Source of the DNA: an uncultured Anaeroplasmataceae bacterium
GTDB lineage: Bacteria > Bacillota_I > Bacilli_A > Acholeplasmatales > Anaeroplasmataceae
DNA length: 64,000 bases
Direction: 5' to 3'
NCBI GenBank assembly: GCA_947589245.1
Contig: CANQBD010000003.1
Coordinates: 1 to 64,000, forward strand
The translations under genes and the position numbers were made by a program. The first letter of the stretch is position 1, and each line of letters begins with the position of its first letter. A model generated the notes under the pieces. That model was not told the origin of the DNA. It saw nothing but the letters and a program-made list of their open reading frames with translations, and made no database searches. This document shows positions 1 to 64,000 of the stretch, piece by piece.

Positions 1-12
1 TTTTAATTTCAT

Positions 13-66
13 AAAAAAATACCCCTAAGTCTTTCTAGATTTTACTCTAGTCCAACTTTAGGGGTA
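13..66 (-). terminator. Rho-independent terminator
   Basis: On the minus strand a stem made by TACCCCTAAAGT and ACTTAGGGGTA is followed by seven Ts, just after the stop codon of the flippase-like gene. It closes that gene. Confidence 0.85.
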
Positions 67-103
67 CTATACAAAAAGGCTCTAGACAATTTTTTCGATT
101 TCT

Positions 104-1186
104 TTAATCTTCTTCTCCTAAATTTTTTGGTTCTAAAACTTCTTCTGCAATATTTGGAACCTTAGCTATTTTCTCAAATATCAAATAAACTATAAAGCTT
201 ATTACCATCAAAAAATAATAGGTTATTAAACGCCATAAAAGCATACCAGAAACAGCTATAGACCCCTCAGCAGCTGGGATAATTGTTACAAATAAAGATT
301 GAAAAGCAAATTCAATACCACCCGTAGAACCAGGAGTTGGAATAAAACAAGTCATGGCTACAGCGAAGGTAGTCATCGCGGTAATTAAGGCCAACTTATC
401 AATCCCAATTTCAATGTGTAAGGCTTTTAAAATAAAAAATGGAATACTATAAAAGGCTAATAAAGCCACCAGTTTTGTTACTAAACAAAAAGTAAATTTT
501 AGTTTTTGTTTCAATAAACTTTTGAATGTTTCCTGAGCTTCATTACAATAATTTTCAAAGGAAAAAATAAATTTTTCAAGCTTACCCTTAAATATTTTCA
601 AAGTAAATATCTTTGAAACAAGTTTAACCATAATTTTTCTAACAGTTTTAGAAAGACCTAAGCTGGCAAATAAACCAAGAATTAAGAAATTTATTGTTAA
701 GCCAATAATAATCATAACCTCTAAATGTGTCGTGTTTTGAGTTAATTCCTGATAAAAAATTAAAGACAATAAACATAGAAAAACAATAGTTGTTTGAGTT
801 ACCACAAAATTGATCAAGAGAATTCCAGATGATCGATGAGGCTTTACACCAATTTTGTTATAGGCATAAATCTGAAATGGTTGTCCACCAGAGGAAAAGG
901 GAGTAATACCATTAAAAAAGTATTCCATTGTTCCTATCATCATTGAATTAGCATAACTAATACTATTTTCCTTAGAACGTCCTAAGATATATAAAGAAAA
1001 TGGATTAGCAAAAATATAGACAATAAGCATTCCAAACCCAGCTGCCAACCAGCCCAAAGACACATCAGATAAAACAGCACCAATTTGACTCATATCATTT
1101 AAGGAAGTAATGACAATAATTAGGGCAATGGAAATTACTAAAAAAAACAGCAATTTTGGTAACATTCTTTTAAAATTGTTATTCAA
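104..1186 (-). CDS. UPF0104/lysylphosphatidylglycerol synthase TM-domain membrane protein
   Basis: This is a 360-residue polytopic membrane protein of the family that forms the flippase half of MprF (LPG_synthase_TM, COG0392) but without the catalytic half. Diagnostic motifs are FNGITPFSSGGQPFQIY near residue 95 and PTPGSTGGIEFAFQ near residue 285, within about eight hydrophobic segments. It probably moves a lipid or lipid-linked molecule across the cytoplasmic membrane; the substrate is not visible. The start is TTG, with AAGGAGG seven bases upstream, which decides it. A paralogue lies at 54542-55684, next to a glycosyltransferase. The gene appears monocistronic or last in its unit, with its own terminator. 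The family call is firm; the function is inferred. Confidence 0.88.
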   Translation of the reverse strand: MNNNFKRMLPKLLFFLVISIALIIVITSLNDMSQIGAVLSDVSLGWLAAGFGMLIVYIFANPFSLYILGRSKENSISYANSMMIGTMEYFFNGITPFSSGGQPFQIYAYNKIGVKPHRSSGILLINFVVTQTTIVFLCLLSLIFYQELTQNTTHLEVMIIIGLTINFLILGLFASLGLSKTVRKIMVKLVSKIFTLKIFKGKLEKFIFSFENYCNEAQETFKSLLKQKLKFTFCLVTKLVALLAFYSIPFFILKALHIEIGIDKLALITAMTTFAVAMTCFIPTPGSTGGIEFAFQSLFVTIIPAAEGSIAVSGMLLWRLITYYFLMVISFIVYLIFEKIAKVPNIAEEVLEPKNLGEED

Positions 1187-1215
1187 CTAATCCACCTCCT
1201 TAAAATAATGGAAAG

Positions 1216-1240
1216 AGGCTTCAGTTAAGAAGCCTTTTTG
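1216..1240. terminator. Hairpin at the DegV 3' end
   Basis: AGGCTTC and GAAGCCT form a perfect stem that includes the DegV stop codon (TGA). The T-run is on the plus-strand side; the minus side has only CTTT. It probably terminates or protects the DegV transcript. Confidence 0.5.
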
Positions 1241-2120
1241 CATCATATTTACGAATAAACGCAACCCCTAATGGATAAGGGCCAGTATGAACTGCAATAG
1301 TTGCGCCAATCTGACCTAATAATTCAACCTTTCTATTAAACGTTGCCTCAAATCTTTGAACCAACTCTTCACCATCGGCTTTGGAATATCCATAACCAAT
1401 TTGAATAAGATAATCATCAAGATTAAGATTATGCTTTTCAAAAGTAGATTTAAATTTATCTAAAATTTTCATTGTAGCTCTTTTGCGACTAATGGCAATA
1501 CCTCCAGAATGAATTTCACCATCCTTTTGGACAATTAAAGGGTTAACCTTTAAAAAATTACCAACAATAGCTGCAAGCTTACCAATTCTTCCCCCATGTT
1601 GTAGATAAGATAGTCCATCAACTGTAAAATAACAACGAGCTGTTTCCTTAATGTATTCAACATTACTTATAACTTCATCTAAAGATAAACCATTACGTTT
1701 CATTCTCACAATTTCCCGAACTAATAATCCTTGAACTAAGGATAAAACAGTTGAGTCGACAACCTCAATTCTAGCCTCAGGATGTTCATCAGTTAATAAT
1801 TTTTTAGCTGTCAAAGCTGAATTTAATGATCCACTAAATTTTTTAGAAATTGTAACACAAATAACATCTAAGCCCTCATTATAGGCTTTGGCAAATTCCT
1901 TATAATAGTCTTCTGAGGTTGGCATAGATGTTTTAGGAAAAACATTTGGGTGATCAATAAGTTTTTGATAAAATTCATCTACTTGAACATCAACAGTTTC
2001 TTTTAAATATTTTCCTTCTTCAAAAGCAATATAGAAAGGTATAACTCTAACATCTAAATTCTTTACTTCATAATCAAACAAATCACAAGCCCCATCTGAT
2101 ATAATTACAAAATCTTTCAT
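1221..2120 (-). CDS. DegV family fatty-acid-binding protein
   Basis: This is a 299-residue DegV-family protein. These bind a fatty acid between two domains and, in Firmicutes, serve as FakB subunits that present exogenous fatty acids to the kinase FakA. Visible family features are the N-terminal IISDGACDL strand-loop, TSMPTSEDYY near residue 63, the ISKKFSGSLNSA lipid-binding segment near residue 91 and the YLQHGGRIG signature near residue 172. GTG and ATG lie side by side; ATG is chosen because it sits seven bases after AAGGAGG. The gene ends in TGA. No FakA gene is in the window. Its neighbour may also handle lipid, but the two are separated by a hairpin. Confidence 0.9.
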   Translation of the reverse strand: MKDFVIISDGACDLFDYEVKNLDVRVIPFYIAFEEGKYLKETVDVQVDEFYQKLIDHPNVFPKTSMPTSEDYYKEFAKAYNEGLDVICVTISKKFSGSLNSALTAKKLLTDEHPEARIEVVDSTVLSLVQGLLVREIVRMKRNGLSLDEVISNVEYIKETARCYFTVDGLSYLQHGGRIGKLAAIVGNFLKVNPLIVQKDGEIHSGGIAISRKRATMKILDKFKSTFEKHNLNLDDYLIQIGYGYSKADGEELVQRFEATFNRKVELLGQIGATIAVHTGPYPLGVAFIRKYDAKRLLN

Positions 2121-2189
2121 CACTTATCCTCCTTATTAGGATGAAATAATTATATCATATAAGAAACTATTTTAAAAGAAAAATATCAA

Positions 2190-2840
2190 TTAATAATCAA
2201 AAACCACAATTTCTAAACTATTAAGATAACTAGAATTTTTTAACTGATTTGACTTACAGACTATCTTTATCAGCTCAGTACAGCCATAAAAAGCATCAAC
2301 ACCAACCAAAGTCATAGAAGCTGGCAAAATGATTTCTTTAATTGCCGTGAAAGCAAAGGCATATGACCCAATGCTATCCGTATTAGCTAAAGAAACATTT
2401 TTCATAGAAGTACAGCGTAGGAACGCTCCACCTAAGATTGTTGAAGCATTCAGTTCTATACTTTCTAAACTTGAACAGCCCTCAAAAGAATTGCGACCAA
2501 TAATTTCAACACAAGATAGATCAATTTCCTTTAGATTATGGCATTCACTAAAAGCCATTCGCTCAATCTCTGTCAAATAAGGACTTAAAATAACCTTTTC
2601 AAGCTTATCTTTATTCATAAAAGCCTTGCTGCCAATTTTTGTTACGTACTTATCATTGATTTTTTCAGCTATCTCATAACTTTTCGCATTGCCAAAGACT
2701 CTAGAAACATAATAGCTATCTGTTTCACTATCGTAGTTATAAGAAATTCTAGGAATATTAAAATAACACACTAATGTAATAATTACTATCAACAATGCTA
2801 TAGCAATTGATGAAAAAATAATAATTTGCTTCTTTTTCAT
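2190..2840 (-). CDS. Membrane-anchored BspA-type leucine-rich repeat protein
   Basis: This 216-residue protein has a short basic N-terminus and one strong hydrophobic segment (residues 8-28), then LRR_5-type repeats. The pattern is G..AF..C..L..I.L, for example IGRNSFEGCSSLESIEL. No lipobox is visible, so the segment is probably an uncleaved anchor with the repeats outside the cell. LRR_5/BspA repeats usually serve surface contact; no ligand can be named. The start is the ATG at 2840, five bases after the ABC transporter stop, with a weak AGGTAGTG site. It is likely cotranscribed behind the exporter pair. It is a small relative of the large LRR lipoprotein at 24656. Confidence 0.8.
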   Translation of the reverse strand: MKKKQIIIFSSIAIALLIVIITLVCYFNIPRISYNYDSETDSYYVSRVFGNAKSYEIAEKINDKYVTKIGSKAFMNKDKLEKVILSPYLTEIERMAFSECHNLKEIDLSCVEIIGRNSFEGCSSLESIELNASTILGGAFLRCTSMKNVSLANTDSIGSYAFAFTAIKEIILPASMTLVGVDAFYGCTELIKIVCKSNQLKNSSYLNSLEIVVFDY

Positions 2841-2844
2841 AACA

Positions 2845-4635
2845 CTACCTATCACCATGTTTATATTGTAGCTCATATAAGTTAAAATATAACCCTTTTT
2901 TAGCTAAAAGCTCCTGATGATTACCCATTTCAACAATTTTTCCTTTATGTAAGACAATTATGTTATCAGCATGTTGAACAGTCGACAAGCGGTGAGCAAC
3001 AATAAGCATTGTACCAACATTCATCATTTTCTCTAAAGAGTCTTGAATTAGTACCTCTGTTTCTGTATCAATATTAGCTGTAGCCTCATCTAAAATCATA
3101 ATATTAGGCTTATGTAAAATAGTTCTAGCAAAGCTTAAAAGCTGCCGTTCCCCAGAAGAAAAATTAGCTCCACGCTCTAACACCTCATAATCATAGGTTT
3201 TATCTAGCTTTTCAATAAAGTGAGAGGCATTAACATATTTACAAGCCTCAACCACCTCTTGCATACTATAGGAATCATCACGCATTGTAATATTTGATTT
3301 AATAGAACCACTAAATAAGAAAACATCTTGAAGCATTTGACCAATATGCTTTCTTAATGATTCTATCTTAATCTTTTTTACATCTATACCATCAATGGTA
3401 ATTTGACCCTTTTGAATTTCATAATTGCGGACAATTAAAGCTAAAATAGTCGTTTTACCAGCCCCTGTTGCTCCAACAAATGCCACTGTTTGCTTTGGTT
3501 CAATAGAAAATGATACATCCTTTAAAATCCAATTTTCAGCATTATAAGCAAACCAAACATGATCAAAAACAATTCGACCATCTAGATGATCAAGCTCTAT
3601 TGCATCTTCCGTATCAAGAATCTCGGTTTCAGTATCTAATATTTCAAAAATTCTTTCAGCCGAAGCAAAAGCTGATTGAAGCTGATTAAACTGCTCGGCA
3701 AGCTGCTGCATAGGATTAAAGAACTGACCATTATACTGATAAAATTTAACAAGATCCTTATCTAATAAGGTACCAGCAATAACCATGTTAAAGCCGTTAT
3801 ATAAAACAATGATATGACAAATCACATATAACACATAAATAGTTGGTCTAAAAACACCAAAAATTAAAACTTCCTTAATACTATTCTTTTTTAAATCAAC
3901 ATTTCTTTGCGAAAACTCTTCTTTTTTCTTAGGCTCTTGATTAAAAATCTGCGTAATCTTCATGCCACTTAAATTTTCACTTAAAAAGGCATTGACATTG
4001 GAAACACAGCCTCTTACTCGCCGATATTGCCGGCGCGATACTTTATTAAAGATTATTGTAATCACAATTAAGAACGGCATTACACATAAAATATAAGCTG
4101 TTAATAATGGTGAAATTATCAACATCATGATTAGAACAAAGACAATCGTTAAAACATATCTAATCAAATTTACAATTACATTAGTATATAATTCATTTAC
4201 CATATTAACATCAGAGGTTACTCTTGTGACAAGCTTACCTACTGGTGTCTTATTAATTTGAGCAATTGATAAGCCCTCAATCTTGACAAATACCTCTCTT
4301 CGAATATTATAAACAATTCTTTGACCAGCTTTTTGCAAAAGCATTGTATTATAATAATTTAGGAGGGCAGCCACCACAATTACTAATGTATAACCACCAA
4401 GTATGATAAACGTAAAAGACATCTTATAATTATTACTCAAGTCTTCTTGGCCTAACATACCAATTAGCTCACCTTCTAAAAAAGCTGGTAAAAGGTCAAC
4501 TGCCACAAGAATAGCTGTCAAAAGTAAAGATATAATAAAATTCCACATGACAGGTCTAGCATAATAGAGAAGTCGCTGCATAATGGTACGATCTTTATAA
4601 GTTTTAATGTTCTTATTATCATCAAATCTCTCCAT
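2845..4635 (-). CDS. ABC exporter half-transporter, consensus-Walker subunit
   Basis: A 596-residue fused membrane/ATPase half-exporter: six transmembrane segments (about residues 25-310), then a nucleotide-binding domain. The Walker A is GATGAGKTT near residue 390 and the Walker B is IMILDEATAN with the catalytic glutamate. The signature is degenerate, FSSGERQLL instead of LSGGQ. It overlaps the upstream half-exporter by one base (TAATG), and a GGAGGTGAGG site lies inside that gene's end, so the two are coupled. It resembles heterodimeric multidrug exporters such as BmrCD, LmrCD and TM287/288. The transported substrate is unknown. Confidence 0.93.
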   Translation of the reverse strand: MERFDDNKNIKTYKDRTIMQRLLYYARPVMWNFIISLLLTAILVAVDLLPAFLEGELIGMLGQEDLSNNYKMSFTFIILGGYTLVIVVAALLNYYNTMLLQKAGQRIVYNIRREVFVKIEGLSIAQINKTPVGKLVTRVTSDVNMVNELYTNVIVNLIRYVLTIVFVLIMMLIISPLLTAYILCVMPFLIVITIIFNKVSRRQYRRVRGCVSNVNAFLSENLSGMKITQIFNQEPKKKEEFSQRNVDLKKNSIKEVLIFGVFRPTIYVLYVICHIIVLYNGFNMVIAGTLLDKDLVKFYQYNGQFFNPMQQLAEQFNQLQSAFASAERIFEILDTETEILDTEDAIELDHLDGRIVFDHVWFAYNAENWILKDVSFSIEPKQTVAFVGATGAGKTTILALIVRNYEIQKGQITIDGIDVKKIKIESLRKHIGQMLQDVFLFSGSIKSNITMRDDSYSMQEVVEACKYVNASHFIEKLDKTYDYEVLERGANFSSGERQLLSFARTILHKPNIMILDEATANIDTETEVLIQDSLEKMMNVGTMLIVAHRLSTVQHADNIIVLHKGKIVEMGNHQELLAKKGLYFNLYELQYKHGDR

Positions 4636-6419
4636 TATTCCTCACCTCCACTAACCATAGCTTCTAATGATTGCAAATGAACCATCTCTTGATATATTTT
4701 ACAACTAGCTAAAAGTTCTTCATGCTTACCAACTGCCACAATTTTTCCTTCATCCATAACAACAATCATATCAAGTGTTTCAACCGTTGAAATACGATGA
4801 GCTATCATAATTGTAGTTTTACCCTTACGTAAGGATCTCAGATTAGCCAAAATTGTTTCTTCTGTTTTAGTATCAACAGCCGATACTGAATCATCAAAAA
4901 TCAAAATTGGTGGATTTTTAATTATAGCTCTAGCAATGCTAACTCTTTGCTTTTGACCACCTGATAAGGTTACACCTCTTTCACCTAAAATCGTTTGATA
5001 TTTTTCAGTAAACTCAATAATATTATTATGTACATCAGCTAGCTTAGCTGCCTCTTCTATCAAATCTTCATCTAAGCTTTCATAAGCAAAAGCAATATTA
5101 TTAGCAATAGTATCACTAAATAAGAAATTATCTTGAGGAACATAGCCTATACTATCACGTACCTTACGAAAAGGGATATGCATTATATCTTTATCATCAA
5201 TAAAAATTTGATTATCTTTAAGATTATAGGTTCTAAGTAATAAATCAACAATAGTAGTCTTACCACAACCAGTTTTACCAATTATACCAACCATTGTTCC
5301 TTCAGGTATTATAAATGAAATATTAGATAAAACTTGATTTGAACCATCAGGATAAGTAAAATTAAGATTTCTAAATTCAATTTTACCTTTGATTTCGTTA
5401 ACATCGGTGACATCAGTGTCAACTATTTCTACTTCGGTATCTAAAAATTCATCAATTCTACCTAATGAAGCTTTAGCCTGAGCTCGCATATTAATTAATT
5501 GAGCAACAGCCATAAATGGCCATACTACCGCATCAAAATAACCAACAAATTCCCACATTTGACCAACTGTAAATGTCTGCCCCATAAAACCATTGATAAC
5601 AAAGTAAGCTCCGCCACCAAATAGTAAAGTTATTATTGAGGAAAGAATTGCTGTTAACAAAACATTTAACAAAGTTGAAAAACGCACAAACTCAATATTT
5701 TTTTGGCGATTAATCTCATTAATTTCATCAAAATGTCTTATCTCATGAACTTCCTTAACAAAGGCTTTAACTACAGCTATACCACTAAAATTTTCTTGAG
5801 TGAAATCAGATAAGGCTTCATAAGCCTCCTGACGAGCCTTAAATTTTTCTTTAATCAATCTCCCAACTATTACTGAAACTATGGCAATTAAAAGCATTGG
5901 AATTATACTAAAACAGGTTAATATCCAATTTGTAATAAACATTTTATATAAAGCAAATCCACCCAAAAATAAAGCATCAATAGTCATGACAGTACCACTA
6001 CCAAAGGCTACTTTAATAACCTGTAAATCATTAGTAAATAGAGCCATAAGAGCACCAGTCTTATGCTTTTTATAATAAGCATTAGATAATTTTAAGGAAT
6101 GTGAAAACATATCATCCCTAATACCAGCCTCAACTCTTGCCGCCACACCAAAGATGCAATAACGCCAGGTAAAACGACCACAAAACATAATTATGGCAAT
6201 AATAGCTAGTTGCAGCATGAGTTGTCGAATATTATCGGGATTATTAATTAAAGATTCAGGATTATTTTGAGCATCACTTGAAATTCCATCAAGAATCTGT
6301 CTACAAATCTCAGGAATCTTTAATTGGTACCAATCAACTGCAATTAAAGCAATTAAACCAAACAAGAAAAATAAAAAATATCGCAAGTAATATTTATTAA
6401 CATGTTTTCCAAATATCAC
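4635..6419 (-). CDS. ABC exporter half-transporter, degenerate-Walker subunit
   Basis: A half-exporter of about 594 residues and the partner of the following gene. Six membrane segments precede an ATPase domain with Walker A GKTGCGKTT and a canonical LSGGQKQRVS signature. Its Walker B reads LIFDDSVSAVD, with aspartate where the catalytic glutamate should be. The intact signature here plus the intact glutamate in the partner make one active site, and the two defective halves make the degenerate site, as known for heterodimeric exporters. Two GTG codons compete as start (6428 and 6419); AAGGAGA is too close to the first and about ten bases from the second. An RluA-type gene ends just upstream. 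Confidence 0.92.
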   Translation of the reverse strand: MIFGKHVNKYYLRYFLFFLFGLIALIAVDWYQLKIPEICRQILDGISSDAQNNPESLINNPDNIRQLMLQLAIIAIIMFCGRFTWRYCIFGVAARVEAGIRDDMFSHSLKLSNAYYKKHKTGALMALFTNDLQVIKVAFGSGTVMTIDALFLGGFALYKMFITNWILTCFSIIPMLLIAIVSVIVGRLIKEKFKARQEAYEALSDFTQENFSGIAVVKAFVKEVHEIRHFDEINEINRQKNIEFVRFSTLLNVLLTAILSSIITLLFGGGAYFVINGFMGQTFTVGQMWEFVGYFDAVVWPFMAVAQLINMRAQAKASLGRIDEFLDTEVEIVDTDVTDVNEIKGKIEFRNLNFTYPDGSNQVLSNISFIIPEGTMVGIIGKTGCGKTTIVDLLLRTYNLKDNQIFIDDKDIMHIPFRKVRDSIGYVPQDNFLFSDTIANNIAFAYESLDEDLIEEAAKLADVHNNIIEFTEKYQTILGERGVTLSGGQKQRVSIARAIIKNPPILIFDDSVSAVDTKTEETILANLRSLRKGKTTIMIAHRISTVETLDMIVVMDEGKIVAVGKHEELLASCKIYQEMVHLQSLEAMVSGGEE

Positions 6420-6436
6420 TTCAAACACTCTCCTTC

Positions 6437-7303
6437 TTAATCAATCAGCTTAGCCATATCATACGGCAAAGCTTTTTCAAGCTCTAAAACCCTTTTGGTA
6501 ACAGGATGAATCATTTTAATCCTAGCTGAATGAAGTAAGCACCTAGAAGCCAGCTGAATATTGCCGCCATAAAGCTCATCACCAAGTAACGCATGGCCAA
6601 TTGATGATAGATGAACTCTTATTTGATGTGTTCTGCCTGTTTGTAAAATAACTTTTACCAAGCTATAGTTCTTAAACTCCTTGATAACCTCATAATCGGT
6701 TATGGCAATTTTGCCGGTTTTTGAAATTCTTTTCCGTTTAGAATTATGTCTATCTTCTCCTATTTTAGCTGTAATTCTCCCTTTAGGATTTATAAAATGA
6801 CCTTGAGCTAAACATAAATAGGTTCTTTCTAGACTATGATCAGCAAGCATTTTAGTAACAGCCGCTAAAGTCAAATAATCTTTGGCAAAAATCAAAAGCC
6901 CGGTGGTATCTCTATCTAGACGATGAGCATACTTAATGGTGTAATCAAGTCCCTTATTTTGATAATAATAACTTACAACGTTAGCTAAACTATCCACCTT
7001 ATCGCAACCATCAGGATAAACTAAAATATTGACAGGCTTGTTAACAATTAAAAGATAATCATCTTCATAGACAATATCAAGCTTCTTTTTTAAAGGGGCA
7101 TAATCTCTTACCTCATCACTAGTAATATTTAAAACATCACCCGTGTGTAAAATATCATCTCTTTTAGCTAACTTATTATTAAGTCCAATATTTTTATTTT
7201 GAAAAAGCTTATGAATTTTACTCTTACCTAAAGAGAAGGCCTCAAGATATTCTAAAACAGAATAGCCAGCAAAGAAATCAACAATTTCATAATTAGTTTT
7301 CAT
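6437..7303 (-). CDS. RluA-family 23S/tRNA pseudouridine synthase
   Basis: A 288-residue pseudouridine synthase, which isomerises uridine in rRNA or tRNA. The catalytic motif HRLDRDTTGLLIFAK sits near residue 130, with RTYLCLAQG and GRTHQIRVHLSSIGHALLGD further on; all are family hallmarks. The N-terminal 80 residues look like an S4-type RNA-binding segment. The ATG at 7303 is preferred, though an upstream in-frame TTG (7321) exists and neither has a strong ribosome site. It overlaps the metallophosphoesterase gene by 11 bases, so translation is probably coupled. The target uridine cannot be decided from sequence. Confidence 0.9.
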   Translation of the reverse strand: MKTNYEIVDFFAGYSVLEYLEAFSLGKSKIHKLFQNKNIGLNNKLAKRDDILHTGDVLNITSDEVRDYAPLKKKLDIVYEDDYLLIVNKPVNILVYPDGCDKVDSLANVVSYYYQNKGLDYTIKYAHRLDRDTTGLLIFAKDYLTLAAVTKMLADHSLERTYLCLAQGHFINPKGRITAKIGEDRHNSKRKRISKTGKIAITDYEVIKEFKNYSLVKVILQTGRTHQIRVHLSSIGHALLGDELYGGNIQLASRCLLHSARIKMIHPVTKRVLELEKALPYDMAKLID

Positions 7304-8408
7304 CAATATGCTTTGTTTCAATTAAACCAACAATGCCCTCATGCTTAATTAAACTATAAGGTCTTGCCTTTTTGATAACTGAAATTGTATCTCCTTTTCT
7401 TAAATTAATAAAAGTATTTGAACCATCATAACAATAATATTTTCCATCACGTTCATATATAAAATCTTGATTAACCCAAAGCTCATCAAGACTACCTATT
7501 GGTCTAATTAAATAAAAATCCAAGTCCTTGCTGATAATTTCAACTTCATTTTTGCCATAAGTGATATTGATACTATTTTTAGGCTTTTCATAATAGACAT
7601 CATGAGTAATAATATGCTTAGGATAATGATCAAAGGCCTCAAAACTAAAACTCATAGAGTTAAGACTTTTCAAAATAACAACATTAATTTGACCACCCTT
7701 AACAACGTTATTACCACCATCAATAGAAATAATATTTTTGCGATAATCAAAAATCGGATTAACAGAAGCTATATCAGGACGATAATTACGAGTAGGATAA
7801 TGACCAACAATCATCAATTTCTTTTGAGAACCACTTATCTCTAAAAAACGATCAAATTTTAAAACATCAATAGCCTGTTCAGGAATATTATCAATATCTA
7901 AGATACCACCATGAACTAAAACTATTTGATCATTAATAAAAATTACATCAGGAAGTTCATCAATAAAGTCGTAATATTCCGGATACTTTTTCATTATCGT
8001 ATTGATAAAATCTTCAATATCCATTTCTCTATTTAAAGGATAATTTATTTCATTTGCAATATCATTGATAATTGATTTTTGTCTGTTTAAGGCATAATAT
8101 AAAAATCTTTGTTTATCAAGTGGAGGTAAGATAAATCGAAAAATCTCATCACAATTACCAGCCATCATATAAACATTAGGCCTTTTATTAAACTCTAAGA
8201 TAAATTTAAGCATAGCTAAATTATCTAAATAATCACCCTTTTCAATCATATCACCAATGATAAATAGATAGTCATCATCAGAAAAATTGACCTTAGCAAG
8301 TGCCTCTTTAAAAAGCTTAATATCACCATGAATATCACTCATAAATAGAATTCTTTTAGTAGAATCAATATTTAAATGTTTAACTATTGTCTTTTTCAGT
8401 TTTTCCAT
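7293..8408 (-). CDS. Calcineurin-like metallophosphoesterase with C-terminal extension
   Basis: A 371-residue protein whose first 230 residues carry the metallophosphoesterase motifs in order: SDIHGD near residue 24, GDMIEKGD near residue 52, GNCDE near residue 83, HGG near residue 167 and a GHYPT histidine motif. This set suits PPP-type phosphatases acting on phosphoproteins, nucleotides or RNA ends. The last 70 residues form a separate beta-rich segment with an SH3-like look. AAAGGAGC lies nine bases before the ATG. It overlaps both neighbours (QueH upstream, RluA downstream), so it belongs to an RNA-modification operon, although its own substrate is unknown. Confidence 0.85.
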   Translation of the reverse strand: MEKLKKTIVKHLNIDSTKRILFMSDIHGDIKLFKEALAKVNFSDDDYLFIIGDMIEKGDYLDNLAMLKFILEFNKRPNVYMMAGNCDEIFRFILPPLDKQRFLYYALNRQKSIINDIANEINYPLNREMDIEDFINTIMKKYPEYYDFIDELPDVIFINDQIVLVHGGILDIDNIPEQAIDVLKFDRFLEISGSQKKLMIVGHYPTRNYRPDIASVNPIFDYRKNIISIDGGNNVVKGGQINVVILKSLNSMSFSFEAFDHYPKHIITHDVYYEKPKNSINITYGKNEVEIISKDLDFYLIRPIGSLDELWVNQDFIYERDGKYYCYDGSNTFINLRKGDTISVIKKARPYSLIKHEGIVGLIETKHIDEN

Positions 8409-9003
8409 GACCTAAGCTCCTTTCCCTTAATGAATATCGGCACCCACAATAATCTTGACGATACAAATTATAATCTTTAGCTAATTTAACTGAATTTTTA
8501 TATCCTTCTTCTTTTTTGAAATCAGAATATAAAAAATTAATATTAAATTTATTTTCTAATTCTCTACCAATTGCATTTATCCATTCACTATTCTTATGAG
8601 GTGAAATTGATAAGGTTGTTGTAAAATAATCAAAGCCTAATTCCTTAGCTTTTTTTACAGTTTTTTCAAGCCGAAATTTATAACATTCATAACATCTTAA
8701 GCTCTTCTCACCTAAGGTTTCATAACCTTTGATTGCGGCAAGATAATCTTCTTCATTATATTCCGTAAATAAAACATTTATGGCTTGGCCTTGACAAAAC
8801 TTAATTTCTTCATTAAGCCGTTTGACAAATTCTTCCTTTGGGTAAATATTATCATTTGAATAAAAAACTGTAATATCGAAATACTTTTTTAAAAGCATGA
8901 TTACGTGTGTTGAACAAGGCGCACAACAGCTATGTAATAAAAGCTTAGGACGCTCAGTTAAAGACTTTAAAAAAACTTTTAGTTCTTTATATGAATTAAC
9001 CAT
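8380..9003 (-). CDS. queH: Epoxyqueuosine reductase QueH
   Basis: A 207-residue QueH (former DUF208) protein, the non-cobalamin enzyme that reduces epoxyqueuosine to queuosine in tRNA. The N-terminal LLLHSCCAPCS and the C-terminal CYECYKFRLEKT and YCGCRYSL cysteines are the iron-sulfur and metal ligands of the family. Three GTG codons lie upstream in frame; the ATG at 9003 is chosen because AGGTGGTG fits it. It is the first gene of an operon with the metallophosphoesterase and RluA-type genes, and a good promoter lies just upstream. Confidence 0.93.
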   Translation of the reverse strand: MVNSYKELKVFLKSLTERPKLLLHSCCAPCSTHVIMLLKKYFDITVFYSNDNIYPKEEFVKRLNEEIKFCQGQAINVLFTEYNEEDYLAAIKGYETLGEKSLRCYECYKFRLEKTVKKAKELGFDYFTTTLSISPHKNSEWINAIGRELENKFNINFLYSDFKKEEGYKNSVKLAKDYNLYRQDYCGCRYSLRERSLGHGKTEKDNS

Positions 9004-9036
9004 ATTCACCACCACCTAACCTCGAAATACTTTATT

Positions 9037-9065
9037 ATTATATAATAAAAGACACACTATAACAA
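9037..9065 (-). promoter_or_regulatory. Promoter of the queH operon
   Basis: On the minus strand TTGTTA and TATAAT are separated by exactly 17 bases, about 30 bases upstream of queH. It is a sigma-A type match. Confidence 0.65.
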
Positions 9066-9121
9066 TGTTTAAACCTAAAAAAAGACAATTAATACAATAA
9101 TTTATAAAATAATAACTTGAT

Positions 9122-9150
9122 AAAAAGGCCTGAACAAAAATGTTCAAGCC
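9122..9150 (-). terminator. Rho-independent terminator after the GH4 gene
   Basis: GGCTTGAAC and GTTCAGGCC form a stem followed by TTTTTA on the minus strand, about 120 bases beyond the GH4 stop. The rest of the 9066-9271 gap is AT-rich sequence in which I see no gene. Confidence 0.75.
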
Positions 9151-9271
9151 CTCTATTTTTTAAAAAATTGATTTTATTTTATTTTTTTACTTTTTCAAAA
9201 AATTTACTCTCTTCTAAAGCTTTGAAATTATTGACCAAATAATAAAAATATACTACTAATTTAAAAATATT

Positions 9272-10669
9272 TTATTTATTTAAATATTCATCTAAATTAG
9301 GAAAATAGGCATCAAGATATTTGCGTGTATTACTAATCATTTCTTTAAACAGCTTCAAACCGTCATCAAGTGTTAAATTACTACATAAAGCTTGATTCAT
9401 AAAGGAAGCAAAAATAACATCTAAATCCCGATTTTTAATTCCTAAATAACAAGTTTCAATATTATTGTTGGCTCTATAAACCATATTAAGAACGGCTTTT
9501 GGTAATGGTTTAGCAACAATTGGTTTAACCTGATTATTGGTGAAGATACAATTAGTTTCAACAATGCTACCCATTGGTAAATCTGGCATTTGACCAGTAT
9601 TAGGCAAATTGATGTTTGAAATAATTGTTTGATGACCTAAAATAGCCTTCAGCAAGTCAGTTGCTTCTTCACCAGAAGGTACTAATTCAATTGCTTTTTT
9701 ACCACTAGCCAAAAGCTTACTTTCAGCAATTCGTTCTTCTTGCTGTTTGATTCTAAAATCAACAGTTGTTAAGTTGAATTTCCAATCCTTAACCATTTGC
9801 GGATTTTTTAAATACCAATTAGGATTAACAAATTCAACTAAATGGCGATCACCAGCAGCCGCTAAAGCTTTATAACGACTATATAAATTCATCTTTACTT
9901 TATTACCATAGGCAAAACAATCATACTTAAATTGAAAACGATCAAAATATTCATAATAGCCTTCTTCATAATATTTTTCCATAAATTCAGGAATGAGGGC
10001 TAATAAATCATAATCCTTATAGCGAGCCTCTGTTATCCACGTAAAATGATTAATACCACTTGCATCAGTATAAATATCCTTACGATGAATATCAATACCT
10101 CTAGTTTCTCTTAAAACGAGACATAAGAACTCTTGAGCGTGGAAGACCTCGTGACAACAACCAAAAGCCTTGATACCAGGAAAGACATCATATAAGGTCT
10201 TAACACAAATACTCATAGGATTAGTAAAATTAATTACCCAAGCATCTGGACAAATTTCTTTAATACTTCTTGCAAATTCTTCATAAATTGGAACAGTTCG
10301 CATTGCCCTTAAAATTCCACCAGGGCCAGCTGTATCACCAACAGATTGATAGATGCCATATTTTTCGGGTGTATGAACATCACTTGCCATTTCCTTAAAG
10401 GTAGCTGGAAGTATTGAAATTATTACAAAATCAGCATTTTTCAAAACATCATTTAGTTTTTCATAAACTACATAATTAAATCTACTTTTTGTTGAACTAT
10501 TTTGATTAATTCTTTCACCTATTTCTTTATTTAAATAAGCCATAGGCAAATCAATATCATATAGACCAATTTCCCCACCTAAATCTGAAGATAAAGCTAA
10601 ATCCGTCATAAAAGTTCTAGCCCATTGCTTAGAACCACCACCAATATAAGCAATTTTAATTTTTGTCAT
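9272..10669 (-). CDS. GH4 family NAD/Mn-dependent glycosidase, alpha-glucuronidase-like motif
   Basis: A 465-residue GH4 glycosidase. These enzymes cleave glycosides by an NAD-assisted redox mechanism with a divalent metal. The N-terminus AYIGGGSKQWARTF is the NAD-binding loop, PGGILRAMRTVP and VINFTNPM are family blocks, and the metal-ligand cysteine/histidine block reads GCCHEVFHAQ. From memory, a CHEV tetrad marks the alpha-glucuronidase subgroup, whereas galactosidases carry CHS and phospho-glycosidases lack the histidine; I hold the substrate as probable only. It is cytoplasmic, with no signal peptide. The start is the ATG at 10669, overlapping the flavoprotein gene by 14 bases with GGGAAAGAAG upstream. 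Confidence 0.88.
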   Translation of the reverse strand: MTKIKIAYIGGGSKQWARTFMTDLALSSDLGGEIGLYDIDLPMAYLNKEIGERINQNSSTKSRFNYVVYEKLNDVLKNADFVIISILPATFKEMASDVHTPEKYGIYQSVGDTAGPGGILRAMRTVPIYEEFARSIKEICPDAWVINFTNPMSICVKTLYDVFPGIKAFGCCHEVFHAQEFLCLVLRETRGIDIHRKDIYTDASGINHFTWITEARYKDYDLLALIPEFMEKYYEEGYYEYFDRFQFKYDCFAYGNKVKMNLYSRYKALAAAGDRHLVEFVNPNWYLKNPQMVKDWKFNLTTVDFRIKQQEERIAESKLLASGKKAIELVPSGEEATDLLKAILGHQTIISNINLPNTGQMPDLPMGSIVETNCIFTNNQVKPIVAKPLPKAVLNMVYRANNNIETCYLGIKNRDLDVIFASFMNQALCSNLTLDDGLKLFKEMISNTRKYLDAYFPNLDEYLNK

Positions 10670-12209
10670 TTTCTTCTTTCCCTTCTGCAATTTTAATAGC
10701 TGTAAGAAGACCATCTAGAGCCGCACTCATAATACCACCTGCGTAACCGGCACCCTCACCAATCGGATATAGTCCCTTAAAGCTAGCTTCACGATTTTCA
10801 TCCCTTAGAATTCTTACAGGTGATGAACTTCTCGATTCAATTCCTACTAAGATGGCATCGGGATCGGCAAAACCATTAATCTTCTTTTGAAATTCATTAA
10901 GCCCCACCTTTAAACCATCAACGACAAAAGCAGGTAGACAATTATTTAAATCGGTCATAATTAGTCCATGCTGATAAGTTGTTTTAATACTTCTTTCTGT
11001 TTTAGCAATTTTACCTTCTAAAAATTCTTTTACGAGGTTGGCTGGTGCTCGATAATCTTTACCAATCTGATAAGCTAATCGCTCGTATTTTTCCTGGTAG
11101 TCTAAACCATCAAGCACCGCTTTACCATAATCACTAGGTCTTACATCAACCAGTAAAGCACTATTAGAATTTAAACCATCACGTTTATTGTTACTCATAC
11201 CATTTGTAACAATTGTCTCTTTATCAGCTGCCGAAGCTAAAACATAGCCACCTGGACACATACAAAAAGTGTAGATACCTCTCTCATTATGATGATAACT
11301 AAGCTTATAGTAAGCATGAGGTAAATATTTGGCAAAACTACCATATTGAGCTTCATCTATTTTAGAAGCAAGATGTTCAATTCGAACCCCCATTGAAAAA
11401 GCCTTAGGCTCCATTTTTAAAGCCATTTGACTATATAAATGTCTAATTGTGTCTTTAGCAGAATGACCAATTCCCAAAATTAAAAATTTAGTTTTAAAGT
11501 TGCCATTAGTAGTTTCAATATTGACTAAATCTTTTTCATGATAAGCATTTAAAAACTGAGTATTAAAGTGAAATTCTCCACCTAAGCTAATTATTTCTAA
11601 CCGAATATTTTTAACAACCTCTCTTAAAACATCCGTACCAATATGCGGCATACTATCATATAAGATATCTTCATTTGCACCATGTTTATATAGTTCATAT
11701 AAAATAAAATTATTGAGCTTGTTTTTACCATTAGTTGTTAGTTTACCATCAGAAAATGCTCCAGCTCCACCTTCACCAAACTGAACATTACTATTAGGAT
11801 TTAATTCTTTAGTTAAAATAAACTTTTCAACATCCTTAATGCGTTCTTCTATTTTGCTTCCTCTTTCAATGATAATAGGCTTAGCACCCGAGCGTGCCAA
11901 ATAAAGACTAGCAAAAATACCAGCTGGACCAAAGCCTACAATAATGGGCTGATATTCCTTATTCCATTTAGAGTACTTTAATTCTCTTAGCACTGGCACA
12001 TAAGACTTAAACTTTTGATTGTTGACTATTTTATTAGTTTCAATTAATAAACGATAATTATAATAAACTGCTTCCTTTTTTCTGGCATCAATTGACCTTG
12101 CTAAAATAGTAACCTTACAATCAGCAAGATGATATTTATTTTTAACTAAAAGTGTTAAATTCTGGTCTTGGCTGACTAATACTTTAAAATTATCTATTTG
12201 ATATTGCAT
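10656..12209 (-). CDS. FAD-dependent dehydrogenase of the COG2509 type
   Basis: A 517-residue flavoprotein. An N-terminal segment of about 90 residues precedes the FAD-binding motif IIVGFGPAGIFASLYLARSG near residue 90, followed by QFGEGGAGAFSDGKL and a C-terminal YPIGEGAGYAGGIMSAALDG block typical of uncharacterised COG2509 dehydrogenases. Cysteines near CMCPGG fit the family. The electron donor and acceptor are unknown. It overlaps the next flavoprotein upstream by 16 bases and the GH4 gene downstream by 14, so the three are one translationally coupled unit. Confidence 0.85.
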   Translation of the reverse strand: MQYQIDNFKVLVSQDQNLTLLVKNKYHLADCKVTILARSIDARKKEAVYYNYRLLIETNKIVNNQKFKSYVPVLRELKYSKWNKEYQPIIVGFGPAGIFASLYLARSGAKPIIIERGSKIEERIKDVEKFILTKELNPNSNVQFGEGGAGAFSDGKLTTNGKNKLNNFILYELYKHGANEDILYDSMPHIGTDVLREVVKNIRLEIISLGGEFHFNTQFLNAYHEKDLVNIETTNGNFKTKFLILGIGHSAKDTIRHLYSQMALKMEPKAFSMGVRIEHLASKIDEAQYGSFAKYLPHAYYKLSYHHNERGIYTFCMCPGGYVLASAADKETIVTNGMSNNKRDGLNSNSALLVDVRPSDYGKAVLDGLDYQEKYERLAYQIGKDYRAPANLVKEFLEGKIAKTERSIKTTYQHGLIMTDLNNCLPAFVVDGLKVGLNEFQKKINGFADPDAILVGIESRSSSPVRILRDENREASFKGLYPIGEGAGYAGGIMSAALDGLLTAIKIAEGKEENDKN

Positions 12210-13279
12210 AGCATCTCACCTATCAAAAGTCCACAACTAAAAGCAAACATCAAATTATAACCACCACAAGCCCCATCAACATCTAAAAGCTCACCACCGA
12301 CAAAAATATGAGGTTCGGTTTTCAAGGTTAAATCTTTATTAATCTGATCCAAATTAAGTCCACCAGAAACAACCTGACAAAATTCAAAATCATAGGTATC
12401 GAGAATGTCAAATGTAAGGTTTCTCAGATAGTGATTTAAATCCTGAAATTCACCTATATAGCTAGCCAGTTTATTATTTAAAAGACCTAATAATTCTTTT
12501 TTAGTATTAATATTAACATCATAATCAGGAACAAAATTAAGACTTAAATGACAATTATTTTTAGCTTTTAATTGATTATAATAATAAGATAAATTTAAGA
12601 CACAAATACCAGATATACCATCATTCTTAAAAATTACCTCACCCTGCTCTTGATGAATAAGCTTCGTACCTTGATATAAAGAGACTAAAGCCTTAGCTCT
12701 AACTCCACTTAAGTTCTTTGGATAATTAGCTAATTTAAACCCTACTAAACTAGGTCTTAGAGGGGTCATTTTTAAGTTTAAGGAGTTAAGATAATTGTTA
12801 TAGCCTACTTGTTTTGATTTAATCATTCCAGCCATTGAGCCACTTGCTAAAACTAAATAATCAAAGCCCTCATCTAAGTCATTAATAAAAAATTGCTTGT
12901 TTTTCTTCTCAATTTTTTTAACCTCAAAATTTTCGATTAAATTAGTTTTATTTTCAATTAAACAATTTAAAACTGTAAGTGATGATTCACTATAGGGATA
13001 GCTCCTTCCCTCACTATCTGTTTTAGTATATAACCCGATTCTTTGAAAAAAAACTAAAAGCTTAGCATACATTGCACCTACTAAGTCGGAAGCAAATTGA
13101 TTATTATAAAATTCACTTGTAATATTTGTATTATAAATATTAGCTTTGCCATTGCCACTAGCTAAAATCTTTTTACCAATCTTATTCTTTTCAAAAAGAG
13201 TATAAGAAATATTATTCTCTTGTAAAATGCGGGCTACTACTAACCCACAGGCTCCACCACCAATAATACCAACTTTCAT
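12194..13279 (-). CDS. HI0933/BaiN-like NAD(P)/FAD-dependent oxidoreductase
   Basis: A 361-residue flavoprotein of the HI0933 (YhiN/BaiN) family. The N-terminal VGIIGGGACGLVVARILQ is the dinucleotide-binding loop, KKILASGNGKANIYN is the family block, and GGELLDVDGACGGYNLMFAF closes the FAD domain. It is somewhat shorter than the 400 or so residues usual for the family. Two adjacent ATGs occur; the second (13279) is better spaced from AGGTGAT. The physiological substrate is not known; BaiN's proposed bile-acid role should not be carried over from sequence alone. Confidence 0.86.
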   Translation of the reverse strand: MKVGIIGGGACGLVVARILQENNISYTLFEKNKIGKKILASGNGKANIYNTNITSEFYNNQFASDLVGAMYAKLLVFFQRIGLYTKTDSEGRSYPYSESSLTVLNCLIENKTNLIENFEVKKIEKKNKQFFINDLDEGFDYLVLASGSMAGMIKSKQVGYNNYLNSLNLKMTPLRPSLVGFKLANYPKNLSGVRAKALVSLYQGTKLIHQEQGEVIFKNDGISGICVLNLSYYYNQLKAKNNCHLSLNFVPDYDVNINTKKELLGLLNNKLASYIGEFQDLNHYLRNLTFDILDTYDFEFCQVVSGGLNLDQINKDLTLKTEPHIFVGGELLDVDGACGGYNLMFAFSCGLLIGEMLCNIK

Positions 13280-13317
13280 CATATCACCTACTACCTAAAT
13301 TATCTAAAATATCAATC

Positions 13318-13779
13318 CTACTCGCAAAAACTGTATTTACTAAAATAGTCTTTTATTACATTAGCATTTGCTAAAGTCATTTCCTTCGGCAAGGTCTTTA
13401 AGTTAAACCATTTTACCTCTTTAACCTCATTAGGATCAAGTCGCAAATCACCATGAAAATGGTGACAAACATATACAATATCAATAGGAGAAACATCATC
13501 GCCATTGGGATATGTATAATGGGCTTCTTTACCCGAAACAATTTTAAAAAATTCAATTGAATCAAGTTCCAAGTTCAGTTCTTCCCTTATCTCGCGCCTT
13601 AAAGCTTCTTCAACTGATTCATCTATTTCAATTGAACCACCATGATAACCCCAAAGATTATTATCAGTCCGATGTTGAAGTAAGACATTACCTTTGCCAT
13701 CACCAATAATCACACAGGCACAAGGCATAATAAGCGTTCTATGCCAAACAAGCTTTCGAAGATCCATAATATAGCTCAT
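13318..13779 (-). CDS. Nudix hydrolase
   Basis: A 153-residue Nudix hydrolase. The Nudix box GX5EX7REUXEEXGU is complete between residues 46 and 68, with REIREEL providing the metal-binding glutamates. The family hydrolyses nucleoside diphosphates linked to another group; the substrate is not decided by the sequence. The start has an ideal GGAGGTAATT site. A 20-bp perfect palindrome covers its likely transcription start, suggesting repressor control. It precedes the flavoprotein pair and GH4 gene with a 38-base gap and may be read with them. Confidence 0.88.
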   Translation of the reverse strand: MSYIMDLRKLVWHRTLIMPCACVIIGDGKGNVLLQHRTDNNLWGYHGGSIEIDESVEEALRREIREELNLELDSIEFFKIVSGKEAHYTYPNGDDVSPIDIVYVCHHFHGDLRLDPNEVKEVKWFNLKTLPKEMTLANANVIKDYFSKYSFCE

Positions 13780-13797
13780 AATTACCTCCTAAACATT

Positions 13798-13817
13798 TAT
13801 AATAGTTAACTATTATA
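13798..13817. promoter_or_regulatory. Perfect 20-bp palindrome, possible operator
   Basis: TATAATAGTTAACTATTATA is an exact inverted repeat placed just after the -10 box of the Nudix promoter, covering the predicted +1. Such a site fits a dimeric repressor of the MarR kind; no repressor gene is adjacent. Confidence 0.5.
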
Positions 13818-13820
13818 ATT

Positions 13821-13849
13821 ATTATATAATATTTTTCTTAAATAAGCAA
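13821..13849 (-). promoter_or_regulatory. Promoter of the Nudix gene
   Basis: TTGCTT, a 17-base spacer and TATAAT on the minus strand. The -35 box overlaps the T-tract of the tRNA terminator. Confidence 0.65.
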
Positions 13850-13876
13850 AAATAAAGGACTGCCTAAACAGTCCTT
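13847..13876 (-). terminator. Terminator of the tRNA pair
   Basis: AAGGACTG and CAGTCCTT form an 8-bp stem with a TTTATTTTT tail on the minus strand, ten bases after tRNA-Thr. Confidence 0.85.
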
Positions 13877-13886
13877 ATATTTAAAC

Positions 13887-13960
13887 TGGTGCTCACTGCC
13901 AGAATCGAACTAGCCTTTTATCCTTACCATGGATACGTTCTACCGATGAACTAAGCAAGC
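13887..13960 (-). tRNA. tRNA-Thr (GGT)
   Basis: The 74-base minus-strand sequence folds as a full cloverleaf. The anticodon stem TATCC/GGATA holds loop ATGGTAA, giving anticodon GGT. The T-arm is GCTAG-TTCGATT-CTGGC. The acceptor GCTTGCT pairs with AGTGAGC using two G-T wobbles, and CCA is encoded. It follows tRNA-Gln by five bases. Confidence 0.93.
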
Positions 13961-13965
13961 AATAT

Positions 13966-14040
13966 TGGCAGCAGCTATAGGGTTCGAACCTATGAATAAC
14001 GGGGTCAGAGTCCGTTGCCTTACCACTTGGCTAAGCTGCT
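13966..14040 (-). tRNA. tRNA-Gln (CTG)
   Basis: The 75-base minus-strand sequence has acceptor AGCAGCT paired with AGCTGCT, discriminator G, encoded CCA, and T-arm ATAGG-TTCGAAC-CCTAT. The anticodon loop CTCTGAC gives CTG. The last pair of the anticodon stem is an A-C mismatch, the one irregularity. It is the first of a two-tRNA transcript. Confidence 0.9.
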
Positions 14041-14055
14041 AAAAGTCGCATAATT

Positions 14056-14084
14056 ATTCTATCATAAACTCCTTTAATTGTAAA
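14056..14084 (-). promoter_or_regulatory. Promoter of the tRNA pair
   Basis: TTTACA, 17 bases, then TAGAAT on the minus strand, placing the transcription start a few bases before tRNA-Gln. Confidence 0.7.
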
Positions 14085-14109
14085 TAAAAAAAGGAGGACT
14101 AAATCCTCC
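14085..14109 (-). terminator. Terminator of eno
   Basis: GGAGGA and TCCTCC form a stem followed by seven Ts on the minus strand, ten bases after the enolase stop. Confidence 0.9.
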
Positions 14110-14119
14110 AAAATTTATT

Positions 14120-15445
<1,326 letters not shown>

Positions 15446-15474
15446 TTAATTTTAATTGTTTTCTACCATTTGGT

Positions 15475-15480
15475 ATTATA
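15475..15480 (-). promoter_or_regulatory. -10 box of the eno promoter
   Basis: TATAAT on the minus strand, 45 bases before the enolase start. The -35 position (TGAAAA) is poor. Confidence 0.45.
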
Positions 15481-15539
15481 CTATATTTTGTTTCTTTTTT
15501 CATAGAATATTAAATCCATTTTTAAAGAAAACGTTTTAC

Positions 15540-16217
15540 TTATTTTTTTCCAGCATTTTCATCTGATTGATGATTTTGGCCAAAGGATACCATATCATAT
15601 AAAATCTTCAAACGCTTATGAATTGGCCAAGTAACAATTAGCACAATGCTAGCTAATAAAACATTAAATGGTAAAACAGCACATAACAAATAATAAAACA
15701 TAAAATTATCAGTTGTTATTTCCTTAATTGCCCCACCACTTATTGTCCTAAAAGCCGAACTAGAAGCCCAAATAATAGCATCCATACCACCAGGAATTAC
15801 TGCGGAATAAAAAGGAATATTAATGCACGCATTAGTAATAATCCCCATTAAAACCCATAACCCAAAGGCTAGTAAAAAGGCATATAATTCTTTATGCTTA
15901 AAGTTTGTTTTATGATACATTAGCCCAGCCCCTAAGGCCACTGGTAAGCCTATTAAAAAATCGGCAGTTTCACCTACACACATTGTTGAAGTAGCAGGCA
16001 ATTTAATTAGAAATCTTACTAATACACAAATTGCTCCATCAACTGGTCCTAGCATAAAAGCACATATAACAATGGGAATCATTGAAAAATTAACTTCTAA
16101 AAAAACAGGAAAAATCGGTAAAGAAAATTTAGGAACAATTGTATATAATAAAGCCGATAAAGCTGCAAAAATAGCCACAAAGGACATCCGTTTAATTAAC
16201 TGTTGATTCTTCTTCAT
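15540..16217 (-). CDS. ribU: Riboflavin ECF transporter substrate-binding subunit RibU
   Basis: A 225-residue ECF-transporter S component with six hydrophobic segments. The N-terminal basic stretch is followed by SFVAIFAALSALLY, and the PVFLEVNFSMIPIVICAFMLGP block is typical of RibU-like S components. The FMN riboswitch and transcription attenuator directly upstream identify the ligand as riboflavin or FMN. It works with an energising EcfA/A'/T module encoded elsewhere. AAGGAGT precedes the ATG. The C-terminal 15 residues (GQNHQSDENAGKK) are a hydrophilic tail. Confidence 0.93.
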   Translation of the reverse strand: MKKNQQLIKRMSFVAIFAALSALLYTIVPKFSLPIFPVFLEVNFSMIPIVICAFMLGPVDGAICVLVRFLIKLPATSTMCVGETADFLIGLPVALGAGLMYHKTNFKHKELYAFLLAFGLWVLMGIITNACINIPFYSAVIPGGMDAIIWASSSAFRTISGGAIKEITTDNFMFYYLLCAVLPFNVLLASIVLIVTWPIHKRLKILYDMVSFGQNHQSDENAGKK

Positions 16218-16238
16218 ATTATTTACTCCTTTACTAAC

Positions 16239-16271
16239 AAAAAAAAATCCCCAATATTACTTCAGGGATCA
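16239..16271 (-). terminator. FMN riboswitch expression platform (attenuator)
   Basis: ATCCC and GGGAT form a stem followed by nine Ts on the minus strand, between the aptamer and the ribU ribosome site. It terminates transcription when FMN is bound. Confidence 0.8.
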
Positions 16272-16292
16272 TTTTAATTAAAAAAGTAAATA

Positions 16293-16399
16293 ACTTCTCT
16301 CATCCAGACTTTACTGTCGGTGTAGGAATTGCACCTACTCATGCAAAAATGCTCGCGGACTATTACCGCCGGTATGGAATTACACCAAACCCCGAAGTA
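16293..16399 (-). ncRNA. FMN riboswitch (RFN element)
   Basis: The minus strand reads CTTCGGGG, then GGTGTAATTCCATACCGGCGGTA, GTCCGCGAGC, GGTGCAATTCCTACACCGAC, AGTAAAGTCTGGATGAGAGAAG, split here only by description. These are the conserved blocks of the RFN aptamer in order. It lies 12 bases after the gpmI stop and controls ribU. Confidence 0.97.
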
Positions 16400-16410
16400 T
16401 TTAAAATTTA

Positions 16411-17937
16411 TTATTTTACAAGTAAGGACTTAGAAGTCATCTCACTTGGTACTTCTACACCCATTAATTCTAATAAGGTAGGAGCAATATCAGATAAAAT
16501 ACCATTTCTTAGCTTAACATTTTTATCGGTAACAACAACTGGTACTAAATTAGTTGTATGAGCAGTAAACGGCTTACCTTCTTCATCAAGAAGCTTCTCA
16601 GCATTACCATGATCAGCAGTGATTAAAGCAACACCACCAACATTTTCTAAGGCTCTAACACAACGACCAACACACTCATCAACAGTCTCAACTGCTTTAA
16701 CTGCAGCTGGAATGACACCGGTATGACCAACCATATCACAATTAGCAAAATTAAGAATTATACAATCATATTTCTGACTTTCAATGGCCTTAACTACCTT
16801 ATCACAAACTTCATAAGCGCTCATTTCAGGTTGTAAATCATAAGTTGCAACCTTTGGTGAATTAACTAAAATACGATCAGCACCAACAATCTCCCGATCA
16901 GCACCACCATCAAAGAAGAAAGTAACATGCGCATATTTTTCTGTTTCAGCAATTCTTAATTGTTTTAAACCAGCCTTAGAAACAACATCACCAAAAAGAT
17001 TATCTAGTTTTTGTAAACCAAAGGCTAAAGGCCCTTTAACACTATCAGCATACTTCATCATTGATACAAAGAAAACATCCTTTGGAGCATGTTCTAAATT
17101 CATACGATATTGTTTCTCAGGATTATAAACAATTCCTGTAGGATTAGAAATACAAGTTGCAATTTGAATTGCTCTATCTGGTCTAAAATTAGCAAATACT
17201 ACTGAATCACCACTTTCAACCATACCATTTTTATCAGATACAAAAGGCTTCATAAATTCATCAGTAATCCCTTCTTTATAGGAAGCCTCAATACCAGCAA
17301 ATGGGTCAGCAAAGAATGGAGCATCTGCAATAGTCATAGCATCAAAAGCAACTTGAATACGATCATAATTTTTATCACGATCCATACCATAATATCTACC
17401 GCCGACAGTAGCTACCTTAACCTTACCTTCAGCAACAATCTTTTTTAAATAAACTGCAGCACTCTTAGGAGCTACATCACGACCATCTAAGAAAGCATGA
17501 TAATAAACATCCTTAATACCAAGTTCATGAGCTAATTGAGCAACCGCAATAATGTGAGCAGTGTGAGAGTGAACACCACCATCACTACATAAACCAAAAA
17601 TATGAAACTTCTTATTATTCTTCTTTGCTCGTTCAATAGCCTCTACTATTGCTTCATTATGCTTAAATTCACCAGTCTTAATGGCATTATTAATTCTAGA
17701 TAATGATTGCCAAACAATCCGCCCGGCCCCAATATTCATGTGTCCTACCTCAGAATTACCCATTTGACCCTCAGGTAAACCAACTGCCTCACCACTGGCT
17801 TCTAAGGTTTTAGTATCATATTCTTTAAATATTCTTTCTAAATTTGGCTGTTTAGCTAAACTAACAGCATTTCCTTTGGAGGCTTCTGCTAAACCATAGC
17901 CATCCATAATTATTAACATAACTGGTCTTTTCTTCAT
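16411..17937 (-). CDS. gpmI: 2,3-bisphosphoglycerate-independent phosphoglycerate mutase
   Basis: A 508-residue manganese-dependent mutase interconverting 3- and 2-phosphoglycerate. The motifs are LIIMDGYG (first metal aspartate), QMGNSEVGHMNIGAGR with the phospho-serine, SDGGVHSHTAH, DGRD, FANFRPDRAIQI and ITADHGNAE. The ATG at 17937 is chosen because GTGGAGGATATT fits it; an in-frame ATG 21 bases upstream has no ribosome site. A TATAAT box sits at 17964-17969. Enolase, the next glycolytic enzyme, lies 1 kb downstream beyond ribU. Confidence 0.97.
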   Translation of the reverse strand: MKKRPVMLIIMDGYGLAEASKGNAVSLAKQPNLERIFKEYDTKTLEASGEAVGLPEGQMGNSEVGHMNIGAGRIVWQSLSRINNAIKTGEFKHNEAIVEAIERAKKNNKKFHIFGLCSDGGVHSHTAHIIAVAQLAHELGIKDVYYHAFLDGRDVAPKSAAVYLKKIVAEGKVKVATVGGRYYGMDRDKNYDRIQVAFDAMTIADAPFFADPFAGIEASYKEGITDEFMKPFVSDKNGMVESGDSVVFANFRPDRAIQIATCISNPTGIVYNPEKQYRMNLEHAPKDVFFVSMMKYADSVKGPLAFGLQKLDNLFGDVVSKAGLKQLRIAETEKYAHVTFFFDGGADREIVGADRILVNSPKVATYDLQPEMSAYEVCDKVVKAIESQKYDCIILNFANCDMVGHTGVIPAAVKAVETVDECVGRCVRALENVGGVALITADHGNAEKLLDEEGKPFTAHTTNLVPVVVTDKNVKLRNGILSDIAPTLLELMGVEVPSEMTSKSLLVK

Positions 17938-18019
17938 AATATCCTCCACAAAATCCATAATATATTATAAACCAATTAAATTAAAAGTTCCATTATTTTT
18001 TAAAAATTAGATAATTTTA

Positions 18020-19495
18020 TCATTTAAAACTTGCTTTGCGAATTGCCTTGTTCCAACCCTCTAATTTAACATCTCGATCTTCACAAAGCATTTGTGGAAT
18101 AAATGACCTTTCTATAGGATTCATTAACTTTATCTCTTCTAAGTTTTCAAAAAGATTAAGATTTAAGGCAGCTAAGTAAAAAGCACCTAAGGCAGTTACT
18201 TCCTTATTTTTAGGTCTCACAATATCAGCATTTGTAATATCAGCTTGAAATTCCAACAAGAAATTATTTTCTGTAGCACCACCATCCACAGAAATTTTAA
18301 GGATATCTACACCCAAATCTTTTTTCATTGCCGAAACTACATCATTGACCTCAAAGGCTATTGCCTCTAAGGCAGCACGCGTAATATGAGCCCTATTGGT
18401 TCCGCGAGTAATGCCTGTAATTAATCCTTCGGCCTCAAAGTTCCAATAAGGTGCCCCTAATCCTACAAAGGCAGGAACTAAAAAAACTCCATTAGTACTT
18501 TCTACACTCCTAGCTAGTTTTTCCGATTCTGAAGCACTAGCAATAATCTTAAGCTCATCTCTTAGCCATTGAATTACTGCACCACCTACAAATACACTTC
18601 CTTCTAGAACATAGGAAGGCTTCTTATCTGTTTGACAACCTAATGATGTGATAAGACCATTTTTAGAAACTAGCGCTTCATCACCTGTATTCATCAATAA
18701 AAAACAACCTGTTCCATAGGTAACCTTAAGATCTCCTTTGGCAAAGCAGCATTGGCCAAATAAAGCAGATTGCTGATCGCCTGCAACTCCACTAATTGAG
18801 ACCTCAAAGCCCAATATGTCTTTATCTGTTAAGCCATAATTATAACTTGATGGACATACCTCTGGTAAAATCTCCATAGGAATATCAAATAACTTACATA
18901 AATAAGAATCCCAAGCAAGAGTATGGATATTATATAGCATCGTACGAGAGGCATTTGTATAATCTGTTTTATAAATTTTACCACCAGAAAGCTGCCACAT
19001 AAGATAGGTATCAATAGTTCCAACAAGTAACCGATGAGAATTTAGAAGTTCTTGGGCTTTAGGCACATTTTTAAGTAACCATTCTATCTTACTTGCTGAA
19101 AAATAGGAATCTAATTTCAAACCAGTTCTCGCAATAATTTCTTCTTTATATTTTTCTAACTCTACACAGCGATTCATCGTTCTACGGCATTGCCATACAA
19201 TCGCATTATAAATTGGCTCTCCAGTCTGTTTATCCCACATTACAACTGTTTCTCTTTGATTGGTAATTCCCATGCCAATTAGTTCGGAATGCTTTACGCG
19301 AGCTTCAGTCAAAGCTGTAGAAATCACACTTCTAACACTAGATAATATATCGATTGGATTATGTTCTACCCAGCTTGGATGAGGATAAATTTGTCTAAAC
19401 TCCTGTTGAGCTTGACCAACCACTTTACCACTAGTATTAAAAATAATGGCTCTACTAGATGTAGTTCCTTGATCAATGACTAATATATATTTCAA
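18020..19495 (-). CDS. glpK: Glycerol kinase
   Basis: About 491 residues; phosphorylates glycerol to glycerol-3-phosphate for glycolysis and lipid synthesis. It carries DQGTTSSRAIIF, NQRETVVMWD, GVAGDQQSALFGQ and VDGGATENNFLLEFQADI. The ribosome site AGGTGAT overlaps two upstream ATGs (19510, 19501) but is ideally placed for the in-frame TTG at 19495, which gives a Bacillus-like N-terminus. In PTS-controlled GlpK enzymes a histidine in a SYHF-type segment is phosphorylated by HPr; here that segment reads SSYNYG, so the site is missing. No glpF or glpD is adjacent. Confidence 0.95.
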   Translation of the reverse strand: MKYILVIDQGTTSSRAIIFNTSGKVVGQAQQEFRQIYPHPSWVEHNPIDILSSVRSVISTALTEARVKHSELIGMGITNQRETVVMWDKQTGEPIYNAIVWQCRRTMNRCVELEKYKEEIIARTGLKLDSYFSASKIEWLLKNVPKAQELLNSHRLLVGTIDTYLMWQLSGGKIYKTDYTNASRTMLYNIHTLAWDSYLCKLFDIPMEILPEVCPSSYNYGLTDKDILGFEVSISGVAGDQQSALFGQCCFAKGDLKVTYGTGCFLLMNTGDEALVSKNGLITSLGCQTDKKPSYVLEGSVFVGGAVIQWLRDELKIIASASESEKLARSVESTNGVFLVPAFVGLGAPYWNFEAEGLITGITRGTNRAHITRAALEAIAFEVNDVVSAMKKDLGVDILKISVDGGATENNFLLEFQADITNADIVRPKNKEVTALGAFYLAALNLNLFENLEEIKLMNPIERSFIPQMLCEDRDVKLEGWNKAIRKASFK

Positions 19496-19541
19496 ATTCA
19501 TCACCTTCATCTTTTATTAATTTAACTAATTTCTTGATTTC

Positions 19542-19570
19542 ATTATAAAATTTATAGTATTTAATGTCAA
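19542..19570 (-). promoter_or_regulatory. Consensus promoter of glpK
   Basis: TTGACA, exactly 17 bases, TATAAT on the minus strand: a perfect sigma-A promoter about 45 bases before glpK. Confidence 0.88.
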
Positions 19571-19572
19571 AC

Positions 19573-19600
19573 AAAAAGGCCCTATAGATTAAACTATAGG
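19573..19600 (-). terminator. Terminator after the DUF1294 gene
   Basis: CCTATAG and CTATAGG with a GGCCTTTTTG tail on the minus strand, just after the stop and directly before the glpK promoter. Confidence 0.85.
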
Positions 19601-19606
19601 ACTAAT

Positions 19607-19936
19607 TTATAATAATATCGCTAAGCTAATAAATAGAGAGGCTTGGACAATTAAGGCAAGCATATTATTTAAAGGAAAATACCAATGATGTGTTTTATGT
19701 CTCATAGCATATATTCCTAAAAAACCCCCAATTCCGCCCATAAGCCATGGTAAGATAAGGAGTGTTTTTTCCTTTATTCGCCATAATCCCTTTTTAGCTA
19801 AGGTCTTATCTCGTTTATAGACCATAGCAGTAATCAAAGACATAACTGCTTCTACTAAAGCTAAAATCCATAAAAGAATTTCTTTATTAATCAATAAATT
19901 CAAATTCAAATTCAAAAATACGAACAGTATCACCAT
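19607..19936 (-). CDS. DUF1294 small membrane protein
   Basis: A protein of up to 109 residues with three or four hydrophobic segments and the DUF1294 signature GGIGGFLGIYAMRHKTHHWYF near residues 67-87, given here as one family block. The function is unknown. It overlaps the 3' end of obgE by 50 bases if the ATG at 19936 is used, with no strong ribosome site; an internal TTG start is also possible, so the N-terminus is uncertain. It ends the rplU-prp-rpmA-obgE gene string and has its own terminator. Confidence 0.75.
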   Translation of the reverse strand: MVILFVFLNLNLNLLINKEILLWILALVEAVMSLITAMVYKRDKTLAKKGLWRIKEKTLLILPWLMGGIGGFLGIYAMRHKTHHWYFPLNNMLALIVQASLFISLAILL

Positions 19937-21161
19937 TTTTTACACCAAGCTTTCTTAATTCATCATCTAAACCATAGGTTCTAAGCTGTCTAGCAAAACG
20001 CATTCTGCCAGAATCAGAATCAAAATCAGACATTTCAAAAAGACGCTTTAATCCAGCTCCTGTAACATTATAGATGCCATCATCTTGCCGAGTAATTTCA
20101 AAAAATTTTTCTTTATCCTTGAAGGTGTATTCCACCTCTTGTTCTTCATCATCTTCAAATAATGAAAATTCTTCAGTCACAGCCAAAGTATCAGCAATTT
20201 TATAAAGTAATTCATCTAAATTATTTTTAGTAAAGGCAGAAATCTCAATAATAGGTAATTTTACTTTCTTTTTAAATTCCTTTAAGTTTTCCTTAGCACT
20301 AGGCTCATCCATTTTATTAGCAACTAAAATCATTGGCCGTTTAGAAAGATTCATCTTATAATTTTCCAACTCTTGATTAATGCTTAAATAATCATTATAT
20401 GGATCACGACCATCAATGGCTGCCATATCAATCACATGAACAATAACCCGACATCTTTCAATATGTCTTAAAAATTGTAGACCAAGCCCTGCACCTTGAG
20501 ATGCACCTTCAATGATACCAGGTAAGTCAGCCATAACAAAGCTTCGACCATCGGGTACTAAAACCATTCCAAGATTTGGAACAATCGTTGTAAAATGATA
20601 AGGTGCAATCTTAGGCCGTGCCTTAGACACAGCAGCAATTAAAGTTGATTTGCCAACACTTGGATACCCAACAAGACCACAATCAGCTAAGATTTTAAGT
20701 TCACATCTAATTTTACGTTTTTCACCAGGTTCACCTTTTTCACAAAAGTCAGGGCATTTCAAAATACCTGTAGCAAAAGCCATATTACCACGACCACCAC
20801 GTCCACCTTTTGCAACAACTACTTCTTGTTTATGTTTAGTTATATCACCAATTATTTTATCAGTTTCATCATCATAAATAACGGTCCCAACAGGTACCTT
20901 GATATAAGTATGAAGTGCACAAGCTCCAGTCATACCTTTATGTCGTCCTTTCTCACCAGCATTGCCTGTTAAAACTCGATGATAACGTAAGTCTAAAAGA
21001 GTTGAAAGACCTTCATCCCCAACAAAGATGATTGATCCACCATCACCACCACTACCACCGAATGGCCCGCCTTTTTCAACCTTAAGCTCACGTCTATATG
21101 CAACAATACCATCGCCACCTTTGCCAGCTTCAACTTCCATTTTGGCTAAATCAACAAACAT
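19887..21161 (-). CDS. obgE: GTPase Obg (CgtA)
   Basis: A 424-residue Obg GTPase, an essential factor in late 50S ribosome assembly and stress control. The glycine-rich Obg domain (residues 1-157; EAGKGGDGIVAYRRE, GGRGGRGN) precedes the G domain with G1 GYPSVGKST, G3 DLPGIIEGAS and G4 NKMD, and then an OCT domain ending in an acidic tail. AAAAGGAGG lies before the ATG. It follows rpmA after a terminator-like hairpin. Confidence 0.97.
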   Translation of the reverse strand: MFVDLAKMEVEAGKGGDGIVAYRRELKVEKGGPFGGSGGDGGSIIFVGDEGLSTLLDLRYHRVLTGNAGEKGRHKGMTGACALHTYIKVPVGTVIYDDETDKIIGDITKHKQEVVVAKGGRGGRGNMAFATGILKCPDFCEKGEPGEKRKIRCELKILADCGLVGYPSVGKSTLIAAVSKARPKIAPYHFTTIVPNLGMVLVPDGRSFVMADLPGIIEGASQGAGLGLQFLRHIERCRVIVHVIDMAAIDGRDPYNDYLSINQELENYKMNLSKRPMILVANKMDEPSAKENLKEFKKKVKLPIIEISAFTKNNLDELLYKIADTLAVTEEFSLFEDDEEQEVEYTFKDKEKFFEITRQDDGIYNVTGAGLKRLFEMSDFDSDSGRMRFARQLRTYGLDDELRKLGVKNGDTVRIFEFEFEFID

Positions 21162-21187
21162 GATAAAAACCTCCTTAAAAGTATTTC

Positions 21188-21216
21188 AAAAAAAAGTACC
21201 CATATTCAATGGGTAC
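21188..21216 (-). terminator. Terminator between rpmA and obgE
   Basis: GTACCCAT and ATGGGTAC form a perfect 8-bp stem followed by eight Ts on the minus strand, 14 bases after the L27 stop. No promoter fits between it and obgE, so it is probably a partial terminator. Confidence 0.8.
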
Positions 21217-21229
21217 AATAAGTAACTTT

Positions 21230-21511
21230 TTAAGCTACTGGATAAACAGAAACCTGTTTCTTGTCGCGACCTTTACGTTCAAATTTAACAACACCGTCAA
21301 CCTTTGAAAATAAAGTATCATCACCACCACGACCAACATTGTTACCAGGTAAAATCTTGGTACCTCTTTGACGATATAAGATTGAACCAGCAGTAACTAC
21401 TTGACCATCGCTAGCTTTAGCTCCAAGACGCTTAGCCTCAGAATCACGACCGTTCTTAGTAGAACCTACACCCTTTTTAGATGCAAATAATTGTAAATTA
21501 AGCTTTAGCAT
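21230..21511 (-). CDS. rpmA: 50S ribosomal protein L27
   Basis: A 93-residue L27 with the Firmicute N-terminal extension [10 protein letters not shown] ahead of [17 protein letters not shown]. The extension is removed between alanine and the following residues by the protease Prp, whose gene is directly upstream. GGAGGATTTAG precedes the ATG. The mature N-terminus reaches the peptidyl-transferase centre. Confidence 0.98.
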
Positions 21512-21523
21512 ATCTAAATCCTC

Positions 21524-21832
21524 CTATTTCTTATAAGTTAAATATTTTGGATATTGCTTAGAAATTTCTTCTAACGTATACTCTAAATTCTCGAAAATTG
21601 CATTAGCAGTCACATCAGTAGTTTTTACCTGTAAGCGAAAGTATCCTTCATCACAAACTAAATCGATAATGTTGTAACTTAAATTTAATTTCTCGATTAA
21701 ATTCGCTGTGTATATGCAAACTGTTGAAATACTAGCACATACAATATCATGACCATATTCAGCATAATTTGCATGACCTTTTACTTCAATAGTTGCTTCT
21801 TGATTTTTTCTTAAAACACTATATGTAGTCAT
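21524..21832 (-). CDS. prp: Ribosomal-processing cysteine protease Prp
   Basis: A 102-residue Prp (YsxB) protease that trims the L27 N-terminal extension. The catalytic pair lies in the family block GHANYAEYGHDIVCASIS (histidine near residue 19, cysteine near residue 32). It sits between rplU and rpmA as in most Firmicutes, two bases after the rplU stop, and has no strong ribosome site of its own, so translation is probably coupled. Confidence 0.96.
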   Translation of the reverse strand: MTTYSVLRKNQEATIEVKGHANYAEYGHDIVCASISTVCIYTANLIEKLNLSYNIIDLVCDEGYFRLQVKTTDVTANAIFENLEYTLEEISKQYPKYLTYKK

Positions 21833-21834
21833 AA

Positions 21835-22146
21835 TTAAGCGTTGATAGCTTCAACAACTAATTTAGTATATGATTGACGATGACCCTTCTTACGAGCTGA
21901 ATGCTTTCTACGACGGAACTTGAAGATTACAATCTTCTTACCTCTTCCTTGTTTTTCACATTTAGCAGTTACAGTAGCACCAGCAACATATGGAGTACCA
22001 ACTAAAGGCTTCTTTTCACCAGATACAAATAATACTTTATCGAAAGTATAAGTTTCACCTTCTGCAACATCTAGTTTTTCAACATAGATTGCTTGACCAA
22101 CTTCTACTTGAACCTGTTTTCCACCAGTTTCTACAATTGCATACAT
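21835..22146 (-). CDS. rplU: 50S ribosomal protein L21
   Basis: A 103-residue L21 with [15 protein letters not shown] at the start and the basic C-terminal [20 protein letters not shown] block, given as two short motifs of the family. It begins the rplU-prp-rpmA operon. AGGAGGTAATACG precedes the ATG, and the leader upstream may be regulatory. Confidence 0.97.
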
Positions 22147-22149
22147 GTC

Positions 22150-22233
22150 GTATTACCTCCTTATAAATTAAGACACACTATTGAGGTAGATATCAATCAT
22201 TTATAACCTCTTCTAAGTGGTGCATGTTACAAC
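22150..22233 (-). promoter_or_regulatory. Structured rplU leader, possible L21 leader
   Basis: The roughly 85-base leader between the predicted transcription start and rplU can form a stem of TTGTAAC with GTTATAA enclosing CACCACTTAGAAGAG. Firmicute rplU genes often carry an autoregulatory L21 leader; I cannot confirm the match without a covariance model. Confidence 0.35.
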
Positions 22234-22239
22234 ATTATA

Positions 22240-22268
22240 ATGATACATTATTTTCAAACAATAGTCAA
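22240..22268 (-). promoter_or_regulatory. Promoter of rplU-prp-rpmA
   Basis: TTGACT, 17 bases, TATCAT on the minus strand. A strong sigma-A match. Confidence 0.78.
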
Positions 22269-22331
22269 GATAAAATTTGATTATTTTTTATCGTTCTAAG
22301 TTGTAAAATTTAAATTGATAGTAATAAAGAG

Positions 22332-22355
22332 AAAAAAGCCACCCAAAAGGGTGGC
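22332..22355 (-). terminator. Terminator of the CotH-like gene
   Basis: GCCACCC, loop TTTT, GGGTGGC and six Ts on the minus strand. Confidence 0.92.
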
Positions 22356-22410
22356 ACCACCTAATAAATAAAGAGTTTATATTCAACACTCAATTTAATC
22401 ATATATTGCT

Positions 22411-24399
22411 TTAAGATGTATAAACTGACAATATATGATTCAAACTTTCATTTAACCACTCTAATAAGTAATCAACCTGTCCTTCCCATGTAGTAATTGC
22501 TACCATTTCATCTGTGTTTGGCCAATTTGGTTTTCCTAAAATATCCCATCTTAAAAAATTTCTTTCAAAAGAAGCTTTGTAATCAATTAAAGTATCTTTT
22601 ACATTATCAAAATAATTTCTAATTTCATCTTGGTAAGAAGCTAATCTTTCTCCAACCATAGCTTTAATTTCTGGACAATTTAATAACCCATTGTACCAAG
22701 GATTACATGTTGCCATTATTATATTAGGATTAGAAGTCCAATTATAATTGCAGTTTCCACCACTTATATCAAAATCCCATATTGGACCACTATGAAGTTT
22801 GCCTTGGGCATCTTTATACATAAAAAAACTTGAAAAACCAACATCACAATTATTAAATAATTCATGTATTATATAAGAATCAATAAATGTATCTATATCA
22901 ATATATTGTTGAATTTGACTAATTTCTTTAGATTCTAAAGCATTCATAGCATCTATAAGAAATTGCTTAATATAAGTAAGATATGGGGTAAAATCATCAA
23001 GATTGTCAAGATCTTCATAATCTGGACTTTTTATCGCATAATTAACATCATTAACCACCACATAATCTTTATTCTCTATACCTTCCTCAGGAGCACGTCC
23101 GTCTAGTTCAATTAAATATCCCATATCAGCTGGATTTGGTGCTTGTTCAAAATCATCTTCTATGTCAACACGTGTTGATCCTGTTTCGTTTTGCTCACAA
23201 ATCAAATAAACACCAATATATTCACCATTTAAATAAACATCTACGAATTGAGTTTTAGTAGTTGTTTGATTAATATAGTCAAATTTTTCACCTAAAGTAT
23301 ATGCCACATAATTTCTTACCAAGCTAGGATCAGAATAATTAGCAATCAATGTCCAAGTTTTTGCCGAACCATTGCCAAATAAATCTACTTTTTTATCAAA
23401 TTTTAATTTATATGGCTTTTTAGGCAGACCCCAAGTAGAATTACCTCTACCTTTGATTTTGCCAGAAAAATCATCAAAATTATATTCATCTTGGGCATTA
23501 GAAACCGAAATGGAGCAGTTAATATAATCATCCTTAGAAACTATTTCTGCTTGGTCTTGAGTATCAATATAGAAAATTGGTAACTCAAGTGCTTCGACTT
23601 CAAATAATGGTTTAATTGTCTCAAAATCATCTAAAGAAGAAGAAAAAGAAATTGTTTCTCGCAAATCTCCAGTATTCCATCTTAAAAAGGTGTAACCTAA
23701 GGAAGCCTCTGCTTTTAAAACCATATAATCACAATCTTCACAATGTTGTTCTACTATATTTCCAGTATGATGGCCCTTAGAATTATAAATTTCTTCTAAT
23801 ACTTGCCACTCACTCATATTGTGTTCCATATTAACTTTTTCGCCACATAATAAGCAATATTTATAATGCTTATCTTTAGCTGTTACAAAATCAGAAAATT
23901 TATGATTCGTAGAAATACTATCCACAATTTCTTTTCTTTGCTGCTGACACTTTTCACAAGTATAAGTTATAATTCCTGGTGTAATACAAGTAGGTTGTAA
24001 GGTAATTACTCCCTCATCCCATTGATGTCCTGCATAAGAAAAATTCTCTTCTACAACTATCGAACTACTATCATCAAAAATTATAGTCATAACTCCACAC
24101 TCGATAGTGACAGAAGAAATAGCTTTACCATCTTGTCCTTTTAAACTTTCTAACCATTCTTCTTCTGTTAATTTTGGATCATCTGTGGTATATTTTTGAT
24201 AAATTTCATAGGCACTTAATCCATCTTCACCATCTTGTCCTTTTAAACTTTCTAACCATTCTTCTTCTGTTAATTTTGGATCATCTGTAGTGGATTCTTT
24301 ATAAATATCGTAGGCACTTAATCCATCTTCACTATTTTGTCCACAACTGATTAAAAACATGCCCATTACCATAAGTGTAACTATTAAAAGTTTCTTCAT
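22411..24399 (-). CDS. CotH-kinase-domain surface lipoprotein
   Basis: A 662-residue lipoprotein with lipobox LISC at cysteine 19. Residues 26-93 are two tandem 34-residue copies of DGLSAYxIYxxxTTDDPKL / TEEEWLESLKGQDG, a spacer seen in Firmicute surface proteins. Then come Cys/His repeats (CEKCQ, CLLCG, CEDCD), and from about residue 275 a CotH kinase domain: IKGRGNSTWGLPKKPYKLKF, VDVYLNGEYIGVYLICEQ and the metal-binding GPIWDFDISGGN. Spore CotH phosphorylates CotB/CotG; here the target is unknown and must be extracytoplasmic. It is the last lipoprotein of the surface locus and has its own leader and terminator. Confidence 0.87.
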   Translation of the reverse strand: MKKLLIVTLMVMGMFLISCGQNSEDGLSAYDIYKESTTDDPKLTEEEWLESLKGQDGEDGLSAYEIYQKYTTDDPKLTEEEWLESLKGQDGKAISSVTIECGVMTIIFDDSSSIVVEENFSYAGHQWDEGVITLQPTCITPGIITYTCEKCQQQRKEIVDSISTNHKFSDFVTAKDKHYKYCLLCGEKVNMEHNMSEWQVLEEIYNSKGHHTGNIVEQHCEDCDYMVLKAEASLGYTFLRWNTGDLRETISFSSSLDDFETIKPLFEVEALELPIFYIDTQDQAEIVSKDDYINCSISVSNAQDEYNFDDFSGKIKGRGNSTWGLPKKPYKLKFDKKVDLFGNGSAKTWTLIANYSDPSLVRNYVAYTLGEKFDYINQTTTKTQFVDVYLNGEYIGVYLICEQNETGSTRVDIEDDFEQAPNPADMGYLIELDGRAPEEGIENKDYVVVNDVNYAIKSPDYEDLDNLDDFTPYLTYIKQFLIDAMNALESKEISQIQQYIDIDTFIDSYIIHELFNNCDVGFSSFFMYKDAQGKLHSGPIWDFDISGGNCNYNWTSNPNIIMATCNPWYNGLLNCPEIKAMVGERLASYQDEIRNYFDNVKDTLIDYKASFERNFLRWDILGKPNWPNTDEMVAITTWEGQVDYLLEWLNESLNHILSVYTS
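24126..24330. repeat. Tandem 102-bp in-frame repeat
   Basis: Two copies of a 34-codon unit, 102 bases apart, near-identical over their first 65 bases, encode the spacer repeats of the CotH-like lipoprotein. Confidence 0.85.
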
Positions 24400-24425
24400 T
24401 TATTTGCTCCTTTTTTTATTTATTT

Positions 24426-24567
24426 GACCACCTATTAAGATAATAAATGGTTCGTTGTTTTAAAAAAATTTTTGCATTAAATGAAAAACATTGTAAAAAA
24501 CATAAAAAAATGATAAAATGTGGCATAAAATATAAAATTTGACCACCCATTATCTTAATAGGTGGTC
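24426..24567. repeat. 19-bp inverted repeat around the cotH leader
   Basis: GACCACCTATTAAGATAAT at 24426-24444 recurs as its exact reverse complement at 24549-24567. The distal copy also forms a GACCACC/GGTGGTC hairpin (24541-24567) with six Ts on the plus-strand side. The spacer is an A-rich 104 bases. Beyond it, 24574-24655 shows nothing I recognise. Confidence 0.8.
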
Positions 24568-24573
24568 TTTTTT
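24541..24573. terminator. Hairpin downstream of the LRR lipoprotein gene
   Basis: GACCACC and GGTGGTC form a strong stem with T6 on the plus strand; the minus-strand side, where the LRR gene would end, has only AAATTTTATATTTT. It is probably a bidirectional or weak terminator. Confidence 0.5.
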
Positions 24574-24655
24574 ATTCAAGAAATACTAAAATTTACAAAG
24601 ATTATTATTTAGAATAAAAACATATTTCTATAACATCATCAAAATCAACATTTTC

Positions 24656-27600
24656 TCAAGAATCTTTTCTTTCATCATAATAAAATCTAAAGTTTTCCTT
24701 ACAATACGCAAAGGCATCATCACCAATTAATACTCCATTTGCTGGTAATATTGCATATTCGAGATTTGAACACCCCATAAATGCACATTCCCCTATATAT
24801 TCTACACTGCCTAAATCTACTTTTTCTATACTATGACAAAATGCAAATGCACTGTCACCAATTGTCTTGACACTTGTTGGCAGTATAAGTTCATTTAAAT
24901 TATAACAGGAATTAAATACATTATCCTTGATTTCAACTAAACTGGAAGGAATATGAATTTTAGTTAAGCTGATACAATAATAGAAAGCAAAACTACCAAT
25001 TTCTTCTACACTATCAGGTAAATTTATATTTGTTAATTTTTGACACCAATAAAACGTTTCTTCCCCTATAGATTTTAAATTTCCTAAAATAGTCACTTCC
25101 TCTAAATTAAAACAATTATAAAATGTACGATTTCCAATTGTTTGTATGGCTGAACCTATTGTTACAACTTTCAATTTTTCACAACCAAAAAATGCCTCTT
25201 CTCCTATATTTTCTATACCATTGCCAATAGAAACATTTCTTAAATTTGAACATAAGTTAAACGCTCCTTTTTGAATAGTAAGAACACTATCAGGAATTAA
25301 AATTGAAAATAAATTTATACAATTTGAAAAGGCGTATGCACCTATTTCAGTTAAACCATTATCTATAATAACACTTGCTAAATTTGAACAATAATAAAAT
25401 GCACCATAACCTATTTTTTTAACACTGCTAGGAATATGAATGGATTTCAAATTATTAAAACTAAAAAATTGCCAATCTCCAATATCAGTGACTGTGGATG
25501 GAATCTCTATCTCTTCAATTTCTTGTAAGTTATCAAAATTGTCTTTCATGTAAATATGATCAGCATAATTCATTGGATTTGATGTTGAGTTTTGAGCATC
25601 AAAAGATATATTACACCAATCTTCTATAGTTCCATCATAATATACTATATCTAATGCGCTACATTTATAAAATGCACGATAGCCTATTTTTTTGATTGTA
25701 TTTGGAATCGTTATGCTTCTAAAACTAGAATCTTCAAAAGCATAGGCTCCAATATCATAAACTTTCTCGTTTATATATTTCGGTAATTCTATATCTTTTT
25801 CTTGACCTATATATCCTGTCAAAGTATAATTTTCATCTTTATTAAAAAATACTAACCCATTACTATTAAAGAAACTACTATCAGTTAAAACATCATATAT
25901 AGTTTTGGCATTTAATCCAATAGAGCCATTATCTTCACTACCAATCTGAATATTCAAACTAGAAAAGTTATATATTTCCAATAATTGATAACAATTCATA
26001 AAAGCTCCATAATCTATTTTAGTTATATTGGCAGGTATCTTTATAGATTTCAATTGATCAAATCCATAAAATTGCCAAGTCCCAATCTTATCTATCGTTG
26101 TCGGCAATTCTATATTAGTTACTTCTTCCCACGACCCATTATTATTTTTCATATAACAATGTCGGGCAAAATTCATCGGATTTGAACTTGACCACTGCTC
26201 ATCAAAGACTATATTACACCAAGATTCTATGTTTCCGGCATAATAAACATTTTTAAGATTACTGCAACCTGAAAAACATTTAAGACCTGTTTTCTTTAAA
26301 GATTTAGGCAATAAAATTGTATTTAGTCCACTACAATTAGCAAAAGCATTATCACCAATAATTTCAATACCTTCCCTAATTTCAATCTTTTCCAAATTAA
26401 TAAAATACTCAAAAATATTGCTTGGAATACTATCTCCACCAGATATTATAATCTCGTTGATTGTGAGTGTATCATCTGAATCAGCTTTTTCGTTCGGTAT
26501 TGCAGAAATACCATATACTGGAATTTGAACTTTTCGCAAACCATAACATTCTAAGAAAGCATTTTTTTCAATTTGGGTAACACCTTCTAATATATATAAA
26601 TTTTCTATATTCATACACATTGCAAATGCATCATCTTTGATATAACCACCTCTAATACTTACATCTTTTAATTTTGTAGGAACATAATCACTATTTTTTT
26701 CAAAAGTATCTGCACCAAAAATATATCCAAAATGTGTGTTTTCAGAATTACTTAAACTTTCTCCCGTGAATGGTAAAGAAATACTATGTAAATTAGAACA
26801 GTTAATAAAAGCAGCTTTGCCAATACTTGTTACACTATCAGGAATTACAATGTCTTGTAGACTAGAACAATAACCAAATGCACTTTTTTTAATATTTGTG
26901 ATATTATTGGATAAGTTAATTGATTTCAAATTGTTAAATCCATAAAATTGATATTCCCCTATTTCTGTTATTGTATTAGAAATATTTATATTTAAAACTT
27001 CTTCCCAAATCATATCGGTATTCTCTAAATAAAAATGATTAGAAGTGGTAGAAGAAAAAATATTGCTTTCAAATTTTATATTACACCAATCTTCTATGGT
27101 TCCTTTATAATAAATACTATCTAATTTTTCACAAGATAAAAAGGCTTTAAAATCAATTTTTTTCACAGAAGAAAACATTTTAATACTTGCAAGGTTCAAA
27201 CAATCCTTAAATGAATTTTCACCAATTTCTTCAACATTTTCGGGAATCTCTATATAGCATATGTTTGAACACCCTTCAAATGCTGATGAACCTATTATTT
27301 GTAAAGATGCAGGAAGTACAACATTAATAAGATTGGAACAACCATAAAAAGTTTTAGATTGAATTTCATTTATTTTGCCTAAGATAGTTACATTTTTTAA
27401 ACTTAAACACTCTGATAATGCTGATCTACCTATCGTTTTGATATTTGATTGAATAACAACGCTATTTATATCAGTTTTTTCAAAAGCAAATTCTTTTATT
27501 GCTGTTACAGGTAGATTGTTATAATAGTTTGGTACAATTATATCACTATCTAGAGCAGTTCCTATGCCTTCTACAGAATAACTTTCTCTATCATTATTTA

Positions 27601-27907
27601 GTTCATAGGCTAGTCCTTTTGTATATATTTCATTAGTATATATTTTTTCTTTATCTTTATATCCACAAGTATTACAAGTTCTTTCTCTTTCACCTTCTTC
27701 TGTCGCAGTTTCATTTTTTATCACCACCCAATCACCATAATTATGAGGAGTTTTTTCACTTTTTTCCCCACAAGAGCATTCTTCCCAATGATTTGTTTCA
27801 TCATTGTTGTAAGAAAAAGAATGGGAATGACTATTTCCACAACTAGAACAAATTATCAATAATATTAAGCAAGGTATAGTCGTAATTAAAAAATTAATCC
27901 TTTTCAT
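24656..27907 (-). CDS. Giant BspA-type LRR_5 surface lipoprotein
   Basis: A 1083-residue lipoprotein with lipobox cysteine 23 (ICSSC). Residues 25-95 hold one Cys/His unit (HWEECSCGEKS, CNTCGYKD). From about residue 110 to the end it is built of LRR_5 repeats of the form IG..AF..C..L..I.IP..V. A longer unit of about 90 residues, starting with Y.G.IE.WCNI.F and containing IG.WQF.GF..LKSI, occurs three times (near residues 265, 545 and 755). These repeats are typical of adhesins and ligand-binding surface proteins in gut bacteria. It begins two bases after the upstream lipoprotein's stop with GGTGGAAG, so the two form an operon. The stop is TGA. Confidence 0.88.
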   Translation of the reverse strand: MKRINFLITTIPCLILLIICSSCGNSHSHSFSYNNDETNHWEECSCGEKSEKTPHNYGDWVVIKNETATEEGERERTCNTCGYKDKEKIYTNEIYTKGLAYELNNDRESYSVEGIGTALDSDIIVPNYYNNLPVTAIKEFAFEKTDINSVVIQSNIKTIGRSALSECLSLKNVTILGKINEIQSKTFYGCSNLINVVLPASLQIIGSSAFEGCSNICYIEIPENVEEIGENSFKDCLNLASIKMFSSVKKIDFKAFLSCEKLDSIYYKGTIEDWCNIKFESNIFSSTTSNHFYLENTDMIWEEVLNINISNTITEIGEYQFYGFNNLKSINLSNNITNIKKSAFGYCSSLQDIVIPDSVTSIGKAAFINCSNLHSISLPFTGESLSNSENTHFGYIFGADTFEKNSDYVPTKLKDVSIRGGYIKDDAFAMCMNIENLYILEGVTQIEKNAFLECYGLRKVQIPVYGISAIPNEKADSDDTLTINEIIISGGDSIPSNIFEYFINLEKIEIREGIEIIGDNAFANCSGLNTILLPKSLKKTGLKCFSGCSNLKNVYYAGNIESWCNIVFDEQWSSSNPMNFARHCYMKNNNGSWEEVTNIELPTTIDKIGTWQFYGFDQLKSIKIPANITKIDYGAFMNCYQLLEIYNFSSLNIQIGSEDNGSIGLNAKTIYDVLTDSSFFNSNGLVFFNKDENYTLTGYIGQEKDIELPKYINEKVYDIGAYAFEDSSFRSITIPNTIKKIGYRAFYKCSALDIVYYDGTIEDWCNISFDAQNSTSNPMNYADHIYMKDNFDNLQEIEEIEIPSTVTDIGDWQFFSFNNLKSIHIPSSVKKIGYGAFYYCSNLASVIIDNGLTEIGAYAFSNCINLFSILIPDSVLTIQKGAFNLCSNLRNVSIGNGIENIGEEAFFGCEKLKVVTIGSAIQTIGNRTFYNCFNLEEVTILGNLKSIGEETFYWCQKLTNINLPDSVEEIGSFAFYYCISLTKIHIPSSLVEIKDNVFNSCYNLNELILPTSVKTIGDSAFAFCHSIEKVDLGSVEYIGECAFMGCSNLEYAILPANGVLIGDDAFAYCKENFRFYYDERKDS

Positions 27908-27909
27908 AT

Positions 27910-30900
27910 TTATTCTTCCACCTTATTCATTGTTTTACCATCTATACCATTTTTACCATTTGTGCCAAACCAAGGACCATTGTTATATAACCAACAACTT
28001 TTATTAGGGTTACCTTTTTTTCCGCCAGCTCCAGCAGAACCACCTGTCAATTTAACTTGGTACTGACTTGTAACATAGTTACTATATCTGATTGCATCGC
28101 CACCATTACCGCCAGCTCCACCATCACCGCCGGAAAATAAAGCCATATGATTGTGAGATGGATACAACTCAAATTTACCAGTTGCTTCGCCACCTTTTCC
28201 ACCATTTCCACCATTACCACCTGTAACACTAATAATAAAAGCATTAGCTCCAAAGTAGATATTGTGACCTACTATAGCGATTCCACCAGCTCCACCATCT
28301 TTACCTTTTCTTTGCCAGCACTCAGTATTCTTGTTCATTTCAGAAGTTACACCATTGGCACCATTAACTCCATTACCACCGATTATAGAAAAAATATCTT
28401 CAGTGTAATTATTTATCTCTAAATCATAAGCTTCTATAGCATTCTGGCCAGATTCACCTGAACTAGAGCCGTTTGCACCTTTTATAATTACTTTTTCACC
28501 ATAAGCATTAATTGTTAGCAGACATTCACTATTTGTTTTAATTGTTGTAGTTTTTGCCATACCATTTGTTACAAAAGTGTGTAAATTTAGTACAAAAAGT
28601 TTATCTTTTCTATCTTCTAATTCAATAGCTATATTATATTCTCTTGATATTCTTCCATAAATTGTCAATGATTGGTATCCATTAGGAATAATTAACTTAT
28701 AAGTTTGCTTAGATTGAGCCTCAGAGTCATTTAAAAAAGAAATAACTAAATCATATAATTTTGAATTATCTTGATATATAATTTTAACATCTTGAGCAGT
28801 TATAGTCGAATTTTCACTTTGTTTCAATTCTTCTATCCCAAATATAATTTTTTTTCTATAGTTTAAAATTGTATCAAATGAGATAGGATTCTCTTCAGCA
28901 AATAATTGTAAATGTAAATCGTTAGGATTTAATGTCTCCACATTTTTAGGATCACTTTGAACTATTTTCATTAAATGGTCATAAAGTGTTCTATCTATCC
29001 ACTCTAATGCATTAATAATGGATAATGATTTAAGCTTGGTAAAATTATCAAAAATTTTAGATGGATCATTTAATGAATCAGAAGAGCTAGAACTATATAC
29101 AATATTTCTACAGTCATTAAAAGATAATTCCTCTAAATTACTTAATGGGGATGTCTGTAAATTTGATATATCAGCCAAAGACTTTAATTTATTAAAAGTT
29201 AATTTTTTCAAATTACTCATATTTACAAACTCAGGTAAAATAACAATATTATCAAGGTTAGACATATTTAAAATCTCTAGATTGTTTTCAGCACCTAATT
29301 TGATAAAATAATTTGATAATCCAGCTTGAGTTATCTTTTTATTGCTTGAAATATCTAAATCTTTTAAGTTGATGAATTTAGTTAAATCCAATAAGTCATT
29401 ATCAGTTAAATTACAATTTTCTAGAATTAATTTTTTTAATGTGGTTGAAGTAGGAAATTTATTAATTTTTCCTATTGTTTCTTCCTGCTTAAATTGTCCA
29501 TTCAAAGATATTCCTGATAAATTGACAGTCTCTAAATCTGTAATATATTTTAAAGAATAAAAAGATGACATATCAGATAAATTTGCATTGTTGCTCAAAT
29601 CAATATTCTTTAAATTCCAAAGACTTATCAAACTATCAATTGTTTTTGCATTTATTTTATTAGATCCAATATTTAACTCTTTAAGTGAGGTCAAATTAGC
29701 AATTGGACTCAAATCTGCAATACTATTATTATTCAAGTTTAGATATTCTAATTTTCTTAATCTTCTTAAAGATTCAACTGAATTTGAATCCGTTACAGTA
29801 TTAATTGAATTTGATGAAGCATCCAAATATACTAAATTTTTGTTTTCATTTAAGACATCTAAATTATGAATATTATTGTTAGATATATCTAAATAAACTA
29901 GTTGTTTTAAAGTTGGTAAAATATTTCTAATATATTCTTCATCTAATCCATTATTACTTATGTCTAATTTTTTCAAACCTATCAAATACTTAATTCCCAA
30001 AACATAGTTCATTTCATTGTTATTTTTGAAATGTTCACTTAAATATAATTCTTCAACCAATGATAGTTCATATTCTGTTATTACATCAACTTGCACACCC
30101 TTATCTATTAAAATCTTTCTGATTTGCGCTCCTAATTGACCAGCATTGATGTCAAATTCAATATTTTCAGATAATAATTTTTCATTTTTATAAAAAAGAT
30201 TAAATTCACCAGAACTTATTAAGCCTACAACATCCAAGGACATATCATCATTTAATATAATAATGTTACTTAATTCTTCACCATCTAAAGAATATATTTT
30301 CATTGTGATATCTTCATCTGGATTAAGTTCTAATTGATAGTGGGCACCAAAATTCATAGGCAACACATTCATAGGATTAAAGTTGGCCTTAATGGAACCA
30401 AATACCAAACTAGGATTACTAATAGAAATTTTATAATTAGGTCTAACATCTAGATTTGATTTGACATTTTGATAATCCGTATCCCAATCAACAAAAGTAT
30501 AAGAAATATTATTGACTATCTTTGAAGGATATTCCTGATCAAAAGTAGCAGTTTCTCCATAGCCTACAATTTGTGTCAAAATGATATTGCCATCGAAATC
30601 ATAAAATGAAACAGTAAAAGTTTGTTTTTCATATTTTCCATAAAAATATATATCATTTTGGTCTAAATTATATTCACAAGTAGCATTAAGTATAGAATAG
30701 TTATCATAATATTTTCCATTTTTATCAGCATATTGAACTTTACCATCCTCATCAAACCATCCCATAAAATCAAAGCCCTCTTTTGGATTAATTATTGGAA
30801 AAGCAGGAAGTTCGTTTTCAAATTCAATGCTCTGCATTAATATTTCTTTTTCATCTATAATATAATGAAGATTATATTTATTTTTCTTCCAACGCAATTC

Positions 30901-31545
30901 TAAATACTGACCAGCATTTATAGAAATGGCTGAAAGTCTTTTACCAGCACCATCAAAATACTCGCTATCATTTTCCACATCAAATACACCTAAACAAGTA
31001 TATCCTTTCCGAGTAGTTAGTTCTATAGGCAAAGCCATAGTATTTATATCAAAATATAGATTTTCTAAAAAGAATACTTTCATTTTACATTTTACACATA
31101 TACCATTAGAAAAAGTATGCTCCTCAAAGCCACTTTTTTCGGTTATGTGATCACAAATAGCTGGATGCCAATGTCCCGTATTATCATATACAAAATCTTC
31201 TGAAAAAACATGTTTGTGTTCTAATTTATCAATACTACTGCTTTCTTCATATCCACAAACAGAACATACGCGTTTTTTTAAACCGGAAGCTTCTTCAGTA
31301 GGTTCTTTTGTTGTTATCCAACTTCCGAAAATATGATTTTCTTCATTACTTTTTGCTCCACACGAACACTCATTCCAATGTTTTGTCTCATTATACTTTG
31401 TTATAGTATAGAAATGGGTATTATGAACCGGTGGCATATCATCATATTCGTATGATGCAGTATCTTCATATCCACATGAGCCCAAAATTATTGTAAACAC
31501 AAATAAAGAAGCAATACTAAATATCTTTATCATTCTTTTGAACAT
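27910..31545 (-). CDS. Modular lipoprotein: Cys/His, InlB-type, internalin LRR and glycine-rich domains
   Basis: A 1211-residue lipoprotein (lipobox GSC, cysteine 24). The order is: Cys/His units (residues 45-155; HWNECSCGAKS, CSVCGYEE, CVKCK), InlB_B/Listeria-Bacteroides-type repeats (about 165-380; GFDMGWFDEDGK-like blocks), internalin-style LRRs (about 490-830; LKKLDISNNGL, LVYLDISNNNI, LEYLNLNNNSI), a linker, then a glycine-rich C-terminus (about 1010-1211; GGNGGNGGKGG, GGDGGAGGNGGDA). It has no LPXTG, so anchoring is by lipid only. It is probably a host- or polymer-binding surface protein. A GAGGAG site precedes the ATG, and it heads an operon with the LRR_5 lipoprotein. Confidence 0.88.
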   Translation of the reverse strand: MFKRMIKIFSIASLFVFTIILGSCGYEDTASYEYDDMPPVHNTHFYTITKYNETKHWNECSCGAKSNEENHIFGSWITTKEPTEEASGLKKRVCSVCGYEESSSIDKLEHKHVFSEDFVYDNTGHWHPAICDHITEKSGFEEHTFSNGICVKCKMKVFFLENLYFDINTMALPIELTTRKGYTCLGVFDVENDSEYFDGAGKRLSAISINAGQYLELRWKKNKYNLHYIIDEKEILMQSIEFENELPAFPIINPKEGFDFMGWFDEDGKVQYADKNGKYYDNYSILNATCEYNLDQNDIYFYGKYEKQTFTVSFYDFDGNIILTQIVGYGETATFDQEYPSKIVNNISYTFVDWDTDYQNVKSNLDVRPNYKISISNPSLVFGSIKANFNPMNVLPMNFGAHYQLELNPDEDITMKIYSLDGEELSNIIILNDDMSLDVVGLISSGEFNLFYKNEKLLSENIEFDINAGQLGAQIRKILIDKGVQVDVITEYELSLVEELYLSEHFKNNNEMNYVLGIKYLIGLKKLDISNNGLDEEYIRNILPTLKQLVYLDISNNNIHNLDVLNENKNLVYLDASSNSINTVTDSNSVESLRRLRKLEYLNLNNNSIADLSPIANLTSLKELNIGSNKINAKTIDSLISLWNLKNIDLSNNANLSDMSSFYSLKYITDLETVNLSGISLNGQFKQEETIGKINKFPTSTTLKKLILENCNLTDNDLLDLTKFINLKDLDISSNKKITQAGLSNYFIKLGAENNLEILNMSNLDNIVILPEFVNMSNLKKLTFNKLKSLADISNLQTSPLSNLEELSFNDCRNIVYSSSSSDSLNDPSKIFDNFTKLKSLSIINALEWIDRTLYDHLMKIVQSDPKNVETLNPNDLHLQLFAEENPISFDTILNYRKKIIFGIEELKQSENSTITAQDVKIIYQDNSKLYDLVISFLNDSEAQSKQTYKLIIPNGYQSLTIYGRISREYNIAIELEDRKDKLFVLNLHTFVTNGMAKTTTIKTNSECLLTINAYGEKVIIKGANGSSSGESGQNAIEAYDLEINNYTEDIFSIIGGNGVNGANGVTSEMNKNTECWQRKGKDGGAGGIAIVGHNIYFGANAFIISVTGGNGGNGGKGGEATGKFELYPSHNHMALFSGGDGGAGGNGGDAIRYSNYVTSQYQVKLTGGSAGAGGKKGNPNKSCWLYNNGPWFGTNGKNGIDGKTMNKVEE

Positions 31546-31661
31546 CTCTAACTCCTCTTTTCTTTTTAAATACCTATTATTTTTATATAGCTAGGCAAAT
31601 AGTAAATTAATTTCATATCGGGAATTTTGTACCTCAAAATTTAGGATTAAATTGGATTTTA

Positions 31662-31702
31662 TTAGCTTTACTAACTAGTCTATTAAATTAACTAAAAGCT
31701 AA
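31662..31702. other. Stem-loop in the long leader of the 31545 operon
   Basis: TTAGCTTT and AAAGCTAA can pair across a 25-base loop within the 240-base leader that precedes the modular lipoprotein gene. The rest of 31546-31790 shows no gene. Confidence 0.4.
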
Positions 31703-31790
31703 TCTAATTTTTTTATTAATAAACAATTTTAACCACTAAATATTTTGTTGATAGTTCTAACATTCCTTCCATTTATAACTAATATATATT

Positions 31791-31819
31791 AATATATTAG
31801 AATAATCTGAAAACTACAA
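31791..31819 (-). promoter_or_regulatory. Predicted promoter of the 31545 lipoprotein operon
   Basis: TTGTAG, 17 bases, TATATT on the minus strand. The -35 box starts 6 bases after the TGTAAA direct repeat, as expected for activation by a bound regulator. Confidence 0.5.
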
Positions 31820-31825
31820 TAAAAG

Positions 31826-31852
31826 TGTAAAAAATGACATTATATATGTAAA
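31826..31852. promoter_or_regulatory. Putative LytTR operator, distal copy
   Basis: TGTAAA at 31826 and 31847, a 21-bp period, with near-identical sequence between the half-sites to the copy at 37887. The spacing equals two helical turns, typical of LytTR dimer sites. Confidence 0.5.
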
Positions 31853-31864
31853 AATTATCATAAT

Positions 31865-31918
31865 AAAAAGGCTATGGAATCTAGATTTCAAAATTCTAGA
31901 ATACCATAACCTTTTTTA
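31865..31918 (-). terminator. Terminator of the Cys/His repeat lipoprotein operon
   Basis: GGTTATGG/CCATAGCC with an inner TCTAGA/TCTAGA stem, followed by TTTTT on the minus strand and T6 on the plus strand. It is bidirectional in form. Confidence 0.88.
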
Positions 31919-31935
31919 AAAAGTTTATTACTATA

Positions 31936-33321
31936 TCATAATGGAATAGCTGATAATAAATCAATAATTATGTATTCATCATAAATATTTGATGTGGCAG
32001 TTGAAAATAAGACACCGCCACTTTCTTTGGTATCTTTTGTAAAAATAAATTTAAAAGAATCACCTTTCTCAAATGATTCAGTAAATAACATATGAGTCAC
32101 ATCTAATTCAAGAATGTATGAAGCCTTACAAGTAAATTCATGCTTTTCATTTTTTACTACCTCAATATAGTCATCACACTTAACATTTTGTAAATCATAA
32201 TTTCCTCTAAAACCAAAAGATATCGAAATATTAGCTTTTGCTATAAAAATCAGCGCTGATGAAGAGCCAGAAGCTGTATTTGTGGACTGAAAACTATTAT
32301 TATTCATAATAAATGGATATGTTTCATCATTATATATTTGATATAGAGGATTATCAACCAATAATTTAACACCACTATTTTCACTTACAATTCCACATCT
32401 TGTACAAATTCCTTCTCTAAATAAATGACCTAATTTTGTATTTCTCGTTTCTTCATAATCACAATTAGTACAATGACGCCATTCACTCCCACCTTCACAA
32501 GATGACTTTTCAACTTCAATCCAATTAGTTAAATTGTGCCCCGTTTTTTCTATTATTTCAATATAAGTATGTGAATTATCATTAGCACAAGTATATTTTA
32601 GATAACCATTCGTTGTACATGTTGCAGCCTTTTGCTCTGATAATACATAATCATGAGAAAGCTTTGCTAATTCTTCAATATAGGAATGATTATGGTCATA
32701 TTCACAAACATATTCTACTATCCCACTTTCACTACAGGTAGGTAATTTAATAATATTCGCTACATATTTGTGACCATGACAATCTAAAGGACGTTCTTCA
32801 TAATAGCTACAATTAGCACAGAACCTAATACTTTTGCCAGCTTCCTCACAACTAGCTTCTATAGCTGTGTACCACTCCTGCATCACATGTCCTTTGGGAG
32901 CTATTTCGCTTGTATAAAAATGATCTGGATTGTTGCTGCAAATATATTTAATGAGACCAGGCTCCTCACACGTAGCTTCTTTAATAATTTGTTGTTGATA
33001 ATTATGACCAATAGAATTAATGGGCTCTGTTTCTTTAAAATCGCACATCAGACAAGTTCTTTCTCGCAAGCCTTCACTTTCACATCCAGGACTTACAATT
33101 TCACGCCAAATCGAAAAATGGTGACCTAAAGCTGCCACGTAATTGTCATTATATTGATAATCACAGCTAACGCATTGATAGTTTGTATAGCCATCTTTGA
33201 CACATGTAGGCAAGTAAATTGTTGACTTAAATTCATGTTCATGCGGACTTATAGCAGTATTACAACTTACCATTATGCAAATTATAAACCAGAATAATAA
33301 TATCATTAATATTTTTTTCAT
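31936..33321 (-). CDS. Lipoprotein with eight Cys/His repeats
   Basis: A 461-residue lipoprotein (lipobox cysteine 20). Residues 27-310 are seven full and one partial unit of about 38 residues, each starting GH or SH, then a TC/GC, then a third cysteine followed either by xxC (CLMC, CANC, CTNC) or by five residues and a histidine (CSNNPDH, CEYDHNH, CANDNSH). The two kinds are interspersed. This looks like repeated metal-binding knuckles on an extracellular protein. The last 130 residues form an unrecognised beta-rich domain. It is the last gene of the 37782 operon, ten bases after its neighbour, with AGGAGTTT before the ATG. Confidence 0.82.
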   Translation of the reverse strand: MKKILMILLFWFIICIMVSCNTAISPHEHEFKSTIYLPTCVKDGYTNYQCVSCDYQYNDNYVAALGHHFSIWREIVSPGCESEGLRERTCLMCDFKETEPINSIGHNYQQQIIKEATCEEPGLIKYICSNNPDHFYTSEIAPKGHVMQEWYTAIEASCEEAGKSIRFCANCSYYEERPLDCHGHKYVANIIKLPTCSESGIVEYVCEYDHNHSYIEELAKLSHDYVLSEQKAATCTTNGYLKYTCANDNSHTYIEIIEKTGHNLTNWIEVEKSSCEGGSEWRHCTNCDYEETRNTKLGHLFREGICTRCGIVSENSGVKLLVDNPLYQIYNDETYPFIMNNNSFQSTNTASGSSSALIFIAKANISISFGFRGNYDLQNVKCDDYIEVVKNEKHEFTCKASYILELDVTHMLFTESFEKGDSFKFIFTKDTKESGGVLFSTATSNIYDEYIIIDLLSAIPL

Positions 33322-33331
33322 AGCTAAACTC

Positions 33332-36004
33332 CTAGATATAAATTATTCTTCCTATAAAAGATAAATTTTCAAAAATTGAAGCTATCTCTTTCATTTCTTT
33401 AGGAATATATAAAAAATCAATATATTGCTGAATATTAATTCTATCAAAGACTCGTTTAATTTCGCTATTTAATGTATATTCACCTTTAATATTAAGCCCT
33501 ATCAGCATTGAACCAATCATAATTTCAGTTCCTTTTTGGTTTTTGTACCACTTAGAATCAGTTATTCCATGTAGCACATCCATATCTATATCATCTGGTA
33601 CGCTAATATTAGCCATGTCCATCATCCAATAATTTGTGTATTCCTTGGTGATAGAATTATAACCATTGTATGAGACAGTACCCTTAATGGTTGAAGGTAA
33701 AACCAATGTTTGACATTTAACTTCCCTAAAACAATTTAGAAATAAATATTTGATACTATTAGGTACAATAATATCATTATTTTCAGCTGGATTTAATGCC
33801 AAAATAAGCGTATCTTTAGTCTTATTTAAAATATAATCCTCCGTTTTAACAAAATAAGGATGATCCTCAGGAATCTGGAATTTAAGTGATGATTTTTTAT
33901 TCAAATACCAAATGTTATCAATAAATTTAACACTAGCAGGTAAAATTAAATTCTTAATATTCGAAAAATATATACACTCAAAATTGATATATTCTAAAGA
34001 ACCCTGCTCATTAAAATTAATAACTTCCAATTCTTGAGAAATAATTTTTAATCTTATTTCTCTAATAGTGCTAGACAAGTTTAAATGTCTAATAGTTGCA
34101 AAAGTAAAATTAATTTTATCTAGTACTTCCATTCCTTCGGGAATAATCAAAGTATCAATATTAGCAAAATCAAATGAGTTTTCATTTAAAGCATAATCCA
34201 AGGTTAGCTGAAAGCTACTCTTAGGTTCAATAAACATTATTAATTCATCTTTCATAAAAGAATTTTTAAATAAAATACCATCCTTAATATAAAGATAATG
34301 ATTGTTTTCAGAAATTATCAAAGATTTTATCTTTTTCAAGCGTTCATTTTCATATTTAAAATGCCGAACTTCAGCACTTAAAAAACAATATTCCAAATTA
34401 CTTATAATTGAACTTGTCACTTCTAAAACTGGTAAATCATTAAAAGTATTGGGAATAAAACCAATTAAATGATCTGAACTATTTAAGCTATAACTATATC
34501 CTAAAACACCATCAATTTCCACCAAAGTTTTATCAAAGAAAGCATCAGAATAATATGAAGGTGTTGAGACACTCCTACCATAGATAACATCACCAGAGTT
34601 GATAAGCGAAAAATCATCTATTTTATTAGTATAATTATAATCTAAATACCAATCATAAAATTCAAAGCTATTTTTTGTGATACCTAAATAAAAGCTTGGA
34701 CCTAATTTTATAAATTCATTATATCCTACTTCCAGCATTCCATACTTTTGTGTTTCAATAAAGAAAGTAAAATCATAGTAAGAATAATATATTAAATCAT
34801 AAACATATTCACTATTTTCACGTTTCTCCCATTTACCTATCGCATTGTCTTTTTTAGGAATAGCCGGTGGTGAGGAATTAAATGGTAATTTTGTTATCAA
34901 TTCTCCCTGATAATAATATTCATATTCAATTGGTCTGAAATTGACAATTACATCGGTATCAGAAGTTATTTCCGTCAAATCACAACTAAAATCTTGAACA
35001 ACATAATTAGGCATCTGATAATTAAATTCAATTGAATCTCCAGCCATTATTTGCGTTTCATATAAAAAATTATCTAAAGTCCAGGCAAAAAAACGTACTG
35101 TAATAGTTTCCAAAATAGATGCATAAATTGGATAAATAGCCATTGATTTTAAAACATTTGTACCATCATTACTCCAACCAATAAACAGCTTCCCTAATTC
35201 TTCCTTAGGGATAGGTGGTATTGTAGATTCCCCAATTTTGACAACTTGTCGCGATAAGACATCACCATTAAGATCATAATATATAACCTCACATGACCCA
35301 GATTGATAAATTGAATAAACATCCAAATTACTCTGAATATTAGAAAAATCCTTATCCCAGCCATAAAAAATATAATCATCATAGGATTCCATAACCGGTG
35401 GTGTTGCAGAGCTTCCTAAATTGACATATTCTTCTTTAATTAAAATACTCTCATGATAAAATCTAACTCTAAAAGTCGGCAATGTCGAATAACGAGGATA
35501 TAAACTAATTACCTCACTATTTACTTCATTAGAATATGGTTTTTGGAAAGTTTCATCTAAATACCAATTATAAAAATAAAGATTATCTTTAGTTGGTTTT
35601 TCAATATCATAGGCACTCTGTTTCAAATAATAATCCTTAGCTAAATCCTTATGAACCACAAATAAATGACTATTTGAAAGGAGATTAGAATCATACAAAT
35701 AAAGTTCAACTTCTAAGCTTTTATTATTGTAATTTATATTAATAATATGCCTACCAGGTTCACTAAGCTTAGCCAAATCTTCTTTTGAAAGCATATCTTC
35801 TGTCACTATTTTTTGTTCGATAAAATTATCAGAATATGTAACATCAAACCAAAGATTATCCAATTGGAAATTTTCTATTCGACAAGCAAGGTGAGTATCT
35901 GGAGAAGTGATTTTCATATCAATTACTTCTCTTTCAACACCCTTAGAACAACTAAATAAGAGAAATGGTACCAAAATGAATAATATAATCATTGTTTTTT
36001 TCAT
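33332..36004 (-). CDS. InlB-type/LRR surface lipoprotein, long paralogue
   Basis: An 890-residue lipoprotein (lipobox FSC, cysteine 19). An N-terminal bacterial Ig-like segment (IDMKITSPDTH... to about residue 105) is followed by repeated InlB_B-like units (TFRVRFYHES, YDDYIFYGWDKDF, SCEVIYYDLNGDVL), each of about 70 residues with a conserved W/GW core, then an irregular LRR_5 region from about residue 535. It starts inside the end of the upstream paralogue (ATGA overlap), with AGGGGGAA as the ribosome site. The two share architecture and arose by tandem duplication. It is probably a surface adhesin; no ligand is evident. Confidence 0.84.
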   Translation of the reverse strand: MKKTMIILFILVPFLLFSCSKGVEREVIDMKITSPDTHLACRIENFQLDNLWFDVTYSDNFIEQKIVTEDMLSKEDLAKLSEPGRHIININYNNKSLEVELYLYDSNLLSNSHLFVVHKDLAKDYYLKQSAYDIEKPTKDNLYFYNWYLDETFQKPYSNEVNSEVISLYPRYSTLPTFRVRFYHESILIKEEYVNLGSSATPPVMESYDDYIFYGWDKDFSNIQSNLDVYSIYQSGSCEVIYYDLNGDVLSRQVVKIGESTIPPIPKEELGKLFIGWSNDGTNVLKSMAIYPIYASILETITVRFFAWTLDNFLYETQIMAGDSIEFNYQMPNYVVQDFSCDLTEITSDTDVIVNFRPIEYEYYYQGELITKLPFNSSPPAIPKKDNAIGKWEKRENSEYVYDLIYYSYYDFTFFIETQKYGMLEVGYNEFIKLGPSFYLGITKNSFEFYDWYLDYNYTNKIDDFSLINSGDVIYGRSVSTPSYYSDAFFDKTLVEIDGVLGYSYSLNSSDHLIGFIPNTFNDLPVLEVTSSIISNLEYCFLSAEVRHFKYENERLKKIKSLIISENNHYLYIKDGILFKNSFMKDELIMFIEPKSSFQLTLDYALNENSFDFANIDTLIIPEGMEVLDKINFTFATIRHLNLSSTIREIRLKIISQELEVINFNEQGSLEYINFECIYFSNIKNLILPASVKFIDNIWYLNKKSSLKFQIPEDHPYFVKTEDYILNKTKDTLILALNPAENNDIIVPNSIKYLFLNCFREVKCQTLVLPSTIKGTVSYNGYNSITKEYTNYWMMDMANISVPDDIDMDVLHGITDSKWYKNQKGTEIMIGSMLIGLNIKGEYTLNSEIKRVFDRINIQQYIDFLYIPKEMKEIASIFENLSFIGRIIYI

Positions 36005-37782
36005 TCATTTATTCCCCCTACTTCTATTAATAATTCATCAGTTTTTTTTGAATATAAATTACCATTCAAACTGTAATAATACTCATTGTCTTCATCAACA
36101 ACAAAAGCGCCAATAGTTTGACCTAAAGCTTTTTCCAAGTCATAAATATAGTCAATTCCTTCATCAATAACGATAATCTGACAATTATTAAAAGCTTCGG
36201 CACTAACTCCTAAAACAGTCATTTCCTTTGCAGCCACATTTAGAATTTTTTTGGTTAACCAAATATTTTGATAATTAATAAAGCCTTCAATATAAACACC
36301 ATTTTTTTCAATATTATAATCCAATTTAACTCTTGTAATATCTATAAAAGAATAATCATCTTCAATTGCCAAACCATAGACATCGACAATATTACTATTA
36401 AAACTTTGGCCTAATTCTTTGGTATAATTTTCATCTAAATACCATTTATAATAGACATTTTTATTGAGAATCATCGCCACATAAAAACTCAAGTTATTAG
36501 TTACATTATCACTATTTTTCACCATAAATGTTTCAGTACTATTTGGTAAATGAACATTAAAATATTCACCTTTTTTTTCATAGACAAGGTCAAATCTTGT
36601 CCAATTATTTTCAGCTCTTTGCCAAACGGCTAAATATTCATTAGTATCAGGATATTTAGGTGGATTTTCAATTGATAAACCTGAATAATATAAAATATTA
36701 TCGATGTAATAATAGTAAACATAGGGTGTCAAATAAACAATAATCTGAAGGTCACTATAAATGTTGTCAAGTGGTGAACTATATCCAACTACTTTATATC
36801 GGTCATCATTGTTAACAAATGACGCTGTTCCACCTGCTTCTACTTCACAAGAGGATAAAAGATTGCCGGTCGTATCTAAAAACTCCACATTATAAGTGGT
36901 TCCATTTAAGGCATAAATTGGAAAAATATCAAGATGATTATCAATATTAGTTAATGAATCAGTCCAACCTAAAAAAATATAACCCTCTATGTGAGGTGCT
37001 TCTGGGGGATTTAAACTACCTCCCTTTGTAACTACTTTATACGCAAGCAATTCATTATTTTTAGTAAAAAAACGAACAACGGCTTGGCCAGATTTATATA
37101 ATATAGCTCGAATATCTAAATCATGATCAGTACTTAATAAATAAGTATCCCAATCATAAAATAAATATGAATCTGGAATATCCGGAGTAAAATATTCAAT
37201 CATTTCACCTGTGATGACATATTTTCTTTTAACTAGCCTTTCTAAAACATAATAATCAATCTTGTAAGTTTTTGTTTCAGACCACATCGGATAAAGCTGG
37301 ACAATTTTCTTTTGACCATCAACATAATCAATAGTTTTGGCCTCATCGGCAAACCAGCCATAAAAATAATAATTATTTTTAATTGGTGGCAAGGAATTTA
37401 AGATTGATGTTGCCGTAAAGATATTAAGCTTTTTATCATCGTAATAATAATAGATGTAATTGTCTCTAATAATTTCTTCATTATAAATAAAAATATCAAA
37501 TTCGTACTGATAGTTTTCAATTAATAATTTTAAGTGCTGTAATCCTATCTCTTTAGTGAATGTTTCACTTAGATCTTCTTCATTAACCACTATATGACGA
37601 CTTTTGTTTTTAGAATATTCTAATCTTAAAACAATTCTATCTAGTCTAAAATCATTTATATTTTGAATGATAGAATTCTCATCACTAGCTATTTTTATAT
37701 TGGTAATTTCATTGGCATTATTACTACATGAAATTAAAAAAATTAATATTAATGAACATAATGCTAAGATAACTCTTTTCAT
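36001..37782 (-). CDS. InlB-type surface lipoprotein, short paralogue
   Basis: A 593-residue lipoprotein (lipobox ISC, cysteine 19) and tandem paralogue of the next gene: the same N-terminal Ig-like segment, then InlB_B-like repeats (TYKIDYYVLERL, SYLFYDWDTYL, QAVVRFFTKNNEL). It stops after only about 80 residues of the LRR-like region, so it looks like a version truncated relative to its 890-residue neighbour. It is the first gene of the three-gene operon, directly facing the LytTR regulator across a 197-base divergent promoter region. GGAGTAAATT precedes the ATG, and the stop is TGA. Confidence 0.84.
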   Translation of the reverse strand: MKRVILALCSLILIFLISCSNNANEITNIKIASDENSIIQNINDFRLDRIVLRLEYSKNKSRHIVVNEEDLSETFTKEIGLQHLKLLIENYQYEFDIFIYNEEIIRDNYIYYYYDDKKLNIFTATSILNSLPPIKNNYYFYGWFADEAKTIDYVDGQKKIVQLYPMWSETKTYKIDYYVLERLVKRKYVITGEMIEYFTPDIPDSYLFYDWDTYLLSTDHDLDIRAILYKSGQAVVRFFTKNNELLAYKVVTKGGSLNPPEAPHIEGYIFLGWTDSLTNIDNHLDIFPIYALNGTTYNVEFLDTTGNLLSSCEVEAGGTASFVNNDDRYKVVGYSSPLDNIYSDLQIIVYLTPYVYYYYIDNILYYSGLSIENPPKYPDTNEYLAVWQRAENNWTRFDLVYEKKGEYFNVHLPNSTETFMVKNSDNVTNNLSFYVAMILNKNVYYKWYLDENYTKELGQSFNSNIVDVYGLAIEDDYSFIDITRVKLDYNIEKNGVYIEGFINYQNIWLTKKILNVAAKEMTVLGVSAEAFNNCQIIVIDEGIDYIYDLEKALGQTIGAFVVDEDNEYYYSLNGNLYSKKTDELLIEVGGINE

Positions 37783-37823
37783 AATTTACTCCATAATACA
37801 TTGATTTATATTGATAAATTTAT

Positions 37824-37852
37824 ATAATATATATTATAATATAAAATGTCAA
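37824..37852 (-). promoter_or_regulatory. Promoter of the 37782 lipoprotein operon
   Basis: TTGACA, 17 bases, TATTAT on the minus strand, about 40 bases before the gene. The TGTAAA repeats lie 34 bases upstream of the -35 box. Confidence 0.7.
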
Positions 37853-37886
37853 TTAATACATAAAAAAATATTTTTTTAGCACCAAA

Positions 37887-37913
37887 TGTAAAAAAAAACA
37901 TTATAATTGTAAA
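37887..37913. promoter_or_regulatory. Putative LytTR operator, divergent-region copy
   Basis: TGTAAA at 37887 and 37908, period 21. It ends 8 bases before the -35 position of the regulator's own promoter (TATAAT at 37945-37950, extended as TTTGTATAAT, with no consensus -35), a classical class-II activator position. Confidence 0.55.
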
Positions 37914-37944
37914 TTATAACTATGCCGAAAAATGAAATATTTTG

Positions 37945-37950
37945 TATAAT
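37945..37950 (+). promoter_or_regulatory. -10 box of the LytTR regulator promoter
   Basis: TATAAT 30 bases before the regulator gene. The -35 slot reads ATGCCG, so the promoter probably needs an activator. Confidence 0.55.
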
Positions 37951-37979
37951 ATATACATATGTATTAGGAGATAAATAAT

Positions 37980-38687
37980 ATGGATGTTATTATATTAGAT
38001 GATGAAAAAGAAACTATAAGTAATTTAGTTGAAATAATTAAAAAATTTGATTCTTCCTGCCAAATTGATATTTTCAATAATTCAAATTCTTTATTTTTAG
38101 CTTTAGAAAAATCAAAGCAGGCTATCGTGTTTTTAGATATCTTTATCCCTTATGAATCAGGAATAGAATTATCTAAAAAAATCAATGAAATGTATTCCCA
38201 TGTTCCAATCATTTTCATAAGTGGCAAGCCTAAAGAAACTTTCGATGTTTACGATGGTAAACACATCTATTTTTTAGAAAAGCCATTTGAAGAACAAAAA
38301 GTTTTTAAAGCCTTAAATTTAGCTCTGGAATATCAATCTAAAGCATTCTTTACTTATAGTAGATTTAAAAGACTCTTTATGATTCCTATAAATGATATAG
38401 TCTATTTTGAATCAAATGGTAGAATCATTCAAATATTTACGACAAATAATAAAGAAATGGATTCTTTCTTTTCGACCCTAGATGATGTTCAAAAAGATTT
38501 AGGATTTCCATTTTTAAGAGCTAATAAATCTTTCTTAATTAATCCATACTATATCGCAGCCATTGGTGGTAATAAGATATTCATCAAAAATATTTCTAAA
38601 AATTCAAGCATTGCTAAAGAAATAAATATTACCAGAAATTATAAAAAGGAAGTTATGGATTATGTACTATCTCATAAACACAATTAA
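37980..38687 (+). CDS. LytTR-family response regulator
   Basis: A 235-residue response regulator. The receiver domain (residues 1-115) has the acidic pair DD at 7-8, the phosphoacceptor aspartate 53 in VFLDIFIP, and lysine in EKPF near residue 102. Residues about 130-230 are a LytTR DNA-binding domain (IPINDIVYFESNGRIIQIF, FLRANKSFLINPYYI). LytTR regulators bind direct repeats spaced about two turns apart and usually activate surface, virulence or peptide genes. It is the first gene on the plus strand in this region, divergent from the lipoprotein operon, with AGGAGATAAATA before the ATG. Its kinase partner overlaps it by 26 bases. Confidence 0.93.
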   Translation: MDVIILDDEKETISNLVEIIKKFDSSCQIDIFNNSNSLFLALEKSKQAIVFLDIFIPYESGIELSKKINEMYSHVPIIFISGKPKETFDVYDGKHIYFLEKPFEEQKVFKALNLALEYQSKAFFTYSRFKRLFMIPINDIVYFESNGRIIQIFTTNNKEMDSFFSTLDDVQKDLGFPFLRANKSFLINPYYIAAIGGNKIFIKNISKNSSIAKEINITRNYKKEVMDYVLSHKHN

Positions 38688-39924
38688 TTATATAATTATG
38701 TTATTATTATTTATCTTCATATTTAAAATTAAAAAACAGAACATTTATAAGCTTATGGCTATAAGTGTTTTTTTTATTGGTCTTATACTCTACTTGACAT
38801 TAGGAAATTTAGAATTGACTATTCAAATCAATAATTATAAATATAATCTTCTTCTTTCCCTAATCTTATCTTTGACCTTATTTAGCATAAGCCTTTGTTT
38901 AGATGATTGGCGGTCATTTTTATTTTGTCTTCTACCATTTTTTACTGATTTAGCAGCTAAGTGTCTATTAAGTAATGCCTTAGGAATTTTATTTAATGAA
39001 GTAAATAAAGCTCAGTACTACTATTGGTCGCCATATCTCTTAATATCAAATAATTTCTTTTATGCCTTCATTTTACTTCTATATTATTTTACAAAACGAA
39101 TAAATAAAGCGGAAGATAATAAGGCCATTTCAATTTTATACATAGTCATTCTAACTATCGAATTAATAAGCTTCTTAATCATCAATTTAAACCTCTTAAA
39201 AACGATATTTTTTGTTCCAGCAGATTATCCAAAAGTTATATTATTAAATGTATTATTTATCATTCTATTCATTACTACTTTATTTGCTATATATTTTATT
39301 CAAAATCTTATTATCAAGAAAAACAATATGATTAATAAATATAATAATGAATTGCTTTTAAATGACTTTAAAAAAATATACATTTCTAAGCAAGAAGAGT
39401 TATTCAAAATGCGGCATGACATTGCTAATATTGTTGAGACTTTAAAAACCTTAGAATCCTTACAAGCTATGGATATTGCTTCTACTCTTTCTAACCAAAT
39501 AAAAGAAATCAAAGATATTTATTTTACTGAAAATGAATTAGTAAATGCCATTTTAGTTCATAAAATTAATTGTGCTAAAGAATTAGGAATTGAAGTAACC
39601 ACCGAAATCAAACTCCAAAAAGACATAAAAATGGCTAATGCTGATCTGATATCATTAATAACAAATTTGTTTGACAATGCGATTGAGGCAGCTAGTAAAA
39701 CTTTGAAAAAAGAAATATATCTTACAATAAATCAAACTGATTCTGCTTTAGAAATTTCTTTCCTAAATACTTATGATAAGGATATAATCATAACAAAAGA
39801 AAATCCTCAGTATCACCAATATGGTCAAAAAATCATCTCTAATATTGTTAAAAAATATAAAGGGCAATTAATTGTTCAACCAAATGATATTGAATATAAA
39901 GTATTTATTATATTAAAACTATAA
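38662..39924 (+). CDS. AgrC-like GHKL sensor histidine kinase
   Basis: A 420-residue membrane kinase: six hydrophobic segments over residues 1-215, a coiled segment, then the phosphoacceptor block FKMRHDIANIVETL (histidine 252) and a GHKL ATPase with N-box NLFDNAIEAA. It matches the HPK10 class (AgrC, ComD), which commonly sense peptides. No AgrB- or AgrD-like gene or precursor peptide is visible nearby, so the signal is unknown. It overlaps the regulator gene; AAGGAAG inside that gene serves as ribosome site. A terminator follows. Confidence 0.9.
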   Translation: MYYLINTINYIIMLLLFIFIFKIKKQNIYKLMAISVFFIGLILYLTLGNLELTIQINNYKYNLLLSLILSLTLFSISLCLDDWRSFLFCLLPFFTDLAAKCLLSNALGILFNEVNKAQYYYWSPYLLISNNFFYAFILLLYYFTKRINKAEDNKAISILYIVILTIELISFLIINLNLLKTIFFVPADYPKVILLNVLFIILFITTLFAIYFIQNLIIKKNNMINKYNNELLLNDFKKIYISKQEELFKMRHDIANIVETLKTLESLQAMDIASTLSNQIKEIKDIYFTENELVNAILVHKINCAKELGIEVTTEIKLQKDIKMANADLISLITNLFDNAIEAASKTLKKEIYLTINQTDSALEISFLNTYDKDIIITKENPQYHQYGQKIISNIVKKYKGQLIVQPNDIEYKVFIILKL

Positions 39925-39931
39925 TTATTTA

Positions 39932-39959
39932 AAACTAATGCTTAAGTATTAGTTTTTTT
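39932..39959 (+). terminator. Terminator of the two-component operon
   Basis: AAACTAAT and ATTAGTTT form a stem followed by TTTTT on the plus strand, just after the kinase stop. Confidence 0.85.
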
Positions 39960-39984
39960 CTTTAGTAATCTAAATTAATAAATA

Positions 39985-40012
39985 AATGCCTTAATCAAAA
40001 TGATTAAGACAT
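39985..40012 (-). terminator. Possible terminator of the FtsX-type gene
   Basis: CTTAATCA and TGATTAAG form a stem on the minus strand about 100 bases beyond the permease stop; the T-rich tail (GCATTTATTTATT) is weak. Confidence 0.4.
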
Positions 40013-40111
40013 CTTTAGAAATTAAAGTTATAATTAAAAATCCTAAAAAACGCTAAATATATTATACTTACACTTGTATTTTATGAAAAATTATGGCTTT
40101 AAAAGATAAGC

Positions 40112-42418
40112 TTATTCTACTGATTTTAAAGATTCAACCATTTCAACCTTATTAGTCAAGAAGGCAAATAGTAAATTAATTAATAAGCTACTACCACATG
40201 TTATAAGAACTGTCCATAAATATGATGTAACATTAATGTGATAAATATAGGCAATTAAAGGATTTTCATTAATGGAAAGCACGGCCACTAAAAGTGGATA
40301 ACCAAATAATAAGCCAATTAAGGCACCAACAAAGGTTAAAAAGATTATTTCAATCATAAATGATGAGGCCACCTCAAAGCGTGAAAAGCCTAAGACCTTC
40401 AAAGTTGCAATATCTTTCACTCTTTCTTTAAAATTAAGTAATGCTAAATTATAAAGAACAACCACAGCCAAAAGAATGGCAAAAATCTTAATTGTTAAAG
40501 TCATCATCTTAATTGAGGAAATAGTATTATTAGCATGTTCACGCATCTCAGCCATCGTTTGAGTTGTTAAAACTCCTGCAATATTTGAAATAGCTGAAGC
40601 TACAGCAGCATTTTGACTAACATCTTCTGTGCTTATCCAAGCTCCTGTTGGCTGATAGTCAATCGCACTAAACCGTGATTTAGAAATAAATAAACCCTGA
40701 CTCACACAAAAATCAACTATTTGATCAACCCTAATCTGATATTTTTGATTATTATAAATAAAGCTTATTTCATCACCAACCCTACAGCCTATTTCAGCAG
40801 CAACACGGGAAGATACAATCAAAGTATCTCGTTCATAGGTCGGAGTAAAAACATGGGCTTCTTCTGGTAATAAGTAAAGGTATGAGGAGATTAAATCTTC
40901 CTTTTCAACATTGATGGAATATTTTGCATACTCATCAACCTCTTTAATACCTGCAATATTTCTTAATTCAGTTTCTTTGCAAGTATAGTCAGCATAGGTA
41001 ACAGAAACATCATAAGGAATGAGATTATCAAGTTCTAAATCTAAACCATAGTTAATCGTATCTTCAATTCCAAACCCGCACACAAGTAATGCACTACAGC
41101 CTAAAACACCTAAGATAACCATTAGGGTTCTACTAATCTTTCGTTTCATATTTCTAAAAGCCATTAAAATTGTTAGCGGTATTTGCTTAAATATTTTAAA
41201 CCTTGCTAAAAAGGTAGTATTCATTTGAACACTATTTTCACCTCTTAAGCTAGCGGCAGGAACCATTTTTAAGCTTTCCCAACAAGCAAAAAGACTAGTT
41301 AAAGCAGTAATGACAATAAGTATGAAAACACTAATCAAATATTCAAACCGGAAAAAAGGTAGGTCAATAGTAGGTAATTGATATAAAATATTATACTTAT
41401 TACCCATGACATTAGGAACAATGATAGGGCCTAAAATAATCCCTAAGATAGAACCTATAAGGCCTAAAACCATAAATATCTTCATATAGTGAAATAATAT
41501 TTGACTATTTTTAAAGCCTAAAGCCTTTAAAATGCCAATATTCTTCGATTCACGATTTATAAGTTGGGATATGGAAGTTAAAATAATTAAAATAGCTACT
41601 AAATAAAAGATAACCGGAAAAATATAAATTAATTGCTTAGCTTGATTAACATCAGCATCAACAGTCATATTAGAAGGTAAATCACTTCTCTTTAAGGCAT
41701 AAACAAAATTATCATCGTTGCCAAACTTATCCTTTACCTCCGGAAAAATATCTAAGCTACCCTTTACTAAAAATTGATTATAGTAACTTTCTAAGAAGCT
41801 ACTTATTAGTTCTTTAGAAAAAAGAGGATTATTCAAAGCTTGAAAAAGACTATTAACTAAAGCATCATAGCCGACATAAATAAAAGCCGGATTATAAGTA
41901 GAATTTTCTAGTGATTCAGGATGAGTCATTGTCCCACTAATTGTTAAATCAATAGCTATATTGAGGCTATTAGTGGATAATGAAACTGGTAACGAATCAC
42001 CAATTTGATAGTTGTTACGCTTAAAAAAATTTTCATCCACAAAAACCATATCAGCATCAATGGAAGCTGTTGAAGTACGATATGGTAAATTTAAGCTAGT
42101 ATCTTTGGCAAAAGTTACAAGATAAATATTGTCACTACCAGATTTAGTAGGAATATAAATTCTTTTTTCATAAATGAGGTCTTTTGTTTTTAAGAATTCT
42201 TCAATTTCTTGATCATATTGTTTAGTCATAATAATGCCATCACACATATTTGACTCACTATAAATTGCTTCTAATCGGGCATCAAAATTTTTATAATTAG
42301 CCCAAATGCCCGTAAATAGAGTTACAGCTAAGGTGGCAATTAAAATAACAGATAAATAAGTTTTAAAATTATTTTTAATTTCTCTTAAAACCTTTGTATT
42401 TAAAACAGAGCCTACCAT
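40112..42418 (-). CDS. FtsX/MacB-type ABC transporter permease
   Basis: A 768-residue permease with an N-terminal membrane helix (LREIKNNFKTYLSVILIATL), a large extracytoplasmic domain, a three-helix FtsX core (about 265-390), a second extracytoplasmic domain and a second FtsX core (about 645-760). This two-core layout is that of Gram-positive peptide-sensing or lipoprotein-related exporters and not of classical importers. The substrate is unknown. The start ATG overlaps the ATPase stop by seven bases, so the pair forms one transporter. It may serve the neighbouring lipoproteins, but nothing in the sequence proves that. Confidence 0.88.
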   Translation of the reverse strand: MVGSVLNTKVLREIKNNFKTYLSVILIATLAVTLFTGIWANYKNFDARLEAIYSESNMCDGIIMTKQYDQEIEEFLKTKDLIYEKRIYIPTKSGSDNIYLVTFAKDTSLNLPYRTSTASIDADMVFVDENFFKRNNYQIGDSLPVSLSTNSLNIAIDLTISGTMTHPESLENSTYNPAFIYVGYDALVNSLFQALNNPLFSKELISSFLESYYNQFLVKGSLDIFPEVKDKFGNDDNFVYALKRSDLPSNMTVDADVNQAKQLIYIFPVIFYLVAILIILTSISQLINRESKNIGILKALGFKNSQILFHYMKIFMVLGLIGSILGIILGPIIVPNVMGNKYNILYQLPTIDLPFFRFEYLISVFILIVITALTSLFACWESLKMVPAASLRGENSVQMNTTFLARFKIFKQIPLTILMAFRNMKRKISRTLMVILGVLGCSALLVCGFGIEDTINYGLDLELDNLIPYDVSVTYADYTCKETELRNIAGIKEVDEYAKYSINVEKEDLISSYLYLLPEEAHVFTPTYERDTLIVSSRVAAEIGCRVGDEISFIYNNQKYQIRVDQIVDFCVSQGLFISKSRFSAIDYQPTGAWISTEDVSQNAAVASAISNIAGVLTTQTMAEMREHANNTISSIKMMTLTIKIFAILLAVVVLYNLALLNFKERVKDIATLKVLGFSRFEVASSFMIEIIFLTFVGALIGLLFGYPLLVAVLSINENPLIAYIYHINVTSYLWTVLITCGSSLLINLLFAFLTNKVEMVESLKSVE

Positions 42419-43113
42419 TCTATATCCTCAATATCTAATGGTTTAGAATTGACCTCATCCTTAATAATTTTACCATCACTTAAATGTATAACACGATCAG
42501 CTACTAACGCAATATTAGCATTATGGGTAACAATGATAACACTTTGATTACCTGTAGAGCTTATTTCCTTGAGAAGTTTCAAAATACTCTTACCAGTCTT
42601 ACTATCTAAGGCTCCAGTTGGTTCATCACATAGTAAAATATCCGGTTTTTTAGCAATAGCTCTAGCAATGCTTACCCTTTGTTGTTCCCCACCACTTAAA
42701 TTTGATGGAAAGTTATAAAGCCGCTTTTCTAAACCAACCATCCTTAATGCTTCTTTTGGATCAATATAATCCTTAGTATGCTCAACTGACAATTTCACAT
42801 TTTCTAAAGCTGTCAAATTGGGCATTAAATTATAAAATTGGAAAACAAAGCCAACATGCTTACGCCTAAACTCAGCTAGTAGCTTATCATTATAGCTAGT
42901 TACATCCTTACCATTTACCATATATGAGCCTGATGTAGCCTTATCCATTCCTCCTAAAATATTTAAAAGAGTGGATTTACCTGCCCCACTAGCCCCCAGT
43001 ATAACAACCATTTCTTTTGCTTCAAGCTTGAATGAAACACCAGCTAAGGCATTAATCAAAGTATCTTTGACACCATAGCTTTTCTGCAAATCAAAAACTT
43101 CAATATAAGCCAC
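42412..43113 (-). CDS. MacB/LolD-type ABC transporter ATP-binding protein
   Basis: About 233 residues: Walker [11 protein letters not shown]-loop [17 protein letters not shown], signature [10 protein letters not shown], Walker [12 protein letters not shown] and switch histidine VTHN. This sequence pattern is characteristic of the MacB/LolD/FtsE subfamily that pairs with FtsX-type permeases. Several starts compete (GTG 43122, GTG 43113, TTG further in); GTG 43113 is best spaced from TGGAGTG. A TATAAT box is at 43151-43156. It is divergent from the HD-domain gene. Confidence 0.92.
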
Positions 43114-43200
43114 CTTAATCACTCCATAATTCTACATAATTCATATCCTAATTATAACACTATTTTTTAATAAAGTATTTATTATTTTTTAAAAAATATA

Positions 43201-43206
43201 TATAAT
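43201..43206 (+). promoter_or_regulatory. -10 box giving a leaderless HD-domain mRNA
   Basis: TATAAT ends six bases before the ATG at 43213, so transcription should start at or next to the start codon. No Shine-Dalgarno sequence is present. Confidence 0.5.
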
Positions 43207-43212
43207 ATACTT

Positions 43213-43716
43213 ATGAAAACAAAATTTATTTTGTCTGGTAATGATTTAGCATTCTTTTTCGAAGAAATCAAAAAAATCATCTATACTAAAGACTATTTAG
43301 AACTTAAAAAATATCACCATCATGGTAAAATATCCACCTATAGCCATTCCATTAAGGTTGCCTATTTAGCTTTTTGCTATGGCAAAAAAAGAAAACTAAA
43401 ATTGAACTATAAAGAACTTATTAGATCAGCTTTACTCCATGATTTATATTTTTATGATTGGCATGATAAACATAATGGTATTCACCTTCATGGGTTATTT
43501 CACCCTAAGAAAGCTGTCAAAAATGCAACTCGACTTTATAATATCAATAAAAAAGAAAAAAGAAATATGGCTCACCACATGTTTCCATTAACCCTAATTC
43601 CCCCAACAACTAAAGCCGGCTGGATTATCTGTCTATGTGATAAAATGGCTACCGCAAAAGATTATAAAGCAATGAAACTTAAAAAAAGAGCCTTAAAAAA
43701 TTTAAAGACCACTTAG
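43213..43716 (+). CDS. HD-domain phosphohydrolase-like protein
   Basis: A 167-residue protein with HD-domain ligands in order: histidine in ISTYSHSIKVAYLAF near residue 45, the HD pair in SALLHDLYFYDW near residue 77, and aspartate in CLCDKMATAKD near residue 147, plus extra histidines (KYHHHG, MAHHMF). HD proteins hydrolyse phosphate esters or cyclic nucleotides; the substrate is unknown. There is no ribosome site, and a TATAAT box sits right before the ATG, so it may be translated from a leaderless transcript. The stop codon lies inside the loop of its own terminator. Confidence 0.82.
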   Translation: MKTKFILSGNDLAFFFEEIKKIIYTKDYLELKKYHHHGKISTYSHSIKVAYLAFCYGKKRKLKLNYKELIRSALLHDLYFYDWHDKHNGIHLHGLFHPKKAVKNATRLYNINKKEKRNMAHHMFPLTLIPPTTKAGWIICLCDKMATAKDYKAMKLKKRALKNLKTT

Positions 43717-43732
43717 TTGGTCTTATTTTTTT
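43705..43732 (+). terminator. Terminator of the HD-domain gene
   Basis: AAGACCA and TGGTCTT form a stem with a TATTTTTTT tail; the TAG stop of the gene lies in the loop. Confidence 0.88.
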
Positions 43733-43774
43733 AAAAGTTAAAGCCTAATTTTAATCAAAATAATATTTTTTCAA

Positions 43775-43801
43775 TAAAAAAAAGGAGCATTTTCATACTC
43801 C
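43775..43801 (-). terminator. Terminator of the 44278 gene
   Basis: GGAGTAT and ATGCTCC form a stem with eight Ts on the minus strand, three bases after the stop. Confidence 0.85.
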
Positions 43802-43804
43802 AAA

Positions 43805-44278
43805 TTAAAATTTAAAATCTAAAGCCTTTACAGAAAGATCTTGCGTAGGACTATCTGTCATAATTTTAAGACCAAAACTAATCATTCTAAAAATATCACC
43901 ACGTAAGAATAGACCAGCCCCAGCTCTCACTCTATCAGCTGAGGTTAGCATAACTGGTGCAAATAAAGGAACCGTATTTTTAGCTTTACAAAGATTGACA
44001 TAGCCAATTCTATCTTGATCAGAAATGTTTGCATAATTAGGAAAAAGGCAAGGAGCTACAACTAAGCCATAAAGCTTATCGGCCTTAGCAAGTAAAATAT
44101 TAGGATAATGACCAACCTTATCATTGATACCAATGATTTTTAAGCTTTTACCAGCTAAAACTTTATCTAAGGTAAATTTTATAGCCATACTTAAAACCTC
44201 TTCAGGAGTTAAAATATCTTCTTTTTGGTATTTAGGAATAAGACCATCAGCCCAAATTGATTCTAAATTATTCTGCAT
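43805..44278 (-). CDS. Uncharacterised 157-residue protein
   Basis: I do not recognise this protein. It is soluble, with no signal peptide or membrane segment. Noticeable stretches are ILTPEEVLSMAIKFTLDKVL, KIIGINDKVGHYPNILLAKAD, a hydrophobic YGLVVAPCLFPNY, and APVMLTSADRVRAGAGLFLRGD. It starts inside the end of the DUF697 gene (overlap of 11 bases), with GAGGATATAG as the ribosome site, so the two are coupled and may work together. It ends at a terminator and is the last gene of its operon. Confidence 0.7.
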   Translation of the reverse strand: MQNNLESIWADGLIPKYQKEDILTPEEVLSMAIKFTLDKVLAGKSLKIIGINDKVGHYPNILLAKADKLYGLVVAPCLFPNYANISDQDRIGYVNLCKAKNTVPLFAPVMLTSADRVRAGAGLFLRGDIFRMISFGLKIMTDSPTQDLSVKALDFKF

Positions 44279-45212
44279 CAACTATATCCTCACTTTCCTT
44301 CTTACGACTAGTGAAGAAACGTACTATTCTTCTTGGAAAGAAAGCAATAGTTTCAGAAACAACCATCGGTAATAATTTTAATGTTTCCTTATACGCTTGA
44401 CGTCTAATATCTTCTTTAGTTATAACTGACCCATCATTAAACAAATAACGGCGACATACACAACCGATTCTTAAAGTCATTAAAGCGTTAGCTGCTCCTT
44501 GAATAACACTTTCTAATATTGTTCCTAAATATGGAATATTATTTAAAACATCCATTGAACTCTTAGGAACAACATCTTCAAGCTTAAGATTTTCTAACCC
44601 TTCCGCAATTAGAGCCGTCCCAAAAACATTGATTGTAAGCTTACTTAAATTCTTCATTGATGGTCTAAAGCCACACTTAATTACCAGCTCTTTAATCATT
44701 TTAACGTTAACAGCAAAGACCGTAATCATATCAAAGCGAGCACTTTGACAGATGGCTGTTGAAATCATAACTGTTTTTGCATCATGAATAATTATTTTAT
44801 TAAGCTGACCCTTAACTGATTTTTCAAAAACATATTGAAGATTAAATAATAATTCTTCTTTATTTTTATATTCACACAATAAAATCTTTTGATCCTGAGG
44901 TAAATCATTACTCTTAACAATATTTTTAGCCACTTTCTTGTAGATAGCAACAGCCTTAGGATTATTCTGATCTAAGGAAGTAGCTATTGATAAGGATGGT
45001 GATTTGATTATGATAATAATTGGTTGGACAATCACTAAATAAAATAATAAAACAAATAGAGCATAAAAACCATATTCTAAATATTCTGAGATTCTTCTTA
45101 GCTTTTCACCAATATTTAAGATTGCACTTATTACCATGAGTAAGAAGAGAATCAAACACCCTATAGCTATTACATAAAATAAAAACCGACTTTTATCTTT
45201 TTTCTTTTTCAT
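44268..45212 (-). CDS. DUF697 family membrane protein
   Basis: A 314-residue protein with two strong transmembrane segments (about residues 8-30 and 45-67), a cytoplasmic middle, and a C-terminal half that fits DUF697 (SARFDMITVFAVNVKMIKEL, LTINVFGTALIAEGLENL, GAANALMTLRIG.CRRYL). DUF697 is often fused to or next to stress GTPases in bacteria; none is here. The ATG at 45212 has a perfect AGGAGG site. It lies ten bases after the pectinesterase gene and overlaps the unknown gene downstream. Confidence 0.82.
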   Translation of the reverse strand: MKKKKDKSRFLFYVIAIGCLILFLLMVISAILNIGEKLRRISEYLEYGFYALFVLLFYLVIVQPIIIIIKSPSLSIATSLDQNNPKAVAIYKKVAKNIVKSNDLPQDQKILLCEYKNKEELLFNLQYVFEKSVKGQLNKIIIHDAKTVMISTAICQSARFDMITVFAVNVKMIKELVIKCGFRPSMKNLSKLTINVFGTALIAEGLENLKLEDVVPKSSMDVLNNIPYLGTILESVIQGAANALMTLRIGCVCRRYLFNDGSVITKEDIRRQAYKETLKLLPMVVSETIAFFPRRIVRFFTSRKKESEDIVDAE

Positions 45213-45222
45213 AATATACCTC

Positions 45223-46023
45223 CTATACAAGCTTACAATTTTCTAAAATAAAGCTGTATTCTGTAGGATCATTCTCATGCATCTGCTTAAGAGCCAATGT
45301 TGTATCCTTAGGAATCACACAGTTTATAAACTTAATTCTAGGATAGATTTTATCCTTCACAATTGATGGAAACCAAGCTCTACCTAAAAATGCTTTAATA
45401 TCTTCCTTAGCAAAGATACAGTCTTCAAAGCTAAAGCCATTTTTATTACTTGCTAAAGTTGAAGGAGCAGTAAAATAAGCCTCTTTTCCTTTACCAGCTA
45501 AAGCTTTAATTTGACAATTTTTAAACCGGCAATCAGCACTACCAAAAATAAAATCAACATCCCCACAGATATAGCAATCTTCCACTACATTATTAACCCC
45601 AAAATCAATATAAAGCGTGTCTTGATAGCTAATGAAGGAGCAATCCTTTAAATATAAATCACTACACTCCGACTTAAAAGCAACTGCTTGACCATTTTTT
45701 TGGCCTAAACGATCAAAGCTATTCTCAAAAGTTATTCCTATGGCTTTAAAACCTTTAGCACTTTCTTTAACAATGACTGTTGCAGAACCGGTAGTTCCAT
45801 AATTCTTAATGCCATCACCACCAAGTTCATCAGGAATGATTGTTCCATTTGAACAAGCGTAAGTAATCTTCGTATTTGGCGAACCAATTAATGTTAAATT
45901 AGGCGTTGTAATCGTAATTTTTTCTTGATAAGTTTTATCATCAAGATAAATAATATCGTTAGGATTGGCTCTTTTTAAAATTTCAGTCAAGCTGACATTT
46001 TCTCCCTTTAGACTAAATTCCAT
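45223..46023 (-). CDS. Intracellular pectinesterase-family (CE8) protein
   Basis: A 266-residue right-handed beta-helix protein of the pectin methylesterase family, which removes methyl esters from polygalacturonate. The catalytic blocks are present: GQAVAFKSECSDLYLKDCSF, SYQDTLY with the first aspartate region, CGDVDFIFGSA with the second aspartate, and FLGRAW. It has no signal peptide and is short, so it would act on internalised oligosaccharides. The ATG at 46023 has GGGGTGAT before it. No pectate lyase, uronate isomerase or uptake system is nearby. It sits in an operon with membrane proteins of unknown role. Confidence 0.88.
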   Translation of the reverse strand: MEFSLKGENVSLTEILKRANPNDIIYLDDKTYQEKITITTPNLTLIGSPNTKITYACSNGTIIPDELGGDGIKNYGTTGSATVIVKESAKGFKAIGITFENSFDRLGQKNGQAVAFKSECSDLYLKDCSFISYQDTLYIDFGVNNVVEDCYICGDVDFIFGSADCRFKNCQIKALAGKGKEAYFTAPSTLASNKNGFSFEDCIFAKEDIKAFLGRAWFPSIVKDKIYPRIKFINCVIPKDTTLALKQMHENDPTEYSFILENCKLV

Positions 46024-46042
46024 ATTGTAAATCACCCCATAA

Positions 46043-46085
46043 ATAAAGAAAGCCTTAGTCATATTTTAACATATTTCTAAGGCTT
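46043..46085 (-). terminator. Hairpin between the 776-residue gene and pectinesterase
   Basis: AAGCCTTAG and CTAAGGCTT form a 9-bp stem with a TCTTTATTT tail on the minus strand, ending only about 20 bases before the pectinesterase start. It is probably a partial terminator. Confidence 0.65.
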
Positions 46086-46094
46086 ATTACAATT

Positions 46095-48425
46095 TTATTT
46101 TGTTTTTTCTTTTTTCTCGAATATTATTTTCTTAATAAACTTAATTAAATTTAAAAGACCCATAATTAATAAATAGATAAGGATAACAATTAATTTATTA
46201 ATGTTATGAATAATTACCGTAATAAATTCAGGCATTGTTGAAACATTTTCCGTAATTGTTTCAAGAACAATATCATAAGCACTTACAAGAGTAAATAGGA
46301 ACGCTACAATGCTTATAATGTGTGAGGCTCGGTTAGAGATTTTGGTTTTCTTACTTTGATAAATTTGTTCAACTTCGTTACGATTTCTTTTTAAAAGCTC
46401 AACATATTTATTGACCTCAAAACGATTACGAATTAAATCTAAGCTCTTTTTAGAAGAAACATAATTCATCTGCGAATCCCAGAAGTCAAGAGTCTTAGCA
46501 TATTCTTCATAGATTTCATCTAAACGATCCAAAACCTCTTCTGATGAATTATTAAATTTCTTATCACTGCTCTTTTGACCCTTAATTTGATAAGAATTAA
46601 TAAATAACGAGATATTATTTGTAGCAATTAAAATTGCGGCAAGTTCAAAGCAGGTAAGCTCTAGATAAAAAAGCATTACAACCGCAAAATCAATTCTTTC
46701 AATCGCATAGTCACGATAAGTTTCCCCACCCTGTAAAACTGTACTTTTCGAGATGTAGACATTCGAATAGTCATATATAGCATCACCATAAGGATTCTTA
46801 AACATCTTTTCAATGTCTTGGTCAATTATTTTACCTAATTCCTCTTCTTCTTCAAATACGGCTTCGGAATAAAGGATAGATGAAATGTATTGGCGATTAG
46901 CTTCATTATCAATAGGGAATTTTTCTGTGGCAATATATGGTGATAAAATCATATTTTTAGCTGTACCAACTTTACTGATACCATATTTGATTTCTAAGTA
47001 ATCATATAAGTAAATGATGTTAGATTCCTTACCACCAAATTCTGTCTTAATTAAGGCACTTTTTCTTGAACTTTCCAAAACAATTTTGGCATCCTCATCA
47101 CTTAAGGAAATAAACAAATCGTTACGTGAAACCATATCTAAGTATTTAGAAGCTAAATCAGTACCACTCAAACAAATTAAGAATAAAACAGCTGTATGCG
47201 TTTCTAAGTCCACAGAAATTAAAACTCTTGAAGGAATTTGCTCAATTGAAATTGGCTTAATTTGGGAGCTACTATAATAATTATAATGTAATTCTTCCGT
47301 TAAAATAATATTAATAGTCTCTAAGTCAAGACGTTTAATACGATTGTTAAATTGTTGTCTTGTACGGATATTACTACCATATTCAAAGTTTTCTTGGAAG
47401 ATTAGACCGGTAACAATATTACTTGCTAAAAAATTGTTATCGACTTGCTTTGAATACTTAAATAAGTGATCATAGTCTTCATATTTAGCTGGAATGCAGC
47501 AATACATATCCGTAATTATTTTACGCACACTAAATTCTTGTAGTGATTCAAAAATATTAGGAAAATACAAATTCTCTTTATCTTCTTCAGTATAAAAAAT
47601 TAATGCTTGAACTTTAGCATTCTTAAGCTCAACAATCTTCATACCTTCAGTTACATTGAAGATATCTAATGAATGTTCAATCGGATAAAAATCATCAAAA
47701 CCTACTTCACTAAATAATAAAGCCTCACAACTTCCAAGTGGATCTTGGATAAAATATGGTTTATTAGGAACAGATTTAAAACCCTCTAATGTTATTTTTT
47801 TAGATTTACCTTTTTTAAATTTAAAGCCTTGCGGTAAAACAATATTAGTTGTCTTTATTCGGTCATCATCATAAGCCATTAACAGTTCAGGATGACGACA
47901 GATTTTGCCATAGGTAAAACCATTATGCGTATAAGTTTCAATTGAATCATAATAAAATTCATCTTCACCATATTCATAACATCTTTCCTCATTAAATTCC
48001 TCATAATCTAAATCCTTAGGATTTAAGCAAAGGAAGTTATAGTTTAGATGACTAGTAAGTAAAGCTTTAACTAAAGGATTATCATAAAATTTAGGGTAAT
48101 TAGTTAGAACTATATACGTCGTCCAACAATTTGCAATTAAATTATCATAAAGATATTGGTTTTGTTCATCGATGGCTTTTTTATCTAAAGACTTGGGAAA
48201 AAAATTTCTAGCTAGCTTAAAACGATTTTCCCAAGGAATGCTATTAGCATCAAGAGCTATATAATAATAAAATTCCTTATCTTCATTTACTAAAATATAA
48301 CCACCATTCGTTTCAATGATATATTCTAATATCGGTTTAATAAAAATATTAGGATAATCACATTTAATCGCATATTTAACTTTTTCTAATAGTTGCTTAT
48401 CATCTTTAGTAACTATTTGTGGCAT
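46095..48425 (-). CDS. Large uncharacterised protein with two C-terminal membrane helices
   Basis: I do not recognise this 776-residue protein. Residues 1-560 are soluble, acidic and rich in Y/F/N with no known motif. Around residues 575-610 is a moderately hydrophobic helix region (YAIERIDFAVVMLFYLELTC...AAILIATNNISLF). A charged coiled stretch near residues 625-710 follows, then two transmembrane segments (about 712-735 and 742-765) and a basic tail. The long helix before a hairpin of two helices recalls CorA-type topology, but the GMN motif is absent and I do not claim homology. AAGGAGGATTGG precedes the ATG. It lies nine bases after the GNAT gene and is followed by a hairpin. Confidence 0.7.
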   Translation of the reverse strand: MPQIVTKDDKQLLEKVKYAIKCDYPNIFIKPILEYIIETNGGYILVNEDKEFYYYIALDANSIPWENRFKLARNFFPKSLDKKAIDEQNQYLYDNLIANCWTTYIVLTNYPKFYDNPLVKALLTSHLNYNFLCLNPKDLDYEEFNEERCYEYGEDEFYYDSIETYTHNGFTYGKICRHPELLMAYDDDRIKTTNIVLPQGFKFKKGKSKKITLEGFKSVPNKPYFIQDPLGSCEALLFSEVGFDDFYPIEHSLDIFNVTEGMKIVELKNAKVQALIFYTEEDKENLYFPNIFESLQEFSVRKIITDMYCCIPAKYEDYDHLFKYSKQVDNNFLASNIVTGLIFQENFEYGSNIRTRQQFNNRIKRLDLETINIILTEELHYNYYSSSQIKPISIEQIPSRVLISVDLETHTAVLFLICLSGTDLASKYLDMVSRNDLFISLSDEDAKIVLESSRKSALIKTEFGGKESNIIYLYDYLEIKYGISKVGTAKNMILSPYIATEKFPIDNEANRQYISSILYSEAVFEEEEELGKIIDQDIEKMFKNPYGDAIYDYSNVYISKSTVLQGGETYRDYAIERIDFAVVMLFYLELTCFELAAILIATNNISLFINSYQIKGQKSSDKKFNNSSEEVLDRLDEIYEEYAKTLDFWDSQMNYVSSKKSLDLIRNRFEVNKYVELLKRNRNEVEQIYQSKKTKISNRASHIISIVAFLFTLVSAYDIVLETITENVSTMPEFITVIIHNINKLIVILIYLLIMGLLNLIKFIKKIIFEKKEKTK

Positions 48426-48440
48426 AACCAATCCTCCTTT

Positions 48441-49073
48441 TTAAACTTTTTTATAATATACATAATAATATGGTAGTGGCTCCTCTTTTTCACCATCAAC
48501 ATTAAAATCAACCTCAGTCTCAGATGCTCTTATATAACCCTTTGATTCATAATAAGCAACATTAGAATAAGTATCCGTAAATAAGAAATACTTATCTTCA
48601 CCTTGTGATTTTACAAAATCAACAAATAGTTTTTCTAGGGCTGTACCAATACCATTTTTCCGATATTTTTCATCAACAATAAATAAGACTAATTCATTTT
48701 TTAATTCAACAGGACTTTGTTTTAAAAGTTTACTATTAACTTTATTAGTTATTCGTTCGATCCTTATACCTCTTCGACCAGATTTGAAAAAGAAAAGTTT
48801 AAAGCCAATTAAAGCTAAGCGTAAATTATAATAAAATTTTTGCCAAAAGCCAACCTTCTTAACTCGACCAAAGATAAAACCAACAGCCTCATCCTGATCA
48901 TTGACAGCTACATATTGAAAATTAGATTCTGATAAATAGCCATATAAGTAGCCTTTCGCATACATTTTTATAACACATTTGGGAAAATTATAGTCAGAAA
49001 ACCAAGCTTCTGTCACTAAACGTTTAATAGTGGCATGATCTTTTTTTAACATTTTACGATAAGAAATTTGCAT
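48441..49073 (-). CDS. GNAT family N-acetyltransferase
   Basis: A 210-residue GNAT acetyltransferase. The acetyl-CoA pyrophosphate loop is VDEKYRKNGIGTALEKLF (motif A) near residue 130, with DTYSNVAYYESKGYIR as motif B and a C-terminal YYYVYYKK strand. It transfers acetyl from acetyl-CoA to an amine; the acceptor is unknown. An insertion of basic residues (KKVGFWQKFYYNLRLALIGF) around residue 75 is unusual. It heads the gene string that continues into the 776-residue protein, with its own promoter. Confidence 0.85.
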   Translation of the reverse strand: MQISYRKMLKKDHATIKRLVTEAWFSDYNFPKCVIKMYAKGYLYGYLSESNFQYVAVNDQDEAVGFIFGRVKKVGFWQKFYYNLRLALIGFKLFFFKSGRRGIRIERITNKVNSKLLKQSPVELKNELVLFIVDEKYRKNGIGTALEKLFVDFVKSQGEDKYFLFTDTYSNVAYYESKGYIRASETEVDFNVDGEKEEPLPYYYVYYKKV

Positions 49074-49094
49074 ATTATCACCTACTATATTCTA

Positions 49095-49123
49095 ATTTTA
49101 TTCTTAAATGACATTTATTGCAA
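49095..49123 (-). promoter_or_regulatory. Promoter of the GNAT gene
   Basis: TTGCAA, 17 bases, TAAAAT on the minus strand, about 25 bases before the gene. Confidence 0.55.
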
Positions 49124-49131
49124 TAAAAATT

Positions 49132-49173
49132 AAAAAAAGGATTATAAAATAGTTAAAAACTATCTTATAACCC
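49132..49173 (-). terminator. Terminator of potABCD
   Basis: A long stem made by GGTTATAAGATAGTT and AACTATTTTATAATCC, followed by seven Ts on the minus strand, just after potD. Confidence 0.9.
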
Positions 49174-49181
49174 TCATCAAT

Positions 49182-50537
49182 TTAAGCACGAGCATTATTG
49201 AAAGTTTGATTGATAATATTAATATAATTACGATCAAAACAAGCTAACATATCACCACGATAGACTCTAATACCATTAGGTGTAACTATTTTTTCTTCCT
49301 TTGGATAATATTTATTAAACGCAATACCAATTGCCATATCATAGGCATTCCAATAAAGAGTTGTATCATAAGCATCAACACCGGAAGCTACCTCTTCATT
49401 AAATAAATCCGCCATTTCACTACTAAATTCCATTTCAGACATTGCTGTTATATCATCATATACAGCGATAAATGGCGTATTATAGCTAACATAATAGGTG
49501 TTTGAATAAGCTGGATCAACCTCATTTGGCCCAGCACTTCTACTACACATAAAATCAATAAATTTTAAAGCTAAATCATAATTTAAACTATCTTTAGGAA
49601 TAACATAATTATCAATGAAAGCCACTGTATCAGAAGGAATAAAAATATCAAAACCAACCTGATATTCATCTTTATAGACTCTTTCATCACTAGTTAAAAT
49701 ATTGATCATATCACCAATCTCAGTTATTTCAACATCACCAGCAAGATAAGCATCCATTACGACATTGGCAACATTTTCACAATAATAATAAAGGAAGTCA
49801 CCTGTCCACATATAGCCTAAATCAATATTACCAGCAACAATATCCTTTTTAATATCATCTGTACCCCAAGCATTATAACCCATATTTTTGATAGTATTAT
49901 ACATTTGATTTAATTTATCATTGTCGGTGGCAGCTTGATGGGGATCATAGCCTAAATAACGTGATAGAGCATAATAAACATGCTGATATGAATCATACAT
50001 CGCTACTCTAGTACCACTAGGTAAGCTAGACCGGTCAAATAGAGATGACCATTCGTTTGGAGCATTTAAAATGGCGGTCTCTAAGCCTTCAAGAACTGTA
50101 GAATACATAATACCCCAAGTTCCCCATAGATAAGGTACACAATAATCTGTAATGCCTGCACAGCGTTCTTCTAATGTTTCATATAAGCCCTTGATACCTG
50201 GCATGATATTTTCACTATTAGGACTATAATTCTCCATCTTTGAAAAATCAATTTTAGCAAGCATATCATTACGATACATTTTTTCAACCATATAATCAGA
50301 TGGACAGACAACATCAAAAACAGTCGTTCCGCCTCTAACCTTCGAGTAGAAAATTTCATTAGTATCGCCTAATTCCATCATAACCTCACAATTATAGATG
50401 TTTTCAAATTCTTCTAGTAATGTCTCATCGACATATTCACCCCAATTTAAAAACAACAATACATTACGACCACCACAAGAGCTAGTTGTCAATAAAAGGA
50501 ATAAAGAAATTAATAATAAACTAATTCTTCTTCGCAT
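49182..50537 (-). CDS. potD: Spermidine/putrescine-binding lipoprotein PotD
   Basis: A 451-residue lipoprotein (lipobox TSSC, cysteine 21) of the PotD/PotF class, longer than the usual 350 residues or so. LLFLNWGEYVDETLLEEFE at the mature N-terminus and VCPSDYMVEKM are family blocks, and PYLWGTWGIMYST follows. It captures polyamines outside the cell and delivers them to PotBC. The ATG at 50537 is chosen since the lipoprotein signal follows directly; it overlaps potC by 17 bases. It is the last gene of the operon, with a strong terminator. Confidence 0.94.
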   Translation of the reverse strand: MRRRISLLLISLFLLLTTSSCGGRNVLLFLNWGEYVDETLLEEFENIYNCEVMMELGDTNEIFYSKVRGGTTVFDVVCPSDYMVEKMYRNDMLAKIDFSKMENYSPNSENIMPGIKGLYETLEERCAGITDYCVPYLWGTWGIMYSTVLEGLETAILNAPNEWSSLFDRSSLPSGTRVAMYDSYQHVYYALSRYLGYDPHQAATDNDKLNQMYNTIKNMGYNAWGTDDIKKDIVAGNIDLGYMWTGDFLYYYCENVANVVMDAYLAGDVEITEIGDMINILTSDERVYKDEYQVGFDIFIPSDTVAFIDNYVIPKDSLNYDLALKFIDFMCSRSAGPNEVDPAYSNTYYVSYNTPFIAVYDDITAMSEMEFSSEMADLFNEEVASGVDAYDTTLYWNAYDMAIGIAFNKYYPKEEKIVTPNGIRVYRGDMLACFDRNYINIINQTFNNARA

Positions 50538-51396
50538 GATGACGATACCTTCCTTTCGTAATGATTGCATAAGCTGCCACTAAAAGCATCATAACTAGTG
50601 TTAAAGCTGTTGAAAAGGCATAGACACCTGGAAATAAAGATTTTTTACCAATAGATGAATAAATCCAAATTGATAAAGTATTAAATCCATTACCCGTTGT
50701 AAAATAACCAACAACAAAATCTTCAAAGCTTATTGTAAAAGCTAAGACAATGCCCGAAAATATACCGCCACTAACAGCTGGAATAATAATTTTAACAACA
50801 GACTTAAAAGGCTTAACACCTAAATCCATACTAGCATCCATTAGATTAGGATCAATTTCATTCATTTTAGGTAAAACAGATAAAATGATGTATGGAAAAA
50901 TAAAGAATATATGAGCAATTAAAATTGTCCAAAAACCAAAAATATGGCGATTAATTGGTAACAAAAGTGAGAAAATTAACATCAAAGAAATACCTGTAAC
51001 AATATCAGCATTTAAAAGAGGAATATTGTTTAAAAGCATTATTCTACTCTTAATCTTTGGTGGTAAATAAAACATCCCAATAGCAATAAAGGTACCTAAT
51101 ACACCAGCAATTAAAGTAGCTGTAATAGAAACTAAGAAGGTATTTATAATTGAATTAGTTAAAGTTTTCTTACTGAACATTGTGGCGTAATTATTAAAGG
51201 TAAAACTAGCAAATTCAGTTGTAGAAGCACTTGAATTAAAAGATTGAATTGCAATAACAACAATTGAAATATAAAGCATAAATACGGCAAAACAAATTAA
51301 GACTATTGATATTATCTTCCAAATCATCTTTAAAATATGGTAATCACGATAGCCATATTCTTGAAGGGTAGCTTTAGCAAGTTTTTCTTCTATCAT
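50521..51396 (-). CDS. potC: Spermidine/putrescine ABC transporter permease PotC
   Basis: A 291-residue permease with six membrane segments. The EAA loop reads DASMDLGVKPFKSVVKIIIP near residue 180. The polyamine-type context FGFWTILIAHIFFIFPYIIL precedes it. It pairs with PotB in the membrane. Its ATG overlaps the potB stop by four bases (ATGA); AAGGAGAG lies inside potB. Confidence 0.95.
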   Translation of the reverse strand: MIEEKLAKATLQEYGYRDYHILKMIWKIISIVLICFAVFMLYISIVVIAIQSFNSSASTTEFASFTFNNYATMFSKKTLTNSIINTFLVSITATLIAGVLGTFIAIGMFYLPPKIKSRIMLLNNIPLLNADIVTGISLMLIFSLLLPINRHIFGFWTILIAHIFFIFPYIILSVLPKMNEIDPNLMDASMDLGVKPFKSVVKIIIPAVSGGIFSGIVLAFTISFEDFVVGYFTTGNGFNTLSIWIYSSIGKKSLFPGVYAFSTALTLVMMLLVAAYAIITKGRYRHHAKKN

Positions 51397-52256
51397 ATTA
51401 GTGTCTCTCCTTCCTTGTCAATCTTATTCACAATCAGGATAGAGCCTAAAATAATTACAAGTAAGATAATTGCTAAAACAGCACCTTGATTATAGCTCAT
51501 ATTTGTAAAGCTCTGTTCAATGATATTACCAATAAGTAAAATATTACCTGCCCCTAAAACTTTCGGAATAGCAAAGCCTGATAAGCAAGGAAGTAAAACC
51601 ATCATTGAACCAGAAACAACACCTTTACTTGATAGAGGAACAGTAACCTTCCAAAACTTAGTAAATTCCGTAACACCTAAATCTAAGGCTGCCTCCTGTA
51701 AAGATGGATCTATCTTTTCAAGTGAGGTATAAATTGGTAAAACAATAAAAGGAAGGTAAGTAAATACCATACCTAATAGAATTGCCCAGTCAGTACCAAT
51801 GATATTTAAACCTTTAAACCCAAAAATATCACTTAAAATATTTTCAGACTTAAAAATACTAGCTAAGGCATTAATCCGCAGTAGGATATTAGTCCACATC
51901 GGTAAAATTAAAAGCAATAAAACTAAATATTTATTCTTTATTTTAGAACGATATAGACTATAGGCTAATAAATAGCCAAAAAAGATACAAATTAAGGTAG
52001 TTAAAATACTATATTTAAAAGAATTAACAAAAGCTATCAGTACAGATTCCGTTCCAAGAATAGAAAAATTGTACATAGTAAAGCTCATGCTTTCAAATCT
52101 AATACCCTCAGCATCAACAAACATTAAACAAAACATTACTACTACTGGTAAACAAGCAAAGATGTATAACCAATATAAATAAGGCTTTGCCATGCGGTCT
52201 AAATGATGATTGTTAAAAGATTGTTTTTTTACTCTACTGGCACTACGATCTTGCAT
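51393..52256 (-). CDS. potB: Spermidine/putrescine ABC transporter permease PotB
   Basis: A 287-residue permease with six membrane segments and the EAA loop EAALDLGVTEFTKFWKVTVP near residue 195. It is the first permease of the potABCD operon, overlapping potA by 28 bases and potC by four. The stop is TGA. No strong ribosome site is seen, in keeping with coupling to potA. Confidence 0.95.
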   Translation of the reverse strand: MQDRSASRVKKQSFNNHHLDRMAKPYLYWLYIFACLPVVVMFCLMFVDAEGIRFESMSFTMYNFSILGTESVLIAFVNSFKYSILTTLICIFFGYLLAYSLYRSKIKNKYLVLLLLILPMWTNILLRINALASIFKSENILSDIFGFKGLNIIGTDWAILLGMVFTYLPFIVLPIYTSLEKIDPSLQEAALDLGVTEFTKFWKVTVPLSSKGVVSGSMMVLLPCLSGFAIPKVLGAGNILLIGNIIEQSFTNMSYNQGAVLAIILLVIILGSILIVNKIDKEGETLI

Positions 52257-53422
52257 GACCCATCAGCCTTCATTAAACAGATTTCATATGGATCTACAGA
52301 CAAGCCTACCTTCTCACCTGTCTTAACATCCTCATAGGTATGAACAACAAATTCTTTACCATCAATATCAACACAAAGTTCATAGTGAACACCTTTAAAA
52401 ATTGATGAAGTTACAAGACCAATAATCTTAGCCTTTTCTAAAGGAACAACATCCCAGTCTTCAGGTCTAATAACAACATCAACCACTTCACCATCTTCAA
52501 AAACATAACCAACACAATCAAAATCAACATCTAAAAAACGAACAACGTTCTTTTTAACATAAGCACCAGAAACAATATTTGATTCACCTATAAAGTTAGC
52601 AACAAAACGATTAACAGGTTCATTGTAAATATCCTTAGGTGTACCAAGCTGTTGAATTAGACCATCTTTCATAACCACAATACGATCAGACATAACCATT
52701 GCTTCTTCTTGGTCATGAGTAACAAAGATAAAAGTAATTCCTAAGTTTCTTTGCATTTCCTTAAGCTCATATTGCATATTTTGCCGTAACTTTAAATCCA
52801 AAGCGGAAAGTGGCTCATCTAAAAGTAATATCTGAGGCTTTAAAATAATGGCTCTGGCAATGGCAACTCTTTGCATCTGACCACCAGACATATTGTTGAT
52901 TTTTCTTTCCTCAAAACCCGAAAGATTAACCATATTTAAGGCATTCTTAACAGCAATAGCTAATTTTTCTTTTAACTTCTTATTAATATCAAAATAATTT
53001 ACGTGCACTTCTTTTGAATTATCCGTAAGCTTAGCCTTTTTCTCTTCAATGATTTCAGCTTTTAAAGCATCCAAACCACCAAAAAAATTAATCATAAATT
53101 TACGACCACGATTTTTAAGACCAAAAGCGACATTATTAAAAACATTTAAATGCGGAAATAACGCATATCTCTGGAAAACAGTATTAATAGGTCTTGCATA
53201 AGCAGGCAAGTCATTAATAATCTTTCCATTAACAATAATATCCCCAGAATCAGGAACCTCAAAGCCTCCTATCATTCTAAGGGTGGTTGTTTTACCACAA
53301 CCAGAAGGACCTAATAGAGTAACAAACTCATTTTCGTAAATAGTTAAATCAATATTATTTACGACTGTTACTGCACCATATTTTTTAACAATCTGATGCA
53401 ATTCGATAATTGGTTTAGCCAA
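52229..53422 (-). CDS. potA: Spermidine/putrescine ABC transporter ATPase PotA
   Basis: A 397-residue ATPase: Walker A GPSGCGKTT near residue 39, signature MSGGQMQRVAIARAI, Walker B LLLDEPLSALD, and a C-terminal TOBE-type domain. About 45 extra residues (from RGRKFMINFFGG to NKKLKEKLAIAV) sit between the Q-loop helix and the signature, where typical PotA has a short linker; mycoplasma PotA proteins are also known for enlargements. The start is TTG because an in-frame stop lies three codons upstream. It has no clear Shine-Dalgarno sequence, although AAGGAG occurs about 30 bases upstream. It heads the operon. Confidence 0.95.
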   Translation of the reverse strand: MAKPIIELHQIVKKYGAVTVVNNIDLTIYENEFVTLLGPSGCGKTTTLRMIGGFEVPDSGDIIVNGKIINDLPAYARPINTVFQRYALFPHLNVFNNVAFGLKNRGRKFMINFFGGLDALKAEIIEEKKAKLTDNSKEVHVNYFDINKKLKEKLAIAVKNALNMVNLSGFEERKINNMSGGQMQRVAIARAIILKPQILLLDEPLSALDLKLRQNMQYELKEMQRNLGITFIFVTHDQEEAMVMSDRIVVMKDGLIQQLGTPKDIYNEPVNRFVANFIGESNIVSGAYVKKNVVRFLDVDFDCVGYVFEDGEVVDVVIRPEDWDVVPLEKAKIIGLVTSSIFKGVHYELCVDIDGKEFVVHTYEDVKTGEKVGLSVDPYEICLMKADGSCKIVVPVE

Positions 53423-53487
53423 CGCAGTTTACCGAACTCGAAGAACAAATAATATTCTTCTCCTTTTTTTCCTTTCTTCATTATTTC

Positions 53488-53530
53488 AGGGAAAAAGTTT
53501 CCCTCATTTAAAATCTAACTTTAGTTAGAT
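53488..53530 (-). promoter_or_regulatory. Two hairpins in the potA leader
   Basis: On the minus strand ATCTAAC/GTTAGAT forms a stem right at the predicted 5' end of the mRNA, followed by AGGGAAA/TTTCCCT. The second has no T-tract, so these look like 5' stabilisers or a regulatory leader and not terminators. Confidence 0.4.
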
Positions 53531-53536
53531 GACATA

Positions 53537-53564
53537 ATTATACAACAATTTTTTAATTTAGCAA
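53537..53564 (-). promoter_or_regulatory. Promoter of potABCD
   Basis: TTGCTA, 16 bases, TATAAT on the minus strand. The rest of 53565-53683 is AT-rich with no gene that I can see. Confidence 0.65.
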
Positions 53565-53683
53565 TAAAAAATAAAAATATTATTTATAAAAAAATAAAAT
53601 CACTAATTTTTCTAAATTTTATTTTGACTACAGCTAAACCGCTTATTCAAAAATCTTTAGGACTATCTAATCAATTAGATAAC

Positions 53684-53706
53684 AAAAAAAGGTTGGATTA
53701 CCAACC
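53684..53706 (-). terminator. Terminator of the GT8 operon
   Basis: GGTTGG and CCAACC stem followed by seven Ts on the minus strand, nine bases after the stop. Confidence 0.88.
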
Positions 53707-53714
53707 AAATCTTT

Positions 53715-54545
53715 TTATTTTTCTTTACCATAATCTAACGGAGCTTCATTAGGAAAAAGCTCTTCATATTGCTTATAAATATCATCAAACATTGTAATTT
53801 TTAAAAAGCTATGAACCTTCGCAACATCCCATTGCTTGTAATTATAAATTTTAAAAAATGGAAAATATCTTATACCTTTACAAAAATGCTTAATTACAGT
53901 ATCACTTTTAATCTTTCTTTGTTCATTAAAACGGAAAGGCATATAACGTCTTAGAGATGAAGCCTTATAAAGAGCTGTTTGATCAGAAAAATAATATTTT
54001 TTCTCATCTAAAAGCTTCAAAGCCTTTTCAAACATTTGGGTCTCTCTTACCTTCTTTAAATTGATATAAAGAACACCAGCATTAAAATAATCTCTTTTAA
54101 TCCAAAAACGCCCCATATAGTCCTTAACTACACCAATTTCTTTAGTTTCAATATCAATATCATTGAAAGCTTCTAAAGATGAACAAGTCATAATATCTGT
54201 ATCCAAATATATTACTTTATCACAATTTAAATATCTAGGTGACATAAGTCTAATCAAAGTACCTGGAGTATATTTAGGATTGCGGTTAGGAGAATCCTTA
54301 AATCGCTTTTCAAAATCGGCAGAAATATCATAATAGGTTAGTTCATTTAACGGATTAAAAGACTTCATTACCTCACGCAAATGATCAGCAGATTCCTTTG
54401 GAATCTTAGGTTCGTTAGACCAAGAAACCTCCATTGTCATCAAATGCAAATGCACGGGCTCTTTTGTATATTTCATAATCGTTAGCACATTTAAGCAAAT
54501 ACCTCTAAAAACCTTGTAATTAGAGCTGTGTAAAATGTTTATCAT
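53715..54545 (-). CDS. Glycosyltransferase family 8 protein
   Basis: A 276-residue GT8 glycosyltransferase, a retaining enzyme using a UDP-sugar. The metal-binding DxD is in VIYLDTDIM near residue 118, FNAGVLYINLKK near residue 155, SDQTALY near residue 188 and HFCKGIRYF near residue 228 are family blocks. It overlaps the upstream flippase-like gene by four bases (ATGA), so the two are coupled. Together they suggest a glycolipid that is made and then moved across the membrane. The acceptor is unknown. Confidence 0.9.
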   Translation of the reverse strand: MINILHSSNYKVFRGICLNVLTIMKYTKEPVHLHLMTMEVSWSNEPKIPKESADHLREVMKSFNPLNELTYYDISADFEKRFKDSPNRNPKYTPGTLIRLMSPRYLNCDKVIYLDTDIMTCSSLEAFNDIDIETKEIGVVKDYMGRFWIKRDYFNAGVLYINLKKVRETQMFEKALKLLDEKKYYFSDQTALYKASSLRRYMPFRFNEQRKIKSDTVIKHFCKGIRYFPFFKIYNYKQWDVAKVHSFLKITMFDDIYKQYEELFPNEAPLDYGKEK

Positions 54546-55684
54546 TGCTTCACTTCCCCTTCTACTACTTCCTTAGCCTTATTTTTTTTGACCATTATTT
54601 CAAAAATAAGATAAGCTATAAAGCTAATAAGCATTAATAAATAATATGTCAAAGCACGCCATAAAATCATACCAGTAAGACCAATCGTTTGGGTGACACC
54701 AGTAAATGTTGTAAAGATTGTTGTAAAAGCAAACTCTATACCGCCTGTACCACCTGGAGTTGGTACCCATACCATTGTTGTAATCGCAAAGGCTGAAGCT
54801 AAAATAATAAATGGTAAAACATCATAAGTAAGATCAACATATAATGCTCTTAAAACAAAGAAAGGAATTGCATAATAAAATACTAATGCAATCATTTTTA
54901 GGATAATAGCAGCAATAAAACTCCAAACATGAGAAAATATTTCTTTGGCAGCTGCCTGAGCATTCGCACAATAATTATTAAAGGCTGGAACAGCTTTGCT
55001 TAAATGCTTACCAATAAATTTAAACTTACAGAAATAATTTAATATCCTTACAAAAAGATCATGAACAAATTTACTTCTTGCCATTAAAATCATAAATACT
55101 AAAGTAAAAAGATTCATAGCAAAGCCTAAACCAATCATCCAAATTGTTGATGAGCTAAATTTTTCTGAAAAACGACCATAATAAAATAAAGCTGCTATCG
55201 CAAAAATATTCGTAGCAATCATTAAAGCAATGAAATTCATCACAATCATACCTGTTGATTCACTGGCTCTAATCTTTTTTTGAGTATATAGATAAACCTG
55301 AACTGGTTGTCCACCAGTTGAAAAAGGAGTAACACTATTAAAAAAATGTTCTGATAGACCAATACAATAATTATCTAAAAAATGCGTTTTAAAACTATTT
55401 TTTTTAGCTATAAGACATAGTGATAAGGGCCATAGACCAGCATAAGCTAATAAGCATAATAAAGCATAAGCCATATTACGACCATCAACAGTCTTAATTA
55501 AATCAATAGTAGCATTAATATCATTAAAATTGAAAAAAACGATAAAAACAATGACTGTTATCAGCAATATTAAAAGAACCGAAATTAAGGTTTTCTTTCG
55601 ATTTACAGGCCTACCTTCTTCTTTAGTTGTTTTGCTTATATCATCTAAGTTATTCTCAGTTGTTTCATTCGTATTTTCTGCCAT
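54542..55684 (-). CDS. UPF0104/LPG synthase TM-domain membrane protein (second paralogue)
   Basis: About 380 residues; paralogue of the gene at 104-1186. It has a hydrophilic N-terminal tail of about 25 residues, eight or so membrane segments, and the same motifs, FNSVTPFSTGGQPVQVYLY and VPTPGGTGGIEFAFT. It likely flips or scaffolds a lipid product of the coupled GT8 enzyme. The ATG at 55684 is 12 bases from AAAAGGA and a TTG at 55693 is only three, so the start is not settled. The stop is TGA. Confidence 0.88.
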   Translation of the reverse strand: MAENTNETTENNLDDISKTTKEEGRPVNRKKTLISVLLILLITVIVFIVFFNFNDINATIDLIKTVDGRNMAYALLCLLAYAGLWPLSLCLIAKKNSFKTHFLDNYCIGLSEHFFNSVTPFSTGGQPVQVYLYTQKKIRASESTGMIVMNFIALMIATNIFAIAALFYYGRFSEKFSSSTIWMIGLGFAMNLFTLVFMILMARSKFVHDLFVRILNYFCKFKFIGKHLSKAVPAFNNYCANAQAAAKEIFSHVWSFIAAIILKMIALVFYYAIPFFVLRALYVDLTYDVLPFIILASAFAITTMVWVPTPGGTGGIEFAFTTIFTTFTGVTQTIGLTGMILWRALTYYLLMLISFIAYLIFEIMVKKNKAKEVVEGEVKQ

Positions 55685-55820
55685 TTTTATCAAAAATCCT
55701 TTTCTTTTATTATTTTACTTAAAATAACCTTTTTTATCAAGCATTAATGACATTTTTCTTGCTAAAACACTATAATAGTGTTAAAATTTTTAATAGAGAT
55801 TAATTTAAGGTGTGAAAATT

Positions 55821-56615
55821 ATGAAGGATAAAATTATCTATTATAGTGATTTGAAAAATCAAGATTTTTCAGGTACTAATATAGTTGTTAAACCCCTACC
55901 GGACAATTATCAATATATCAAGAAAAATATTTTTTGGAAAATATGGGAGATTTTTATCTACTATTTAGTAGCTAAACCAATTCTAACAATTATTGTTAAA
56001 ATTAGATGGCACCATAAATTCATCAACAAAAAAGTCATTAAAAAAGTTAAAAAATCCGGTGCTATTCTTTACGGTAATCATACAACTAAATTAGCTGATG
56101 CTTTTGTGCCTCATATGTTAGTTTACCGTAAAAATTATATAATTGCTTCTCCTGAAACAATGTCATTACCTTTTTTAAAAAATTTATTAAATGCTTTAGG
56201 CGTTATTCCTTTGACTGATAAGCTATCCTTAAAGAAAAAGCTATTACAAGCTATTAAGTATCACTTAAGCAAAGGTAATTTTTTAACAATCTATCCAGAA
56301 GCTCATATTTGGCCATTCTATACTAAAATTAGACCATTTGATAGTACGAGTTTCAAATATGCAGCAATCTTCAACGTCCCTGTATTTGCATTAACAACCT
56401 GTTATCAAAAAAGACGTTTTAGAAAATTTCCTAAGATAGTAACAACCGTTGATGGGCCATACTATCCTAAGGAAGAATTAAATAATAATGAAAATGCTGC
56501 TTATTTAAGAGATTTAGTTTATAATAAAATGGTTGAAAGAGCCAATTTGTATTCAACCTATGAATATGTTAAATATGTTTATCAACCCAAAGAAAAAGAG
56601 TCAACAGATTATTAA
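55821..56615 (+). CDS. PlsC-like acyltransferase
   Basis: A 264-residue 1-acyl-glycerol-3-phosphate acyltransferase-type protein. The catalytic H(X4)D is NHTTKLAD near residue 89, and the substrate-binding block YPEAHIWP near residue 155 replaces the usual PEGT. One hydrophobic N-terminal segment (about residues 38-55) suggests membrane association. It esterifies a lipid or glycolipid acceptor with a fatty acid. The ATG at 55821, eight bases after AAGGTG, is preferred over the GTG at 55812. It is divergent from the flippase/GT8 pair, so the three genes may make one membrane lipid. Confidence 0.86.
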   Translation: MKDKIIYYSDLKNQDFSGTNIVVKPLPDNYQYIKKNIFWKIWEIFIYYLVAKPILTIIVKIRWHHKFINKKVIKKVKKSGAILYGNHTTKLADAFVPHMLVYRKNYIIASPETMSLPFLKNLLNALGVIPLTDKLSLKKKLLQAIKYHLSKGNFLTIYPEAHIWPFYTKIRPFDSTSFKYAAIFNVPVFALTTCYQKRRFRKFPKIVTTVDGPYYPKEELNNNENAAYLRDLVYNKMVERANLYSTYEYVKYVYQPKEKESTDY

Positions 56616-56637
56616 TTCGTTGACTCTTATTTTTTTT
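56598..56637. terminator. Bidirectional terminator between plsC-like and esterase genes
   Basis: GAGTCAAC and GTTGACTC form a stem with TATTTTTTTT on the plus strand and TTTTTCTTT on the minus strand. It serves both converging genes. Confidence 0.9.
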
Positions 56638-57395
56638 TAATCTAAAAGATAATACATAAAATAAGGTGCTTGCTTAAGCCAGCTAGGCCAATCATGAGGA
56701 ATATCATAGCCCCAATAATCAACCCAAGCAGGAATATTGTGCCTTTTTAACTCATATTCTACCGCCTTAGTATCAGCGATACATTCAGTTTCCCATGCAC
56801 CTTGACCAACACATAAAATGATTTGGCTGCGACGATATAAATCTAAATAAGGATGATCAAAGTTCATACATTTAAGACTATCTAAAGGTGAATTTAAGAA
56901 TGTTAAATCATCAGCATAATCTTTAACAAAAAAACCAGAATGATAAATTCCTGATAAAGCCAAAACAGCATCAAAAATATCAGGCTTTCTCACAAAAAAG
57001 TTCATGGCATGGTAGGCCCCCATTGAACAACCAAAGGCTAAAATACCACTAGCCACACCACCACCATTGCCATACGTATTGATTTCATAAATGCGGTGGA
57101 CTATTTCTTTAATAATATAATTAAAATAAGCCTCTTGAGTTTCCATTCGCCATCTTGGATTCTTATTCTCAGCACTCCAAGAATCAATATCAATAGAATC
57201 AACACAGAAAATTTGAATCTTTCCTTGATCAATATACCAACTTAATTCATTAATTAAGCCCCGATTTTCATAATCATAAAAACGACCATTTTGACAAGGA
57301 AATGCTAGACATGGTTTACCGGCATGACCATAAACTTTATATTCCATGTCATGACCAAGTATATTACTATATTCACAATAATACTCTACTTTCAT
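56637..57395 (-). CDS. Alpha/beta-hydrolase esterase
   Basis: A 252-residue esterase of the Esterase_D/PF00756 type. The nucleophile elbow is AFGCSMGAYHA near residue 121, the acid is probably in the VGQGAWETE region, and the histidine is in GYDIPHDWPSW near residue 232. It is cytoplasmic and may remove acyl groups (acetyl, feruloyl) from sugars. It lies ten bases after xylA and ends the operon, which suggests deacylation of xylose-containing compounds; that link is inferred from position. Confidence 0.85.
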   Translation of the reverse strand: MKVEYYCEYSNILGHDMEYKVYGHAGKPCLAFPCQNGRFYDYENRGLINELSWYIDQGKIQIFCVDSIDIDSWSAENKNPRWRMETQEAYFNYIIKEIVHRIYEINTYGNGGGVASGILAFGCSMGAYHAMNFFVRKPDIFDAVLALSGIYHSGFFVKDYADDLTFLNSPLDSLKCMNFDHPYLDLYRRSQIILCVGQGAWETECIADTKAVEYELKRHNIPAWVDYWGYDIPHDWPSWLKQAPYFMYYLLD

Positions 57396-57405
57396 TTGTA
57401 AACCC

Positions 57406-58716
57406 CTATTGATAAATATATTGATTTAAAATTGCTTCTAATAACTCTTGTGAACCAGAATTATTAGTTACAGTATCATGCTCGATAGCATATTCACTTA
57501 AATCTTCTAAAGTAACCTCTTTATTGTCAATTTGTTTACCAATACCTGTTTTATAAGATGCATATCTCTCAGCTTTAAAGTCTTCAAAGACATGGTCTTC
57601 TAATAGCTTAGCAGCTACCTTTAAGCCTTTAGCAAAGGTATCCATACCAGCAATGTATGCTATGAATAAATCCTCATCACTAAAACTCTGACGACGTACC
57701 TTAGCATCAAAATTTAAACCACCATTACCTAGACCACCATTTAATAATACTTCATACATGGCTAAAGTAGCATCATAAACATTAGTTGGAAATTGATCAG
57801 TATCCCAACCAAGTAAACTATCACCTTGATTAGCATCAATAGACCCTAATACGCCATTAATACGCGCCATATTTAATTCATGATTAAAAGTATGAATAGC
57901 TAAAGTAGCATGATTAGCTTCAATATTCATCTTAAAATCATTTTCCAAACCATAGGCTCTTAAAAAGCCTAAAACAGTTTGAACATCAAAATCATATTGG
58001 TGCTTAGTTGGTTCCTTAGGCTTTGGTTCAATTAAAAGCTGGGCATTTAAACCACTTTTTTTATTATAATCACGAGCTAATGTAAGTAAAGTTGCGTAAT
58101 GATCTAATTCTAGCTTAGTATCAGTGTTTAATAATGTATCATAACCTTCACGACCGCCCCAGAAAACATAATTTTTACCACCAAGCTTTTTAGTTATATC
58201 CATTGCCTTTTTAATTTGAGCAGCCGCATAAGCAAAAGCTGTAGCATTAGGGCTTGTCCCAGCACCAGCTAAATAACGTTTATGATTGAAGCAATTAGCC
58301 GTTCCCCATAAACATTTTATACCTGTCTTTTGCATCTTTTCTAAGACATAATCTGAAACCTTATCTAAAGCTTCATTTGATTCCTTTAAAGTTGCAAGCT
58401 CAGGAGCCATATCACGATCATGAAAACAAAAATATTCAATACCTAGCTTTTCCATAAATTCAAAGCCTGCATCAACCTTAGCATAAGCCTCTTCTAATGG
58501 ATCACTTTTTTCAAAGGTTCTAACCATTGTATTTCCCCCAAATTGATCTGAACCTTTAGCACATAAAGTATGCCACCAGCTCATTGCAAACTTTAAATGC
58601 TCTTTCATTGGTTTACCTAAAACTAATTCATCCTTGTTATAGTGCTTAAAAGCTAAAGGATTTTTAGAACTAGGACCCTCATAATTGATTTTTCCAACCT
58701 TAAAATATTCTTTCAT
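57406..58716 (-). CDS. xylA: Xylose isomerase
   Basis: A 436-residue class II xylose isomerase converting D-xylose to D-xylulose. Active-site blocks: [11 protein letters not shown] with the base histidine, [29 protein letters not shown] and [10 protein letters not shown] metal ligands, and [16 protein letters not shown]. Full length. It follows xylB by 11 bases. No XylR or xylose transporter is in the window. Confidence 0.97.
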
Positions 58717-58727
58717 AAATCTTCCTC

Positions 58728-60200
58728 CTATTCTTTGAAAGCTTTTTTATAGTATGTTTTTAAACTTTTATAAGCTTCTTGATATAATAAATAGCCATCC
58801 TTATAAGCTAAAACCCAAGCCTCATTAGGTAGTTCATTATCCTTAATATGAATAATCTTTGAGGTAGCCTCAGCTATTGATGTATAAACTCCATCAGCTA
58901 CCATCGCTAAAATGGCAACACCTAAAGCTCCTCCCTCAGATTGTTCTAAGCGCGATATTTTCATATTTAAGATAGAAGCTATAATGCTTCGCCAAAGTTG
59001 ACCATTGGCCCCACCACCAGAAACTAAAACCTTCTTGTATTCTATTTTTGGTAGCATATTGAAACAATCATTTAAGCTAAAAGCTACGCCTTCTAGGATA
59101 GCCCTTGTAAAATCACCTAAAGATGTATTCTGTCTTATCCCAATAAAAGTACCCGAAGCATAGGGATCTAGATGAGGTGTTCTTTCCCCATTTAAATATG
59201 GTAAATAAATCAAACCATTAGCCATTGGTACACTAGCTAAAGCCTTTTGATTAAGCTCTTCATAATTTAAGCCAGCCCCAAAATTTTCCTTAAACCATTT
59301 ATAGGAAAGTCCACAACCATTAGTAACCCCCATAACATGATAGGTATTAGGTACAGCATGCATAAATACTTGTAAATTATTGGTCTTTAAATCTTCTTTT
59401 AAAATGGGCGAAAAAACAACTCCTGAAGATCCTAAAACAATACTTACTTCACCTTTACTTATAATACCATTACCTAAGGCCGCAGCTGCTTGATCACCAG
59501 CCCCACCAACAACAAAACACTTTTCACTCAAGCCAAGTTCTTTTTGATTTTCTTTTGTGACATAACCGCTAATCTCAACTGATTCCTGAAGACTTGGTAA
59601 ACAATCTTTAGATAACTCTAAATAGTCTAATATTTCCTTTGAAAATTCTTTCTTATAAATATCTAACATCTGCATACCTGATGCATCAGAATACTCGGTT
59701 TTAAATTCTTTAGTAAGCATATAACGAATATAGTCCTTAGGCAACATGACCTTAGCAATCCGACAATAAATATCAGGTTCATTATTTTTTACCCATAAAA
59801 GTTTAGCAAGCGTAAAGGCTGGAACAACCTCATTACCAGTTATTGCCTTTAAGCGCTCATTACCAAAATTTATAGCAAGCTCTTCGGCCTCTAAAATAGC
59901 CCTATTATCACACCAAATAATACTATTTCTTAAGACCTTGTCCTCTTTATCTAAAATAACTAAACCATGCATCTGGCCAGATAAACCAATACCTTTAATT
60001 TCCAAGCCCAGCTTTGTAATTTCTTTGATTGTTTTCTTTACAGCTTCCCACCAATCACAAGGACGTTCCTCACTATAGCCTGGCTTAATAGTTAAAAGCT
60101 CATATTCAGCTGTAGCACTAGCTAGTACATGACCAGCCTTATCAAAACAGACAGTCTTAGTACCACTAGTTCCAATATCAATTCCCAAATAACAATCCAT
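58728..60200 (-). CDS. xylB: Xylulokinase
   Basis: A 490-residue FGGY-family kinase phosphorylating D-xylulose. [15 protein letters not shown] is the N-terminal phosphate loop, [13 protein letters not shown] is the xylulokinase signature block, and [18 protein letters not shown] is the C-terminal FGGY motif. It starts four bases after the serine acetyltransferase gene and precedes xylA, so the three are cotranscribed. Confidence 0.96.
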
Positions 60201-60204
60201 TTAT

Positions 60205-60984
60205 CTACACCTTATTTCTTTTATCTGATTTTGCAATGATAGTATTAGCCTCAACACTACTAGTTATATAAGCATTACTGCCAATTGTAACATTAGGACC
60301 AATAACTGTTTCGCCACCAAAGATTGAAGCTGATGAATAAATAGTTACATAATCTAAAATGGTTGGATGCCGTTTTATCCCTTTAAGTTTAGAACCATCA
60401 CGTAACGATAAAGCCCCTAAAGTAACACCTTGATAGATCTTAACATAATTACCAATAATTGTTGTTTCACCAATCACAATACCTGTTCCATGATCAATAA
60501 AGAAATGATGGCCAATAACCGCATTAGGATTTATATCAATACCCGTTTTATTATGAGCATATTCACTCATTAAACGTGGTAAAATTGGCACATTAAGAAT
60601 AGCAAGCTCATGAGCCAAACGATAAACTAGGATAGCAAATAAGCCAGGATAACATAAAATAATCTCAGCCTCAGAATTGGCAGCTGGATCACCTAAAACA
60701 AAAGCCTCAATATCTTGTTTTAATAATTCTTCAATTTTAGGAAGCTGAGCTAAAAAAGCATCAATAATCTCAACTTTGTAGTTTTGACTACTGCAGCTAC
60801 ATATTAATTGTTCTAAAAAAGACTTTGCGGTAGCTAAAGGATTATCGGGACAATAAAAATATTTAGGAAAAAGCACACCTCTTAAAACATTAATGAGTTC
60901 TTCAATTAACTTTTCATCAATTAAACAAGCATCTTTTGCCTCTTCTTTTTTACCATTTAACCAATTACTTAAAGCATCGTTCAT
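60205..60984 (-). CDS. Serine O-acetyltransferase
   Basis: A 259-residue serine acetyltransferase (CysE/EpsC-like), making O-acetylserine for cysteine synthesis. An alpha-helical N-terminal domain (residues 1-125) is followed by left-handed hexapeptide repeats. GHHFFIDHGTGIVIGETT carries the catalytic His-Asp pair, and GVTLGALS follows. It lacks an adjacent cysK. It is the first gene of the operon with xylB, xylA and the esterase, an unusual grouping. TGGAG lies before the ATG. Confidence 0.9.
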   Translation of the reverse strand: MNDALSNWLNGKKEEAKDACLIDEKLIEELINVLRGVLFPKYFYCPDNPLATAKSFLEQLICSCSSQNYKVEIIDAFLAQLPKIEELLKQDIEAFVLGDPAANSEAEIILCYPGLFAILVYRLAHELAILNVPILPRLMSEYAHNKTGIDINPNAVIGHHFFIDHGTGIVIGETTIIGNYVKIYQGVTLGALSLRDGSKLKGIKRHPTILDYVTIYSSASIFGGETVIGPNVTIGSNAYITSSVEANTIIAKSDKRNKV

Positions 60985-61082
60985 AAAAACAACTCCATAA
61001 TAATATCAATATTATTATATTATTTTTTTTTAGATTTGGAAATACAAGAATAATAAATTCTTTCATTTATTTTTAAATTCTT

Positions 61083-61107
61083 AAAAAAGGTGCTAACAAG
61101 TAGCACC
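61083..61107 (-). terminator. Terminator, copy B of the island-flanking repeat
   Basis: GGTGCTA, loop CTTGT, TAGCACC then six Ts on the minus strand. The stem, the flanking TGA and TTTTTTAA are shared with copy A at 63868-63892. Confidence 0.85.
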
Positions 61108-61121
61108 TCAGAGTGATGAAA

Positions 61122-61150
61122 ATTAAAAGGGCAAAAATGCCCCTTTTAAT
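61122..61150 (-). terminator. Second terminator after rloB
   Basis: ATTAAAAGGGGC and GCCCTTTTAAT form a long stem with a TTTTC tail on the minus strand. The remaining 61151-61315 sequence shows nothing I recognise. Confidence 0.75.
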
Positions 61151-61315
61151 CTCTCTATTCAACAATAAAATCTAAAAGTTAATAACCCAATATGACAAAC
61201 TCTTATATTTCTTGATCTATTTCATTTAATCTTTTTTAGTTTCTACTCTTACTAAAGTCGTAATCGTTTTAACTATAATCCCCTTATCCAAGTTAAAAAT
61301 TTCATATCAAAATAA

Positions 61316-61933
61316 CTAGTTAGTAAGTTTTAAAGCCTCAATAAGCTTATAAACATTTGTAGAGGAATTCCATTCCCATATCTTCATTTGAGAATTTTCA
61401 CCATATCGTTGGTTATGATCTGCCACACGACTTTGATAATTTACTTTTGCATTATTTATTGCAGTTTTGTAATAAGGAATAAAGTATTTTTTAAGGATTT
61501 CTTTATCATTCTTGTTATAAGAAAGCCCATCTTTCTTTTTGCTTAAATACTTATCTAAAATACGCTTGTGGCTTTTAATATCCATTTGTTTACTACACTC
61601 TTGAAAATGCATAATTAACCAAACTTCAAAGGCCAAATTTGAATAAGCATATCTCACTCCATATCGAGCGGCTAATTTTAAAGCTGGCATTAATCTATCT
61701 TCTTCATAAGTATTATCAATATCGAAAACAACCCAAACTTGATTTGCATTCATCAAATATGACTTTGCATATTCTATTAGACCATAGGGATCTTTGTTAG
61801 CATACAATATTTTTACATCATAAATGCTTTTTTGAGATTTCAAAAGTGTAAAATAATTATATTCAGTTTCTTGCCCATTGGTAATAATATAGAATTTATC
61901 TCTAGTTTTCTTTTCTTTCATATTTCTAGCCAT
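61316..61933 (-). CDS. RloB-family protein (Toprim-like)
   Basis: A 205-residue RloB-like protein. The N-terminal ITNGQETEYNYF carries the conserved glutamates (22 and 24), and VWVVFDIDN carries the DxD pair (aspartates 71 and 73), the layout of a Toprim nuclease fold. ARYGVRYAYSNLAFEVWLIMHF is the family's central block. RloB genes occur next to AAA ATPases in abortive-infection (AbiL-like) and restriction-linked loci. GAGGTAATTC, 11 bases after the ATPase gene's stop, serves as ribosome site. It is probably the effector of the pair. Confidence 0.85.
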   Translation of the reverse strand: MARNMKEKKTRDKFYIITNGQETEYNYFTLLKSQKSIYDVKILYANKDPYGLIEYAKSYLMNANQVWVVFDIDNTYEEDRLMPALKLAARYGVRYAYSNLAFEVWLIMHFQECSKQMDIKSHKRILDKYLSKKKDGLSYNKNDKEILKKYFIPYYKTAINNAKVNYQSRVADHNQRYGENSQMKIWEWNSSTNVYKLIEALKLTN

Positions 61934-61944
61934 CTTGAATTACC

Positions 61945-63249
61945 TCACACTTCTTTATTCATATCAGGTAATTTAGAATAAAAACCAGCTAAATAACGCT
62001 TGCTAAATAAATTCTTCTTACGAACATTTTTAAAATCACTTAAAGAGGTCAAAGAACTTTCGCCGAATGCATCTTTACTTGTGAAATAGATTTGATCTCT
62101 TCTCAAATCTTCATCCATAAGCATTACATTATGTGCAGTACATATCAATTGAGAATTTTTTGGATTCTTATCAATAGAGTTGAATAATTTAATTAAATAG
62201 TCAGCCACCAAGAAATGTAGCTTTGCATCTATTTCATCTATCACAATTACTCTTCCTTGATCTAAAGCTGCCAAAATCCAACCCAAATAAAACAATAATC
62301 TTTGTGTACCTTCAGAATTAAATCCTGCATCCTTTAATAACATTATTTCTTTTTTAGAAATAGGCTTTTTACTCTTTGAATCATATACATCAAAGAACGT
62401 ACGCATATCAATGTTAAATATATTATTTTCCTCTTGTTTCAATTGCCCTAATAAAGGTTTAGGTTGAATTTGTAATTCTGTATTAAAACGTAATACATCA
62501 TTAAAATCTGCCATATTAACTATTTTATCTTTAACTACATCAATATTTTTAATTCCAATATCAGCAAGGGCTAAAATCTTTAATGCTTGTTCTTTGTATT
62601 TCCCATTTGCCATAGTATAAATATCTAAACTGTTTGCGTTATTTTCAAAAACAATCAATAAATTTTGAAACCATAGCATAGCATCATTCAAGTATTTTGC
62701 TATATCCAAATGGAAGTTTCTACCTACAGACAAAAACAATGCTGTCGGAGCTAGATTAATTAATTTTGCTGCAGCTTTATCTTGACCTATGATTTCTAAT
62801 CTATTTTCAGAACGTTTAAAAATAGTAGTTAATCTTTCTTTTCTTCTTTCTAACCATTCTTTTTTAACAATACGATCATTTATAATGAAACCATATTTGT
62901 AATATGTATTATTTTGAATAAATTCAACTTCATACAAGCTGTCTTCTTTTATTGTATTTTCATAAAATGCATATACTTCATTACTTTGTACTATAGGTAA
63001 TTGAGATGCTGAATATAATATAACATTCTTCATATAGGCTAAAGCCTTGAAAATGTTTGATTTTCCAGAAGCATTTCCACCAAAAATAATAGCAGACTTC
63101 AAAAGAGTATTTTCTCCTTTAGGCATTAAATTTTCTGCAATAGTAAAAGTGTTAATTTGTTTTAATTCTTCATCTTTAGTTGCTTGCATGCTTAAAGATG
63201 TTGCCTCATAAAAAGATCTAGAATTTGAAAAATTGAAGTTTATTAACAT
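61945..63249 (-). CDS. AAA_15/OLD-like AAA family ATPase (RloA/AbiLi-like)
   Basis: A 434-residue SMC/OLD-type ATPase. Walker A is FGGNASGKSN (residues 56-65), Walker B is VIVIDEIDAKLH near residue 340, and CTAHN is the switch histidine. The long middle carries the dimerisation insert. Such ATPases pair with RloB or other nuclease partners in phage-defence modules. The ATG at 63249 is best spaced from AAAGGAG, although another ATG six bases upstream is possible. It is probably the sensor/regulator of the RloB protein. Confidence 0.87.
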   Translation of the reverse strand: MLINFNFSNSRSFYEATSLSMQATKDEELKQINTFTIAENLMPKGENTLLKSAIIFGGNASGKSNIFKALAYMKNVILYSASQLPIVQSNEVYAFYENTIKEDSLYEVEFIQNNTYYKYGFIINDRIVKKEWLERRKERLTTIFKRSENRLEIIGQDKAAAKLINLAPTALFLSVGRNFHLDIAKYLNDAMLWFQNLLIVFENNANSLDIYTMANGKYKEQALKILALADIGIKNIDVVKDKIVNMADFNDVLRFNTELQIQPKPLLGQLKQEENNIFNIDMRTFFDVYDSKSKKPISKKEIMLLKDAGFNSEGTQRLLFYLGWILAALDQGRVIVIDEIDAKLHFLVADYLIKLFNSIDKNPKNSQLICTAHNVMLMDEDLRRDQIYFTSKDAFGESSLTSLSDFKNVRKKNLFSKRYLAGFYSKLPDMNKEV

Positions 63250-63285
63250 AGTCATCTGCTCCTTTAATATACTTATTTTACTATT

Positions 63286-63291
63286 ATTATA
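63286..63291 (-). promoter_or_regulatory. -10 box of the ATPase-rloB operon
   Basis: TATAAT on the minus strand about 37 bases before the ATPase start. The -35 slot (TGATTA) is weak. Confidence 0.45.
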
Positions 63292-63316
63292 TTCAAAAGT
63301 AAATGCCTTAATCACA

Positions 63317-63341
63317 ATTTTTGCAAAAAAAGTGCAAAAAT
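63317..63341. promoter_or_regulatory. Inverted repeat upstream of the ATPase-rloB promoter
   Basis: ATTTTTGCA and TGCAAAAAT, 9-bp arms with a 7-base spacer, abutting the -35 position. It is a possible operator. Confidence 0.4.
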
Positions 63342-63386
63342 ATACTATAACTATACAAAACTATGGTTTCATTTCTATCTTTATAC

Positions 63387-63866
63387 TCATCTATCAGTAT
63401 TAATTATTTGAGATTTTATAAACGGATTAAACCCAGTAGAACACTCTCCATTTTTTAATTCCCCTTGTTCTACGCCATAATCACAATATGAACATACATA
63501 GAAGTTTGTAGTATTAAGCATAACCATATTACTATCAGCAATTGAAACTAATGGCACACTATTATTTCCAATTTTTATTTTACTTCAGTTATCTTCTAAG
63601 GATAACTTTCAAATAATGCTTCAGTTCTAAATGTTTTTTCTGGTTTAATTAAAGTAGGCTTTTTTTGCCATCCGTAACAAAACCGAATTCTAGTATAATG
63701 AAAGTTTTCACATCAATTAGGCTAGATACTGTACCACATTGATTGCATTTGCCCATATTTTTTTGTTTCTGTTCTAACTCTAAATCTTCATGACTAATTT
63801 TTAGATTATTCGTTTTATAAGAAGTGCAAATTAAATAGTCATATTTTTTCCATGAGGTTGACCAAT
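63387..63866 (-). pseudogene. Decayed C-terminal fragment, probably helicase-associated DUF1998-like
   Basis: Three reading frames in sequence give one continuous-looking protein end: WKKYDYLICTSYKTN...KCNQCGTVS...FIILEFGFVTDG, a frameshift at a run of seven Ts (63660-63666), KPTLIKPEKTFRTEALFESYP then a stop, and a third frame KIGNNSVPLVSIADSN...FYVCSYCDYGVEQG ending in TGA. Paired zinc cysteines (CNQCG and CSYC) and the I.EFGF..D pattern recall the DUF1998 end of MrfA- or DrmB-type helicase-related proteins. The 5' part is missing and the remnant begins right after a terminator. It is a disrupted gene; the family assignment is tentative. Confidence 0.65.
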
Positions 63867-63867
63867 T

Positions 63868-63892
63868 AAAAAAGGTGCTACTTGCTAGCACC
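63868..63892 (-). terminator. Terminator, copy A of the island-flanking repeat
   Basis: GGTGCTA, loop GCAAG, TAGCACC then six Ts on the minus strand, immediately after the stop of the partial gene at the window end. Confidence 0.88.
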
Positions 63893-63897
63893 TCATT

Positions 63898-64000
63898 TTA
63901 GTGTTGAATTAAAATAGCTGTTCCATTAGTAATATAAATCATCTTTAAAGCATCTAAATCAAAATCATCGGCATAAATTATTAAACGCTTGTCTAAAGTG
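63898..64000 (-). CDS. 3' end of a gene cut by the window edge
   Basis: The last 33 or so codons of a minus-strand gene (TLDKRLIIYADDFDLDALKM, then ITNGTAILIQH and TAA), followed at once by a strong terminator. I do not recognise the product from this tail. Confidence 0.6.
   Translation of the reverse strand, partial: TLDKRLIIYADDFDLDALKMIYITNGTAILIQH

Follow-up and report, generated by a model that had tools for sequence, protein, structure and literature searches.

A pair of TGTAAA boxes in the divergent promoter region between a response regulator gene and a lipoprotein operon is, on the evidence of sequence comparison, very probably where the adjoining LytTR regulator docks on the DNA. 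We consider it likely that this direct repeat (operator 1) is bound by the regulator, which would thereby activate its own promoter lacking a -35 element, and that inverted copies of the operator would activate the promoters of surface lipoprotein genes. The repeat was identified in a window of 64,000 nucleotides from an uncultured Anaeroplasmataceae bacterium (contig CANQBD010000003.1), and the features discussed below are collected in Table 1.

Table 1. Positions, in window coordinates, of the operators, promoter elements, and genes considered in this study.
Feature	Position	Strand	Evidence
Operator 1, TGTAAA-N15-TGTAAA direct repeat	37887..37913	+	Sequence, genome scan, orthologue promoters, shuffles
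Regulator promoter -10 box TATAAT, no -35 at 37922-37927	37945..37950	+	Sequence; same distance in orthologues
Response regulator, receiver (PF00072) and LytTR (PF04397)	37980..38687	+	Pfam domains
GHKL-type sensor kinase (PF14501), N-terminal membrane segments, overlaps regulator gene	38662..39924	+	
Candidate -10 of facing operon, weak (TGT-ATTAAT), 29 bp from operator 1, a spacing shared with other targets	37852..37857	-	Inferred
Near-consensus promoter TTGACA-N17-TATTAT of facing operon	37824..37852	-	Sequence
Facing operon, three lipoproteins (593, 890, and 461 aa; two with Listeria-Bacteroides repeats)	31936..37782	-	
Operator 2, TGTAAA-N15-TGTAAA, inverted relative to 31545 operon	31826..31852	+	Window and genome scans
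Promoter TTGTAG-N17-TATATT, 6 bp from operator 2	31791..31819	-	
1211-aa LRR lipoprotein, first gene after operator 2	27910..31545	-	
1083-aa BspA-type LRR lipoprotein (LRR_5), second gene of operator 2 operon	24656..27907	-	

Inspection of the sequence located the two boxes at 37887-37892 and 37908-37913, giving the 21-bp period of the original prediction. The predicted distances were also correct, as operator 1 ends at 37913, 8 bp before the -35 slot of the regulator promoter (37922-37927), and 34 bp separate it from the near-consensus promoter of the facing operon. The slot was placed by a 17-bp spacer before the TATAAT box and reads ATGCCG, in agreement with the claim that this promoter is -35-less; 37 bp separate the start of the second repeat from that of the box. 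The number of loose TGTAAA pairs (gap 10-20) in the window is not remarkable, with two found compared to 0.71 expected and 16% of shuffles reaching two. Both of these pairs have the exact 21-bp period and a common middle, ACATTATA. We hold with high confidence that operator 1 is real and that its layout is ordinary for a LytTR operator.

Orthologues of the regulator (37-41% protein identity) were identified in only three of the 54 other genomes of the family (G007, G021, and G004), and distant LytTR proteins are present elsewhere in the order. G021 holds two orthologues (G021a and G021b), and the conservation set consisted of five regulator promoters (the window's own and those of the four orthologues) from four genomes and two genera. 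Conservation of the repeat in orthologous promoters, which the original prediction entailed, was found throughout: all five contain a TGTAA pair of 21-bp period, and its distance to the -10 is kept. The repeats read TGTAAA/CGTAAA in G007, TGTAAA/TGTAAT in G021a, TGTAAA/TGTAAA in G021b, and TGTAAC/TGTCAT in G004. Mismatches to TGTAA-Nx-TGTAA summed over the five promoters amounted to 2 at period 21, compared to 9-14 at 15 other periods (13-28). The TATAAT-like box lies 37 bp from the start of the second repeat in the regulator promoters (38 bp in G021b), and the orthologous promoters, like the window's own, have no evident -35. Taken singly, three promoters are strong: 4 of 2000 dinucleotide shuffles of the 150 bp upstream of the window's regulator match as well as the real sequence, as do 2 and 0 of 2000 shuffles for G021a and G021b, respectively. 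The promoters of G007 (92/2000) and G004 (161/2000) are weak on their own. Autoregulation by the LytTR regulator is a strongly supported prediction, and we infer that this would be autoactivation, as opposed to autorepression.

In the regulator, the receiver domain precedes the LytTR domain, with both Pfam matches above the cut-off (3.5e-14 and 5.9e-13, respectively), and the protein weakly matches the AgrA structure 4xqj. Its LytTR domain is the only one detected in the window's own genome (1.28 Mb, 92.6% complete). Agr-type peptide (pheromone) quorum sensing was considered and is unsupported, as AgrB (PF04647) is absent from all four regulator-carrying genomes at the stated completeness of the own genome. 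In the G004 orthologue (L062, G004:C4, ~8504-9199), the phospho-acceptor Asp of the receiver is replaced by N and the conserved Lys by S, and a partner kinase was not detected in the G004 genome. Since G004 keeps a target operator although its regulator is an orphan without a phospho-acceptor, phosphorylation of the regulator may be dispensable there.

Searching the own genome for exact TGTAAA-N15-TGTAAA sites resulted in four matches. Three of these differ from TGTAAAAAANNNCATNATNNATGTAAA at no more than one position, and no further site appears when up to three mismatches are tolerated. All three precede lipoprotein genes, namely those at 37782 and 31545 in the window and, ~70 bp downstream of the third copy, a BspA-type LRR lipoprotein gene on contig C6; lipoproteins were assigned from an N-terminal signal and cysteine in the translations. 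The fourth match (C20:14497) was rejected as chance, being without the shared middle and located at a gene junction within coding sequence. A terminator-like hairpin recognized by eye (31868-31917) ends the facing operon ~15 bp from operator 2, placing this operator and its promoter directly behind the hairpin. The - strand of the window also encodes a CotH-kinase-domain lipoprotein (22411-24399) with a duplicated N-terminal ...YKESTTDDPKLTEEEWLESLKGQDG segment and carries an FMN riboswitch (16288-16403, 105.8 bits).

When read in the direction of the gene, every lipoprotein site is TTTACA (or TTGACA)-N15-TTTACA, opposite to the orientation in the regulator promoters. Most of these operators are followed by a TTGNAN -35 after 6 bp and a -10-like box after 28-29 bp. 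The -10-like boxes are TATAAT at the own C6 site, TATATT at the own 31826 site, TATAGT or TAAAAT in G021, and TAAAAT in G004 (at 28 bp) and G007 (at 29 bp). Exceptions to TTGNAN are TTTTTT in G007, GACATT at the facing gene of G021, and GCTAAA at the facing gene of the window. In either orientation, the operator is located just upstream of the promoter: the gap is 8 bp to the -35 slot of the regulator's own promoter and 6 bp to a -35-like element at the majority of targets. The centre of the pair is at about -57 from the inferred start in the forward orientation (own promoter) and about -55 in the inverted orientation (targets). Because these centres are nearly equal and close to the position of the promoter-proximal repeats of AgrA (about -60; PMC4227749), a model with activation from both operator orientations is favoured.

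The facing operon departs from this spacing. On the - strand, its strongest promoter consists of TTGACA at 37852-37847 and TATTAT at 37829-37824, separated by 17 bp, and lies ~28 bp beyond the distance predicted by the 28-29 bp rule of the other targets. The claim that the regulator controls the adjacent surface operon was therefore only partly supported: two further operators in the own genome and many in the sister genus speak for control of surface genes, but the best promoter of the facing operon itself is displaced. At the G021 counterpart of the facing lipoprotein, the same operator lies 28 bp from a TATAAT on the lipoprotein side and 37 bp from a TATAAT on the regulator side, so that one operator fits both rules. 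It is here that the proposed sharing of an operator by two promoters is clearest. Control of the facing operon in the window (37782) is plausible.

In G021, which belongs to the sister genus, ~9 near-identical operator sites were identified. Eight of these, on C1 and C14, precede lipoprotein genes, mostly BspA-type LRR, at least five of which carry LRR_5; the remaining site (C22) precedes the gene for a 377-aa protein without a Pfam match. One site was found before a BspA-type LRR lipoprotein gene in G004 and one before a gene for a lipoprotein without a Pfam match in G007. The pattern TGTAAAAA-N13-TGTAAA (<=1 mismatch) gave 25 matches in G021 compared to 5 for a backwards control. Since counts above the control were also obtained for G001, G005, and G006 (20/9, 19/15, and 20/8, respectively), none of which has a close orthologue, such numbers alone are only suggestive of a regulon; what distinguishes G021 is the recurrence of near-identical sites. 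Its target promoters are for the most part paralogues, hence non-independent, and several other matches (dnaA region, C4, C9, and C12) look like background. An identical 181-bp operator-bearing block is present at two contig ends in G021 (L064:77-257 on C2 and L121:6181-6361 on C49), bounded by inverted CCCGTTTTCGACA-like ends; it is probably a mobile-element insertion or a strain mixture at an intergenic region.

A search of 55 genomes with the target pattern TTTACA-N15-TTTACA-N6-TTGNAA (<=1 mismatch) resulted in 12 matches in G000, G004, and G021, two unrelated matches in G007, and eight in the other 51 genomes, compared to 12 over all 55 for the backwards control. The match at G007:C24 and the eight other family matches were treated as background. 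The Poisson probability of the 12 matches, calculated with approximate genome sizes, is ~3e-11, or 1e-3 after collapsing paralogous promoters to five; as the pattern was built from already known sites, these values show specificity for carrier genomes and no independent discovery. A forward pattern with a -10 box at one mismatch proved too permissive, with a match rate near one per genome. When the own genome was left out of the training set, the resulting matrix ranked both window operators at the top (21.8 and 21.4; next 10.4) and scored the C6 site at 24.3; the peak score of shuffled windows averaged 13.2 and reached at most 23.5 among 100. No operator-like site was found around the other BspA-type genes at own C22, C9, C5, and the start of C6 or at G021 C16, C13, C21, and C35, where the best score was 5.4 compared to >=17.6 for the training sites. 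Most BspA-type genes examined in these two genomes are thus without an operator, which suggests that the regulon covers a subset. Genus-mates (G007:C11, G003:C3, G005:C8, G006:C4, and G009:C32) contain single open frames that encode BspA-type LRR_5 repeats and, at 10,680-16,498 codons, rank with the longest reading frames of bacteria.

Over 18 sites, the consensus is TGTAAAAAA-N12-TGTAAAAAA with a period of 21, consistent with two ~9-bp direct repeats 10-13 bp apart. The published LytTR half-site consensus is [TA][AC][CA]GTTN[AG][TG], with which TGTAAAAAA agrees by eye at about five of eight informative positions; we count this partial fit against our explanation. Published LytTR operators consist of 9-10 bp repeats with 11-12 bp between them, their exact spacing is essential, in most cases they activate from a position upstream of the -35, and positive autoregulation is common (PMC6193735, PMC2766830, PMC11347149). 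The repeats of published autoregulatory systems diverge from the consensus too (PMC6193735). Among these, HdrRM and BrsRM of Streptococcus mutans are positively autoregulated, and their 9-bp repeats, separated by 12 bp, lie 4-11 bp ahead of the -35 (PMC6193735), a comparable arrangement in which a membrane inhibitor takes the place of the receiver domain and kinase found here. AgrA P2/P3 and SilA DR1/DR2 share with operator 1 a direct-repeat pair of 21-bp period upstream of promoters and a regulator paired with a membrane kinase. The present system differs from them in its half-site, the absence of AgrB from the genome, its BspA-type lipoprotein targets, and the inversion of the target operators relative to the regulator's own promoter. 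CoxC and RcoM likewise recognize direct repeats two helical turns apart, but these are three in number and of another sequence, and CoxC is a repressor whose operator, unlike those described here, overlaps the -35 (PMC11347149). In our literature search, the one paper that mentions both BspA and LytTR does not link them.

Three other explanations were weighed. A chance repeat in an A+T-rich intergenic region might be suspected, given that the loose TGTAAA pair is non-significant in the window alone and that A-tract repeats are common at 30% G+C. We find this scarcely credible, as exact spacing and position are conserved between regulators just ~40% identical and the repeat recurs at specific target promoters; the TGTAAAAAANNNCATNATNNATGTAAA-type genome sites, the family-wide target pattern, and the five-promoter spacing test contradict it. 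It is also quite improbable that the repeat serves the regulator's own promoter alone, with the lipoprotein copies belonging to another protein or being left over from promoter duplication. The non-matching distance of the facing near-consensus promoter would agree with this, as would the lack of an operator at most of the examined BspA-type genes of the own genome and G021. However, regulator and lipoprotein promoters share both motif and period in the regulator-carrying genomes, and the target pattern is at background across the 51 other genomes of the family.

The regulator might instead act with opposite signs, activating its own -35-less promoter and repressing lipoprotein promoters that combine an inverted operator with a usable -35 (TTGNAN). 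Activators are expected to keep a fixed distance to the -10, and the 28-29 bp kept across genera, which repression would not need, were therefore counted for activation. The inverted operators also end 6 bp upstream of the -35, without overlap. Lipoprotein sites are nevertheless always inverted and mostly beside a fair -35, and LytTR repression has precedents in CoxC (PMC11347149) and in AgrA, which represses bsaA and whose site there lies immediately downstream of the promoter (PMC4227749). On balance, we regard opposite signs as unlikely.

Under the preferred explanation, in which both promoter types are activated, a signal would reach the GHKL kinase and the regulator would be phosphorylated at D53. 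It would then bind operator 1 as a head-to-tail tandem pair, one LytTR domain per repeat and two helical turns apart, and activate its own -35-less promoter in a positive feedback. From the inverted copies, at nearly the same centre-to-start distance, it would activate surface lipoproteins, mostly BspA-type LRR. A point against this is that RNA polymerase would meet another face of the protein at the inverted target operators. We advance only tentatively the more specific proposal that one asymmetric operator supports activation in either orientation by a head-to-tail LytTR dimer, at a nearly equal distance to RNA polymerase, forward at the regulator's own promoter and inverted across the lipoprotein regulon, with one operator serving two divergent promoters. 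A literature search found no study addressing whether LytTR activation depends on operator orientation, and this locus is a natural test of whether it depends on orientation or on distance alone.

Switches of this type are known; the apparent novelties are the variant half-site, a regulon of BspA-type lipoproteins, and target operators in flipped orientation. Both the regulator's own gene and part of the cell surface are probably under its control, which would provide a regulator and a testable operator code for part of the BspA-type LRR surface lipoproteins that are abundant in this lineage.
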